Shown: positions 1 to 51,991 of the stretch, one piece after another
Numbering within the stretch: the stretch's first letter is position 1
Layout: every line of letters starts with the position of its first letter
Origin: Polyangiaceae bacterium
GTDB taxonomy: Bacteria; Myxococcota_A; Polyangia; Polyangiales; Polyangiaceae
DNA: 51,991 nucleotides
Direction: 5' to 3'
NCBI GenBank assembly: GCA_020849655.1
Contig: JADLFU010000122.1
Location: forward strand, 1 to 51,991
The notes under the pieces: model-generated
What the model saw: only the letters and a program-made list of their open reading frames with translations
What the model was told of the DNA's origin: nothing
Database searches by the model: none
Program-made: the position numbers and the translations under genes

Positions 1-2
1 CG

Positions 3-299
3 CGCGTCGCGCGGCCCGGCGATCTCTGGCTGCACGCTCGCGGCCTCCCTGGCGCGCACGTGGTCGCGCCGCGCTGGTACGCGCGCGGCGGAGGTGACGG
101 GGAGACCCTGCTCGACGCCGCGACGCTCGCCGCCCACTTCTCTGGCGCGCGCGGCGACGCGATCGTCGACGTCGCGTACACCGACAGGAGGTACGTCCGC
201 CGCGTCCGGGGCGCCGCCGCCGGGGTGGTCGCGCTGCAGGAGGAGCGCGTGCTGGCGCTGCGGGTCGAGCCCGCGCGTCTGACACGCCTGCTCGCCTGA
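3..299 (+). CDS. NFACT-R (DUF814) domain protein, 3' end only
   Basis: The gene starts before the window; 98 codons and the stop remain. The fragment resembles the C-terminal NFACT-R/DUF814 RNA-binding domain of RqcH/FbpA/Tae2-type proteins. It has the typical DLWLHARGLPGAHVV block at residues 7-21 of the fragment, a following LDAATLAAHFSGAR helix, and the V-x-YT-x-R-x-V-R-R block before a short C-terminus. In that family the domain helps bind 60S/50S ribosomal complexes carrying obstructed nascent chains. Whether the missing N-terminus has the NFACT-N and HhH domains of a true RqcH cannot be seen. The gene converges with the minus-strand MMPL gene, with 26 bp between their stops. Confidence 0.75.
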   Translation, partial: RVARPGDLWLHARGLPGAHVVAPRWYARGGGDGETLLDAATLAAHFSGARGDAIVDVAYTDRRYVRRVRGAAAGVVALQEERVLALRVEPARLTRLLA

Positions 300-325
300 G
301 CTGCCGGAGCGCCCGAGCGACGATG

Positions 326-2566
326 TCAGCGATCCTGGCTGGCGCTCCGCGTCGCCGAGCAGACGACGAGCGTCGAGGCGATCAGGCCGGCGACGCTGCC
401 GATGAGCCCCGTCCACCCCACGTCTCGCAGCCCCGGGAACCGGCACACGAGCAGCGCGCCGAACCCCGCCGCGGTCGTCAGCGCGGTGGTCGCCGCGCGC
501 GGCAGCTCGCGCGCCAGCTCGCCGCGCCGGTGCGCGTCCTCGAGGAACAGCGTCTCGTCCAGCGTGAGGCCGACGAGCACGGGCAGCACCAGCGCGTCGT
601 AGACGTGCAGCGGCACGCGGAGCGCGCCCAGCGACACCCACGTGAGCGCGAGCGAGAGGCACGCCGCGCCAAGCGCGACCGCGACGACGCGCGCCCGCCG
701 GATCGCGATCGCGAGCGCCGCGAACACCACGAGCGCCGACAGGGGCAGCAGGCGCCCGAGCTCGCGTCCGAGCGCCTCCCGCAGCGTCCGCTCGACGGCG
801 CCCACGCCGCTGAACTCGACGCCCGGATCGATCGCCCGCGCCCGCTCTCTCAGCCAGGGCGGAGGCGCGTCCACGCGCAGCGCTCCGACCACGTCCAGGC
901 CATCTCGCGCGAAGCCTCGCGTGGGCAGGCCGAGCGAGGGCGGCAGCGCGGCGGGCGCGCCGAGGTCCGCGAGCGCGGGCCCGAACCTCGCGGGGTCGAA
1001 GCCGGCCTCGCGGAGCGCGATCTCGAGCTCGGGGGCGCGCGCGTCGAGCCCGAGCGTCGCCCTCGCCGCCCGGCGCCGCGCGAGCACCGCGGGATCGACC
1101 GGGACGTCGACGGAGGCGCCCTCCGCCTCGAGCGCGTCGGCCAGGCGCTCCACGCGCGCCGCGAGCGCGTCCGGGTCGCGCGCGGACAAGAGCAGGTGCT
1201 CGGGCGGCGCCGCCGGATGGCGGAGGAGCGTCGCCACGCGCGCGTACGTGCGGGTGACCTCGAGGTCGGGCGTCACGAGCGCGACGACGGGCCCGCCGAG
1301 CCGAGGCCCCACGCCGAGCGCGAGCGCGGTGGCGACGCCGCACGCGACGAGCGCGAGCGCGAGGCGTGACCCGCGCGTCGGCGGCGTGGGGGAGAGGGGA
1401 GGAGAGGCGGCGCGGCGGCGCTCGAGCCACGCGGCGAGGCCCGGCGTCCACGCGAGCACCGCGAGGGCCGTCGTGAGCTCGCCTGCCGCCGCCAGCAGGC
1501 CGAGCTGCCGGAGCGCGGGCACCCTCGCCGCGCCGAGGCACGCGAAGGCGGCGCTCGCCGTGACTGCCGCGGTGAGGGTCGGCCTTGCCACGTGGGAGAT
1601 CGCGCGACCCGCGGGATCGCGGCTGCCGGCGCGGATCGCGTCGACGACCGCGAGGTGCGCGTGCACGCCCGTGTCCATCCCCACGCCGACGACCACGGCG
1701 ACGAACGCCGCCGCGACCCCCGACACTCGTCCGCCGAGGAGGGGCGCGAGCGCGGCGGTCATCGCGGTGCCCGCGAGCACCGGCGGGACGACCGTCGCGA
1801 TCAGGCGCAGGTTGCGGGACACCAGCGAGAACACGAGCGCCGCCGCCGCGAGCGACAGCGCGGACGACGCGGCCACGTCGCGGCGGATGAGCTCCTCCGT
1901 CTCGGCGGCGACGACGTGGGGCCCGGCCGCGCGCGCGGTGACGCCAGGGTGCTCCCGGCGCACGGCCTCCGCCGCGAGCAGGAGCGACCGCCGCGCCCGG
2001 GCCGCACCGGCGCCGTCGAGCACGTCCGCGTCGGACGGGTAGAGCACGATCCTCGCCTCGCCGTCGTCCGATCCGAGCGCCGGGCCGGCGCGCGCGCGCG
2101 CCGTCACGAGCTCGGCGAGCCGCAGCGGATCTCGCCGGAGCGCCTCGGCCATCGCGCCGCCGCCCGGCGCGAGCAGGAGCGCCCTCGTCTCGCGCAGCCG
2201 CGCCCGCATCCCGTCGGGAGAGAGCGCGCGCTCGAGGGCGCCCAGACGCTCACCCCGCGCGAGCAGCATCCACGCGGTCGGCGGGGCGTCCGGCGGCGCC
2301 TCGAGGCCGCTCACCGCGCCCGGCGCCGTCGCGGCCGCAGTCCGCGCCGCTCGCTCGACCTCTCGCGGATCTGCCCCTTCGAGCAGCAGCAGATCGGGCT
2401 CGCTCGCGCCGAACAGGCGCTCTCTCCTCACGAACGCGCGCGCGTCACCCTCGTCCGGCAGGAGCGCCGAGAGCGCGCCGCTCGGGCGGACCCACAGGGC
2501 CGTGACGACGATCGAGGCCGCCGAGAGCGCGCCGACGAGCCAGGCCCAGCCCCCGCGCGCGGTCAC
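326..2566 (-). CDS. MMPL/RND-family predicted exporter
   Basis: 746 codons from a GTG whose last two bases form the TGA of the upstream corC frame (GTGA overlap), so the two are probably translationally coupled. One N-terminal helix (about residues 8-26) is followed by a 200-residue extracytoplasmic stretch, a first block of helices from about 233 to 380, a second soluble loop, and a last helix block from about 600 to the end. This is the 1+5+1+5 topology of MMPL/RND permeases; 'GVGMDTGVHAH' and 'LTLDETLFLEDAHRRG' sit where the charged TM4/TM10 residues of the family lie. It probably moves a lipid or hydrophobic compound across the inner membrane. The substrate is unknown; it is not an AcrB-size pump and no membrane-fusion partner is nearby. 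Confidence 0.75.
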   Translation of the reverse strand: MTARGGWAWLVGALSAASIVVTALWVRPSGALSALLPDEGDARAFVRRERLFGASEPDLLLLEGADPREVERAARTAAATAPGAVSGLEAPPDAPPTAWMLLARGERLGALERALSPDGMRARLRETRALLLAPGGGAMAEALRRDPLRLAELVTARARAGPALGSDDGEARIVLYPSDADVLDGAGAARARRSLLLAAEAVRREHPGVTARAAGPHVVAAETEELIRRDVAASSALSLAAAALVFSLVSRNLRLIATVVPPVLAGTAMTAALAPLLGGRVSGVAAAFVAVVVGVGMDTGVHAHLAVVDAIRAGSRDPAGRAISHVARPTLTAAVTASAAFACLGAARVPALRQLGLLAAAGELTTALAVLAWTPGLAAWLERRRAASPPLSPTPPTRGSRLALALVACGVATALALGVGPRLGGPVVALVTPDLEVTRTYARVATLLRHPAAPPEHLLLSARDPDALAARVERLADALEAEGASVDVPVDPAVLARRRAARATLGLDARAPELEIALREAGFDPARFGPALADLGAPAALPPSLGLPTRGFARDGLDVVGALRVDAPPPWLRERARAIDPGVEFSGVGAVERTLREALGRELGRLLPLSALVVFAALAIAIRRARVVAVALGAACLSLALTWVSLGALRVPLHVYDALVLPVLVGLTLDETLFLEDAHRRGELARELPRAATTALTTAAGFGALLVCRFPGLRDVGWTGLIGSVAGLIASTLVVCSATRSASQDR

Positions 2567-3846
2567 GGCGCGTTCGCCGCGGGGATGCGGCTCACCTTCA
2601 CGCGCACGATGCGCCGACGCACGACCAGCAGCACCTCCGCCCGCACCCGGCCGAGGTCGACGACGTCCCCACGCCGGGGGATGCGACCGAGCGCGGCCAG
2701 CACCGACGCGCTGATCGTCTCGCCCTCGTCGTGCTCTCCGACGTCGAGCCCCTCCGCCACGAGCTCGTCGAGCAGCACGCCGCCGTCGACGTCGAACACG
2801 TCGTCCGCGCGCCGCTCGATGCGCTTGATCTCCACGTCGAGCTCGTCGCGGATCTCCCCCACGATCTCCTCCAGCAGGTCTTCCATCGTGATGAGCCCGG
2901 AGACCCCGCCGTACTCGTCGACGACCATCGCGAGCGGCGTGTTCGCGTGCTGCATGGCGCGGAGGACGTTCACGAGCTCCTGCGTCTCCGGGACGAACAA
3001 GACCTCGCGCCGCAGCCCCTCGAGCGACGAGAGCTCGAGGTTGTGCGGCGCGCGGAAGAAGTCCTTCACGTAGACGTAGCCGACCACCTCGTCGAGCGCG
3101 GCGCCGTTCGTCAGCGGCATGCGCGAGTACCCTTGTCGTGAGAATTGTTCCGCCGCGCGCCGGCCGTCCGAGCCCACCGGCAGCGACGCGACGTCGACGC
3201 GCGGCACCATGACCTGCTTCGCCGTCCGCCCCGCGAAGCGCAGCATGCGCCGCACGATCTCCTGTTTGTCGACGGCGCCCTGCCCGCGCGCGACGTGCAA
3301 GGTGAGGATGCCGAGGATCTCCTCCTCCGACAGCTGCGCCTCGGCGTGCGCGTCCATCCTCATGCCGAACAGGCCGAGGATGAGCCGCGACGAGCCCTCC
3401 AGCACCGCGAGGAACGGCCACATCGCGTAGTAGCCCACGCGCAGCGGCCACACCGACAGCTCCGCGATCTGCCGCGAGCGCTGGATGGCGAGCAGCTTCG
3501 GCACGAGCTCGCCGAACAGCACGTGCGCGAACGTGAGCAGCGTGAACGCCGCCACCGAGAGCGTGACCTTCGCCCACGCGGGGGGGCTCGCGCCGAGCAT
3601 CCCCTCGAAGAGGTGCACGACGGCGGGCTCGCCGACCCAGCCGAGCCCGAGGCTCGCGAGCGTGATGCCGAGCTGCGTGACCGAGAGGAACCGGTCGATG
3701 CGCGCGACCGCCTGCGCGACGAGATCGTCCTCGCGGACCTGCCGCCCCGGCTGGTGCGTCGCGCGCAGCTTGACGAGCGCGAACTCGGCCGCGACGAGCG
3801 AGCCGTTGAGGACGATGAAGACGATGACCGCGAGGATGCCGAGCAC
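2563..3846 (-). CDS. CorC/HlyC (CNNM-like) transporter-associated protein, likely independent start
   Basis: Family layout is complete from a GTG at 3846: a DUF21/CNNM membrane domain (about residues 1-190, beginning VLGILAVIVFIVLNGSLVAA and containing LFGELVPKLLAIQ), a CBS pair (about 205-330, with MVPRVDV and the conserved VVDEYGGVSGLITMEDLLEE) and a C-terminal CorC_HlyC domain ending near residue 427. Proteins of this family are linked to Mg2+/Co2+ efflux or cation homeostasis in the inner membrane. The GTG gives the normal N-terminus and length (427 aa). The same frame runs upstream without a stop into the OmpA gene, so a fused product is formally possible; this entry gives the portion I consider the real CorC gene. 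It overlaps the downstream MMPL gene by 4 bp. Confidence 0.7.
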   Translation of the reverse strand: MLGILAVIVFIVLNGSLVAAEFALVKLRATHQPGRQVREDDLVAQAVARIDRFLSVTQLGITLASLGLGWVGEPAVVHLFEGMLGASPPAWAKVTLSVAAFTLLTFAHVLFGELVPKLLAIQRSRQIAELSVWPLRVGYYAMWPFLAVLEGSSRLILGLFGMRMDAHAEAQLSEEEILGILTLHVARGQGAVDKQEIVRRMLRFAGRTAKQVMVPRVDVASLPVGSDGRRAAEQFSRQGYSRMPLTNGAALDEVVGYVYVKDFFRAPHNLELSSLEGLRREVLFVPETQELVNVLRAMQHANTPLAMVVDEYGGVSGLITMEDLLEEIVGEIRDELDVEIKRIERRADDVFDVDGGVLLDELVAEGLDVGEHDEGETISASVLAALGRIPRRGDVVDLGRVRAEVLLVVRRRIVRVKVSRIPAANAP

Positions 3847-5661
3847 GTGAGGAGCCCCGAAAGCAGCGCCCCCCTCTCGCCGCGCGAGAGGAGGGCCAAG
3901 GACCGCGAAGCGCGTAAAATCGCGCGCTAACTCGACGATGTGGAACTCGACGCGGCGGTTCTTCTGGCGACCCGCGTCGGTGTCGTTGGTGTCGATGGGC
4001 TTCTCGGGCCCGAAGCCCTGCGCGGTCAGGCGATCGGCGGCGATCCCGTGCTCGACGAGGTACTTCAGCACGCTCTTCGAGCGATCGTCGGAGAGGCGCA
4101 TGTTCATGTCCTTCGCGCCGCGGCTGTCGGTGTGGCCCTCGATGGAGACCTTCTTGATCGACGGCGTCGCCTTCAGGAGCTGCGTGATCTCGTCGAGGAT
4201 CGGGAAGCTGACCGGCTTGATGGTCGCCTTGCCGGTGTCGAACTCGATCTTCTTCAGGATCTGGATCTCGCTCGAGCCCTCGACGCGGCGGATGAACTGC
4301 GGGCAGCCGTTCTGCTTCGGATCCTTCGAGGGCTGGCCCGGCTCGCGCGGGCAGGCGTCCTTCACGTCGGGGATGCCGTCGCCGTCGACGTCGTCCTCGG
4401 GGCAGCCGTCGGTGTCGTCGATGCCGTCCTTGTCCTCGGGGACGTCGGGGCACTTGTCGTCCTTGTCGGGGATGCCGTCCTTGTCGCGGTCGGGGGGCAG
4501 CGGGCAGCCGTCGTTCGGGTCTGGCGGCTGCTTGTCCTCGGGGACGTCGGGGCACGCGTCGATGGCGTCGGGGATGCCGTCCTTGTCGCGGTCGGCGCCG
4601 TGCTCCTCGACGCGGTCGTCGTCCTTCGTGAACTTGCGGCCCGGCGACGTGGGCGCGGTGTTCTTGAGGTCCCACCAGCCGCCGATCTGGGCGATGACGC
4701 GGAAGTCGGGCGCGGAGTAGCCGGGGACGACGAGCGTGCCCGCCCCGCCCGAGGCCCACACCTTCTGCTCCTCGCCGAGCGCGACCCGCACCTCGCCGAG
4801 CCACTCGATGGGCGTGTAGCGGCGCTTGAACGTCGTGCTCTGCCCCTCGAGCGTGCCGATGCGCTCGCTCTTCGACAGGCCCGTCTGGCCGTACAGCTCG
4901 CCGCCGACGCGCACGCGCCCGCCGCGGAGCGGCAGGAACAGCGCGAAGCCGAACGTCAGCTCGTTCGCGAACGACAGCTCGGCCACGCGGTGCCGCTCGC
5001 GCATGTGCACGCCGAAGGTCTGGTCGAGGATGAACGGCCCGACCTTCTCCTCGAACGTCGTCTGGAGGAGCGCGTGGCCGCCCGCGTCGCCGGCGAACGA
5101 GAGCTCGTTGCCGGTCGGGAGGAAGTACGTCGCGTTCATCCCCCACGCGAAGCGCTTCGAGTCGGAGGTGTACAGGATCACCCGCCCGTCGAGCCGCAGA
5201 TCGCCCGGCGCGGACTTGCGCGACTGGATGCCGCTCGCCATCGACCGCGTGGGATCGTTGGTCTGCGAGTTGATGCGCCCGCTCGGGTTGTTGGTCGAGT
5301 TGAGGAGCGTGACCGGCAGCGTCATCGACAGGCTGAACCTGCGCAGGATCTCGGCGCCCGCGGTGAAGTAGCCGTTGACCTGCCGCGCGACGGGCGCGCC
5401 CTCGGTCTGCTGGACGGCGCCGTTCGACGTGATGTCGGTGATGTGCAGCGGCCGGTTGATGTAGTCGCCGGTGAAGCTCCCGAAGAACCGCGTGCGCTCG
5501 TGCATCACGGGCCGCGGCGTCGCGAAGCCGTCGTCCGGGTTGGGGGCGAGGATGAGCCGGTCGGCGGTGTAGCCCACCTGCTGCGCGGCCGCCGCGCCTG
5601 AGCAGAGCGACGCCGCCGCGAAGGCGAGCGAGGCGAGTCCGAGGGAGCGCTTCATGGTCAT
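2563..5661 (-). CDS. OmpA/TSP3 outer-membrane protein, frame continues into CorC
   Basis: The 5' 577 codons are an OmpA-type protein: signal peptide (residues 1-26, ending AAAAQ), a 300-residue region with the alternating pattern of an outer-membrane beta-barrel, thrombospondin type-3 calcium repeats (about 350-460, e.g. DKDGIPDKDDKCPDVPED) and an OmpA peptidoglycan-binding domain (about 475-577) with IEGHTDSRG and a family-typical ending NRRVEFHIVE. A protein should stop there (about 3931), but the codon reads TTA; a TAG lies one base out of frame at 3927-3929. The frame then crosses an 80-bp stretch with a hairpin and enters CorC, giving 1032 aa in all. A one-base indel or true stop loss would explain it; an outer-membrane protein fused to an inner-membrane CorC makes little topological sense. 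The ATG at 5661 sits before the signal peptide; a second Met lies two codons in. Confidence 0.65.
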   Translation of the reverse strand: MTMKRSLGLASLAFAAASLCSGAAAAQQVGYTADRLILAPNPDDGFATPRPVMHERTRFFGSFTGDYINRPLHITDITSNGAVQQTEGAPVARQVNGYFTAGAEILRRFSLSMTLPVTLLNSTNNPSGRINSQTNDPTRSMASGIQSRKSAPGDLRLDGRVILYTSDSKRFAWGMNATYFLPTGNELSFAGDAGGHALLQTTFEEKVGPFILDQTFGVHMRERHRVAELSFANELTFGFALFLPLRGGRVRVGGELYGQTGLSKSERIGTLEGQSTTFKRRYTPIEWLGEVRVALGEEQKVWASGGAGTLVVPGYSAPDFRVIAQIGGWWDLKNTAPTSPGRKFTKDDDRVEEHGADRDKDGIPDAIDACPDVPEDKQPPDPNDGCPLPPDRDKDGIPDKDDKCPDVPEDKDGIDDTDGCPEDDVDGDGIPDVKDACPREPGQPSKDPKQNGCPQFIRRVEGSSEIQILKKIEFDTGKATIKPVSFPILDEITQLLKATPSIKKVSIEGHTDSRGAKDMNMRLSDDRSKSVLKYLVEHGIAADRLTAQGFGPEKPIDTNDTDAGRQKNRRVEFHIVELARDFTRFAVLGPPLARREGGAAFGAPHVLGILAVIVFIVLNGSLVAAEFALVKLRATHQPGRQVREDDLVAQAVARIDRFLSVTQLGITLASLGLGWVGEPAVVHLFEGMLGASPPAWAKVTLSVAAFTLLTFAHVLFGELVPKLLAIQRSRQIAELSVWPLRVGYYAMWPFLAVLEGSSRLILGLFGMRMDAHAEAQLSEEEILGILTLHVARGQGAVDKQEIVRRMLRFAGRTAKQVMVPRVDVASLPVGSDGRRAAEQFSRQGYSRMPLTNGAALDEVVGYVYVKDFFRAPHNLELSSLEGLRREVLFVPETQELVNVLRAMQHANTPLAMVVDEYGGVSGLITMEDLLEEIVGEIRDELDVEIKRIERRADDVFDVDGGVLLDELVAEGLDVGEHDEGETISASVLAALGRIPRRGDVVDLGRVRAEVLLVVRRRIVRVKVSRIPAANAP
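3873..3891. terminator. Hairpin between OmpA and CorC portions
   Basis: Perfect 8-bp inverted repeat CCTCTCGC / GCGAGAGG with a 3-nt loop, in the 80 bp between the last OmpA-domain codon and the CorC GTG. There is no T-tract on either side, so it is not a standard intrinsic terminator; it may be an mRNA stability or attenuation structure. Such a hairpin is expected between genes, not inside a domain linker. Confidence 0.45.
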
Positions 5662-5766
5662 GTCGGGGGGCGCAACGTAGGTTGCTCGTCGAGAATTAGG
5701 AAGCGTTTCCCGCGGCGTCCCGCTACACCCGCGGGTCCTGGGGCTGCGGGTCGGCGTCGCTTTTGC

Positions 5767-5796
5767 TTGACGTGCGCGCCGTCTCGAGGCTAGAGC
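5767..5796 (+). promoter_or_regulatory. Candidate sigma70-type promoter of the rpmH cluster
   Basis: TTGACG (5767-5772), 18-nt spacer, TAGAGC (5791-5796), about 27 bp before the rpmH ATG. The -35 is near consensus and the -10 weak, as is common in high-GC myxobacteria. A GGGAG Shine-Dalgarno lies at 5811-5815. The rest of 5662-5766 separates the divergent ompA gene from rpmH; I saw no DnaA boxes or other repeat in it. Confidence 0.4.
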
Positions 5797-5822
5797 ACGC
5801 GCCCCGTTCCGGGAGCCTAGCC

Positions 5823-5972
5823 ATGAAGCGCACGTACCAACCCCACAATGTGAGCCGTCTCCGCACCCATGGCTTCCGCGCCCGCATGGCGACCGTCGGC
5901 GGCCGCAAGGTCGTCAACAACCGCCGCCGCAAGGGCCGTCATCGCCTTGCCGTCGGCGTCTACAAGAAGTGA
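5823..5972 (+). CDS. rpmH: 50S ribosomal protein L34
   Basis: 49 aa, [20 protein letters not shown] at the N-terminus and a Lys/Arg-rich C-terminus with [14 protein letters not shown]: unmistakable bL34, full length. An in-frame start 20 codons upstream exists, but the family always begins MKRTYQP and a GGGAG ribosome-binding site lies seven bases before this ATG. It leads the classic rpmH-rnpA-yidD-yidC-jag order, which in many bacteria lies next to dnaA/oriC. The rnpA frame begins inside this gene. Confidence 0.97.
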
Positions 5973-6558
5973 TCCCCCACGCGCGGCGCCCGCGGCGCCC
6001 GGCCTCGAGCTGGGCCGCGCGCGGCGCCTGCGCAAGCGTGGGGAATTCGTCGCGGCGCAGGACACGGGCGCGCGCGCGACGCTGCCGCATCACGTCTTCT
6101 TGTTCGCCCCTTCCGTCGCCGCGCTCCCGCGCCTCGGCGTGACCGCGTCGAAGCGCCAGGTCGGGTGCGCCGTCGCTCGCAACCGCGCGAAGCGCCTGAT
6201 CCGCGAGGCGTTCCGCGCCGAGCCCGCGATGTTCCCGCCCGGCGCGGACGTCGTCATCATCGCCCGGACGGGCGCCGCGGGCCTCACGCTCGCCGAGGTC
6301 CGCGCCGAGTGGCGCCTCGGGCTTCGGCACCTCGAGCGGGCGCGCGCGCGCTTGCGACCCGCGCGGGAGAGGTTACGAACACGCGCTCGTGGCGAAGCTC
6401 CTGCTGCTCGCGCTGATCGGCTTCTATCGCCGCTGGCTGTCGATGTTCCTCGGCGGTCAGTGCCGGTTCTACCCGTCGTGCTCCGCGTACGCCGAGGGCT
6501 GCGTCGAGGCGCACGGCGCGCTGCGGGGCGGGTTGCTTTCGGTCGTGCGGCTGTGTAA
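5947..6558 (+). CDS. rnpA: Ribonuclease P protein component
   Basis: Protein subunit of RNase P, which helps the RNA subunit trim tRNA 5' leaders. The family core is clear: a [12 protein letters not shown] start block, RLGVTASKR, the signature [15 protein letters not shown], and [11 protein letters not shown] before the last helix. No ATG or GTG lies between the rpmH stop and the core. Candidate starts are TTG 5947 (26-bp overlap with rpmH, chosen here) or ATG 5869 (104-bp overlap). The frame has no stop until TAA at 6556-6558, so about 55 extra C-terminal residues overlap yidD by 170 bp; they are Arg/Ala-rich and not family-like. The product is thus about 200 aa against the usual 110-150. 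Confidence 0.85.
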
Positions 6559-6625
6559 GTGCCACCCCCTGCATCCGGGAGGGTTCGACCCGCCGCCCAG
6601 GGCGCGCATCCCCTCCAACCCCTGA
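6389..6625 (+). CDS. yidD: Membrane protein insertion efficiency factor YidD
   Basis: 78 aa, from a GTG. It shows the whole YidD family pattern: a hydrophobic/amphipathic N-terminus ([19 protein letters not shown]), [20 protein letters not shown], and the C-terminal [15 protein letters not shown]. YidD is a small membrane-associated protein that improves YidC-dependent insertion. The first 170 bp are also covered by the long rnpA frame. The conserved residues all lie in this frame, so this is the frame under selection in the overlap. The yidC ATG follows 14 bp after the stop. Confidence 0.93.
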   Translation: MAKLLLLALIGFYRRWLSMFLGGQCRFYPSCSAYAEGCVEAHGALRGGLLSVVRLCKCHPLHPGGFDPPPRARIPSNP

Positions 6626-6638
6626 CCGCCGCCGCTTC

Positions 6639-8357
6639 ATGGATCGAAGCTCCATCCTCCGTTCGCTCGCCATCGCCGGCGTCATCACGCTGCTGCTCTA
6701 CTTCGGCTTCACGCATTTCGTGGGCGGGGACGGCGGCAAGCCCGCGCCGCCCACCGCGGAGCTGTTCCGCGCGCCGGAGGGCCGCGCCGCGCCGACGTCG
6801 AAGAAGGCCGAGGAGACGTACTGCGAGCTGAAGGGCAACCGCTTCAAGGCGGTGACGACGACGCGCGGCGCCTCGCTCGAGCACCTGTACCTCGACGACG
6901 CGAAGTACAAGGAGGGTGGCAAGCCGCTCGACCTCGTGACGACGCCGGACGTCGAGTACCAGGCCCTCCGCGTCGATCTGTCGAGCCCGTCCGCGAAGGA
7001 CCAGGTGAAGTACGACTGGTTCGACTGGAAGCTCGCGGAGCGCTCCGACACCTCGTGCTCCTTCGTCTACGAGGACGATCACGTCGCGCTGAAGAAGGTC
7101 ATCCGCGCGGGCGAGCGCCCCTACGAGCTGTCCGTCTCCGTCACCGTCGAGAACAGGAAGCAGGAGAAGGCGACGCACCGCCTCGCGATCGACAACCCCG
7201 CGTGGCGCTACGAGCGCGAGGTCGAGGGCGGCTTCGGCAGGCAGTCGCCGTTCGTGACGACGGTCGAGTGCGTGCGCGAGAGCACCGTCGAGGAGAAGAC
7301 CGCGCACGACTTCACCCCGAAGGACTTCGAGAAGAACGAGTACCGCGAGGGCTGGTACACGATGGCGCCCGTCTCGTTCGCGTCGACCAGCAACTTCTAC
7401 TTCGCGCAGGCGCTCGTGCCGCTGTCGGGGCCGGGCCCGGCGGGCTGTCAGCTGCGCGTCACGCCCTACGACAAGACGGGCGCGATGTACCGCTCGCGGC
7501 TGTTCTGGCAGCCGAAGGAGCTCGGCCCGGGCGAGAAGCAGTCGTACGAGGCGCTCGCGTTCTTCGGCCCGAAGGAGCGCGACGTCCTCGCGGCGGCGGG
7601 CGGCGGCCAGCACCACCTGTCGGAGCTCATCAAGCTCGGGAAGTTCGCCTTCATCGCGAAGTACCTCGTCTGGTTCCTCATCAAGATGCAGGGGCTGTCG
7701 GGCAGCTGGGGCATGGCGATCGTGCTCCTGACGGTCGCGGTGCGCACGGTGCTGTTCCCGCTCACGTGGAAGAGCATCCAGTCCGGCGCCGCGATGAGGC
7801 GCATCAAGCCCGAGATCGACGCGCTCAACGAGAAGTACAAGGACGACGCGCAGCAGAAGCAGCTCGCGACGATGGAGCTCTACAAGAAGCAGGGGGTGAA
7901 CCCGTTCGCCGGGTGCCTGCCGATGCTCGCGCAGATGCCGGTGTGGTTCGCGCTCTACACGTCGCTGCAGACGGCGGCGGAGCTGTTCCACACGCCGTTC
8001 CTGTGGTTCAAGGATCTCTCCGCGCCCGACACCATCCACGTCGCGTCGTGGGATCTCCCCTTCGTGTTGCCGTGGCTGCTCGGCGCGACGAGCTTCCTGC
8101 AGCAGAAGATCATGCCGCCGGGCCAGATGGACCCCGCGCAACAGAAGATGATGATGTACCTCATGCCGTCGATCTTCACGGCGATGATGCTGTTCCTCCC
8201 GTCCGGCCTCGGCGTCTACATGTTCACCAACAGCGTGCTCGGTATCGTCCAGCAGCTCGCGGTCGAGCGGTACTACGCGAAGCAGGCGCCGAAGAGCGGC
8301 GACATCGAGGTGCGCGACAAGCCCGCGGACGACTCGCTCGCCACGAAGAAGACTTGA
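6639..8357 (+). CDS. yidC: Membrane protein insertase YidC/Oxa1
   Basis: 572 aa. TM1 is at residues 8-28, then a large periplasmic domain (about 60-330) rich in charged and beta segments as in Gram-negative YidC, then the insertase core with KYLVWFLIKMQGLSGSWGMA, TWKSIQSGAAMRRIKPEID (the conserved hydrophilic-groove region), QKQLATMELYKKQGVNPFAG, and three more helices. It inserts and folds inner-membrane proteins with or without SecYEG. The C-terminus is short and acidic/lysine-rich. The gene follows yidD directly and is separated from jag by a strong hairpin. Confidence 0.97.
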   Translation: MDRSSILRSLAIAGVITLLLYFGFTHFVGGDGGKPAPPTAELFRAPEGRAAPTSKKAEETYCELKGNRFKAVTTTRGASLEHLYLDDAKYKEGGKPLDLVTTPDVEYQALRVDLSSPSAKDQVKYDWFDWKLAERSDTSCSFVYEDDHVALKKVIRAGERPYELSVSVTVENRKQEKATHRLAIDNPAWRYEREVEGGFGRQSPFVTTVECVRESTVEEKTAHDFTPKDFEKNEYREGWYTMAPVSFASTSNFYFAQALVPLSGPGPAGCQLRVTPYDKTGAMYRSRLFWQPKELGPGEKQSYEALAFFGPKERDVLAAAGGGQHHLSELIKLGKFAFIAKYLVWFLIKMQGLSGSWGMAIVLLTVAVRTVLFPLTWKSIQSGAAMRRIKPEIDALNEKYKDDAQQKQLATMELYKKQGVNPFAGCLPMLAQMPVWFALYTSLQTAAELFHTPFLWFKDLSAPDTIHVASWDLPFVLPWLLGATSFLQQKIMPPGQMDPAQQKMMMYLMPSIFTAMMLFLPSGLGVYMFTNSVLGIVQQLAVERYYAKQAPKSGDIEVRDKPADDSLATKKT

Positions 8358-8376
8358 GGGGAGGAGCGTCCTCCCC
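8358..8376 (+). terminator. Hairpin directly after the yidC stop
   Basis: GGGGAGGA-GCG-TCCTCCCC: perfect 8-bp stem, 3-nt loop, starting on the base after the yidC TGA and followed by a C-rich run, not T's. It is probably an attenuator or mRNA processing/stability signal in the yidC-jag spacer rather than a full terminator, because jag follows 20 bp later with its own GGAGA ribosome-binding site (about 8383-8387). Confidence 0.45.
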
Positions 8377-8395
8377 CCGCCCCGGAGACACGACA

Positions 8396-8935
8396 GTGAG
8401 CAACGATCAGAACCGAGACAACGATGACGCGCCCTTCGTCGAGGACGGGCGCGCCGAGAAGGCCACCCTCTTCCTGCGCGGCCTGCTGCAGCGCATGGGC
8501 ATGGAGTGCGACGTCGAGCTCGAGGAGCCCAACGAGGACGACGACGAGAGCGACATCTGCCTGCAGATCGAGGGCCCCGACGCGGGCCGCGTGATCGGCA
8601 AGAAGGGCCAGACGCTGACGGCGCTGCAGTACGTGCTCTACCGCGTCGTCAACCGCGCGAACCTGCCGCGCCGGCACGTCACCGTCGACGCCGAGGGCTA
8701 CACCGAGCGCCGCGAGGAGACGCTGGCGTCGATGGCGACGCGCCTCGCGAACCAGGCCATCGCGGACGGCAAGATCATCACGTTCGAGCCGATGAACCCC
8801 CGCGACCGCCGCGTCGTGCACCTCGCGCTGCAGGACATCGAGGGCGTCGTCACCCAGAGCCAGGGCGAGGGCTCCGATCGCCGCGTGCAGATCATCCCCG
8901 TCCGCAAGGATCCAGCGCCCCCCGCGGACGCCTGA
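8396..8935 (+). CDS. jag: Jag/KhpB-type KH-R3H RNA-binding protein
   Basis: 179 aa from a GTG eight bases after a GGAGA ribosome-binding site. A KH domain (about residues 20-100) has the nucleic-acid loop in the form GRVIGKKGQTLTALQYVLYRVVN. An R3H domain (about 115-175) ends in MNPRDRRVVHLALQDIEG, with the Arg-x3-His arrangement. The N-terminal Jag_N domain seen in Firmicutes KhpB is absent, as in many Gram-negative relatives. It sits directly after yidC as in most bacteria. Family members bind RNA and affect translation or cell elongation; the role here is unknown. Confidence 0.9.
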   Translation: MSNDQNRDNDDAPFVEDGRAEKATLFLRGLLQRMGMECDVELEEPNEDDDESDICLQIEGPDAGRVIGKKGQTLTALQYVLYRVVNRANLPRRHVTVDAEGYTERREETLASMATRLANQAIADGKIITFEPMNPRDRRVVHLALQDIEGVVTQSQGEGSDRRVQIIPVRKDPAPPADA

Positions 8936-8961
8936 CCGAAATCCATGCTGAGCGCCTCCCT

Positions 8962-8999
8962 CCCGGCGCGCGCCCTCGTTTGCCGCTCTGCGCGCCGGG
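8962..8999 (+). terminator. 10-bp inverted repeat between jag and tatA
   Basis: CCCGGCGCGC (8962-8971) and its exact complement GCGCGCCGGG (8990-8999) flank an 18-nt loop. It lies 26 bp after the jag stop and 18 bp before the tatA ATG. There is no T-run after the stem (TGATAT follows), so it is a candidate weak terminator or a structure masking the tatA leader. Confidence 0.45.
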
Positions 9000-9017
9000 T
9001 GATATGGAGCCCGGACC

Positions 9018-9203
9018 ATGGGTCGAATCGGTGCTGGTGAAATCGTCGTCCTCGCGCTGATCGCGCTGGTGCTGTTCGGCGCGTCGCGCATCGCCGACAT
9101 CGGCAAGGGCCTCGGCGAGGGCATCCGCAACTTCAAGAAGGCCATCAAGGACGACGACGAGCCGAAGCAGCTCACCGAGAAGACGGACGAGAAGAAGGCG
9201 TGA
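9018..9203 (+). CDS. tatA: Sec-independent translocase protein TatA/TatE
   Basis: 61 aa with TatA layout: a short N-terminal TM helix (residues 8-20, IVVLALIALVLFG), the FG hinge (LFGASRIADIG; the usual Pro after FG is Ala), an amphipathic helix IGKGLGEGIRNFKKAIKDDD and a charged tail. It forms the translocation element for folded, twin-arginine proteins. No tatB or tatC lies beside it. The ATG is the only start giving the family N-terminus. The last 32 bp overlap the 3' end of the convergent LysR gene. Confidence 0.9.
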   Translation: MGRIGAGEIVVLALIALVLFGASRIADIGKGLGEGIRNFKKAIKDDDEPKQLTEKTDEKKA

Positions 9204-10077
9204 GCCACGTCGCCGCCACCTCGCGGAACCTCGCGAGCTTGGGCGGCAGGTGGCGACCCGACGCGTGGACGAAGTAGAGCGACGCGCCTCGCTGCTCCCA
9301 CGCCGGCAAGAGCGGCACGAGCCGGCCCGCGGCGACCTCCCGGGGCACGAGCGCCCGCGGGAGCAGGCCGACGCCGGCGCCCTCCATCACCGCCGCGAGC
9401 ACGAACGAGTAGTCGTCGGCGAGGATGCGCCCCGCGACGTCCACCGCGAGATCGCCGTCGGGGCCCGTGAGGTGCCACCGCGCGCCGTGCGGGCGAAACA
9501 GCACGGCGTCGTGGCGGCAGAGATCGCGCGGGTGCCTCGGGCGGTCGCGCCCCTCGAGGTAGCTGGGCGCGGCGAACACGCACGCCTCGAGCGTCGTCAG
9601 CTTGCGCGCGATGAGCGACGAGCCGCGCAGCCGCGCGGTCGCGCGGAGGGCCACGTCGAACCCCTCGGCGACGAGATCGACGGCGCGGTTCGTCAGGCAG
9701 AGCTCGACCTCGACCTCCGGGTAGCGACGCGTGTAGTCGAGCACGACCGGCGAGAGGAGCTGCGCGCCGAGGTCCGCGGGGGCGGTCACGCGGAGGCGCC
9801 CTCGCGGCTCGCCGCGCGCCCCCGCCATCGCGCGGCCCGCCTCCGACAGCGCGGCCAGCGGCCCGGAGATCCGCGCGTACAGCTCGCGCCCCTCGCTCGT
9901 GACCCTCATCGCGCGCGACGTGCGGTGCAGGAGCGCGGCGCCCACGCTCGCCTCGAGCCTCGAGACGGCGCGGCTCGCGGTCGACGTGGGCACGCCGAGC
10001 TCGCGGGCCGCCGCGGCGAAGCTCCCGCGCTCGACGATGCGCGCGAACAGCGACAGATCGTCGAGGTCGAGCGCCAA
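9172..10077 (-). CDS. LysR-family transcriptional regulator
   Basis: 301 aa, full length for the family. The N-terminal winged helix-turn-helix (residues 1-60) shows the LysR signature LSLFARIVERGSFAAAARE followed by STASRAVSRLEASVGAALLHR. A substrate-binding domain (about 90-295) follows, with the LRVTAPADLGAQLL start and GAGVGLLPRALVPREVAAGRL near the C-terminus, close to the DsdC/CrgA-like subgroup. It lies 15 bp downstream of the yceI-like gene on the same strand, so both probably share the control region at 10636-10920. The effector is unknown. Confidence 0.92.
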   Translation of the reverse strand: MALDLDDLSLFARIVERGSFAAAARELGVPTSTASRAVSRLEASVGAALLHRTSRAMRVTSEGRELYARISGPLAALSEAGRAMAGARGEPRGRLRVTAPADLGAQLLSPVVLDYTRRYPEVEVELCLTNRAVDLVAEGFDVALRATARLRGSSLIARKLTTLEACVFAAPSYLEGRDRPRHPRDLCRHDAVLFRPHGARWHLTGPDGDLAVDVAGRILADDYSFVLAAVMEGAGVGLLPRALVPREVAAGRLVPLLPAWEQRGASLYFVHASGRHLPPKLARFREVAATWLTPSSRPSSR

Positions 10078-10092
10078 CGGGCCGAGTCTAGC

Positions 10093-10635
10093 TCACGCCT
10101 TCTGCTTCACGAGCGAGACGTCGATCGAGATCTTCACGTCGTCGCCGACGAGCACGCCGCCCGCCTCGAGCGCGGTGTTCCACGTGATGCCGAACTCGCT
10201 GCGCTTGATCGTCGCGGTGGCCGACGCGCCGACGCGCTGGTTGCCCCACGGATCGGCGTGCGCCGCCGTCGGCCCGTCGACCGCGAGGGTGATCTTCCTC
10301 GTGACGCCCTTGATGGTGAGGTCCCCGTCGACCGCGAGGCCGTCGCCCGCGCGCCGCACCGCCGTCGAGCGGAAGGTCATCTTCGGGTGCGTCTCGGTGT
10401 CGAAGAAGTCCGCGCTGCGCAGGTGCGCGTCGCGCTTCGCGTCGCGGGTGTCGATCGAGGCGAGCTCGATGTCGACCTCGACGGACGCTCGCTCGGGGGC
10501 GTCGGCCGAGAACCGCGCGGCGCCGGAGAAGCGCTCGAACTCGCCCTTCACGTTGCTGATCATCATGTGGCGCACGCTGAAGCTCACGCTGCTGTGCGAG
10601 GTGTCGATGGCCCAGGTGGTGTCTTGGTCGGACAT
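10093..10635 (-). CDS. YceI-family lipid-binding-like protein
   Basis: 180 aa, starting MSDQDTTWAIDTSHSSVSFS, the usual YceI beginning. Other family blocks are VRHMMISNVKGEFERFSG, ASIDTRDAKRDAHLRSADFF and a C-terminal SEFGITWNTALEAGGVLVGD. YceI proteins are lipocalin-like barrels that bind isoprenoid or amide lipids; many are exported, but this one has no signal peptide and looks cytoplasmic. An upstream in-frame ATG exists 33 codons earlier but gives no family-like sequence. It is the first gene of a pair with the LysR regulator. Confidence 0.9.
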   Translation of the reverse strand: MSDQDTTWAIDTSHSSVSFSVRHMMISNVKGEFERFSGAARFSADAPERASVEVDIELASIDTRDAKRDAHLRSADFFDTETHPKMTFRSTAVRRAGDGLAVDGDLTIKGVTRKITLAVDGPTAAHADPWGNQRVGASATATIKRSEFGITWNTALEAGGVLVGDDVKISIDVSLVKQKA

Positions 10636-10920
10636 GGTGGACCCATGGATGCGCTCGGCCCGAGGTGGGCGCCAGGGGCTCACGTCGCAAGACACCGTTG
10701 CGCCAGCGCAACGATCGCCCGCGCGCCCGCCCACGCGTCATCGCCCGTGTTCGGAGCGTCGCAGAGGGCGTCGATTGGTGGTGGGCCCAGCGGTCGGCGC
10801 GCGCCCGCGACACGTCGTTGCGACGTCGCAACCACGGGGGCCGAGCCCGCGAGGGGCGGCGTACGTGGTTCTCGCTTGACACGCCGGGCGGCGCTCTGCG
10901 ATACAGCCGCCCCTGTCCTT
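10636..10920. promoter_or_regulatory. Control region between yceI and tRNA-Arg with clustered TTGCG/CGCAA half-sites
   Basis: 285 bp without a convincing gene. It holds two palindromes, CGTTGCGC-CA-GCGCAACG at 10696-10713 and GTTGCGACGTCGCAAC at 10817-10832, plus an isolated CGCAA at 10686-10690. That makes five TTGCG/CGCAA half-sites in 150 bp, and the palindrome centres are 120 bp apart. The right end holds the tRNA promoter. Likely operators for the LysR or another regulator; which protein binds is inference. Confidence 0.5.
10876..10905 (+). promoter_or_regulatory. Sigma70-type promoter of tRNA-Arg
   Basis: Perfect -35 TTGACA (10876-10881), 18-nt spacer, -10 GATACA (10900-10905); a start near 10912 would place the tRNA 5' end after a leader of about 9 nt. 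It is one of the clearest vegetative promoters in the window. Confidence 0.65.
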
Positions 10921-10997
10921 GCGCCCATAGCTCAGCTGGATAGAGCACTGGTCTACGGAACCAGTTGTCGGAAGTTCGAATCTTCCTGGGCGCGCCA
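10921..10997 (+). tRNA. tRNA-Arg (anticodon ACG)
   Basis: Complete 77-nt cloverleaf: acceptor arms GCGCCCA and TGGGCGC, D-stem GCTC/GAGC, anticodon stem CTGGT/ACCAG around the loop CTACGGA, T-stem GGAAG/CTTCC with TTCGAAT loop, discriminator G and encoded CCA. Anticodon ACG reads CGU/CGC/CGA once A34 is deaminated to inosine by TadA, whose gene is 3.1 kb downstream. No integrase or repeated 3' end suggests use as an attachment site. Confidence 0.95.
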
Positions 10998-11113
10998 GCT
11001 GCCTCCGTGACACCGCTCCCACGTGGCAGCCTCCGGAGCCGCTGTCGCCCACGGCGCGAGTCCCGCGTTGCTGACAGCCTTCGCCGCGTCGCGGTAGGCT
11101 GGCCGACGCCCAG

Positions 11114-12382
11114 ATGACGCGCCCGCTCGGATCGACCCTCGCGACGCTGCTGCTCCTCGTGTCCGCCTGTGGCGGGGGAGCCGACTCCACCGAGACGCCC
11201 GCGCCCGCAGCCTCGGCGGGGAGCGGCGGCTCGAGCGCGGCCGGCGCGGGAGGCGCGGCGCCGGCAGGCGCGGGCGGCTCGGCGACCGCCGGCACCTCAG
11301 GCAAGGCGGGCGCGGCGACGGCGGGAGCGAGCGGCGCGGCGGGCAAGGCGGGCGCAGCGAACGCGGGCGCGGCGGGCAAGGCGGGCGCAGCGAACGCGGG
11401 CGCGGGCGGCGCGGCGGGCAAGGGGGCCGCGGCGACGGCGGGCGCGGCAGGCAAGGCGGGCGCCGCGAGCGGGGGCGCGTGCGGCTGTCTGCTGGGCGAC
11501 GGCCCGTACTGCGGCGCGCGCGCGAAGGCGGAGGCGGCGGCCGCGGGGTGCGAGATCGACGCGCTCGCCGGCCACGGCGGCGATCTCCTGAAGTGCGACG
11601 GCGGCGCGTGGTCCGTGCTCGAGGACTGCGCGGGCGCGTGCAAGTACGCCGCGGGCTCGAGCAAGCTCGACGACGCGTGCGAGCTGCCGGTCTGCGACTG
11701 CTTCGTGAAGGTCGCGTGGTGCGGCTCCGGCGTGGCGAAGGAGGCCGCGAAGATGGGGTGTCGCGTGCCGCTGCTGCCGGCCCACGACGGCGACATCCTG
11801 CACTGCCCCGGCGGCGCCTGGGCGGTGAAGGAGGACTGCGACAGCGGGTGCGTCGAGGCGCCGAGCGGGACGCCCGACTCGTGCAAGGGCTCGTCGGACT
11901 ACCACGCGCCGTTCGCGTGCGGCACGACGCGCACCTGCTCCAACGGCAACCACACGTCCCTGCACGACGGCAAGGATGAGTACGCGTACGACTTCGGCAT
12001 GCCGATCGGGACGTCCGTGCGCGCGATGCGGGGCGGCACGGTGCTCGCCGTCCGCTACGTGTCGAAGCCCGGCAGCCCCTGCTACGACGGGGGCGGCGCG
12101 TCGTGCGCGAACTACGCGAACACCGTCGAGGTGCGCCACCCGGACGGCACCGTCGCGCTCTACATGCACCTGTCGACCCCCACCGTCTCGAAGGGCGAGA
12201 CCGTGAAGGCCGGCGACGAGATCGGCAAGTCTGGCAACTCCGGGTACAGCACCGGGCCTCACTTGCACGTGCAGATCCAGGGCGCGTGCGGCATCTGGTG
12301 GTGCCAGTCGGTGCCGTTCACGTTCGCCGAGGACGAGACCGTCTCGGCCGGCACGGCCGTGAAATCCGGGAACTGCCCCTGA
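11114..12382 (+). CDS. M23-family metallopeptidase lipoprotein with Ala/Gly repeat linker
   Basis: 422 aa. Signal peptide with lipobox LVSAC (Cys19), then about 90 residues of Ala/Gly/Lys low-complexity linker, including two perfect copies of the 11-residue unit AAGKAGAANAG. Next come two tandem Cys-rich modules of about 60 residues (about 125-190 and 190-262), alike in C-G/D-C, YC/WC, GC, H-x-GD-x-L-x-C and EDC positions. The C-terminal domain (about 285-400) is M23/LytM: Zn ligand set from HDGKDEYAYDFGMPIGT, LYMHLS and HLHVQ, all present, so it should be an active endopeptidase. Probably anchored on the cell surface and acting on peptidoglycan; the target is not known. Confidence 0.88.
   Translation: MTRPLGSTLATLLLLVSACGGGADSTETPAPAASAGSGGSSAAGAGGAAPAGAGGSATAGTSGKAGAATAGASGAAGKAGAANAGAAGKAGAANAGAGGAAGKGAAATAGAAGKAGAASGGACGCLLGDGPYCGARAKAEAAAAGCEIDALAGHGGDLLKCDGGAWSVLEDCAGACKYAAGSSKLDDACELPVCDCFVKVAWCGSGVAKEAAKMGCRVPLLPAHDGDILHCPGGAWAVKEDCDSGCVEAPSGTPDSCKGSSDYHAPFACGTTRTCSNGNHTSLHDGKDEYAYDFGMPIGTSVRAMRGGTVLAVRYVSKPGSPCYDGGGASCANYANTVEVRHPDGTVALYMHLSTPTVSKGETVKAGDEIGKSGNSGYSTGPHLHVQIQGACGIWWCQSVPFTFAEDETVSAGTAVKSGNCP
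11336..11401 (+). repeat. Perfect 33-bp tandem duplication in the M23 linker
   Basis: Two adjacent identical 33-bp units (11336-11368, 11369-11401), each coding AAGKAGAANAG, inside a longer degenerate Ala/Gly/Lys repeat (about 11300-11475). Unit length is a multiple of three, so copy number can vary without a frameshift. Confidence 0.85.
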
Positions 12383-12412
12383 CGGCCGTGGTAGAAGCGC
12401 GGGGCCTCGCGA

Positions 12413-14080
12413 ATGCAGCCAGACCCGCGACCGAAGCTCCAGAGGCCCGGCGAGGAGCTCGTCGGCACGGTCCTCCGTGGCAAGTGGCACGTCGACGCCG
12501 TGCTCGGCACGGGCGGCATGGCCACGGTCGTCTCCGCGACGCACAAGATCAACGGGCGGCGCGTCGCGCTGAAGCTCCTGCACCGCGTGTTCGCCGGCGA
12601 TCCCGCGGCGCGCGAGCGGTTCTTGCGCGAGTCGTACCTCGGCAACAAGGTGCCTCACCGCGGGCGCGTCGAGGTGTTCGACGACGACGTGACCGACGAG
12701 GGCGTCCCGTTCCTCGTGATGGGGCTGCTCGAGGGCGAGACGATCGCGCAGCTGCAACGGCGGCTCGGCAAGCGCCTGCCGATGGAGCTCGCGCTCGATC
12801 TCGCGGAGCAGCTGCTCGACGTGCTCGCGTCGTGCCACGAGCACGCCGTGCTGCACCTCGATCTGAAGCCCGCGAACGTCCTCGTGACGCCCGACGGCGT
12901 CGTGAAGCTGCTCGACTTCGGCGTCGCGCAGCTCCGGGACGACGAGGACGAGGCGCGCGCGGGGATGGCCCTCGGGACGCCGTCGTTCATGTCGCCCGAG
13001 CAGGCGCGCGGCGAGGCCGACAAGCTCGACGGGCGCGCGGACATCTTCTCCGTGGGCGCGATGCTCTACTTCATGCTGTCCGGTGTGCGGCTCTACAAGG
13101 GGCTCGACACCGACGAGGCGATGAACCGCTCGGCGTCCTGCCAGGCGCCGTCGCTCGCGGAGATCGCGGCCGATCTGCCCCGTCCGGTGGTCGCGATCGT
13201 CGATCGCGCGCTCGCGTTCGAGCGGGAGCGGCGCTTCTCGTCGGCCGCGGAGATGCGCGCGGCGGTGCTCGCGATCCTCTCCACGCTGCGCGCCCGCGCG
13301 TCCGGGCGCACGCCCGTCCCGCCGGCGCCGGTCGCGTCGGCGGCGGCCACGCTCCAGGGCGACGGGCAGCAGGCGGCGGTCGCGGCGCCCCGCGAGGCGG
13401 CGGCGTTCTCCGGTGATCTGTCGCGCTCGCCGCTGCCGCACCTGCTGATCAACCTCCTGCAGCGGGGGATGACCGGCGCGCTGTCGCTCGTCGAGGGCTC
13501 AGGGGCGCGGCACTGGATCTGCTTCGTCGAGGGCGCAGCGCACAAACTTCACAGCTCCGCCACCCGCGACGGCGCGCCGCTGCTCCTGCGCATCGCCGCG
13601 CTCGGGGGGCTGCCGCCGGAGACGCGGTACGAGTTCTTCACGGATCACGACGCGCTGCCCGGCGCGACGCCGCTGCCGACGGAGCCGCTCGCCGTGATCT
13701 TCCGCGCGATCATCGCGTGGCGCGATCCGGCGCGGAAGTCCGAGTCGCTGAAGCGCCTCGGCGAGCTGCCGCTCGCGCTGCACCCGGCGGCCGCCGTCGC
13801 GCGGTTCGGCCTCTCCGCGCGCGAGCGCGCGACGCTCGCCGCGGCGCTCGACCGGCGCCTGTCGTACCCCGAGGCGAGCCGCTCGACCGACGATCCCGAC
13901 ACGTTGCGCGACGTGCTCTACACGCTCGCGTTGATGCGGCACCTCGACCTCGGCCCCGCGCACTGGCCGTTCGGCGTCGCGCGCCCGGCGTCCGACCCTC
14001 CCGCGTCCCGCCAGCGCCCGACCGACGGGCGCGCGCCCTCGCCCGGCGTGACGCCGTCGCGATCGCGGCCAGGGCAGTAG
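12413..14080 (+). CDS. Ser/Thr protein kinase with C-terminal DUF4388-like domain
   Basis: 555 aa. Kinase domain at about 24-290: glycine loop GTGGMATV (32-39), Lys54 in VALKLL, catalytic loop HLDLKPANV (148-156) where the usual Arg of HRD is Leu, and DFG at 168-170, APE-like MSPEQARG. Catalytic Asp, Lys and Mg ligands are all present. After a Pro/Ala linker, residues about 325-500 start FSGDLSRSPLPHLLINLLQRG and include GALSLVEGSGARHWICFVEG, the pattern of DUF4388/PATAN domains found C-terminal in myxobacterial signalling proteins. There is no membrane helix, so it is cytoplasmic. tadA starts 2 bp after the stop. Confidence 0.9.
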   Translation: MQPDPRPKLQRPGEELVGTVLRGKWHVDAVLGTGGMATVVSATHKINGRRVALKLLHRVFAGDPAARERFLRESYLGNKVPHRGRVEVFDDDVTDEGVPFLVMGLLEGETIAQLQRRLGKRLPMELALDLAEQLLDVLASCHEHAVLHLDLKPANVLVTPDGVVKLLDFGVAQLRDDEDEARAGMALGTPSFMSPEQARGEADKLDGRADIFSVGAMLYFMLSGVRLYKGLDTDEAMNRSASCQAPSLAEIAADLPRPVVAIVDRALAFERERRFSSAAEMRAAVLAILSTLRARASGRTPVPPAPVASAAATLQGDGQQAAVAAPREAAAFSGDLSRSPLPHLLINLLQRGMTGALSLVEGSGARHWICFVEGAAHKLHSSATRDGAPLLLRIAALGGLPPETRYEFFTDHDALPGATPLPTEPLAVIFRAIIAWRDPARKSESLKRLGELPLALHPAAAVARFGLSARERATLAAALDRRLSYPEASRSTDDPDTLRDVLYTLALMRHLDLGPAHWPFGVARPASDPPASRQRPTDGRAPSPGVTPSRSRPGQ

Positions 14081-14082
14081 CG

Positions 14083-14559
14083 GTGCCGTCCGCGGACGGG
14101 TGGCTCGTCGAGGCCGCGCTCGCGCTCGAGGAGGCGGACGCGGCAGCGGCTCACGGCGACGTGCCGGTGGGCGCCGTCGTCGTCGACGCGGACGGCGCGT
14201 TGCTCGGCCGGGGCCACAACCGTCGAGAGATCGACCGAGACCCGACCGCGCACGCGGAGCTCGTCGCCTTGCGCGCCGCCGCCGCCGTCCGCGGGAGCTG
14301 GCGCCTCTCCGGCGCGACGCTCGTCGTCACGCTCGAGCCGTGCGCGATGTGCGCGGGCGCGCTCGTCAACGCGCGCGTGTCGCGCGTGGTGTTCGGCGCG
14401 CGAGATCCGAAGGCCGGCGCGGTGCGCTCGCTGTTCCGCGTCGCCGACGACGCGCGGCTCAACCACCGCCTCGAGATCGTCGAGGGTGTCCGCGCCGATG
14501 AAGCGGCCGCGCGGCTGCGCGCGTTCTTCGGGGCCCTGCGCGCCGCCGGCGAGAAGTGA
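14083..14559 (+). CDS. tadA: tRNA-specific adenosine deaminase
   Basis: 158 aa from a GTG just after the kinase stop. Deaminase motifs are complete: HAE at residues 57-59 (Zn ligand and proton-shuttle Glu) and PCAMC at 86-90 (two Zn Cys), with DVPVGAVVV at the start of the fold and the TadA-typical VFGARDPKAGAV after it. It converts A34 to inosine in tRNA-Arg(ACG), letting one tRNA read CGU, CGC and CGA. The only likely substrate gene is present in this window at 10921. A cytosine deaminase is less likely because of the HAEL / PCAMC spacing and the ARDPKAGA block. Confidence 0.92.
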   Translation: MPSADGWLVEAALALEEADAAAAHGDVPVGAVVVDADGALLGRGHNRREIDRDPTAHAELVALRAAAAVRGSWRLSGATLVVTLEPCAMCAGALVNARVSRVVFGARDPKAGAVRSLFRVADDARLNHRLEIVEGVRADEAAARLRAFFGALRAAGEK

Positions 14560-14573
14560 GGTATGCCTCGCGG

Positions 14574-15545
14574 ATGAAGCACGTCCGCCTCGGTCGCACC
14601 GCCCTCAAGGTCAGCCGCCTGTGCCTCGGCACGATGAACTTCGGCCCGCACACGACGGAGGAGGACTCGTGGGCGATCATGGACGCCGCGCTCGACGCGC
14701 AGATCAATTTCTTCGACACCGCGGACATCTACGGCTGGAAGCGCGGCGAGGGGATCACCGAGAACATCGTGGGCCGCTGGCTCGCGCAGGGCGGCGGCCG
14801 CCGCGAGAAGGTCGTGCTCGCGACGAAGGTGTACGGGCCGATGGGCGACTGGCCCAACCAGTCGCGCCTGTCGGCGAGGCACATCCGGGAGGCGTGCGAG
14901 GCGTCGCTGCGGCGCCTGCGCACCGATCACCTCGATCTCTATCAGATGCACCACATCGACCGCGACGCGCCGTGGGACGAGGTGTGGCAGGCGATGGAGA
15001 TCCTCGTCCGTGACGGCAAGGTGCTCTACGTCGGCTCGTCGAACTTCGCCGGGTGGCACGTCGCGGCCGCGCAGGAGGCCGCGCGCGCGAGGCATTTCCT
15101 CGGGCTCGTGTCCGAGCAGAGCCTGTACAACCTGATCGATCGCACGGTCGAGCTCGAGGTGCTCCCGGCGTGCCAGGCGTACGGGCTCGGCGTGCTGCCG
15201 TGGGGGCCGCTGAAGGGGGGCGTGCTCGGCGGCGCGCTGTCGCGCGAGAAGGCGGGGCGCGTCGCCGGCGACATGCAGCAGCGCACCATCGAGCGACACC
15301 GCGACGCGCTCGGTCGCTACGAGGGCTTCTGCGCCGAGCGCGGGTGGGCGCCGGGCGAGGTGGCGCTCGCGTGGGTGCTGGCGAACCCGGCCGTGACCGC
15401 GCCGATCATCGGGCCGCGGACCAAGGCGCACCTCTCCTCCGCGCTCGCCGCCCTCGACCTCACGCTCGGCGAGGCGGAGCTGAAGGCGCTCGACGAGCTG
15501 TTCCCTGGGCCTGGCGGGCCCGCGCCCGAGGCCTACGCCTGGTGA
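14574..15545 (+). CDS. Aldo/keto reductase
   Basis: 323 aa from ATG (MKHVRLGRTALKVSRLCLGT, the classic start); an upstream GTG overlapping the tadA stop adds six residues. TIM-barrel AKR motifs: catalytic Asp/Tyr in FFDTADIYG, Lys in VLATKVYG, His in DLYQMHHID, the VRDGKVLYVGSSNFAGW strand, and a C-terminal NADPH-binding part TAPIIGPRTKAHL. It looks like the YghZ/Tas-type general oxidoreductases; substrate unknown. Its last 86 bp overlap the convergent secreted-protein gene. Confidence 0.92.
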   Translation: MKHVRLGRTALKVSRLCLGTMNFGPHTTEEDSWAIMDAALDAQINFFDTADIYGWKRGEGITENIVGRWLAQGGGRREKVVLATKVYGPMGDWPNQSRLSARHIREACEASLRRLRTDHLDLYQMHHIDRDAPWDEVWQAMEILVRDGKVLYVGSSNFAGWHVAAAQEAARARHFLGLVSEQSLYNLIDRTVELEVLPACQAYGLGVLPWGPLKGGVLGGALSREKAGRVAGDMQQRTIERHRDALGRYEGFCAERGWAPGEVALAWVLANPAVTAPIIGPRTKAHLSSALAALDLTLGEAELKALDELFPGPGGPAPEAYAW

Positions 15546-16983
15546 GGCAAGCGGCCGCGAGCGCGAGCGGCCACGCGCCGCCCGACGGGCGCGAGATCGC
15601 GCAGCTCGCGGCGGGATCCTCGTCGATCCCGCGCGCCGCCCGGGCCGCGCTCACGGGGCGAGCGCTCGGCGCGGACGCGCTCGGAGCCGGAGCGGAGGGG
15701 CTCGGAGCGGCGGGCGGATCCTCGGGCCACCCGTCGCGCGGGCAGTTGACCGGCGCCCGCCACGTCACGGCGTGCTCGGGCGCCGCGAGCCAGCGAGGGA
15801 CGTCGCCACCTTCGCAGCGCACGAGCACACGGTTGGTGGGCGCGGTCGGATCGGCGGGCGCCGCGGTCGCCGTGACGTCACAGCTCGCCGTGGCCCCGCG
15901 CTCCGACGCGTACATCACGGCGTCGCGCAGCTCACCGTCCGCCCCGACGAGCGCCACGTAGTCCGGGCCCGGCTGCACGGCATCTCGCGCGCTCGCGGCG
16001 CCGAGCGGCTGGTCGGCGCCGGGGAGGTTGCCGACGACCACGCGCCTCGAGGGCGGCACGGGCAGCCCGCCGACGCGCACCTCGAGGTACGTCCCCGCGA
16101 GCGCGCCGCAGCCGCCGGTCTCCGTGTTCGCGTTGATCCACTCGACGCGCTCGACGCCGCAGTCGCGCACCACCGCGCCGGGCGCGGGCTCGCCGACGAT
16201 CTCGAGCTCCAGGCCCTCGGCCGCGTCGCCGTCGGGCTGCGTCACGTCGATCTTCGAGAGGCGCGCCGCGCACGTGCGCGCAGGCTGCCCGGCCCCCGCC
16301 GCGCCGGACGAGCCCGCCGCGCCAGCGCCTCCGCCGGCGCCCGTCGCGCCGCCAGCTCCAGCCGCTGCGCCCGCCGGGCACGTGACGGGCGCGCCGAGCC
16401 CGGCGTCGTCACGAGGGAGCTTTCGCCAGCCGTCGTCGCACGCCACCAGCCACTGCTCGACGGCCGACGACGTCGCAGCGTCCACGCCAGCGGAGGTGCT
16501 CAGCGCGGCCGGCGCGCAGCTCGTCGGGCCGCCGTACGTGAGCGCCGCGAGCGGGCCGTCAGACCCCTCGAGCACGAGGAGATCAGGCCCGTTCTCCAGC
16601 CACGCGCCGCTCTTCGTGGAGCTGCGCGCGTCCGCGGAGACGGCGGCCCCCGCGCGCGCGAGCACGATCCTCCTCGACGGCGGCACGACCACGCTCACGA
16701 GCTCGATCGCGCGCGACGCCGCCTCCGGCGCGCACGCGTCGCCGTCCCAGGGCACGAGCCGCGTGATCCCGCACTCGCCGAGCGTCTGGCCCGGCGTCGC
16801 GCCCGGCGCGACCAGCTCCACCACCTCGCGCGCGCCGTCGTCGGCGCCCACCTGATCGTAGTCGAGCTTCGAGAACGAGACGTCGCACGCTCCGGCGCCC
16901 GGCGCGGCGAGGAGCGGCGGAGCGAGCAACGACGACGCGAGGACGGCGGCCGCGCACGCGAGGCCGAGAGAGCAGGAGCGCAT
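15460..16983 (-). CDS. Secreted two-repeat protein with MYXO-CTERM-like tail
   Basis: 507 aa of unrecognised function. A signal peptide (1-27, ending PLLAAP) is followed by two copies of a 180-residue module, one starting CDVSFSKLDYDQVGADDG and the other CAARLSKIDVTQPDGD, each with VELVAPG/LEIVGEP, C-G-x-x-R/E, VPPSRR and a C-W-x-P-V-x-C end. The pattern resembles lamin-tail-like surface domains. A Gly/Ala linker separates the copies. Near the C-terminus a Cys, a hydrophobic segment (AWPLALAAACL) and RRRPR match the MYXO-CTERM sorting style. The frame then runs 18-20 residues further than usual, inside the convergent aldo/keto reductase gene. It is last of the same-strand kinase/FG-GAP/PEGA group. 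Confidence 0.7.
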   Translation of the reverse strand: MRSCSLGLACAAAVLASSLLAPPLLAAPGAGACDVSFSKLDYDQVGADDGAREVVELVAPGATPGQTLGECGITRLVPWDGDACAPEAASRAIELVSVVVPPSRRIVLARAGAAVSADARSSTKSGAWLENGPDLLVLEGSDGPLAALTYGGPTSCAPAALSTSAGVDAATSSAVEQWLVACDDGWRKLPRDDAGLGAPVTCPAGAAAGAGGATGAGGGAGAAGSSGAAGAGQPARTCAARLSKIDVTQPDGDAAEGLELEIVGEPAPGAVVRDCGVERVEWINANTETGGCGALAGTYLEVRVGGLPVPPSRRVVVGNLPGADQPLGAASARDAVQPGPDYVALVGADGELRDAVMYASERGATASCDVTATAAPADPTAPTNRVLVRCEGGDVPRWLAAPEHAVTWRAPVNCPRDGWPEDPPAAPSPSAPAPSASAPSARPVSAARAARGIDEDPAASCAISRPSGGAWPLALAAACLTRRRPRARARQAQGTARRAPSAPPRRA

Positions 16984-17031
16984 GCCGGACAGTCGACCGC
17001 TCGCGCGCGCGCTGTCGCGGATTCTGAGCGC

Positions 17032-18237
17032 TCAGAACGATCCGCGGAGCGTCGCGGCCGCCGCGCCCGGCAGGACGAGCCCGCCGACCTCGATCTTCGG
17101 CCCGTCGACCGGGGCCTGCGGGCGGGGTCGCTCGCGCGGCGCCGTCACCGACGGCTGATCGAAGGCGTACATGAGGGCGCCCACCGTCAGCACCGCGGCG
17201 CCAGCGCCGTACGCGATGAACGCGCCGGTGCGGTAGCGGTCGCGCGCGCTCCTGTCCTTGTCGTACGCGTCGAGCTTGTGCGGGTCGACGTTGCGCGTCT
17301 CGAGGGTCGTCAGCGTGTCCTCTGCCTGCTTCTGGCGGTCGAGCGCGAGGTACGTGAGCACACCGCCCGCGAGCAGGCCGCCCGCGCCCACGGCCACGAC
17401 CGCGTACGAGGCCTTGCGTTGGCCGGTCTTCGAGAGGCCCGTGCGCAGCTCGCGGGACTCGCCGCGGGAGAGCTCGATCTCCTCGGTGTGCGCGTGGTGG
17501 CCGTTCAGCGTCAGCGTGACGGCGTGCGCGCCCGGCGCGACCTCGAGCGGCGGCAGCGGGGTCACGCCCTGCGGTCGACCGTCGAGCGACACCGCGGCGC
17601 CGCGAGGCGCGATGATCGTGAGCGTGGCCGGCCGCTCGCGCAGCGCGACGTCGACCGCGACGAGCCCGCCCTGCACCGCGACGACCTCGCGCGTCTCGTC
17701 GAAGTACCCGGGCGCGGCGACGCGGAGCGAGTGCTTGCCGGGCTTGACGACGTCGATCAGCGGGAGCTCCGACGCGCGCTGGCCGTCGACCCACACCTCC
17801 GCACCCTTCGTGGGCGTCGACACCATCAGGCGCGTCTCGGCGGCCTGCGCGGCGACCGGCGGCGCGGCGGGCTGGCCTTCGAGCCTCGCCGCGACGGGCT
17901 CGAGCTCCGCGAGCGCCTGCGCGGCGTCCGCGCGCCGGCCGCCCTTCGGCACCTGCTCGAGGTACGTGCGGTAGTGCTCGATCGCGCGGCGCAGCCATTC
18001 CGCGCGCTTGTCGACGAAGTACTGCCGGCGCTCGGCCTGCGCCATCGAGAACAGGATCGCGGGCTTCGGCGTCAGTTTGTACGACTCCTCGAACGCCTGG
18101 ACGGCCGCCGGGAACTGCCCCGCCGCGAAGGCCTGCGCGCCCGCGTTGAACAGCGTCTTCGCCTGCTCGAGCTCGCCGTCGGCGCGCGCCATCGACGCGG
18201 CGAGCGCGAGCGCGAGGCCCAGCCTGCGCGCCCTCAT
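17032..18237 (-). CDS. TPR and PEGA-domain membrane-anchored protein
   Basis: 401 aa. Signal peptide (1-20), a TPR-like helical region (about 20-135: AKTLFNAGAQAFAAGQFPAA, FSMAQAERRQY, AIEHYRTYLEQVPKG), then two to three PEGA-type beta units (about 150-290), e.g. AEVWVDGQRASELPL and AAVSLDGRPQGVTPLPP. Two helices follow, about 297-318 and 355-375, joined by a charged loop, with a short C-terminal tail. This layout is common in Myxococcota envelope proteins of unknown role. The ATG overlaps the stop of the FG-GAP gene (ATGA), so the two are likely coupled, and the PEGA domain matches that of the kinase two genes upstream. Confidence 0.8.
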   Translation of the reverse strand: MRARRLGLALALAASMARADGELEQAKTLFNAGAQAFAAGQFPAAVQAFEESYKLTPKPAILFSMAQAERRQYFVDKRAEWLRRAIEHYRTYLEQVPKGGRRADAAQALAELEPVAARLEGQPAAPPVAAQAAETRLMVSTPTKGAEVWVDGQRASELPLIDVVKPGKHSLRVAAPGYFDETREVVAVQGGLVAVDVALRERPATLTIIAPRGAAVSLDGRPQGVTPLPPLEVAPGAHAVTLTLNGHHAHTEEIELSRGESRELRTGLSKTGQRKASYAVVAVGAGGLLAGGVLTYLALDRQKQAEDTLTTLETRNVDPHKLDAYDKDRSARDRYRTGAFIAYGAGAAVLTVGALMYAFDQPSVTAPRERPRPQAPVDGPKIEVGGLVLPGAAAATLRGSF

Positions 18238-20972
18238 GGCAGCACCGCCTTGCCGCGGTGCACGCGCAGCGCGCCCTTCGACAGCACCGCGAGATCGTCG
18301 ACGCCGTCGCCGTCGAGATCGGCCACCTCGCCGCCGTCGCCCCCGGCGAACACGGGGTCGCCGAGCTCGATCGCCCGACCCGTGCGCCGCGGGAGGTAGG
18401 TGCCGCCGTCTCCGAACACGACGAGCGCGGGGCCCGAGGTCGTGCGCCGCACACCGAAGGACTGCAGCACGCCGGTCGGCGCGCGCACGATCGTCGGCGA
18501 CGCGAGGTCGAACCCCCCGCCTTGCCCCCACGCGATCGAGAGCTCCGTCGGCGGCAGCTCCACCTGCGTGGAGGCCGTGAGCTCGCGCGTCAGCATCAAC
18601 AGATCCAGCTGCCCGTCGCCGTCCACGTCGATGAGCTTCATCGGCCACCCCTGCGGGGCGAAGCGCGGCAGGGCGCCTGTCGCGCGCTCCGTGAGCTTCG
18701 CGGTGTCGCCGCTCGCGCCGAGCACGAGGACGTCGGTCTGCTGCAGGCTGGTGATGCGCGCGCCGGCCACCACGATCTCCTCCTTGCCGTCGCCGTCGAG
18801 ATCGCCGACCGCGACGAGCGGCGAGAAGCCGAGCCCGAAGGGCGTGATGCTGAGCGGCGCGCCGACGTCGGACACCGCGAGCGCCGTCCCTCCGGCGTTC
18901 AGCAGCGACCACGCGCGCGGATCGCGGAACGCCTGGTCTCCCGTCGTGCCCCTGCCGGGGAAGGTCATCCCGAGCGCGGCGACGTCGCGATCGCCGTCGC
19001 CGTCGAGGTCCGCGACGACCGCGCGCATCGCGCCCTGCTCGATGGCCTCCTTCGGGTTCGGCGAGACGCGGTTGAGCGCGAGCGGCGCGAGGGGCAGCCT
19101 GTCCGCCGAGCCGAAGAGCAGCGCGATCGAGGTCTCCTTGTCGTCCTCGCTCACGCTCACGACGCCGAGATCGTCCGCGAGATCGAACACGAAGCCGTTC
19201 GCGAGCAGCGCACGCTCGAGCTCCGCGACCTTGGCGAACCTCGCGATCTCCACGGGGCGCGCGGGCACGGACGCCTTGCCGAAGAGGATCGACACGGTGT
19301 CGCCGGTGGCGCCGAGCGACGGATCGTGGTTGCCGATCTGCGCGAGCGCGACGTCCTGGAGGTAGTCGCCGTCGAAGTCCCCGAGCTTGAAATGTCGGGT
19401 CGGCGCGTCGGTCGGGAGGATGGCCTGCGTGAACACGCCGACCCCCGAGCCGTTGAAGAACGTGAGGCCGCTGCTCGTGCTCGACCCCACCAGCACGTCC
19501 GGCGCGCCGTTGCCGTTGAGGTCACCGATGACGGCGTTCGTCCACAGGCCGCCGAAGTTCACCGCGACCGTGCACGCCTTCTCGCTGGCAGGGCAGAGCC
19601 CCTGGCACGATTTGTCGAGCGGCTTGCCGGGGCATGCGCCCGTCGATCCGCGCAGGAAGATCCCGCGTGAGGTGACGAAGTCGGAGTTCGCGTCGTTGTC
19701 GAGATCGCCGACGGCGATGAGCTCGGCCTCCGTGTCCTGCACGGACATGTCGGCGAGCGGGTTCGGCAGCGGCAGCGTCTCGAGCTGCCCCGGCCCGGTC
19801 AGCGTCGGCGCGCCGAAGAACGCGCCCTTGCCGTCGCCGTACGCGATGAAGGCCGAGCCCGGCGCCGTGCCGATCACGTCGGGCAGCCCGTCGCCGTTGG
19901 GATCTCCGACGAAGACGCGCGTGAGCGGCACGGGAAATGTTAGTTTCGTGATCGGCACGACCGGGCCCGCGCCCGGCTTGACGACCCGGTTGAAGTCGAG
20001 CGTCCCGTCGGACTTCTTGCGGCAGAGCTGCAGCAGCTGGAGGTCGGGCGAGCCCTGGTACGACCAGTACATCCACGGGCACCTGCACGTCGGGTCGAGC
20101 TGCGTCTGGCAGACCCGCACCGCGCCCACGCCGGTGATCGACAGCTGCTCGATCGGCGCGGGCAGCACCGCGATCGCCTTCACCGTGTCGCCGCCCGTCG
20201 GGTCGAGCAGGTGCCCCGGCTCGTCGCGGTTCTCGTGGATGGCAGTGAAGCTGAGGTTGCCGACCTGGTAGGTGCCGAGCAGGACGACCTCGTCGCCGGG
20301 GTCGTCGTCGCCGGAGAGCACGTCGGCCGCGAACATCCGCATCCGCGAGCCCCTCGGGAGGTTGAACGACGGGTAGGCGACCGTCGACAGCGCGCGCTCG
20401 CGCGAGCCCTTGAAGACCTGCACGCCGCGGAACAGATCGACGGATCCGACCAGATCTTCGACGCCGTCGCCGTCGAGGTCGCGCGGCCAGGCGCTGCGCA
20501 GCAGCGACGGCACCAGCGTCTGCTGGGCGACCTTCGCGTCGTCGTCGAAGTACACGAGCCTCACGCTCGCGAGCCCGGTGAGATCAGGCTCGCCGAGCGC
20601 CAGCAGATCGCGCCGCCCGTCGCCGTCGAAGTCGGCGCTCATCAGCGAGCGGGCGCCGAGCTCCGTGGTCTGGCCGGTCGCGGCGAAGGCGCCCGAGGGC
20701 GCGCGGCAGAGCGAGTCGGTGCCGCACCCGAAGCCTGCCGGGCACGCCGCCGCCGTCCCGTCCGCCCGCGCGCACGAGAAGCGGCACGCGCCCACCTCGC
20801 CGGGCGAGACGCACGCGCGATCGGGGGAGGCGAACGTGTCGCAGTCCTCGCCCGGATCGATGACGCCGTTGCCGCAGGTGCCGCGCGACACATCGGGCAG
20901 CTCCGCGCACGCGGGCGCCCAGGCGGCGAGCGCGAAGAGGAGCAGCGTCGCGAAGCCGGTGAGGTGGCGCAT
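18234..20972 (-). CDS. FG-GAP/VCBS-repeat surface protein with myxococcal Cys-rich motif
   Basis: 912 aa. Signal peptide of about 23 residues with a possible lipobox (APAC). Residues about 30-75 carry CGNGVIDPGEDCD plus spaced Cys, the Myxococcus cysteine-rich repeat. The rest is a series of FG-GAP/VCBS blades with calcium-loop motifs such as DFDGDGRRDLLALG, DLDGDGVEDLVG, DPNGDGLPDVIG, DLNGNGAPDVLVG, DLDGDGDRDVAALG and DVDGDGQLDLLM, which should form integrin-like beta-propellers. Likely secreted or surface-exposed and Ca-binding. It lies between the PEGA kinase (ending 2 bp before this start) and the TPR/PEGA protein (4-bp overlap). Confidence 0.85.
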   Translation of the reverse strand: MRHLTGFATLLLFALAAWAPACAELPDVSRGTCGNGVIDPGEDCDTFASPDRACVSPGEVGACRFSCARADGTAAACPAGFGCGTDSLCRAPSGAFAATGQTTELGARSLMSADFDGDGRRDLLALGEPDLTGLASVRLVYFDDDAKVAQQTLVPSLLRSAWPRDLDGDGVEDLVGSVDLFRGVQVFKGSRERALSTVAYPSFNLPRGSRMRMFAADVLSGDDDPGDEVVLLGTYQVGNLSFTAIHENRDEPGHLLDPTGGDTVKAIAVLPAPIEQLSITGVGAVRVCQTQLDPTCRCPWMYWSYQGSPDLQLLQLCRKKSDGTLDFNRVVKPGAGPVVPITKLTFPVPLTRVFVGDPNGDGLPDVIGTAPGSAFIAYGDGKGAFFGAPTLTGPGQLETLPLPNPLADMSVQDTEAELIAVGDLDNDANSDFVTSRGIFLRGSTGACPGKPLDKSCQGLCPASEKACTVAVNFGGLWTNAVIGDLNGNGAPDVLVGSSTSSGLTFFNGSGVGVFTQAILPTDAPTRHFKLGDFDGDYLQDVALAQIGNHDPSLGATGDTVSILFGKASVPARPVEIARFAKVAELERALLANGFVFDLADDLGVVSVSEDDKETSIALLFGSADRLPLAPLALNRVSPNPKEAIEQGAMRAVVADLDGDGDRDVAALGMTFPGRGTTGDQAFRDPRAWSLLNAGGTALAVSDVGAPLSITPFGLGFSPLVAVGDLDGDGKEEIVVAGARITSLQQTDVLVLGASGDTAKLTERATGALPRFAPQGWPMKLIDVDGDGQLDLLMLTRELTASTQVELPPTELSIAWGQGGGFDLASPTIVRAPTGVLQSFGVRRTTSGPALVVFGDGGTYLPRRTGRAIELGDPVFAGGDGGEVADLDGDGVDDLAVLSKGALRVHRGKAVLP

Positions 20973-20974
20973 GG

Positions 20975-22408
<1,434 letters not shown>

Positions 22409-22451
22409 GTCTCGCCGGAGGTTAGCAAACCGCGCGCGCCGCGGGCAGCCG

Positions 22452-22922
22452 TCACCCGCCGCGCCCCGTCGAGCCGAAGCCGCCGTCGCCGCGCCGCGTC
22501 TCGTCGAGCGAGTCGACCTCGCGCGCTTCCACGAGCGGCGCGGGCAGCACGACGAGCTGCGCCACGCGCTCGCCGCGCGACAGCTCCACCTTCGCCGCGC
22601 CGTGGTTGATCAGCAAGACGCCGACCTCGCCGCGGTAGTCCTCGTCGAGCACGCCGGGGCCGTTCACCACGCCGACGCCGTGCGCGAGCGCGAGCCCGCT
22701 CCGTGGGCACACGAGGCCGACGTGGCCGGCGGGCAGCGCGAGGGCGACGCCCACCTTCACGAGCGCGCGCTCGCCGGGCGCGAGCGAGATCCGATCGCGC
22801 TCGACGCCGTCCACGACGAAGGCGCGCGCGGAGAGATCGAGCCCCGCGGACGAGGGCGTCCGCCGCGCGGGGAGCGGGAGATCGTCGGCCCCGGCGACGC
22901 GCCGGACGAGCAGCGTGAGCAC
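22452..22922 (-). CDS. dut: Deoxyuridine 5'-triphosphate nucleotidohydrolase (dUTPase)
   Basis: 156 aa. All five dUTPase motifs are present in order: SAGLDLSA, PRSGLALAHGV, NGPGVLDEDYRGEV, RVAQLVVLP, and the C-terminal P-loop-like RGDGGFGSTG that closes over the nucleotide. It hydrolyses dUTP to dUMP, keeping uracil out of DNA and feeding thymidylate synthesis; works as a trimer. Starts at ATG with a normal N-terminus. On the same strand 43 bp before the PEGA kinase; functional link unlikely. Confidence 0.95.
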   Translation of the reverse strand: MLTLLVRRVAGADDLPLPARRTPSSAGLDLSARAFVVDGVERDRISLAPGERALVKVGVALALPAGHVGLVCPRSGLALAHGVGVVNGPGVLDEDYRGEVGVLLINHGAAKVELSRGERVAQLVVLPAPLVEAREVDSLDETRRGDGGFGSTGRGG

Positions 22923-22999
22923 CTTGGCGGGCTACCACGATCGCGCGATGGGCGCAGGCCACCACGCTGAGCCCCCGCCTCCGCTCCCGTCCGGCCGTC

Positions 23000-24010
23000 A
23001 TGCGCTCGCTCCTCGGCTGCTGGCTCCGCTGCTCCTCGCTCGTGCTGGTCACCCTCGCCGCCTGCGCCTCAGGCGGGATGATCGATCCAGCGCCGGTCTC
23101 GACGCCCGAGGGTCCGCGCCTCGCGCTCTCCGACGGTGCGCCGCGCGTCATCGTGGGAGAGGCGCGCGGCGGTCTCTCACGTGGCCCCATCACGCTCGCG
23201 TCGGCGAGCGGCGTCGTGACGCTGCGACGCGACGTCGACCCGGCGGCGCTGTCGCCGGAGGAGGGCGCGTGGGTCGGACGGCGCGTCCGGCTCTCGGGTC
23301 CGCGCGGCGTCGTGTGCGAGGGCGTGGCGTCGTCGCTCGCGGTCGAGGCGCGCGTGATGCCGGACCCGTCGCTCGTCGACGCGCTCCTCGGTGACGCGAG
23401 CGAGTGGCACGGCGATCCCGTCACCCTCCTGTCGACCTGGGAGCTCGCGGAGCAGGCGGGGAGCGTCGCCCTGGTCGCCGACGTGGACGCCGTCGAGGCG
23501 TGCGACGGCGCGCTCTGGGGCGAGCCCGCGACGAGCCCGCCGAAGGTCACGCGCGGGATCGACGACGCGGACGCCGACACGCGCGCCGTCGCCCTCGAGG
23601 CGTTCCGCGCGCTCCCCGCGTGGCGCGACGCCGAGGCGAGGTTCCGCGCCGACGAGGCGCCGACCGAGGCGGCCCTCGCCGCGCGCGCCTGGGACGAGCT
23701 CGGCGGAGAGCCGGACGTGAAGCTCGTCGAGGGCGGCGCGCTCGTGATCGTCACGAAGGACGTGGGCGGCGCCTGCGGGGAGTTCGACGCGTCGCTGACC
23801 GCGGTGTTTCGCCCGGTGATCGGGGCGGGCGGCGCGGCGCTCGAGCTCGTCCACGATCCGTCGCGGGGCCGCGCGTTCGACGTCCTCGGAGCGGTCGACC
23901 TCGACGGCGACGGCGCGCTCGAGCTGCTCGTGCCGGGCGGGTTCCGCCGCGGCGCGTCGCTGGACGACGAGGTCACGAGCGAGGTGCCGTTCCTCGGCTG
24001 CCCGTGCTGA
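23000..24010 (+). CDS. Hypothetical lipoprotein
   Basis: 336 aa. Signal peptide with lipobox TLAACASG (Cys about 22). No domain recognised. The mature part is acidic, with few Lys; near the C-terminus there is a single LGAVDLDGDGALELLVPGG motif, like one FG-GAP/VCBS blade, and an ending of FLGCPC. It may report or display values at the cell surface like other Polyangia lipoproteins, but this is a guess. It ends 42 bp before the M20 peptidase gene on the same strand. Confidence 0.65.
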   Translation: MRSLLGCWLRCSSLVLVTLAACASGGMIDPAPVSTPEGPRLALSDGAPRVIVGEARGGLSRGPITLASASGVVTLRRDVDPAALSPEEGAWVGRRVRLSGPRGVVCEGVASSLAVEARVMPDPSLVDALLGDASEWHGDPVTLLSTWELAEQAGSVALVADVDAVEACDGALWGEPATSPPKVTRGIDDADADTRAVALEAFRALPAWRDAEARFRADEAPTEAALAARAWDELGGEPDVKLVEGGALVIVTKDVGGACGEFDASLTAVFRPVIGAGGAALELVHDPSRGRAFDVLGAVDLDGDGALELLVPGGFRRGASLDDEVTSEVPFLGCPC

Positions 24011-24052
24011 CCCTCGTCGCGGGGCGCCGCCTCGACTATCGACGGGCGCAGG

Positions 24053-25438
24053 ATGACCTCCCGCGCCGCTCGCGATCACCACGAAGCTCACGCCGCTCAG
24101 GCGCTCGACGATCTCGTCACCCTGGCGAGGATCCCGAGCGTGTCGTTCGACGGGTTCCCCCCTGGCGAGGTCGTGCGGTCCGCGGAGGCGACGGCGGCGC
24201 TCCTCCGCGCGCGCGGCCTGGAGAACGTCGAGGTCGTGCCGGTCGAGGGGACGCACCCGTGGGTGTACGGCGACTGGCTGCACGCGCCCGGCGCGCCCAC
24301 GCTGCTGCTGTATGCGCATCACGACGTGCAGCCGCCCGGCGACGCGGCGAAGTGGTCCTCCCCGCCGTTCGAGCCGACCGTGCGCGACGGCCGGCTGTGG
24401 GGGCGCGGCACCGCGGACGACAAGGCCGGGATCGTCGTGCACGCGACGGCCATCGACGCGTGGCTGAGGGCGACGGGCAAGCTCCCGGTCAACGTCAAGA
24501 TCATCGTCGAGGGCGAGGAGGAGATCGGCTCGACGCAGCTCGCGCGCGTGCTCCGCGACCACAAGGCGCGCCTCGCCGCCGACGCGATCGTGCTGACCGA
24601 CACCGCGAACCACGACACCGGCCTGCCCTCGATCACGACGCGCCTGCGGGGGCTGTGCGTCGCGGAGCTCGAGGTGGTGGCGCTCGCGGGCTCGGTCCAC
24701 TCGGGCATGTGGGGCGGTCCGGTGCCGGACGCCGCGATGGCGCTGTCGAAGATCCTCGCGTCGCTGGTCGACGAGGAGGGGCGCCTCGCCGTCCCGGGCG
24801 TCACGTCGCGCGCGCGCCCCGTGACGGACGAGGACCGCCGCGCCCTCGCGGCGATCGCGCCCTCCGCCGACCTGCTCGCGAAGCAGACGGGCCTCGTCGC
24901 GGGCGCGAGGCTCCTCGGCGCGCCGCTCGAGCGCCTGTGGTTCGAGCCCTGCCTCGTCGTCAACGCGATCGAGGCGAGCTCCCGCAAGGACGCGCGCAAC
25001 ATCCTGAACGATCGCGCGTGGGCGCGCGTCGGCGTGCGGATCGTCGCCGACATGGACCCGGACGAGACGCTGGCGGCGCTCGAGCAGGCCGCGCGCGCGG
25101 CGGCGCCGTGGGGCGTCGAGGTGAGGTTCTCGCGGGTGTCAGGCTCGGGAGGCTGGACGACGCCGACCGATCACCCGGCGTTCGCGGCGGCCTTCCGCGC
25201 GCTCGAGGCCGGGTACGGCCGCCCGGCCGTCGCGGTCGGCTGCGGCGGCTCGATCCCGTTCGTCGAGCCCTTCGCGCGCGAGCTCGGCGGCGTGCCGGCG
25301 CTGCTCATCGGCGTCGAAGACCCGTACTCCAACGCGCACGGCGAGGACGAGTCGCTGTCGTTGTCCGATTTTCACAAAGCTATCGCGAGCGCGATCGTGC
25401 TCTACGAGGAGCTCGCCGCCGCGCTCCCTCGACGGTGA
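24053..25438 (+). CDS. M20-family dinuclear zinc peptidase (dipeptidase)
   Basis: 461 aa. Zn ligands and catalytic residues follow the M20 order: YAHHDVQPP (His, Asp), [10 protein letters not shown] (bridging Asp), EGEEEIGS (catalytic Glu and ligand), LTDT, and AHGEDESL (His near the C-terminus). A lid domain lies in the middle, starting near [13 protein letters not shown] with HSGMWGG. Closest in pattern to the carnosinase/PepV-like dipeptidase group often annotated as M20/M25/M40 hydrolase. No signal peptide, so cytosolic. It converges with zwf, 13 bp between stops. Confidence 0.92.
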
Positions 25439-25451
25439 CGGGCGGCCGCGG

Positions 25452-27038
25452 TCACGGCTCGCGCCAGCGGAACCCGTCGCGGTCGATCAGCGCGTGCGAC
25501 TCCGGCGGGCCCCAGGAGCCGGCCGAGTAGGTCGGCATCTGCAGCGGCGGGTTCGCGTCCCAGTGCGCGAGGATCGGGTCCGTGATGCGCCAGCCGAGCT
25601 CGACCTCGTCGCTGCGCGTGAACAGCGTCGCGTCGCCGATCATCACGTCGAGCAGCAGCGTCTCGTACGCGGGCGAGAGATCCGCGCCGAACGCGTCCGC
25701 GTAGGAGAAATCCATGTCGACCGGCGCGACCTCGATCTCGGGCGTCAGCGCCATCGCCGCGCCGGGCACCTTCGCGTCGAACCGCAGCGTGACGCCGTCG
25801 TTCGGCTGCACCCGCATCACGAGGACGTTGGGCTCGAGCGCGGCGCCCGGCGTCAGCCCGACGAGCTCTTCCATCCGGTACGCGGGGTGGCGGAACTCGA
25901 TCGCGATCTCGGTCACGCGCTTCGCGAGGCGCTTGCCCGAGCGCACGAAGAACGGCACGCCACGCCACCGTCCGTTGTCGATCATGAACTTCATCGCGGC
26001 GAACGTCGGCGTGGTCGACTCGGGGAACACGTCGGGCTCCTGCCGGTAGCCGGGCACGGGCCTGTCCTTCACGTGCCCCGCGGCGTACTGCGCGCGCACC
26101 GCCCACGCCGCGTGGGTGTCGGCGTCCCACGGCCGGATGGCGCGGAGCGCCTTCACCTTCTCGTCGCGCACGAGGTTCGCCTCGAGGCGCGTCGGCAGCT
26201 CCATCGCCGTCAGCGCGAGCAGCTGCAACAGGTGGTTCTGGATCATGTCGCGCACCACGCCCGACGACTCGTAGTACTTGCCGCGGCCCTCGACGCCGAC
26301 GGTCTCGGCGGCGGTGATCTGCACCGACGCGACGTGCTCGCGGTTCCACACCGGCTCGAAGATGGCGTTCGCGGCGCGGAACACGATGACGTTCTGGACG
26401 GTCTCCTTCCCGAGGTAGTGGTCGATCCGGTAGACCTGCCGCTCGGCGAACTTGCCGAGCACGAGGTCGTTGAGCGCGACGCCGGTCGCCAGGCTCGAGC
26501 CGAAGGGCTTCTCGACGATCACGCGGACCCAGGGCCTCGCGTCGCTCGGCGTGCGCGGCGCGAGCCCCGACGCCGAGAGGTGCGTCACGATCGGCTGGAA
26601 CACGAACGGCGGCACCGAGAGGTAGAAGATGCGGTTCTTCTCCGAGCCGAGGCGCCCGGCCTCGATCTCGGCGAGCCTCGCGCCGATCTGCGCGTACACC
26701 TCGGGCTGGGTCAGATCGCCGCCCGCGTAGAAGAGGCGCCCCTCGAGCTCGCGCCAGCTCTCCTCGTCGAAGCCCCGCACCTCGTCGCACGACGAGACGG
26801 CCTTCCGCGCGAGCTCGCGGAACGACGCGTCGTCCATCGGCAGCCTGTCGACGCCGAGCAGCGCGAAGCCGTCGGAGAGCAGGTGCGCGCGGTGCAGGTT
26901 GTAGACGCAGCCGAGCAGCTTGCGTCGCGCGAGATCCCCGGTCACGCCGGTGAGGATCATCGTGCACGGATCGCCGCGCTCGCGGCGCGTGGGGGCGGGG
27001 GGGAGCTGGCTCGGGTGCGCCTTGATCGAGAGGGCCAT
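25452..27038 (-). CDS. zwf: Glucose-6-phosphate 1-dehydrogenase
   Basis: 528 aa. N-terminal NADP-binding motif TGVTGDLARRKL at 30-41 (GxxGDLA), substrate/active-site block RIDHYLGKE at 204-212, EKPFG at 176-180, and the C-terminal family blocks PWDADTHAAWAV and SAGSWGP. It catalyses the first oxidative step of the pentose phosphate pathway. The start at 27038 gives a 28-residue leader before the core; other starts are possible. No pgl, gnd or opcA is adjacent, so it stands alone. Confidence 0.96.
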   Translation of the reverse strand: MALSIKAHPSQLPPAPTRRERGDPCTMILTGVTGDLARRKLLGCVYNLHRAHLLSDGFALLGVDRLPMDDASFRELARKAVSSCDEVRGFDEESWRELEGRLFYAGGDLTQPEVYAQIGARLAEIEAGRLGSEKNRIFYLSVPPFVFQPIVTHLSASGLAPRTPSDARPWVRVIVEKPFGSSLATGVALNDLVLGKFAERQVYRIDHYLGKETVQNVIVFRAANAIFEPVWNREHVASVQITAAETVGVEGRGKYYESSGVVRDMIQNHLLQLLALTAMELPTRLEANLVRDEKVKALRAIRPWDADTHAAWAVRAQYAAGHVKDRPVPGYRQEPDVFPESTTPTFAAMKFMIDNGRWRGVPFFVRSGKRLAKRVTEIAIEFRHPAYRMEELVGLTPGAALEPNVLVMRVQPNDGVTLRFDAKVPGAAMALTPEIEVAPVDMDFSYADAFGADLSPAYETLLLDVMIGDATLFTRSDEVELGWRITDPILAHWDANPPLQMPTYSAGSWGPPESHALIDRDGFRWREP

Positions 27039-27109
27039 CGCGGTGCGCGCGAGGATACGCCCAAGCGTCGGCGCGAAAGAAGCCTCGTGGCGCCGGGCGC
27101 CCCCCGCCC

Positions 27110-27247
27110 TCAGCGCGAGACGAGGAAGAGCAGCCCGGCGCCGACCGCGACGAGGAAGAGCAGCGCGCGCCAGCCCTCGCGGGACGCCTGCATCGGATCG
27201 GACGGACCACCACACCCACCGCAACCGCCGCCTGAGCAACCAGCCAT
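27110..27247 (-). CDS. Small Cys/Gly-rich single-pass membrane protein
   Basis: 45 aa, unrecognised. The N-terminus is MAGCSGGGCGGCGGPSDP with three Cys in a Gly-rich setting, followed by a linker and one TM helix (ALLFLVAVGAGLLFLV) ending in SR. Codons in the N-terminal part use third-position T/A more than neighbours (TCA, GGT, TGT), unlike a random antisense frame. It lies in the gap between zwf and alr, where nothing else codes. The Cys cluster could bind a metal or Fe-S cluster at the membrane. No strong ribosome-binding site was seen, so it remains tentative. Confidence 0.5.
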   Translation of the reverse strand: MAGCSGGGCGGCGGPSDPMQASREGWRALLFLVAVGAGLLFLVSR

Positions 27248-27349
27248 CGTGCCGTCAGCATGGCACGCCGCGCGCGCCCTGGAAAGTTGCCGTCCGCGCG
27301 CGCGGCGACGTATGGGGTGGGCGCCCACGCCGAGAGAGGACACACGAGA

Positions 27350-28549
27350 ATGGTCGCCGCCCCCTGGCCGATGGAAGCTCCCCCGATGCCCGGTGTCCGT
27401 GTGAGCCGCCCCCGCCGCGCCGCGCCGGCCGACGCCGTGCGCCCGACGCGCGCCGAGGTGAACCTCGCGGCCATCCGCAAGAACCTCCACGCGGTGCAGA
27501 AGGCCGCCGCTGGCCAGCGCGTGCTCGCCGTGCTGAAGGCAGACGGCTACGGCCACGGCGCGCCCGCGGTCGCGCGGACGCTCGAGCGCGCGGGCGTCGA
27601 CGGGTTCGCGGTGGCGCTCCTGGAGGAGGCCATCGAGCTGCGCGACGCCGGGATCCACGCGCCCATCCTCGTGATGGGCGGGCTCTATGGCGGCGCGTGC
27701 GACGAGGTGCTGTCGCACGGCCTGACGCCGGTCGTGTACGACCGCGGGCAGCTCGAGGCGCTCGCGCGCGCGGCGCGCGCGGCCGGCGTGAGGGCGAAGG
27801 TGCACCTCAAGATCGACACGGGCATGGCGCGCCTCGGCGTGCGCGAGCGCGAGCTGCCCGAGGTCGCGCGCGCGCTCCGCGATCGCCCCGAGCTCGAGGT
27901 CGAGGCGCTGATGACGCACCTCGCGTGCGCGGACGCGCCGTCGCGCGAGTCGATGGACGAGCAGCTCGCGAGGTTCGACGCCGCCGCCGAGGTCGTGCGC
28001 GCCGCCGGCGTGTCGTTCTCGATGCGGCACGCGGCCAACAGCGCCGCGCTGCTCCGGGGCACACCCGCGCTCGGCGCCGTGCGACCGGGCCTCGCGCTCT
28101 TCGGGATCTCGCCGGTCGAGGGCGGGCCCTCGCTGGCGCCCGTCATGCGCGTGCGCAGCGAGATCGCCTGCCTGCGGCGCCTCGAGCCGGGCGAGTCGGC
28201 GGGCTACGGCTGGGCGTTCACCGCGCGCCGCCCGACCGTGCTCGCGACGGTGCCGGTCGGGTACGCGGACGGCCTGCCTCGATCGCTCTCGGGGCGCGGC
28301 GCGATGCTGGTGCGCGGCAAGCGCGCGCCCGTCGCGGGCACAATCTCGATGGACATGGTGATGCTCGACGTGACCGACCTGGACGGCGCGTCGGTGCGCG
28401 ACGAGGTCGTCGTGCTCGGCGCGCAGCAGGGGCCGCTCGGGCGCGACGAGATCCGCGCGACGGAGCTCGCCGACCTCGCCGGGACGATCCCCTGGGAGAT
28501 CCTGACGAGCATCAGCCGCCGCGTGCCGAGGTTCTACCGGGAGCCGTAG
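27350..28549 (+). CDS. alr: Alanine racemase
   Basis: 399 aa from ATG 27350, which has GAGAGAGGA ten bases upstream; an earlier in-frame start at 27260 has no such site. PLP Lys63 sits in VLKADGYGHG; the second catalytic base Tyr286 is in SAGYGWAF; other blocks are HLKIDTGMARLG, MRHAANSAALL, and the C-terminal TISMDMVMLDVTD. It interconverts L- and D-Ala for peptidoglycan. The N-terminal 30 residues before the barrel are Pro/Arg-rich and not family-like. It converges with the propeller kinase. Confidence 0.95.
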   Translation: MVAAPWPMEAPPMPGVRVSRPRRAAPADAVRPTRAEVNLAAIRKNLHAVQKAAAGQRVLAVLKADGYGHGAPAVARTLERAGVDGFAVALLEEAIELRDAGIHAPILVMGGLYGGACDEVLSHGLTPVVYDRGQLEALARAARAAGVRAKVHLKIDTGMARLGVRERELPEVARALRDRPELEVEALMTHLACADAPSRESMDEQLARFDAAAEVVRAAGVSFSMRHAANSAALLRGTPALGAVRPGLALFGISPVEGGPSLAPVMRVRSEIACLRRLEPGESAGYGWAFTARRPTVLATVPVGYADGLPRSLSGRGAMLVRGKRAPVAGTISMDMVMLDVTDLDGASVRDEVVVLGAQQGPLGRDEIRATELADLAGTIPWEILTSISRRVPRFYREP

Positions 28550-28564
28550 GCCAGCTCGGGCGGG

Positions 28565-30478
28565 CTAGCCGCGCGCCTCGATCACCGCGCCGTCGTCGAG
28601 GGCGATCCTCGCGCCGCCCGCGCCGACCGAGATCGCCCGGACGTTCGCGCCGAGGTGCGGGAGCAAGGCGACCCGCATCCAGGCCTTGTCCGCGCGCGAG
28701 ACGGCGCGCGCGTCGTCCCCTCCGGCGATCACGAGCTTGCCGTGCGCGCCGACGGCGTGGAGATCGCGCGTCGTCTGCACGGGCTCGAGCCGCGCCTCGA
28801 GCTCGCGCGTGACGATGAGCGCGTGCCCTCCGGAGCCGACGACGTGCGCGACGCCGTCCGCGCCCGCCGCGATCGCGAGCAGGTGGCCCGTGCGACCCCA
28901 CGCGATGGGCTTCGGCCCGGAGGCGCCGATCTGCACGAGCTCGCCGGCCTCGCCGCACGCGAGCAGCGCGCCCGTCGTCAGGCGGGTCGCCGCCAGCAGC
29001 CGCTCGGTGCCCTCCACCGCGGTCACGGCGAGCGGCAGCCCTGGTCGGAGGCTGCCGAGCACCGACGCCCTCCGCGCGCGGCTCTGGCCCACGAAGATGA
29101 GCTCGCCCGGCGCGAGCGTCGCCGACACCCACGAGATGTCGGGATCGGGGGGCGCCCAGGGCTGCGCGCGCCCGTCCGCGCCGACCCCGTGCAGCACGCC
29201 GTCTCCGTGGAGCACGACCTCTCCGGTGGGCGTCGCGACCAGCCCGCGCACGAGGCTCGGCTCGACGCCCGAGAGCGGGAGGCGCTTCCACGCCTGCCCA
29301 TCGAAGCGGTAGAGCCCTCCGCGGCCGAGCGCGAACGCGACGCCGCCGTCGGGGGCGAGCGTCATCGCCGTCGCCCGCTCGGGCAGCGCGCCCTTGCTGA
29401 CGACGCGCGGCGAGCCGGGAGCGGGGGGCGCGTCCAGCTTCGACGCCGGCACGGGCGCGCTGACGGCGCCCATCACCCCCGAGCTCGACGAGCGGCGTCC
29501 TGCGGCCGTGCGCAGCGTGGGCTCGACGGCGTCCCAGAAGTCCCGGAGCGTCGCGTGCCGCTCGGCCGGGTCCGCGGCGGTCGCGCGGAGGAGCTCTCGG
29601 TCGAGCGCGGCGACGAGCTCCGGGCGGTCCGCGAGCTCGGGCGACAGGCACGCCGCGTGCGGCGCGAGCTGCGGCCTCGGCCCCGAGAGGATGCGAGAGA
29701 GCACCTGGAACGCGCTCTCCCGCTCCCCCACGGGGAACGCCGAGCGCCCCGTCAGCGCCTCGATCAGCACGACGGCGAAGGAGAAGAGATCGGTGCGCGG
29801 CGACACGCGGCGGTTGCCCATCTCGAACTGCTCCGGCGGCGCGTAGCCGAGCGAGGCGCCCGCGAGCGCGACCGTGCCCTTCACGTCGACGTCGAAGCGC
29901 TTCACGAGGCCGAAGTCGCCCACCTTCATCACCTCGTTGCCGGCCTCGCTCGTGATGAGGAGGTTGGAGGGCTTCAGATCGCGGTGGACGATCTGCGCCG
30001 CGTGCACCATCCCGAGCGCGCGCGCGACCTGGCGAAACAGCCTGCGCGCGCGCCCCGGGGCCATGCCGCGCCCGGGCGAGCCGGAGATGATCTCCTGGAG
30101 GTTCGTGCCGTGCACGTACTCGAGGACGGTGAACGGCAGCGCGTAGACCTCGCCGTCCGACATCGCGCAGCGATGGATTCCGTGGTCGAAGTAGCGCACG
30201 ACGCTGGGGCAGGGGGCCTGGGACTGCCCGAGCTTGCGGAGCACGTCGGCCTCCCGGAGGAACCTCGCGAGCGCGTCGTCGTTCACGACGTCGGGCCGCA
30301 AGAGCTTCACGACCACCCAGGGACCGTCGGGCTCGTCGTAGCCCGCGCGGTACACCCAGCCCTGCCCACCCTGACCGAGCAGCGCCGAGAGGTGGTACGA
30401 GACCCCCTGCGCCCCGCCTATCGGGCGCTGGGTGAGCTGGTCGCGGATCTGCCGCAGCCGCGGGTCCGAGATGGTCAT
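28565..30478 (-). CDS. Ser/Thr protein kinase fused to a predicted beta-propeller
   Basis: 637 aa, no membrane helix. Kinase at about 28-310: G-loop GQGGQGWV (35-42), Lys58 in VVVKLL, HRDLKPSN (165-172), DFG (188-190), and APPEQFEMG. A 40-residue linker leads to a C-terminal half (about 350-637) of repeated strands with 'GGVAFALGRGGLYRFDG', 'GEVVLHGDGVLHGV', 'GAGGARIALDDGAVIEARG'. This looks like a six- to seven-bladed propeller of the Kelch/NHL/sugar-sensing kind, likely a sensor or docking platform. Divergent from the kinase-receiver gene with 70 bp between starts, so both may share a control region. Confidence 0.88.
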   Translation of the reverse strand: MTISDPRLRQIRDQLTQRPIGGAQGVSYHLSALLGQGGQGWVYRAGYDEPDGPWVVVKLLRPDVVNDDALARFLREADVLRKLGQSQAPCPSVVRYFDHGIHRCAMSDGEVYALPFTVLEYVHGTNLQEIISGSPGRGMAPGRARRLFRQVARALGMVHAAQIVHRDLKPSNLLITSEAGNEVMKVGDFGLVKRFDVDVKGTVALAGASLGYAPPEQFEMGNRRVSPRTDLFSFAVVLIEALTGRSAFPVGERESAFQVLSRILSGPRPQLAPHAACLSPELADRPELVAALDRELLRATAADPAERHATLRDFWDAVEPTLRTAAGRRSSSSGVMGAVSAPVPASKLDAPPAPGSPRVVSKGALPERATAMTLAPDGGVAFALGRGGLYRFDGQAWKRLPLSGVEPSLVRGLVATPTGEVVLHGDGVLHGVGADGRAQPWAPPDPDISWVSATLAPGELIFVGQSRARRASVLGSLRPGLPLAVTAVEGTERLLAATRLTTGALLACGEAGELVQIGASGPKPIAWGRTGHLLAIAAGADGVAHVVGSGGHALIVTRELEARLEPVQTTRDLHAVGAHGKLVIAGGDDARAVSRADKAWMRVALLPHLGANVRAISVGAGGARIALDDGAVIEARG

Positions 30479-30548
30479 CCCGCGCGAAGGTACGCGGGTT
30501 CGACGGATCGATGGAAGCCGGAGCGTGCGTTCGGGCGAAGATGGGCCG

Positions 30549-31916
30549 ATGACGGACGAAGACTCCGAGGGGTTCCTCCGCGTGACGCTCGTGGTCGAGG
30601 AGGACTCGGTCGACCCGCTGTCGCTGCCGGGCGGGCTGCGAGGCCAGGTGCTCGCCGGGCGCTACCGCCTGGGCGGGCTCGTCGGTCGAGGCGGCGCGAG
30701 CGAGGTGTACTCGGCCGAGGATCTCGCAGACGGCGGCGCGTGCGCCGTGAAGGTGATGCTGCCGCACGTCGCGGCCGAGCCGGAGCACGCGCGGCGCTTC
30801 GAGCGAGAGGCCCGCGCGGCCGCGCTCCTCGTCCACCCCAACGTCATGCGGGTGCTGTGCCTCGCGGTGGACCCGACGCGCGACCTCTACTTCATCGTGA
30901 TGGAGCTCGGGATCGGGCGCTCGCTCGCGTCGACGGCGTCGCGGCACGCGGGGACGCTCCCGCTCGCGTTCGTCGGAGACGTGCTCGGCGCGCTGCTCGA
31001 CGTCGTGGCGTTCGCGCACGCGCGCGGCGTGCTGCACCGGGATCTCAAGCCCGAGAACGTGCTGCTCGTCGATGGGCCCGCCGGGCGCTATACGCCGAAG
31101 GTGCTTGACTTCGGGCTCGTTCGGATCATCTCCGACGCGAGCTCTCGCTCGGTGACGGAGCCGAGCATGATCCGCGGGACACCGGCGTACATGAGCCCGG
31201 AGCAGTGCCGCTCGCTGCTCGACGCGGGGCCGGAGAGCGACGTCTACGCGCTCGGGTGCATGGCCTTCGAGCTGCTCGCCGGGCACGTCCCCTTCGACGC
31301 GCCGTCCGCGATGGAGACGCTGGCGCGGCAGCTGTTCGCGGCGGTGCCGCCCCTCGTACGTCCGTCGGGCGCCGAGCCGCTGCCCGAGGAGCTGCGCGCG
31401 CTCGTGGCGGCGATGATGGCGAAGGCGCCGACCGACCGGCCGACGGCGGCGGAGGCGGCGAAGCGCCTCCGCGACGCGTTGACGACGGCGGGGGTGCCGC
31501 TCGGGAGGTTCGAGCTGCCCGTCTCGGCGCCCGTCACGCCGCCGCGCGCGGGTCACGCGGCGGACCCCCCGCCGGCCTCGCTGACGGGCAAGCGCGTGGC
31601 GCTGCTCCGCCTCGACGCTGGTCGCGCGGTCGTCGACGCCGTCGTCGACGGGCTCCGGGCGCGCGGCGCGAAGGTGGAGGAGCTCGCGCGGCAGGCCGTC
31701 GCCGTCACGGCCGCGGGCGCGCTCGTCATCGACGCGGGCGCCGACGTGGCGGAGGGCCTGGCGCTCGCGTCGCGGGTGCGTCGCGCGCGCCCCGCGATCA
31801 AGATCGTCGTCGTGACCTCGGCGGGGGCGGGCGCGCCGCTCCCTGGCGTCATCTTGCTGCGGGCGCCGGTGACGCTGGACGCGCTCGTCGAGGCGCTCTC
31901 GCACCGGCGCGAGTGA
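30549..31916 (+). CDS. Ser/Thr protein kinase fused to a degenerate receiver-like domain
   Basis: 455 aa from ATG 30549. Kinase about 38-320: G-loop GRGGASEV (46-53), Lys68, HRDLKPEN (163-170), DFG (187-189), MSPEQCR; complete. After a Pro linker, residues about 345-455 have a (beta-alpha)5 pattern like a response-regulator receiver: KRVALLRLDAG (beta1, acidic pair missing), ALVIDAGADVAEGLALA (beta3, phospho-Asp position possibly Asp), IKIVVVTSAG (beta4 Thr/Ser), and LLRAPVTLDALVEAL, where the conserved Lys-Pro is Arg-Ala-Pro. This may be a pseudo-receiver used for binding rather than phosphotransfer. Followed 45 bp later by the STAND kinase gene. Confidence 0.85.
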   Translation: MTDEDSEGFLRVTLVVEEDSVDPLSLPGGLRGQVLAGRYRLGGLVGRGGASEVYSAEDLADGGACAVKVMLPHVAAEPEHARRFEREARAAALLVHPNVMRVLCLAVDPTRDLYFIVMELGIGRSLASTASRHAGTLPLAFVGDVLGALLDVVAFAHARGVLHRDLKPENVLLVDGPAGRYTPKVLDFGLVRIISDASSRSVTEPSMIRGTPAYMSPEQCRSLLDAGPESDVYALGCMAFELLAGHVPFDAPSAMETLARQLFAAVPPLVRPSGAEPLPEELRALVAAMMAKAPTDRPTAAEAAKRLRDALTTAGVPLGRFELPVSAPVTPPRAGHAADPPPASLTGKRVALLRLDAGRAVVDAVVDGLRARGAKVEELARQAVAVTAAGALVIDAGADVAEGLALASRVRRARPAIKIVVVTSAGAGAPLPGVILLRAPVTLDALVEALSHRRE

Positions 31917-31961
31917 AGATTTCAGCGCGGCGTGGCGCCGGCGTGGCAAGGTCCGGCGCTG

Positions 31962-34823
31962 ATGGCGACGACGGTGGCCGACCCCTCGCCCGCGGCGCCG
32001 GGAGACGTGCTCGCCGGCCGCTTCCGGCTGCTCGAGCGGCTCGGGCAGGGCGGCTTCGGCGAGGTGTTCCGGGCCGCGGAGCTGCTGCCGGACGGCTCGA
32101 CGGTGCGCGAGGTCGCGCTGAAGCTGCTGTCGACGGCGCGGAGCGAGGACGACTGGGCCCACGAGGCGAGGGCGCTCGCGCAGCTGTCCCACCCGGCGCT
32201 CCCCACGATCTTCTCGGCCGGCGTGCTGCCGACCGCGCCGCCGCGGCCGTTCGTGGCGATGGAGCTGCTCGTCGGTGAGACCCTCGACGTCGCGCTCGCG
32301 GAGCGAGGACCGATCGGGTGGCGGCGCGCCCTCCACCACGCGCGCGAGCTCGCGGGCGCGCTCGACGCCACCCACGCGGCGGGCATCGTGCACCTCGACG
32401 TCAAGCCGTCGAACGTGCTCCGCGAGCGCGGCGGGGGCGTGCGGCTGCTCGACTTCGGCATCGCCGAGCTGCCGGACGCCTCGCCCCCGCGCGGCGCCCG
32501 AGCGGCCAGCGCCCTCTCGACCGCGGAGGTCCTCGACGACGGGTCGGACGATCCCGGCGCCGCGCGCTCCGCGAGGGTCGCGGTCGGGACACCGGGCTTC
32601 ATGGCGCCCGAGGTGATCGAGGGACGCCCCGCGCGCGCGGCCGCGGACGCGTACGCGCTCGGCGTCTGCCTCGCGCTGATGATCGGCGGCGCGCTGCCGC
32701 ACCGCGCAGGGGCGGTGCCCGCGCGGGGGGCTCCGGAAGACTCCGTGGCGACGTGGCGCGCGTCCGTCCAGCGCGCGACGCTCGCGGGAGACCTCGACCT
32801 CGAGCCGCTCGCGCGCGCCGCCCCGCGCGGGGTCGTGGCGCTGGTGCGCGCGCTCACGTCGCTCGATCCTGCGGCGCGGCCCGCGGGCCTGAGGGCGCGC
32901 TTCGACGAGGCGTGGGAGCGCCCGTTCGGCGTGCCCGAGAGCCCGTACCTCGGCCTCTGCGCGTACGGCGCGACCGCGGAGGGCGTGCTGCCCGGTAGAG
33001 ACGACGACGCCGCGCGCCTCGCGGCCGAGCTGGCAGCGGGGAGCGTGATCGTGCTCCAGGGCGCGAGCGGCTCGGGGAAGAGCTCGCTCGCCGTCGCCGG
33101 CGTCGTGCCCGCGCTCGCGAAGCGCTTCGCGGACGATCTGGACGGCTGGGAGGCGGTCGTCGTGCGACCTGGCGACGACGTCGACGCCTCGCTGCGCCGC
33201 GCGCGCGGGGGGGCGTCGGCGCGTGTTGGGATTGTGCTTGTGGTCGATCAGCTGGAGGAGCTGGTCACGTCGCTCGACGCGCCGTCCGCGGCGAGGTTCG
33301 CGCTCGCGCTCTCGCGCCACTCGTCGCCGACGCCGGGGCTCCGCGTGCTCGCGACGCTCCGCGAGGACTTCACGACGCGCGTCGGAGAGATCGGCGAGCT
33401 CGCGCGGTGGCTCGAGGCGGCCGTGCGGTTCGTCGCGCCGCCCTCGCTCGCCGCCGTGAGAGAGATCGTCGTAGGCCCGGCGCGGCTCGCGGGGGCGGAG
33501 ATCGACGACGCCCGCGAGATCGTGGAGGAGGCGGCGCGCGAGCTGCGGTCGGGCGAGGGGCGGCTGCCGGCCGTCGCGTTCGCGCTCTCGGAGTGGTGGG
33601 CGACGCGGCGGGACGGGCGCCTCTCCGCGAGCGCGTGGCGGGCGCAGGGCGGCGTGACCGGCGCGCTCGCGAGGCACGCGGACGCGACCCTCGGGCGCCT
33701 CACCGACGATCAGCGCGCGGCCGCGCGTCGGCTGCTCCTCTGCCTCGCGGGGCCCGACGCCACGCGCGTGCGCCTGGGCGGCCGGGAGGTCGCGGAGCTC
33801 GGCGCGGACGCGCGCGCGGCGCTCGACGCGTTCGTCGCCGCGCGGCTGATAGGGCGCGACGACGACGGCGCGGCGTCGTACGTGCACGAGTCGCTCCTGT
33901 CGGCGTGGCCGACGTTGACGGGGTGGATGGAAGAAGAGCGCGTCGATCGCGCGCACGGGGCCGAGCTGGAGAGGGCCGCCCGCGCGTTCGCCGGCGCGGC
34001 CGCGCGCGAGCGCGCCGACCACCTCCTGCGCGGGGTCCGCCTGGCCCGCGCGGAGGACCTCGCGCGTCGGCGAGGGGATCTCGTCTCCGTCGCCGCGCCG
34101 CTGCTCGTGGCGTCGCGGAGGCGCGCCCGCGCCGAGACGTGGGCGCGCACCTCGCTCGCGCTGACGGCGCTCCTGGTCGCGGCCGGGGTGGTCGGCGCCG
34201 GCGCGTGGGTGAACAAGCAGCATGAGCGCGAGATCGCGCTCCGCGAGTCGAACCTGAAGAGCCTGCTGAAAGAGGCCGACGGCGTGAAGCGGACGGCCGA
34301 GCAGATCCTCGCGCGCTACGGGGAGCGCGATCACGACGCGCAGCAGCTCGAGGCCTCGCTGCGGGCGTGCCAGCAGGCCCGCGTGCGCGCCGAGCAGGAT
34401 CACCGCGCCGCGCAGGCCGCCCGATACCCGAGCGACACCCGTGAGGCGAAGCTCGTCATGTTCCTGCAGTCGTGGGAGCACGCGTACAACCTGCACAGCG
34501 ACGGCAAGCTCCTCTCGTTCTTCGCGCCGACGGTCGACTGGATGGGGCAGCAGCGCGCGCGCGAGGCGATCGTGGAGGCGCTCGCGGCCGAGTGGCGGAG
34601 GAGCCCGTCGAACCGCGTGATGCTGGGGGACATCGCGGTCACCAAGCGAGAGGGCGGCGAGGCGCGCGTCCGCGCCACGCGCGAGGAGCGGACCGCGGGC
34701 GTCACGACCATCGCGAGCGTGGTGTTCGTCATCCAGGGCGAGAAGCCGGAGGACCTCCGCATCGTGAGCGGCGAGGTCGAGCGCACCATCACGACGGGCA
34801 AGATCGTCGGCTGCAGGGAGTGA
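31962..34823 (+). CDS. Ser/Thr kinase - STAND-like NTPase - TM - NTF2-like fusion
   Basis: 953 aa. Kinase domain about 20-320 (G-loop GQGGFGEV 28-35, Lys54, HLDVKPSN 144-151 lacking the HRD Arg, DFG 164-166). Next a STAND/AAA-like NTPase, about 330-640: YLGLCAYGATAEGVLPGRDDD, Walker A GASGSGKSS (368-376), Walker B GIVLVVDQLEEL, then a helical region (650-725). One TM helix (about 731-750) is followed by a coiled coil (751-815) and an extracytoplasmic NTF2/SnoaL-like domain (about 825-945; SWEHAYNLHSDGKLLSFF, then RAREAIVEALAAEW). The kinase-NTPase order resembles kinase-STAND proteins of myxobacteria and cyanobacteria; the NTF2 end is unusual. An alternative GTG start lies 10 codons upstream. 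Confidence 0.85.
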   Translation: MATTVADPSPAAPGDVLAGRFRLLERLGQGGFGEVFRAAELLPDGSTVREVALKLLSTARSEDDWAHEARALAQLSHPALPTIFSAGVLPTAPPRPFVAMELLVGETLDVALAERGPIGWRRALHHARELAGALDATHAAGIVHLDVKPSNVLRERGGGVRLLDFGIAELPDASPPRGARAASALSTAEVLDDGSDDPGAARSARVAVGTPGFMAPEVIEGRPARAAADAYALGVCLALMIGGALPHRAGAVPARGAPEDSVATWRASVQRATLAGDLDLEPLARAAPRGVVALVRALTSLDPAARPAGLRARFDEAWERPFGVPESPYLGLCAYGATAEGVLPGRDDDAARLAAELAAGSVIVLQGASGSGKSSLAVAGVVPALAKRFADDLDGWEAVVVRPGDDVDASLRRARGGASARVGIVLVVDQLEELVTSLDAPSAARFALALSRHSSPTPGLRVLATLREDFTTRVGEIGELARWLEAAVRFVAPPSLAAVREIVVGPARLAGAEIDDAREIVEEAARELRSGEGRLPAVAFALSEWWATRRDGRLSASAWRAQGGVTGALARHADATLGRLTDDQRAAARRLLLCLAGPDATRVRLGGREVAELGADARAALDAFVAARLIGRDDDGAASYVHESLLSAWPTLTGWMEEERVDRAHGAELERAARAFAGAAARERADHLLRGVRLARAEDLARRRGDLVSVAAPLLVASRRRARAETWARTSLALTALLVAAGVVGAGAWVNKQHEREIALRESNLKSLLKEADGVKRTAEQILARYGERDHDAQQLEASLRACQQARVRAEQDHRAAQAARYPSDTREAKLVMFLQSWEHAYNLHSDGKLLSFFAPTVDWMGQQRAREAIVEALAAEWRRSPSNRVMLGDIAVTKREGGEARVRATREERTAGVTTIASVVFVIQGEKPEDLRIVSGEVERTITTGKIVGCRE

Positions 34824-34829
34824 CGGGCT

Positions 34830-37133
34830 TCAGCGCCGCAGCAGGCTCGCGAACGGGTTGTTCGTGAAGGCCTTCTGGTCGGCGCGCGGCGCCTCAGGGC
34901 CGCGCGCGCCCTTGCCGAGCGGCCGCCGCTGGTCGCGTGGCGCCGTGGCCTCGGCCCTGGTCTGCGTGGGGCGCGCGTCCTTCCTGGCCGAGAGCGCGAT
35001 GCGCTTGCGCGCGTGATCGACCTCGAGCACGCGGACCTTGAGCTTGTCTCCGACCTTCACGACGTCGCTCGGCTCCTTCACGAACCTGTCGGCCAGCTGC
35101 GAGACGTGGACGAGGCCGTCCTGGTGGACGCCGACGTCGACGAACGCTCCGAACGCCGTCACGTTGGTGACCACGCCCTCGAGCTCCATCCCCGGGACGA
35201 GGTCTTCCATCGTGCGCACGTCGTCGCGGAACTCCGGCGGCGAGAACACCGCGCGCGGATCGCGCCCCGGCTTCTCGAGCTCGGCCAGGATGTCGCGCAC
35301 CGTCAGCTCGCCGACGTCGCCGGTGACGTACCGCCGCCTGTCGAGCCGCGCGATCGCCGCCGCGTTGCCGATGAGCGACGCGACCGGCACGCCGAGATCG
35401 GCCGCCATCTGCTCGACGACCCCGTAGCGCTCCGGGTGCACGGCCGACGCGTCGAGCGGGTGCTCGCCGCCGCGGATGCGGAGGAACCCCGCGGCCTGCT
35501 CGAACGCCTTCGGCCCGAGGCCCGTCACGCCGAGGAGCTCGCGTCGGGTCTTGAAGGCGCCCTTCTCGTCGCGGTGCTTCACGATGCGCTTCGCGAGCGT
35601 CGGCCCCAGCCCGGCGACGCGCGAGAGCAGCGGCGCGCTCGCGGTGTTCAGCTCGACGCCGACCTTGTTCACGCAGCTCTCGACCACCTCGTCGAGCTTC
35701 TTGCCGAGCAGCGGCTGGTGCACGTCGTGCTGGTACTGACCGACGCCGATGCTCTTGGGATCGATCTTCACGAGCTCGGCGAGCGGGTCCTGCAGCCGGC
35801 GCGCGATGCTGATGGCGCCGCGGACCGTGAGATCGAGGTCGGGGAACTCCTCGCGCGCGATCTCGCTCGCCGAGTAGATGCTCGCGCCGGCCTCGCTCAC
35901 CGCCACGCAGACGACGCCGTCGAGCTTCTCGCGGCGGAGCACGTCGCGGACGAACGCCTCCGTCTCGCGCCCGTGCGTCCCGTTGCCGACCGCGACGGCG
36001 GCCGGGCCGTGCCGCCTGCAGAGCTGGGCGAGCGCCGCCGCGGCCTGCTCGACGCCGCGATCGCCTTGCACGAGGTAGAAGACCGTGTGCTCGAGCAGGC
36101 GCCCGGTCGCGTCGAGCACGGCGACCTTGCACCCGGTGCGCTGGCCCGGATCGACGCCGATCACGGGCTTCGCGCCGAACGGCGCCGCGAGGAGCAGCTC
36201 GCGCAGGTTGTCGGCGAAGACCTCGACGGCGCCGCGGTCCGCCGCGAGCTTCAGGTCGATGCGCACGTCGCTCTCGACCGTCGGCGCGAGCAGGCGCCGC
36301 CACGCGTCCTCGGCGGCCTTCTGCAGCTCTCCGGCCCACGGCGACGCCGGGCGCACCTTCGCCGTCGCGACGACCTTCGGCACCACGGCCTCCGGGTCGA
36401 GCGTGAGCGACGAGCGCAGCACGCCCTCCGCCTCGCCACGCCGGATGGCGAGGTAGCGGTGCGACGGGATCTTCGCGATGGGCTCCTCGAAGCTCGCGTA
36501 AGAGTCGAACTTCGTCGTCTTGCCCTCGTGCTCCTTCTCCTTCGAGACCGAGACGGCCGCCTCCGCCTGGTAGGTCTCGCGCACGGCCTTGCGCAGCCCG
36601 GCGTCCTCGGCGAGGCGCTCGGCGCAGATGTCCCGCGCGCCCGCGATCGCCGCCTTCACGTCGGGCACCTCCTTCGCCGCGTCGACGAAGCGCGCGGCGT
36701 CCGCGTCCGGGGCGCCGTCCGCCTGCGCCCACATCAGCTCGGCGAGCGGCTCGAGGCCTCGCTCTCGCGCCACCATCGCGCGCGTCCGGCGCTTCGGCTT
36801 GAACGGCAGGTAGAGATCCTCGAGCTCGGCCTTCGTCGTCGCGGCGCGCAGCTTCGCGGCGAGCGCGTCGGTGAGCTTGCCCTGCTTCTCGATCTCGGCG
36901 AGCACGGTCGCCCGACGATCCTCGAGCTCGATGAGGTACGCGCGGCGCTCCTCGATCGCGCGGATCTGCACCTCGTCGAGCTCGCCCGTCGCCTCCTTGC
37001 GGTACCGCGCGATGAAGGGGACGGTCGAGCCCTCGGCGAGCAGCGCGACGACGGCGGCGACGCCCGCGCGCGGCAGAGAGAGCTCCTTCGCGAGCAGGGG
37101 GACGGGATCGAACGTGGGCTTCGGCTGGGTCAT
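34830..37133 (-). CDS. tex: Tex-family RNA-binding transcription accessory protein
   Basis: 767 aa, full length. N-terminal Tex helices with VPFIARYRKEATGELDEVQIR, the YqgF/RuvX-like domain with VIGVDPGQRTGCKVAVLD, tandem HhH motifs (GLGPTLAKRIVKHRDEKGAFKTR and GLGPKAFEQAAGFLRI), and a C-terminal S1 domain (about 655-725, GVVTNVTAFGAFVDVGVHQD). Tex/Spt6-like proteins interact with RNA polymerase and RNA. The tail is Arg/Lys-rich. Its start faces the lipoprotein gene across a 133-bp region with a long palindrome. Confidence 0.96.
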   Translation of the reverse strand: MTQPKPTFDPVPLLAKELSLPRAGVAAVVALLAEGSTVPFIARYRKEATGELDEVQIRAIEERRAYLIELEDRRATVLAEIEKQGKLTDALAAKLRAATTKAELEDLYLPFKPKRRTRAMVARERGLEPLAELMWAQADGAPDADAARFVDAAKEVPDVKAAIAGARDICAERLAEDAGLRKAVRETYQAEAAVSVSKEKEHEGKTTKFDSYASFEEPIAKIPSHRYLAIRRGEAEGVLRSSLTLDPEAVVPKVVATAKVRPASPWAGELQKAAEDAWRRLLAPTVESDVRIDLKLAADRGAVEVFADNLRELLLAAPFGAKPVIGVDPGQRTGCKVAVLDATGRLLEHTVFYLVQGDRGVEQAAAALAQLCRRHGPAAVAVGNGTHGRETEAFVRDVLRREKLDGVVCVAVSEAGASIYSASEIAREEFPDLDLTVRGAISIARRLQDPLAELVKIDPKSIGVGQYQHDVHQPLLGKKLDEVVESCVNKVGVELNTASAPLLSRVAGLGPTLAKRIVKHRDEKGAFKTRRELLGVTGLGPKAFEQAAGFLRIRGGEHPLDASAVHPERYGVVEQMAADLGVPVASLIGNAAAIARLDRRRYVTGDVGELTVRDILAELEKPGRDPRAVFSPPEFRDDVRTMEDLVPGMELEGVVTNVTAFGAFVDVGVHQDGLVHVSQLADRFVKEPSDVVKVGDKLKVRVLEVDHARKRIALSARKDARPTQTRAEATAPRDQRRPLGKGARGPEAPRADQKAFTNNPFASLLRR

Positions 37134-37150
37134 GAGCGGCCGGAGGGGTA

Positions 37151-37189
37151 GCGGAGGATCTGAAAGGCTGTCCAGCCTTGATCATCCGC
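37151..37189. repeat. Long inverted repeat in tex/lipoprotein intergenic region
   Basis: Outer arms GCGGAGGATC and GATCATCCGC (9/10 complementary) and inner arms AAGGCTG and CAGCCTT (perfect) around a 2-nt centre, with one 3-nt bulge. It lies 18 bp upstream of the tex ATG, in the 5' UTR or promoter. It could be an operator or an RNA hairpin in the tex leader. Confidence 0.6.
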
Positions 37190-37230
37190 GCAGGTTGTGC
37201 CCACCGCCCGGGGTGAATGTACGTTCTTGG

Positions 37231-37258
37231 TTGACAGTGTAGGACACGAGCGTAGAAG
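37231..37258 (+). promoter_or_regulatory. Candidate promoter and ribosome-binding site of the 37267 lipoprotein gene
   Basis: Consensus -35 TTGACA (37231-37236). The best -10 is TAGAAG at 37253 with a 16-nt spacer, but that would overlap the GAAGG ribosome-binding site (37255-37259), so the actual -10 may differ. The Shine-Dalgarno itself is good. Confidence 0.35.
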
Positions 37259-37266
37259 GCCGCCTC

Positions 37267-38247
37267 ATGAAGACGGGGGCTCTCTCCACGCTGTGCGCGC
37301 TGTTGTCCATCACGCTCTTCGCCTGTTCGGGCGAGGTCACCGACGCGGCCGACGGCGGCGCCACCGCGGAGAGCGAGGAGGCCGCGACGAGCGCGGGCCG
37401 CGCGACCTACTACCGGGTCGTCCGCCAGGACACGCGCAAGTGCGCGTACCCCATGTGCGGCGGCGTCTACGTCGCGCGTGTCAACGCGGCGACGACGAGG
37501 TGCGCCGACGGCACCTCCCAGGCGGAGTGCTACGTCGCCGACCTCGACCTCTCGGGCCTCGGCCTGACGCCGGCCCACGCGAGCTCCATCTCCGAGCGCG
37601 CGGAGGCGGGCCGCGTCGTGCTGCGGGGATCGGTGAAGCTCCAGACCCTCGGGGGCCGCAAGGCGCCGCGGTTCGACGCGACGGAGGCGTGGGAGCAGCT
37701 GGGCAGCGGGCAGGCGACCGGCACCTTCTACAAGGTCGTCGACCGCGGCATCCGCTGCATCACCACGCCGTGCCCCTCGTTCGAGGAGGCGAAGCTGAAC
37801 TCGTCGAGCGCCGTGAAGCTCGTCGGGTTCGACGTGTCGCAGGCGGGTCTCTCGGAGGCGGAGGCGGCGGCCGTCCACGCCGCGAGCGCCGCCGGCGTGA
37901 TCGCCGCGGGCTCGAACGTCGTCACGCCCGCCGCGGGGCCGGCCGGCGCCGCGACGGACCTCGTCGCGACCGCCGCGTTCGTGCGCGTCCGGCCGGTCGC
38001 AGGCTACTGCGACGACGACTCGCAGTGCGTGATGACCACCTCGACGCGCGCCGTCTCGAAGAGGTCGCAGTGCTACTGCCGCACGTGCCCCGACGCCCTG
38101 GACGTCGACACGGCCGCCGAGAACGAGCAGGACTACGCGACCCTCTGCGCGAGCTTCCCGGGGCCGTGCCCCGCGGTGAAGTGCATGGCCCGCGAGGCGA
38201 GGTGCGTCGACCACAGGTGCACGGCGGTCGCGCCGACCGCGAACTGA
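37267..38247 (+). CDS. Lipoprotein with two tandem Cys-containing modules
   Basis: 326 aa. Signal peptide with a lipobox at LFACSGE (Cys about 20). Two related modules: RATYYRVVRQDTRKCAYPMCGGVYVARV... (from about 45) and GTFYKVVDRGIRCITTPCPSFEEAKLN (from about 155), each followed by a D/G-rich GF/L-x-x-L-S region; the style is that of DUF6748-type proteins of Myxococcota. The C-terminal 80 residues are Cys-rich (CDDDSQCVMTT, CYCRTCP, CPAVKCM) and probably disulphide-bonded. Function unknown; likely on the cell surface. Confidence 0.8.
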   Translation: MKTGALSTLCALLSITLFACSGEVTDAADGGATAESEEAATSAGRATYYRVVRQDTRKCAYPMCGGVYVARVNAATTRCADGTSQAECYVADLDLSGLGLTPAHASSISERAEAGRVVLRGSVKLQTLGGRKAPRFDATEAWEQLGSGQATGTFYKVVDRGIRCITTPCPSFEEAKLNSSSAVKLVGFDVSQAGLSEAEAAAVHAASAAGVIAAGSNVVTPAAGPAGAATDLVATAAFVRVRPVAGYCDDDSQCVMTTSTRAVSKRSQCYCRTCPDALDVDTAAENEQDYATLCASFPGPCPAVKCMAREARCVDHRCTAVAPTAN

Positions 38248-38308
38248 TTGCGCGCGGCCTCCGCGCCGCGTCGTCCGCATTTTCGCCTGCGATCCGCGCG
38301 ATTCCTGC

Positions 38309-38338
38309 TTGCGACCGCCAGAGGGTCGTTCCTAGTCT
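38309..38338 (+). promoter_or_regulatory. Candidate promoter of the isocitrate dehydrogenase gene
   Basis: TTGCGA (38309-38314), 18-nt spacer, TAGTCT (38333-38338), 10 bp before the ATG, so the transcript would have a leader of only a few bases. No Shine-Dalgarno is visible, which fits near-leaderless expression. Confidence 0.35.
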
Positions 38339-38348
38339 CCGCGCGGAC

Positions 38349-39356
38349 ATGGCTCACAACATCACGCTCATCCCTGGTGACGGCATCGGCCCCGAGGTCG
38401 CCGCGGCCACCCAGCGCGTCATCGCCGCCGCGGGCGTCGCGGTCGACTGGGACACCCAGAACGTCGGCGCCGAGGTGGCCCTGAAGGTCGGCACCCCGCT
38501 GCCCCAGGAGGCGATCGACTCCATCCTCCGCAACAAGATCGCGCTGAAGGGCCCGGTGGGCACGCCGATCGGCAAGGGGTTCCGCTCGGTCAACGTGACG
38601 CTCCGCCAGACGCTCGACCTCTACGCGAACGTGCGCCCCGTGCGCAGCCTGCCGTACGTCGAGCCGAAGTTCGAGGGGGTCGACTTCGTGATCGTCCGCG
38701 AGAACACCGAGGACCTCTACGCGGGGCACGAGATCATGATCCTCCCCGGCATCGCGCAGAGCATCAAGCTCATCACCGAGCGCGGGTGCACGCGCATCGC
38801 CGAGTTCGCGTACGCGTACGCGCAGAAGCACAAGCGCAAGCGCGTCTCCGCGGTGCACAAGGCCAACATCATGAAGCTGAGCGACGGCCTGATGCTCGAC
38901 TGCACCCGCCGCGTCGCCGCGCGCTACCCGGACATCGAGTCGCGCGAGGTGATCGTCGACGCCGCCGCGATGACGATGGTGCGCGACGCGAACAGCCTCG
39001 ACGTCATCGTCACGGAGAACCTCTACGGAGACATCCTCTCCGATCTCGGCGCGGGTCTCGTCGGTGGGCTCGGCATCGTCCCGGGCGCCAACATCGGCGA
39101 GCGCTACGCGGTGTTCGAGGCGGTGCACGGCTCGGCGCCGGACATCGCCGGCAAGGGCGTCGCGAACCCGACGGCGCTCATCCAGAGCGCGGTGATGATG
39201 CTCTACCACCTCGACGAGATGGCGGCGGCGAAGCGCATCGAGCTCGCGCTGCACTCGCTCTTCGCCGGGCGGCGCGTGCGCACGCGCGACCTCGGCGGCA
39301 CGGCGACGACGACCGAGTTCACCGACGCGCTCGTGAAGCTGATCGAGTCGACCTGA
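38349..39356 (+). CDS. NAD-type isocitrate dehydrogenase
   Basis: 335 aa, beta-decarboxylating dehydrogenase family. ITLIPGDGIGPEV at the N-terminus, NVTLRQTLDLYANVRPVRSLP (substrate-binding loop with the Ser/Asn-x-x-Leu-Arg pattern of IDH), VRENTEDLYAG, VHKANIMKLSDGLML (catalytic Lys and Asp region), and HGSAPDIAGKGVANPTA. Length and these blocks match the short, NAD-dependent, mitochondrial-like IDH rather than the long NADP IDH or LeuB (which has a different phosphate-free loop). It converts isocitrate to 2-oxoglutarate in the TCA cycle. Followed 9 bp later by the TM protein gene. Confidence 0.93.
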   Translation: MAHNITLIPGDGIGPEVAAATQRVIAAAGVAVDWDTQNVGAEVALKVGTPLPQEAIDSILRNKIALKGPVGTPIGKGFRSVNVTLRQTLDLYANVRPVRSLPYVEPKFEGVDFVIVRENTEDLYAGHEIMILPGIAQSIKLITERGCTRIAEFAYAYAQKHKRKRVSAVHKANIMKLSDGLMLDCTRRVAARYPDIESREVIVDAAAMTMVRDANSLDVIVTENLYGDILSDLGAGLVGGLGIVPGANIGERYAVFEAVHGSAPDIAGKGVANPTALIQSAVMMLYHLDEMAAAKRIELALHSLFAGRRVRTRDLGGTATTTEFTDALVKLIEST

Positions 39357-39365
39357 GGGCCCGGC

Positions 39366-40010
39366 GTGGCGCTGGGCGTCGCGCTCGGGATCGCTCTTGT
39401 CCTCGCCGTGGCGTACGCGCTCTACACGGCGCGCGCGCACCGGGCGCTCGTGGCGGTCGTGCGACGCGGTCAGCCGCCCTCGCTCGACGCTCCGCCCGCG
39501 TGGACGCTGCGCGCAGGGAGCGTGACGGCGCTCGCGCGGGCGTACTGGTTCGCGCGGCGCGGCGAGGTGCTCGACGCAGAGCGGGCGCTGCGGGGCGTCG
39601 CGCGCGGCGAGCTCGGCGCGTGGGAGCAGCGAGTGCTCGAGGCCACCCGCGCGCTCGTCTGCATGGAGAACCGGGAGCTGGCGAGCGCCGCCAGGCTCGC
39701 GCCGCTCGCGATCCCGACCGGTGACGCTGACGTCGATCGTCGCCTCGCGCGCGTGCTCCTCCTCGACGCGTGGCACGACGCGGACCGCCTCGTCGCGATC
39801 GCGCGCGCTCTCTCTGACGCGGGGCCTCACCTCGGCGACTGCGGCGAGGTCGCGCGGCTGCGCGAGGAGCAGCTCGTGACCGGCGAGCTCGTGGCGGGTC
39901 ACCCGCAGGAGCTGCTCACGCGCGCGGCGACGGTCGCGTACGAGCTCGGCGAGGACGCCTTCGGCGACACGCTCCTCTCGCTCGCGGAGCGGCGAGGGGT
40001 GTACCGCTGA
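39366..40010 (+). CDS. Hypothetical protein with N-terminal membrane anchor
   Basis: 214 aa from a GTG 9 bp after the dehydrogenase stop. One N-terminal TM helix (residues 3-23, LGVALGIALVLAVAYALY) and a helical, Ala/Leu/Arg-rich cytoplasmic body with TPR-like spacing (ALARAYWFARRGEVLDAERAL). No family recognised. Possibly expressed with the dehydrogenase gene before it and the MshEN-like gene 50 bp after it. Confidence 0.7.
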   Translation: MALGVALGIALVLAVAYALYTARAHRALVAVVRRGQPPSLDAPPAWTLRAGSVTALARAYWFARRGEVLDAERALRGVARGELGAWEQRVLEATRALVCMENRELASAARLAPLAIPTGDADVDRRLARVLLLDAWHDADRLVAIARALSDAGPHLGDCGEVARLREEQLVTGELVAGHPQELLTRAATVAYELGEDAFGDTLLSLAERRGVYR

Positions 40011-40060
40011 GCGCTGCGATCCTTGTTGCCGCGACCTCCGGGCTCGATAAGTGTCGCTCG

Positions 40061-40993
40061 GTGACCCAGCTCGAGGGGATCCGCGCGTGGCTCGCGTCGA
40101 CGGGGGTGGTGCCCGCCGACGCGTTCGACCGCGTCGTGCGCGGGAGAGCGGGCGCGCTCGGCGAGCTCGTGACGGCGGAGCTCGTGACGTGGCCCGCGCT
40201 CGTCGACGCGATCGCGAGCGGGTTCTCGTTGCCGCGGGTGACGCCGTCGCTGCTGCGTCCCACGCGGGAGCTGATCGAGCTCGTCCCCTTCGAGATCGCG
40301 TGCGAGCACGGCGTCCTGCCCGCGCTGTTCCGGGTGGGCGACGCCGCGCCCGGCACGCTGACCCTCGCCATGTCCGATCCGACCGACGGCGTGGCGCTCG
40401 CCGCGTGCTCGCACGGGGGCGCCGTCCGCGTGCGCCCGATGCTCGCGACGCCGCGGGAGCTCGGCGCCGCGCTGCTCGCGTTCTACGGTCGCGCCCCGCA
40501 GGCGCCTCCGCGCCCGCCTCCGCCCGCGCGCGCGGTGTCGCTCGCGCCGCCGGCGCGCCCCGTCTCGCACCCGCCGCCAGACACGGACAAGGAGATCGAG
40601 CTCGCGGACGACGAGGTCGAGGAGACCCCCGACTCCGTCCCGCCCGTCGCGCCCGCGCCCCACGCGCCTCCCCTCGTGCTCGTGGTCGGAGGTGACGTGG
40701 CGTTCGGCGAGGCGGTCGAGCAGGCCGCGCGCGCCGCGGGCGTCGAGTGCATGATCGCGGATCTGTTCGCGGCCTCCAGCCTCGTGCGCAGCCTCGCGCC
40801 GCGCGGGATCGTGGTCGGCGACGACGCGTACGCGTTCGACCGCGTCGCCTTTCATCGGCTCGCGTCGGAGGTCGGCGCGACGCTCATCGTGTGGGACGAG
40901 CGGCCCGACGCCGAGGAGGTCGCGGCCGTGCTCGCGCTGCTCGCGGGAGCCCACGCCACCAGCGCGCCTCAGCTGTCGGCCAGCGCCGAGTAG
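40061..40993 (+). CDS. Stand-alone MshEN-like (GspE N-terminal) protein with receiver-like tail
   Basis: 310 aa from GTG. Residues 1-145 resemble the MshEN/T2SS-E N-terminal domain (LGELVTAELVTWPALVDAIA, ... LRPTRELIELVPFEIACEHGVLPAL, MSDPTDGVAL), a fold that binds nucleotides or cyclic di-GMP in pilus ATPases. No ATPase domain follows. A Pro-rich linker leads to a second alpha/beta domain (about 205-300: PLVLVVGGDVAFGEAVEQAA, RGIVVGDDAYAFDRVAFH, LIVWDE), like a degenerate receiver. Such proteins act as regulators in myxobacteria; binding of cyclic di-GMP is a guess. The stop codon lies inside the first copy of a 35-bp repeat. Confidence 0.72.
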   Translation: MTQLEGIRAWLASTGVVPADAFDRVVRGRAGALGELVTAELVTWPALVDAIASGFSLPRVTPSLLRPTRELIELVPFEIACEHGVLPALFRVGDAAPGTLTLAMSDPTDGVALAACSHGGAVRVRPMLATPRELGAALLAFYGRAPQAPPRPPPPARAVSLAPPARPVSHPPPDTDKEIELADDEVEETPDSVPPVAPAPHAPPLVLVVGGDVAFGEAVEQAARAAGVECMIADLFAASSLVRSLAPRGIVVGDDAYAFDRVAFHRLASEVGATLIVWDERPDAEEVAAVLALLAGAHATSAPQLSASAE

Positions 40994-41090
40994 CGTCGCG
41001 GCGGTCCGCGCTCGAGATTGCGGCGGTGGACGCGCACCACGAGAGCCCCACCCCGGCGCCGAGTAGCGCCGCGGCGGTCAGCGCTCGAGA
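40983..41090 (+). repeat. 35-bp imperfect direct repeat carrying the stop of the upstream gene
   Basis: Copies at 40983-41017 and 41056-41090 match at 33 of 35 positions, 38 bp apart. The first holds the last codons and TAG of the MshEN-like gene; the second keeps the same GCCGAGTAG. It ends exactly where the palindromic element begins. It looks like a local duplication of the gene's 3' end. Confidence 0.8.
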
Positions 41091-41210
41091 GGTGTCCAAG
41101 CTTGCGAGCGAACCGGGTGAGGCTAGGGAGGCCGACGCAGGAATACCCACCGTATTTCGAGGAGGCCGACCGACGCATCGCCCGGTGCAGCCGCAAGATT
41201 GGACACCTCT
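41088..41210. repeat. 123-bp palindromic (MITE/REP-like) element
   Basis: Terminal inverted repeats AGAGGTGTCCAAGCTTGCG and its near-complement (CGCAAGATTGGACACCTCT; one mismatch in 19), then matching CCGGG and GAGGCCGAC-like blocks, and an inner hairpin AATAC-CCACC-GTATT. The whole can fold into one long stem-loop. It overlaps the TAG of the VOC gene (41209-41211) and fills the gap between two convergent genes. No transposase is inside. Confidence 0.7.
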
Positions 41211-41655
41211 AGCCGCGCGGCGCCTGCACGAGCTCGATGAGCACGCCCTCGCCGCCGACCGGCAGCTCGGCCGAGCCCTTCGGGTGGATGAAGCAGACGT
41301 CGTGGCCCGCCGCGCCCTTCCTGATACCGCCCGGCGCGAACCGCACGCCCTGCTCGCCCAGCCACGCGACCGCGGCCGGGAGATCGTCGACCCACAGCCC
41401 GACGTGGTTCAGCGGGGGCACGTGCACCTTCGGGCTCTTTTCGACGTCGATCGGCTGCATCAGATCGATCTCGACGGCGCCTGGCCCCTCGCCGGCGACG
41501 AGGATGTCCTCGTCGACGTTCTCTCGCTCGCTGCGGTAGCTGCCGGTCACCTCGAGCCCGAACAGGTCGACCCACAGCCGGCGCAGCGCAGACTTGTCCG
41601 GGGCGCCGAGCGCGATCTGCTGCACTCCGAGAATTTTGAACGGGCGCGCTGTCAT
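41209..41655 (-). CDS. VOC/glyoxalase-superfamily protein
   Basis: 148 aa with two beta-alpha-beta-beta-beta modules of the vicinal-oxygen-chelate fold: [29 protein letters not shown] and then [24 protein letters not shown], ending VLIELVQAP. Metal-ligand candidates are the His in [10 protein letters not shown] and Glu in LIELVQ, as in methylmalonyl-CoA epimerase and glyoxalase I. The conserved AEIDLMQP loop resembles epimerase-like members. The exact reaction cannot be told. Divergent from grpE, 67 bp between starts. Confidence 0.87.
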
Positions 41656-41722
41656 CGCGCACGCTTACCACGCCGCAAAAACAGAGGCGCGCCCCGCGAG
41701 CGTTGGGTATCGTTTCGCCCGC

Positions 41723-42354
41723 ATGACCGACGCAGATCAAGGCGCTGGCGGCGAGCCGCCGGCGAGCTCCCCCACCTCGAGCCCTCCGGCATCGACCGAC
41801 GCCCCCGCTGACCCAGGCTCCAGGCCTCCGACCACCACCCCCAGCGCCGCAGGCGAGCAGGTCGTGCCCGATCCGCTCGCGAAGGCGACGGCCGATCTCG
41901 CCGAGCTGAAGGACCGCTACCTGCGGCTCGCCGCCGACTACGACAACTACCGCAAGCGCGCGCGCCGCGACGTCGAGGAGGGCGAGAAGAAGGCGAGGGA
42001 GACGCTGCTGAAGGAGCTGCTCCCCGTGTTCGACAACCTCGAGCGCGCGTCCGCGAGCGCCGCGGACGCGACCGACGCGAAGAGCGTCGGCGACGGCGTG
42101 CGCATGGTGCTGCGGCAGTTCCTCGACACGCTCGACCGCGTCGGCATCCAGCGCGTGGCGGCCGCGGGCAGCGGGTTCGACCCGATGCTCCACGAGGCCA
42201 TCCAGCACCTCGAGACCGACGACCACCCGCCCGGCGCGATCGTTGCGGAGGTGCAGTCGGGGTACAAGATGGGCGACAGGCTCATCCGCGCCGCGATGGT
42301 CGTCGTCGCGAAGGCGAGGCCCGCGCCCGCGTCAGGCGGAGGCCCCGAGCCGTC

Positions 42355-42358
<4 letters not shown>
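41723..42358 (+). CDS. grpE: Nucleotide exchange factor GrpE
   Basis: 211 aa from ATG 41723. A Pro/Ser/Thr-rich N-terminal tail (1-55) precedes the long coiled helix [29 protein letters not shown] and the four-helix/beta region, with the family signature [10 protein letters not shown] and [23 protein letters not shown] near the C-terminus. It exchanges ADP on DnaK. The stop overlaps the dnaK GTG by 4 bp (GTGA), so both are coupled. No CIRCE element (HrcA site) was found in the 67 bp upstream. Confidence 0.96.
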
Positions 42359-44185
<1,827 letters not shown>

Positions 44186-44187
<2 letters not shown>

Positions 44188-44200
44188 CCCGTCGCGGGTC
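44186..44200. terminator. Small hairpin between dnaK and the convergent lipoprotein gene
   Basis: GACCCG-TCG-CGGGTC, a 6-bp stem with 3-nt loop overlapping the dnaK stop and followed by TTC on the plus strand. It could serve both strands because the two genes converge here with only 14 bp between stops. Confidence 0.35.
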
Positions 44201-44201
44201 T

Positions 44202-45062
44202 TCAGCGCGCGCGGGGTGGCTTCATCGGCGGCGGCAGGCGGTGCACGCGCGCGCGCAGCGCCTCCTGCCTCGCGCGGATCTCGGCGACGGCGGCGGCGCT
44301 CGGTGGCGCCACGGCGGCGAGCGTCTTCGTGGCGGCGCTCGCGCCCACGAACGCGTCGTCGACGACGAAGTCACCGCTGATCCCGGCCGGGCGCTGGAAA
44401 TACAGGCACACGGCGTCATCTGGCGTGGGGCGGTCGCCCTCGAAGCGGCACCAGCCCGCGGCGTCCGGCGCGGGTGACGCCGCCGGGAGCGGGGCCGCGC
44501 CCGTCGCGTCGAGGAAGCAGCCGTCGACGTGCACGACGACGTCGCCGCACGCGACGCCCGCGGGGACACGGACCCACCCGCGCGCGTGCGTGAGCGGGGT
44601 CGCGGGCGCCACGCCGATCGCGGCGAGGCCCGCCTGTCCCAGGGCCGCGCACTTCAGTCCCGAGCGACACGCCGCGCCGACGCGCGCCTCGATCGCGCCC
44701 CCGCCGAACCCCGGGCTCATCGATGTCGTCGCCCACGAGTACTGGGACACCCACGGGCCGCTCCACTCGAGATCGCCGTCCCACAGCAGGTTGCCCGCGT
44801 TGAGGTTGCCGTACGGGCTGCGTGTCTCGACCGTGCGCTTCACCGCGACGGCGCCCGCCGCTCCGCCCGTCCCCGCCGCTCCGGCCTCGCCCCCGCGCCC
44901 CGCGCTCGTGGCGCGCCCCGCGGCGCCGGCCGTGGTCTCGGCGGCACCGCCCGCGCCGCCGCTCGCGGAGACGACGCGCGCGGGCTCCACGACGACGGCG
45001 CCTTCGTCGCAGGCAAGCGCGAACAAAGCAAACATCGCCAGGATCGGGGGAGCAGACCTCAT
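44202..45062 (-). CDS. Secreted Gly/Ala-rich lipoprotein
   Basis: 286 aa of unrecognised function. Signal peptide with lipobox LFALACDE (Cys18), an Ala/Gly/Thr linker (about 25-70), then about 170 residues of beta-rich sequence (LLWDGDLEWSGPWVSQYSW, LTHARGWVRVPAGVACGDVVVHV, VCLYFQRPAGISGDFVVDDAFVG) that resembles a carbohydrate-binding jelly-roll. A charged helical C-terminus ends in Pro/Arg. The ATG overlaps the stop of the S41-like peptidase gene (ATGA), so the two are probably co-translated. Confidence 0.72.
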   Translation of the reverse strand: MRSAPPILAMFALFALACDEGAVVVEPARVVSASGGAGGAAETTAGAAGRATSAGRGGEAGAAGTGGAAGAVAVKRTVETRSPYGNLNAGNLLWDGDLEWSGPWVSQYSWATTSMSPGFGGGAIEARVGAACRSGLKCAALGQAGLAAIGVAPATPLTHARGWVRVPAGVACGDVVVHVDGCFLDATGAAPLPAASPAPDAAGWCRFEGDRPTPDDAVCLYFQRPAGISGDFVVDDAFVGASAATKTLAAVAPPSAAAVAEIRARQEALRARVHRLPPPMKPPRAR

Positions 45063-47077
45063 GGAGCGAGGTTCGCTTTCACCCAGGCGTACCCGGCGTC
45101 GTAGAGCGGGTCTCTGCCCTGGAGCAGCGCAGACTGCGCGGGCAGCACGACGACGTCGGGGCGCACGCCCTCGCCGCAGAGCGCCTCGCCCGTCTCTCCG
45201 GCGATCGTGTCGCCGCACGCGAGCTGGAAGGTGAGGCCCGTCCAGTACTGCCCGCCGAGGAACGTCGAGAACGCGCCGTTGGTCGGGTTCGGGCCGAAGA
45301 GGCGCACGTTCGGCGACGCGCCCTTCAGCGAGCGCGGCAGGTAGTCGCTCGCGGACACGTCGCGCGTCAGCAGCATCGCCACCGGCACGTCGAGGCTGGC
45401 GTTGTTCGAGCCCGACTCGGACGGCCACAGCCCCTTGTCCCGGTGGCGCTCGAACAGCGCGTGCCCCGCCGCGGCGTCGGCCGGGCCCTCCTCGTCGGCG
45501 CGGCTGCGCCAGACGAACGCGGTGTCGAGGTGCTTCGGCGTCGCGAACGCGAGGATGGGCATGCCCGTGTCGATCGTGCCGCCGTTGCCGGTGCGGTGAT
45601 CGAGGATCACGCCGCGCGCGGGCTCGTCGCGCCACGATTTCACCGCGGTGAGGCTGTCCTTCTTCACCTTGCTCCCGACGCTGCCGTCGAGGGAGTTCCA
45701 CACGAGGCCGAACACGCGCTCCGTGGGCGTGCTCTCCGTCGCGAGGCTGCCGTACGCGCGGCCGCCCGGGCCGCTAGCGGGGACGCCCTCGACGTGCACG
45801 CCGAGGCGGTTGTCGCACTCGACGCGATCGATCGGCTCGGTAGGTGCGATCTGCGAGGCGACGAGGAGCGTCTCCTCTGGCCCGCAGGACCCCTTCGCGG
45901 CGTCGCAGCGCACGACGGTCAGCGTCTGCGCGAGCGACGAGACGTACGGGCCGAGCGGCTCGAGGAACGCGGCCACCGACTCGGGATCGTTGACGCTCGG
46001 CGCGTCGCCTCGCCTGCTCTCGAGGGCGCGGACCCAGTCGATGGGATCCTCGCCGTCGATCGCCACGACGCGATCGCCCGTGCGCAGGCCCCACGCGCCC
46101 ACCGCGCCCGCGCGGCCGACGAGCACGTGCGGGCGGGCGGGGTCGGGGGCGGGCAGGCCCTCGACGTCCGCGTGCCCCGCGAGGAAGCACGCGTTGAAGG
46201 GCACGCGGCCCGGCACCTCGAGCGAGAACTGCCACGTCGCGAACGTCGAGCTGTGCGAGTCGCGCAGGCGGCCGATCGCCGCGGTGAACGCGCCGAAGAA
46301 CGCGACCCTGTCCGGCGCCGACTCCATCTTCGACATCAGCGCGAGCGCGGCGGGCAGGTGGAGCCGTCGGTTCGCGTACGGCCCGAACAGCGCCGTCAGC
46401 CGGGAGCGCAGCCACGCCGCGAGCGCCGCCTGCTGCGCCTTCGGCACGGGAGGCACGAGGCCGCGCGCGTCGAGGCAGCGGCGGTGGAGGCACAGCTCGT
46501 CGCTGCGGCAGCTCTGGGTGTCCTTGACGCCGAGGCAGGTGCGGGCGCTCCGGAACTCTCCCGACGCGACGAGCTCGGCGGCGTCGACGACGACGCCCTC
46601 CGGGCCGAACATCGACAGGCCGACGTGCGGACCGCGCGCGGCTTCGACCGAGAACTCCGCGCTCTCGAGCTCGATCCAGCCGTCGCTCGTCACGCGCCCG
46701 GTGGGCCAGAGCTGCGAGAGCACGGGCGCGATCGACGCGTCGTCGTACGAGGCGCCGACCGCGAGGAAGCCGTCGCCCTTCACCCACGCGCGCGCGAGGT
46801 ACGAGCCGTCGCCCGCGGGCAGCGCGAGCTTGACCTCGGCGCCCTGGTACGGCGCGACCTTCGCGGCGCGCGAGCCAGAGAGCGCGCTCGCGTCGTCGAC
46901 CAGCTCGTAGCCCGCCGCCGTCGCGTCGAGCCCGTCGGGGTACGCCTCGAAGTCGACGGAGACGACCGCGGTCGGGTCGAACGCGAACGTGCCGTCCGGG
47001 GCGAAGGTTCCGGCGCGCGCGGGCCACGCGATCGCGAGCGCGCCGAGCGCGACGCGGGCCGCGCGCCCCGGGATCAT
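45059..47077 (-). CDS. S41-like (PDZ, C-terminal processing) peptidase with N-terminal beta domain
   Basis: 672 aa. Signal peptide (1-22, IAWPARAG). Residues about 25-165 form a beta-rich, CBM-like domain. A helical part (230-300) precedes a PDZ-like segment (GAWGLRTGDRVVAIDGEDPIDWV, about 350-372) and a crotonase-like peptidase core with ARGVILDHRTGNGGTID (cf. RGNGGG of CtpA) and VAMLLTRDVSASDY, where the Ser of S41 proteases sits; a conserved Lys downstream is plausible (SLKG). Likely periplasmic or secreted. The ATG overlaps the efp stop (ATGA), and the lipoprotein gene overlaps its end. Confidence 0.78.
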   Translation of the reverse strand: MIPGRAARVALGALAIAWPARAGTFAPDGTFAFDPTAVVSVDFEAYPDGLDATAAGYELVDDASALSGSRAAKVAPYQGAEVKLALPAGDGSYLARAWVKGDGFLAVGASYDDASIAPVLSQLWPTGRVTSDGWIELESAEFSVEAARGPHVGLSMFGPEGVVVDAAELVASGEFRSARTCLGVKDTQSCRSDELCLHRRCLDARGLVPPVPKAQQAALAAWLRSRLTALFGPYANRRLHLPAALALMSKMESAPDRVAFFGAFTAAIGRLRDSHSSTFATWQFSLEVPGRVPFNACFLAGHADVEGLPAPDPARPHVLVGRAGAVGAWGLRTGDRVVAIDGEDPIDWVRALESRRGDAPSVNDPESVAAFLEPLGPYVSSLAQTLTVVRCDAAKGSCGPEETLLVASQIAPTEPIDRVECDNRLGVHVEGVPASGPGGRAYGSLATESTPTERVFGLVWNSLDGSVGSKVKKDSLTAVKSWRDEPARGVILDHRTGNGGTIDTGMPILAFATPKHLDTAFVWRSRADEEGPADAAAGHALFERHRDKGLWPSESGSNNASLDVPVAMLLTRDVSASDYLPRSLKGASPNVRLFGPNPTNGAFSTFLGGQYWTGLTFQLACGDTIAGETGEALCGEGVRPDVVVLPAQSALLQGRDPLYDAGYAWVKANLAP

Positions 47078-47640
47078 CGCCGGTTGACGCGCTCGAGGTA
47101 GTCGCCGGTGCGCGTGTCGACCTTCACCCACTCTCCCTCGCTGATGAACAGCGGCACCTGGATCTGCGCGCCGGTCGAGATGGTCGCGGGCTTCGTCACG
47201 TTGCTCGCGGTGTCGCCCTTCACGCCGGGATCGCTGTGCGTGATCTGCACGACGACGTGCGCGGGCAAGGTCACGCCGATGGCGTTGCCGTTCCACAGGA
47301 CGATGTCGACGTCGAGGTTCTCGAGGAGGAAATTCTTGTCCTGCTCGTCGAGCTTGTCGCCCGAGACGTACACCTGGTCGCCCGTCGCCGAGTCCATGAA
47401 CACGTACGCGTCGCCCTCGGGGTAGATGTACTGCAGCTTGCGCTCCTCGACGTCGGCCGGCTCGAGCTTCTCGCCGGACTTGAACGTGCGCTCGAGCACC
47501 GCGCCCGTCGCCAGGTTGCGGATCTTCACCCGCGTGAACGCCTGGCCCTTGCCGGGCTTGACGAACTGGAAGTCGACGACCGTGTAGGGCGAGCCGTCGA
47601 GCATGATCTTCAGGTTCTTGCGGATGTCGGACGTGTCCAT
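47074..47640 (-). CDS. efp: Elongation factor P
   Basis: 188 aa, full length, KOW/OB domains: MDTSDIRKNLKIMLDGSPYTV, VKPGKGQAFTRVKIRN with the modifiable Lys at the PGKGQAF tip, RTFKSGEKLEPADVEERKLQY, and the C-terminal VPLFISEGEWVKVDTRTGDYLERV. It relieves ribosome stalling at poly-proline. The tip Lys is of the EpmAB/lysylation type; the modifying genes are not in the window. Downstream partner genes overlap; upstream 61 bp separate it from the 47702 gene. Confidence 0.97.
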   Translation of the reverse strand: MDTSDIRKNLKIMLDGSPYTVVDFQFVKPGKGQAFTRVKIRNLATGAVLERTFKSGEKLEPADVEERKLQYIYPEGDAYVFMDSATGDQVYVSGDKLDEQDKNFLLENLDVDIVLWNGNAIGVTLPAHVVVQITHSDPGVKGDTASNVTKPATISTGAQIQVPLFISEGEWVKVDTRTGDYLERVNRR

Positions 47641-47701
47641 GGCGAAACCGGCGAGTCCGCTAGCACGCGCGCCCTGCGACGAGAACCCTATACGCCCGGC
47701 C

Positions 47702-48610
47702 TCACCGGGCCTTCGGGGGGGGCTCGGGGAGCGTCAGCGCCGACGAGACGAACAGCGTCGGCGTCGCCTCGCTCACGGTCTGCGAGACGTCGAGGCGCAC
47801 CGTCGCGCGCAGCGGGCGCTCCGCGAGCGCGGGTCCGCCCACGCGGCGCACCCAGTCTTCCAGGCGGCCGACGTCGAGGTTCAGCAGCACCGAGGCGCTC
47901 TCCCCGCGCCGGGTGGGGAGGAAGACGCGGGTCACCGGGGCGCGCAGCGCGCCGATCCTCCCGACGGAGGTGTCGCCGGTCGCCTGGACCGCGCGCGGCG
48001 TGAACACCATCACGCCGTCCGCGGTGCGCGCGGCGTACACCGGCACCCCGAGCCCGGCGACGCGCGCCAGGCGGAGCTCCACGCGGGAGAGCTGCTTCGC
48101 CTCGCAGCGCGCGCCGTCGGCGTAGCCGTCGCCCACCGTCCACACGGCGGTGCCGTCCGGCTGCTCGGCCAGCGTCTCCCAGCGGATCGGGGCTCGAGGC
48201 GACGCCGTCTCGCAGCGCAGCGCGCCCGACTCCACCGCGAAGCCCGCGCCGGTGGTGGACCGCTCACCGACCATCACGCTCGCTGGGTGGGCGGTCTCGA
48301 CGGAGAGCGGCACGCTCGCGCCCGCGCGGCGAGCGGTGCGCGCGTCGCCCACCTTCAGCTCGACCGCGTCGACGCCGACCTTGCCCTGGACGTCGGCCTG
48401 GCGCAGGTGAGGGGGCGGCGCGATCTCCGGGAGGCCGGCGACCGCGACGCCCCTGGCCGCCTGCACCTCACGACCGACGGGCGCGGGGGCGAGCTGCGGC
48501 GGGGCGCGCCGGCCGAACGGGTCCGTGACGATCGCGCGAGCGGCGGCCGCGAGCCCGCTCGACGCGACGAGCGCGAGCGCGGCGCACGCTGCGCGGGACG
48601 GCGCGCTCAC
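47702..48610 (-). CDS. Secreted protein of unknown function
   Basis: 302 aa from GTG; the GTGA overlaps the stop of the dihaem lipoprotein gene, so the two are probably coupled. Signal peptide about 1-27 (AALALVASSGLAAAARA). The mature part is beta-rich with Pro-rich start (RRAPPQLAPAPVG), one Cys pair (LRCETASP, ARCEAKQ) and no recognised domain. It ends PEPPPKAR. Same strand as efp, 61 bp upstream of it. Confidence 0.72.
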   Translation of the reverse strand: MSAPSRAACAALALVASSGLAAAARAIVTDPFGRRAPPQLAPAPVGREVQAARGVAVAGLPEIAPPPHLRQADVQGKVGVDAVELKVGDARTARRAGASVPLSVETAHPASVMVGERSTTGAGFAVESGALRCETASPRAPIRWETLAEQPDGTAVWTVGDGYADGARCEAKQLSRVELRLARVAGLGVPVYAARTADGVMVFTPRAVQATGDTSVGRIGALRAPVTRVFLPTRRGESASVLLNLDVGRLEDWVRRVGGPALAERPLRATVRLDVSQTVSEATPTLFVSSALTLPEPPPKAR

Positions 48611-50679
48611 AGCGTCTCCAGGTAGGCGACGAGCGCGAGGCGATCGGCGCGGGAGAGGTGCGTGGTGTGTCCCATCTTCGAGTCGGGCGCCTCGAGCACG
48701 TCGAGCAGCGTCGCGTACCGGCCGTCGTGAAAATAGGGCGCCGTCGCGCCCACGAACCGCAGCGACGGCGTCTCGAGATCGACGCGCTCGGCGCTCGTTC
48801 GCGTGCCGACGTCGTGGCGCGCGCCGTCGGTCGTCTGGGCGCCCGTGTGGCACGTCGCGCAGGCCGTCTCGGCGTCGAAGAAGAGCTCCCGACCGCGCGC
48901 GACGCGCGCCCGCTTGACGGTGTCGTCGTGCTCGCCGACGCGCGGCGCAGGCAGCTGCTTCACGTACGCGAGCAGCGCCTGGGTCTGAGCGTTCGGCAGG
49001 CCCGTCCCGCCGAGGCGCTGCGTCGTGTGCGCGACGTGATCCTCGAGCGTCGGGTGCGCGCCCGACCAGGAGAACGGCCCGGTGCCCTCGAGTCGCCCCG
49101 CGAGCATCGCGGTCTGGCGAGGGCCGTCCGGCGTCGACCACGTGAGCGCGTCCTCGCGGCCGTCGGGGTGGCAGCTGGCGCACGCGCGGCCGTCGGAGCT
49201 GATCATCGGGTCGCCCGTGCGGTGGAACAGCGCGCGGCCGAGCGCGACCTCGGGCGAGACCGACGGGCCGGAGAGCCGCGACAGCGCGATCTGCCGACCG
49301 CCGGTCGCCGCCTCACCGAGCGGGAGGATCGTGAGCTGTCGGTCGAACTGGGAGGCGACCACGAGCGTGCCCGTCGCCTCGTCGATCGCGACGCCCGCGG
49401 GCCCGGCCGGCACCTTCCATCGCCTCCGCTCGGCGCGCGCCGGATCGAGCGCGCGCGCGTCGAGCTCGAGCACCGAGTCGATGCCGAGGCACGCGACGTA
49501 CAGCGCGTCGCCGGAGGCGCGGGCGGCTCGGGGGAGCAGGCAGTCGGAGCGCTGCGCCTCGCGGCGCGAGAGCGTGAGCGCCGCGCGGGTCATCGCGCGC
49601 TCCGCGGCCGCGTCGATCACCGAGACCGAGCTCACCTCGGCGGCGAGCGGCGAGGAGGCGTCGCCGTAGCCGCTCGTCGCGCGCGTCGCCTCGCCCGGAT
49701 CGACCGTGACGAACGGCGCGAACAGCCGCCCCTGCCCGAGGATCGGCGCGGTCGGCTGCGGGCGCGCCGGGGTGGGTATGGGCTTCGGCGCGGGGCGCCC
49801 CGCGAGCGGGGGAGGGGGCTGCGGGAGCGGCGCCTCCGCGATGGCCGGCGGCGGAGGCTTGCCGGGCGAGGACGGGATGGCCTTCGCGAGCGCGAAGCCC
49901 TGGCACCCCTGACGGAGCTTCGCCGTGCGCTGATCGAGCCCGGCGCGGCCGAGGCGCTGGTGCAGATCGACCTCGCGGGCCGCCCCGTCGCCGTCGAGGT
50001 CCACGACGCTGAGCTTCGCGCCCACCACGTGCGAGACGAACGCGCGGCGCCCGTCGTCCGCGACCACGACCGCGCGGGGCTCGCGCGCGACGCTCGTCGT
50101 GCGCCTCCGGGCGAGCGTCTCGCCGTCGAGCGTCGTCAGCGCGTGCGCGTATCCGCTCGTGACGAGCAGCGATCGGTCGTCCTGGGTCGCGGCGAGCGCG
50201 ATGGGCTCCGCCGGCACGGAGACGGCGCACCGCGACGAGAGCGGCCGCTCGGGGTCCGCTGCGGGCTCGAGCACCTCGATCAGATCGTCGTGCCGGAGCG
50301 TGACCGCGACCCGGCCGTCGGCGAGCACGAGCGCCTGCTCGCCCCGCCCCCGCAGCTTCGTGACGGCGAGCTCGCGCCCGGAGCCCACGTCGATCGTGCG
50401 CAGCGCGGGCTCGTCGAGATCGGTCACGTACGCGAGCAGCCGCCGCCCTCGCTCGGTCGCCTGCTCCGCGAGCACCACGACGCCGCCCTGCCGCCCATCG
50501 CCGACCCGCGTAGCGCCTCCCGTCACGCGCCGTCCGCAGTCACCGGCGGGCGACCCCGAGGGCGCGGGGGCCGAAGCCCCGACCGTCGCGGGCGCGCGAG
50601 CGGTGGGGGCGGAGACGGTCGTGCTGCACGCGGCGAGCAGACCCGACGTGACGAGACCCAGGGTAGCGACGCGGCGCAT
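48607..50679 (-). CDS. Dihaem cytochrome c-type lipoprotein with propeller domain
   Basis: 690 aa. Lipobox LLAACSTT (Cys about 18). Residues about 60-480 hold YVTN/lactonase-like propeller strands (LLAYVTDLDEPALRTIDVGSG, RRAFVSHVVGAKLSVVDLDGDG, TGTLVVASQFDRQLTILPLGE), broken by a poly-proline insert near 270-295 (KPPPPAIAE, PQPPPPLAG). The C-terminal third is MauG/CcpA-like, with CXXCH haem motifs CASCH (about 499-503) and CATCH (about 605-609), plus SLRFVGATAPYFHDGRYATL and MGHTTHLS, where a Met/His ligand is expected. Likely a periplasmic or surface redox protein; its partner is unknown. The start at ATG 50679 fits the lipobox. Confidence 0.82.
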   Translation of the reverse strand: MRRVATLGLVTSGLLAACSTTVSAPTARAPATVGASAPAPSGSPAGDCGRRVTGGATRVGDGRQGGVVVLAEQATERGRRLLAYVTDLDEPALRTIDVGSGRELAVTKLRGRGEQALVLADGRVAVTLRHDDLIEVLEPAADPERPLSSRCAVSVPAEPIALAATQDDRSLLVTSGYAHALTTLDGETLARRRTTSVAREPRAVVVADDGRRAFVSHVVGAKLSVVDLDGDGAAREVDLHQRLGRAGLDQRTAKLRQGCQGFALAKAIPSSPGKPPPPAIAEAPLPQPPPPLAGRPAPKPIPTPARPQPTAPILGQGRLFAPFVTVDPGEATRATSGYGDASSPLAAEVSSVSVIDAAAERAMTRAALTLSRREAQRSDCLLPRAARASGDALYVACLGIDSVLELDARALDPARAERRRWKVPAGPAGVAIDEATGTLVVASQFDRQLTILPLGEAATGGRQIALSRLSGPSVSPEVALGRALFHRTGDPMISSDGRACASCHPDGREDALTWSTPDGPRQTAMLAGRLEGTGPFSWSGAHPTLEDHVAHTTQRLGGTGLPNAQTQALLAYVKQLPAPRVGEHDDTVKRARVARGRELFFDAETACATCHTGAQTTDGARHDVGTRTSAERVDLETPSLRFVGATAPYFHDGRYATLLDVLEAPDSKMGHTTHLSRADRLALVAYLETL

Positions 50680-50764
50680 GAGACGTAGGACGGGCCGGGC
50701 GGCGGCGAGTTCCCTGCGCTGGATCAAATCGGTCGCAGGTTGTCCTACACCTGCGAGCTCGTCG

Positions 50765-51361
50765 TCAGGCGGTGGGCACGGTCGTCGCGCGGAAGATCTC
50801 CACGCGCTCGAGCACGATGTCCGTGTCGGGCCGGTCGCGGCGGTCCTTCGCGACCTTGCCCATCGCGTCGACGATCTGCTGCCCCGCGACGACCTTGCCG
50901 AACACGGAGTGGCGCCCGTCGAGGTGCGGCGTCGCGCGGTGGGTGATGAAGAACTGCGAGCCGTTGCTGCCGGGCCCGGAGTTCGCCATCGACAGCACGC
51001 CCGGCCCGTCGTGGCGCAGCTCCGGGTGGAACTCGTCCGAGAAGCGGTACCCCGGCCCGCCGGTGCCCCAGCGGTTCGACGTCTCGAGCGAGCGGGTGAG
51101 CGGGTCGCCACACTGGGCCATGAAGCCGTCGATCACGCGATGAAACCTCACGCCGGCGTACAGCGCGCCCGTGCCGGGGCGGCCCGTGAGCGGATCGGTC
51201 CATGGCATCGTGCCCGCCGCGAGCCCGGCGAAATTCGCGACGGTCTTCGGCGCGCGCGACTCCTCGAGGCGCGCGACCACGGTGCCCATCGACGTGACGA
51301 AGCGTGCGTAGAGATCGCCCTCGCCGGGCGCGGTGATCGCGGGGAAGGTGGGGTCGGCCAT
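50765..51361 (-). CDS. Cyclophilin-type peptidyl-prolyl cis-trans isomerase
   Basis: 198 aa with the whole cyclophilin core: ARFVTSMGTVVARL, FHRVIDGFMAQCGDP (catalytic Arg and Phe), SMANSGPGSNGSQFFITH, and HLDGRHSVFGKVVAGQQIVDAM. No signal peptide, so cytoplasmic. The ATG begins MADPTFPAITAP, a normal short lead-in. Divergent from the last kinase gene, 101 bp between the starts. Confidence 0.95.
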   Translation of the reverse strand: MADPTFPAITAPGEGDLYARFVTSMGTVVARLEESRAPKTVANFAGLAAGTMPWTDPLTGRPGTGALYAGVRFHRVIDGFMAQCGDPLTRSLETSNRWGTGGPGYRFSDEFHPELRHDGPGVLSMANSGPGSNGSQFFITHRATPHLDGRHSVFGKVVAGQQIVDAMGKVAKDRRDRPDTDIVLERVEIFRATTVPTA

Positions 51362-51424
51362 CGCGAACGGGAGGTACGCGCCCTCGCGCCTCGGCGCAAG
51401 TCGGCCCGACGCGGGGGCACCCCG

Positions 51425-51454
51425 TTGACCGCCTGCCGAGAAGACTCCTACATT
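51425..51454 (+). promoter_or_regulatory. Promoter of the zinc-ribbon kinase, near-leaderless
   Basis: TTGACC (51425-51430), 18-nt spacer, TACATT (51449-51454). A start about 7 bp on would be at 51461-51462, right before the TTG codon at 51463, and no Shine-Dalgarno is present. Confidence 0.5.
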
Positions 51455-51462
51455 CGAGCGCG

Positions 51463-51991
51463 TTGAAGTCTTGCCCTCAGTGCAACCTCCGGTACCCGGA
51501 CGAGTCGACCTTTTGCTTCGTGGACGGCGCGTCGCTCACGTCGGTCGCAGATCCGCGCATCGGCACGACCGTCGGCGGCCGGTACGTCATCGAGGCGGTG
51601 CTCGGCGAGGGCGGCATGGCGACCGTCTACCGGGCGCGGCACAAGCTCGTCGACCGCCTCTGCGCGGTGAAGATCATGAACCCCGCCCTCGCGCGGGACA
51701 AGGTCGTGCGCGAGCGGTTTCGTCGCGAGGCGAAGCAGGCGCAGAAGCTCGCCCACCCGAACATCATCGAGATCTTCGACCACGGCGACACCGACGACGG
51801 CACCGCCTTCCTCGTGATGGAGCTGCTCCTCGGCGAGTCGCTCGCGGACGTCGTCGCGCGCGGCAAGGTGCCGCTCGCGCGCGCCGTTCCGCTGATGATC
51901 CAGATCGCCCGCGCCCTCGCCCGCGCGCACGATTTCGAGGTCGTCCACCGAGATCTGAAGCCCGAGAACATGTTCGTCGGTCGCGCGGCCG
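51463..51991 (+). CDS. Ser/Thr protein kinase with N-terminal zinc ribbon, 5' part
   Basis: 176 codons are inside the window. The TTG start gives (M)KSCPQCNLRYPDESTFCF, a CxxC-x(n)-C zinc-ribbon found at the start of many myxobacterial Pkn kinases. The kinase core begins at about residue 35: G-loop GEGGMATV, Lys in CAVKIMN, MELLLGESLADVV, and HRDLKPEN just before the window edge. No in-frame ATG or GTG precedes it. The rest, including DFG and any C-terminal domain, lies outside. HRD is intact, unlike two other kinases here. Confidence 0.9.
   Translation, partial: MKSCPQCNLRYPDESTFCFVDGASLTSVADPRIGTTVGGRYVIEAVLGEGGMATVYRARHKLVDRLCAVKIMNPALARDKVVRERFRREAKQAQKLAHPNIIEIFDHGDTDDGTAFLVMELLLGESLADVVARGKVPLARAVPLMIQIARALARAHDFEVVHRDLKPENMFVGRAA

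Follow-up and report, generated by a model that had tools for sequence, protein, structure and literature searches.

An nSTAND1 NTPase joined to a Hanks-type kinase and a predicted outer NTF2-like domain in Polyangiaceae

Described systems and the family of the window protein

STAND proteins are mostly regarded as soluble cytoplasmic sensors. One of their clades, nSTAND1, was named within predicted conflict systems (PMC8195603), and it has been seen with CLec/FGE sensors and fused to DGR-diversified sensors (PMC10907252). Among membrane kinases, single-pass proteins carrying WD40, TPR or FGE domains predicted to be periplasmic have been reported (PMC11032199). Extracellular NTF2-like domains, which tend to bind small molecules, also occur on membrane kinases, where a ligand-sensing role was proposed (PMC3924330). 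In GTPase-centred systems, NTF2 was furthermore observed past a TM segment (PMC7159879). Searches of the literature, in which nSTAND1 is rarely named, returned neither a paper on a kinase-nSTAND1-TM-NTF2 combination nor a statement that nSTAND1 is generally membrane-spanning, which is weak evidence of absence in both cases. They returned no experiment on the protein described here or on any kinase-nSTAND1 protein, and no functional work on the nSTAND1 proteins of myxobacteria and actinobacteria.

A contig of 51,991 nucleotides from a Polyangiaceae bacterium (hereafter the window) was analysed, and one of its genes encodes the five successive parts listed in Table 1. With the DUF3828, DUF4878 and DUF3887 families (PMC3924330) the encoded protein shares a predicted layout of kinase inside, TM helix and NTF2-like domain outside. 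The same holds for three Hanks kinases (L160, L176 and L182) whose outer domain belongs to the subfamily found in the window protein. In contrast to the window protein, all of these lack a STAND NTPase between the kinase and the membrane. The nSTAND1 proteins of conflict systems (PMC8195603, PMC10907252) have an NTPase of the same clade, with an effector or adaptor before it and a sensor after it, but differ by their EAD, peptidase or TIR N-termini, their CLec/FGE sensors and their conflict-type neighbours. CaMKII is likewise a Hanks-type kinase with a C-terminal NTF2-like domain, and the fold matches of the window protein's domain include its hub chains; it is however soluble and eukaryotic, with neither NTPase nor TM helix.

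The closest likeness in domain order was observed in kinase-nSTAND1-TM-WD40 proteins (the paralogue L057 on contig G000:C144, L077 and L105), where kinase, nSTAND1, arginine-rich stretch, TM helix and sensor follow each other as in the window protein. They carry a large beta-propeller outside and HRD kinases, whereas the window protein has a coiled coil and a small NTF2-like domain. The paralogue (G000:C144:65393-66556), a protein of 1841 residues, is the only other strong nSTAND1 protein of the genome.

The sequence-only reading had presented an outside sensor feeding an inside NTPase and kinase as a compact receptor whose layout would be new. Its anatomy and the outside-to-inside direction are supported by the present analysis; the novelty had to be given up. 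The series kinase, nSTAND1, TM helix and outer domain occurs widely among myxobacteria. Outer NTF2-like domains on membrane kinases are already on record (PMC3924330), and Polyangiaceae have examples as well. The general layout is thus known, and only the joining of nSTAND1 with this particular NTF2-like outer domain is unusual.

Table 1. Features of the kinase-nSTAND1 gene and its upstream neighbour, in window coordinates
Feature	Residues	Position	Strand	Remarks
Upstream kinase gene		30549..31916	+	Pkinase E 3.4e-41; gap of ~45 bp to the next gene
Whole gene, kinase - nSTAND1 - TM - coiled coil - NTF2-like	953 aa	31962..34823	+	Backed by ORF, codon-position GC and full-length orthologues
Hanks-type Ser/Thr kinase domain	16-320	32007..32921	+	HLD catalytic loop, DFG, APE; Pfam PF00069
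Insert between DFG and GTPGF...APE	168-207	32463..32582	+	~40 residues, low confidence; pLDDT <50 at 167-206
nSTAND1 NTPase	328-678	32943..33995	+	Pfam PF20703 E 1.4e-69; pLDDT ~85-95
Walker A, GASGSGKSSL	367-376	33060..33089	+	G372, K373, S375 invariant in 19 nSTAND1 proteins
Walker B, VLVVDQLEEL	425-434	33234..33263	+	D429, Q430, E432, E433 invariant in 19 nSTAND1 proteins
Arginine-rich stretch before the TM helix	717-731	34110..34154	+	Positive side
Predicted single TM helix	732-750	34155..34211	+	Kyte-Doolittle (KD) 2.11; position conserved in family
Predicted coiled-coil stalk	753-821	34218..34424	+	One long helix in AF2 model; invariant C803
NTF2-like (SnoaL/DUF4440-like) domain, very probably extracytoplasmic	823-951 (core ~823-940)	34428..34814	+	Ends at invariant C951

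A sister species within the genus has a full-length orthologue (73% identity), and so has one species of another genus (52%). The full combination of kinase, nSTAND1, TM helix and NTF2-like domain was found in three species of two genera among 183 genomes of the order. With the window protein's own sequence as query, the C-terminal domain was likewise recovered in 3 of the 183 genomes, and nSTAND1 exceeded its cut-off in 136 of 177. In a tree built on kinase and nSTAND1 the three orthologues group together (99) and are nested in a Polyangiaceae clade of HLD kinases (SH-aLRT 100). The other members of this clade share the HLD kinase with the window protein but differ from it beyond the membrane: L066 ends in a bare stalk, and L051-L056 continue for about 800 mostly unassigned outer residues. 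In these latter proteins (~1490-1680 aa) Walker B is altered or unrecognised, for instance DPLED instead of DQLEE in L051, and they are possibly inactive STANDs.

Outer ends vary throughout the family. WD40 repeats lie outside in 15 of 35 kinase-bearing relatives and are the usual arrangement beyond the TM helix in a set of 94 nSTAND1 proteins, while an FGE-sulfatase domain takes this place in a kinase-nSTAND1-TM protein of Hyalangium versicolor (L064). The occurrence of WD40, FGE, stalk-only and NTF2-like ends across relatives indicates that the outer domain has been exchanged repeatedly. Proteins with nSTAND1 and an equivalent TM helix but other N-termini were found in many phyla.

Kinase and NTPase

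The open reading frame displays a GC content of 0.79/0.56/0.95 by codon position, a pattern typical of real genes here. The ATG at its first position is backed by the equivalent start of an orthologue (MATTV / MPTTV).

The N-terminal part shows the sequence features by which a Hanks-type Ser/Thr kinase is recognised, namely the VAIK lysine, the helix-C glutamate, HxD, the asparagine, DFG and APE. Pfam Pkinase matches residues 22-307 (E 4.7e-28), and the AF2 model superposes on PknB (5u94) with Z 29 and an rmsd of 2.3 over 254 residues. It had been noticed from the sequence that the catalytic loop reads HLD and not HRD. This was confirmed, and the other catalytic residues (K54, E68, D146, N151, DFG at 164-166, A215-E217) are invariant across the three orthologues. 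So are T187-A188 within the insert that follows DFG. Against NCBIfam equivalogs the kinase scored below the curated cut-offs, with 92 of 460 bits for MADS MAD6 and 132 of 450 bits for the PASTA kinase.

The assignment of the following region to the STAND NTPases, made earlier on account of clear Walker A and B motifs, holds. By its sequence it belongs to nSTAND1, with a score of 236 bits against a curated cut-off of 27.1, with positions 1-373 of the 379 in the profile covered and with the GxxGxGKS and DQLEE motifs intact. Beside the Walker residues, the nSTAND1 invariants R467, D469, H642 and E643 are kept across the same 19 proteins. The AlphaFold2 model, computed from an alignment of 19 rows, is confident for the kinase and the NTPase (pLDDT ~85-95 for residues 325-730) and of low confidence for the outer part. 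A structure prediction of residues 320-650 had been proposed as a check: this region is indeed modelled with confidence, but the domain extends to about residue 680 and not 650. By sequence no close solved relative of nSTAND1 was found, the matches being to P-loops only. The fold search with the full-length model was dominated by kinases and left the NTPase unmatched to a solved STAND, which is not a sign of absence.

Membrane helix and C-terminal domain

The membrane helix and the coiled coil recognised in the first reading were both recovered, the latter as a long helix of the model. A single strong hydrophobic segment is present in the window protein; the next best (KD 1.74) falls inside the kinase. 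With a positive-inside TM helix between kinase and sensor, the protein is predicted to be a single-pass receptor kinase.

The same arrangement was observed in the wider family. A hydrophobic helix is present in 90 of 94 nSTAND1 proteins (Myxococcota, Actinomycetota, Cyanobacteria, Chloroflexota and others), a set picked by similarity to the nSTAND1 core and hence not drawn at random from the family. The middle 80% of these helices lie 302-335 residues past Walker B, and the N side is the more positive one in 87 of the 90. After removal of duplicates (85 proteins), 99% reach KD 1.4 at the helix position compared with 45% of shuffles, and at the stricter KD 1.8 the values are 93% and 11%. The mean charge asymmetry around the helix is +3.9 in these 85 proteins vs -0.2 in shuffles. 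Cysteine numbers, counted on partly related proteins, were even in 50 and odd in 15 tails, and even in 41 and odd in 31 inner parts. In the window protein C803 and C951 are the only two cysteines of the outer half, and all three orthologues keep both. Evolution is faster in this half, with 36% identity to the distant orthologue against 58% for the inner one, as expected of a sensor.

An extracytoplasmic NTF2-like C-terminus had also been proposed. The NTF2-like assignment was right, though relatives were needed to bring it out. The window protein alone matches SnoaL_2 at E 0.093, the distant orthologue at E 5.7e-5 (24.1 bits vs a cut-off of 27), and a lipoprotein relative of the domain matches DUF4440 at E 9.9e-5. 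In an isolated AF2 model, helices and strands follow each other as in NTF2, with a low pLDDT of 54. PDB matches of this low-confidence model were mostly NTF2-like (ketosteroid isomerase, CaMKII hubs), with Z ~5 and a Foldseek E no better than 0.09.

A profile made from the C-terminal domain of the three orthologues retrieved further Polyangiaceae genes. Conversely, a profile of these relatives only, leaving out query and orthologues, retrieved the window protein with a score of 28.7 bits, against a maximum of 5.8 among 1000 shuffles of the domain. The match between the C-terminal domain and a lipoprotein family is thus reciprocal. In 108 genomes of the family, the stronger matches of a joint profile were mostly short proteins with a lipobox or an N-terminal signal. 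They also included at least three Hanks kinases without nSTAND1, those mentioned above, which bear the domain at their far end; L160 is part of the joint profile, L176 and L182 are outside it, and L192 matched more weakly. These lipoprotein and kinase relatives support both the NTF2-like fold class and the outside location. On the strength of such profile matches the C-terminal domain is assigned to the NTF2-like class, and it very probably lies outside, since its nearest Polyangiaceae relatives are lipoproteins or the ends of other membrane kinases.

The lipoproteins of about 290 residues (L151, L162, L163, L164 and L165) bear the same divergent NTF2-like domain, for which Pfam coverage is weak. 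The kinases L160 (G146:C70), L176 and L182 each combine a Hanks kinase with a TM helix and this domain at the C-terminus. When the SnoaL_2 and DUF4440 models were used as probes for kinase fusions in relatives, the long ORFs obtained were not kinases; the fusions were found only by the profile made from the C-terminal domain itself.

Signalling model and alternative readings

The window protein is probably a single-pass receptor kinase of the inner membrane, whose outer NTF2-like domain would govern a STAND switch inside the cell and, through it, the clustering and activation of the kinase. The periplasmic domain would either bind a ligand, be it a small molecule, a component of the envelope or a partner protein, or change its pairing, and the stalk and the TM helix would relay this event to nSTAND1. 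In response, nSTAND1 would leave a closed ADP form for an ATP-bound one that self-associates. The N-terminal kinases gathered in this way would undergo trans-phosphorylation and then act on cellular targets, the product of the upstream kinase gene possibly among them. Ligand, switch and targets are proposed here on the basis of what is generally known of STAND proteins and receptor kinases, and the ADP/ATP switch would be carried over from other STAND clades.

A broader suggestion is offered more tentatively. The nSTAND1 clade as a whole may be a membrane-spanning STAND family, with the sensor outside, NTPase and effector inside and a freely swapped outer domain (WD40, FGE, NTF2-like or stalk only). 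The window protein would then count among the smallest clear members, as a transmembrane STAND that is gated by a ligand and switches a kinase, unlike the soluble STANDs studied so far. Its small outer domain, single helix, intact NTPase and kinase within less than 1000 residues make it a tractable case for asking whether an external signal can operate a STAND switch, and the same question extends to the many nSTAND1 proteins of myxobacteria and actinobacteria.

The chief rival gives the outer domain a structural task, keeping the receptor dimeric or oligomeric in the manner of the CaMKII hub, the signal (nucleotide level or partner protein) being sensed inside by the NTPase. The C-terminal domain may indeed serve to join subunits rather than to bind a ligand: dimers are common among NTF2-like domains, the fold matches include hub chains of CaMKII, the coiled coil favours pairing as well, the stalk would be stabilised if C803 and C951 were bonded, and some relatives have a stalk without any outer domain. 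This reading is nevertheless considered unlikely, because divergence is faster in the outer domain than elsewhere in the protein and the lipoprotein relatives of this domain have no kinase to pair.

A role in cell death or defence, raised in the sequence-only reading, would imply that the NTPase is set off by phage or by an attack on the envelope and that the kinase kills or arrests the cell. The definition of nSTAND1 within predicted conflict systems (PMC8195603), its fusion elsewhere to DGR-diversified sensors (PMC10907252) and the use of kinases as effectors in some systems speak for it. The neighbourhood gives it no support. The order M20 peptidase, G6PD, alanine racemase, two kinases, the 953-residue protein and Tex is conserved in the sister species and contains no known defence genes. 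A search for an anti-phage gene set or specific model yielded generic kinase models only, with no partner genes nearby; the PADLOC matches PD-T4-6 and mad6 are such models and are common to the neighbouring kinases too. As the protein also lacks a toxic effector domain, this role appears improbable. The least credible reading is that of a wholly cytoplasmic protein in which the hydrophobic segment forms a buried helix, since the Ala-rich, moderately hydrophobic character of the segment (KD 2.1) and its place among the least conserved parts of the sequence are outweighed by the family-wide helix position and charge pattern, the lipoprotein relatives of the last domain and the cysteine pattern.

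Returning to the receptor kinase model, the upstream kinase gene is a probable operon partner in this genus: the pair is kept in the sister species. It was rejected as an obligate partner, as the pair is absent at the third orthologue, L063, which is preceded by an HD/receiver protein and followed by a Nudix gene. A receiver domain at the end of the upstream kinase is not claimed, the resemblance to Response_reg being faint (E 0.069). Further downstream in the window (37267-38247) lies a gene for a DUF6748 protein that was not found in the otherwise syntenic contig of the sister species. Two further Hanks-type kinases are encoded at window positions 28565-30478 and 20975-22408, which brings the number of kinase genes to four within 14 kb.
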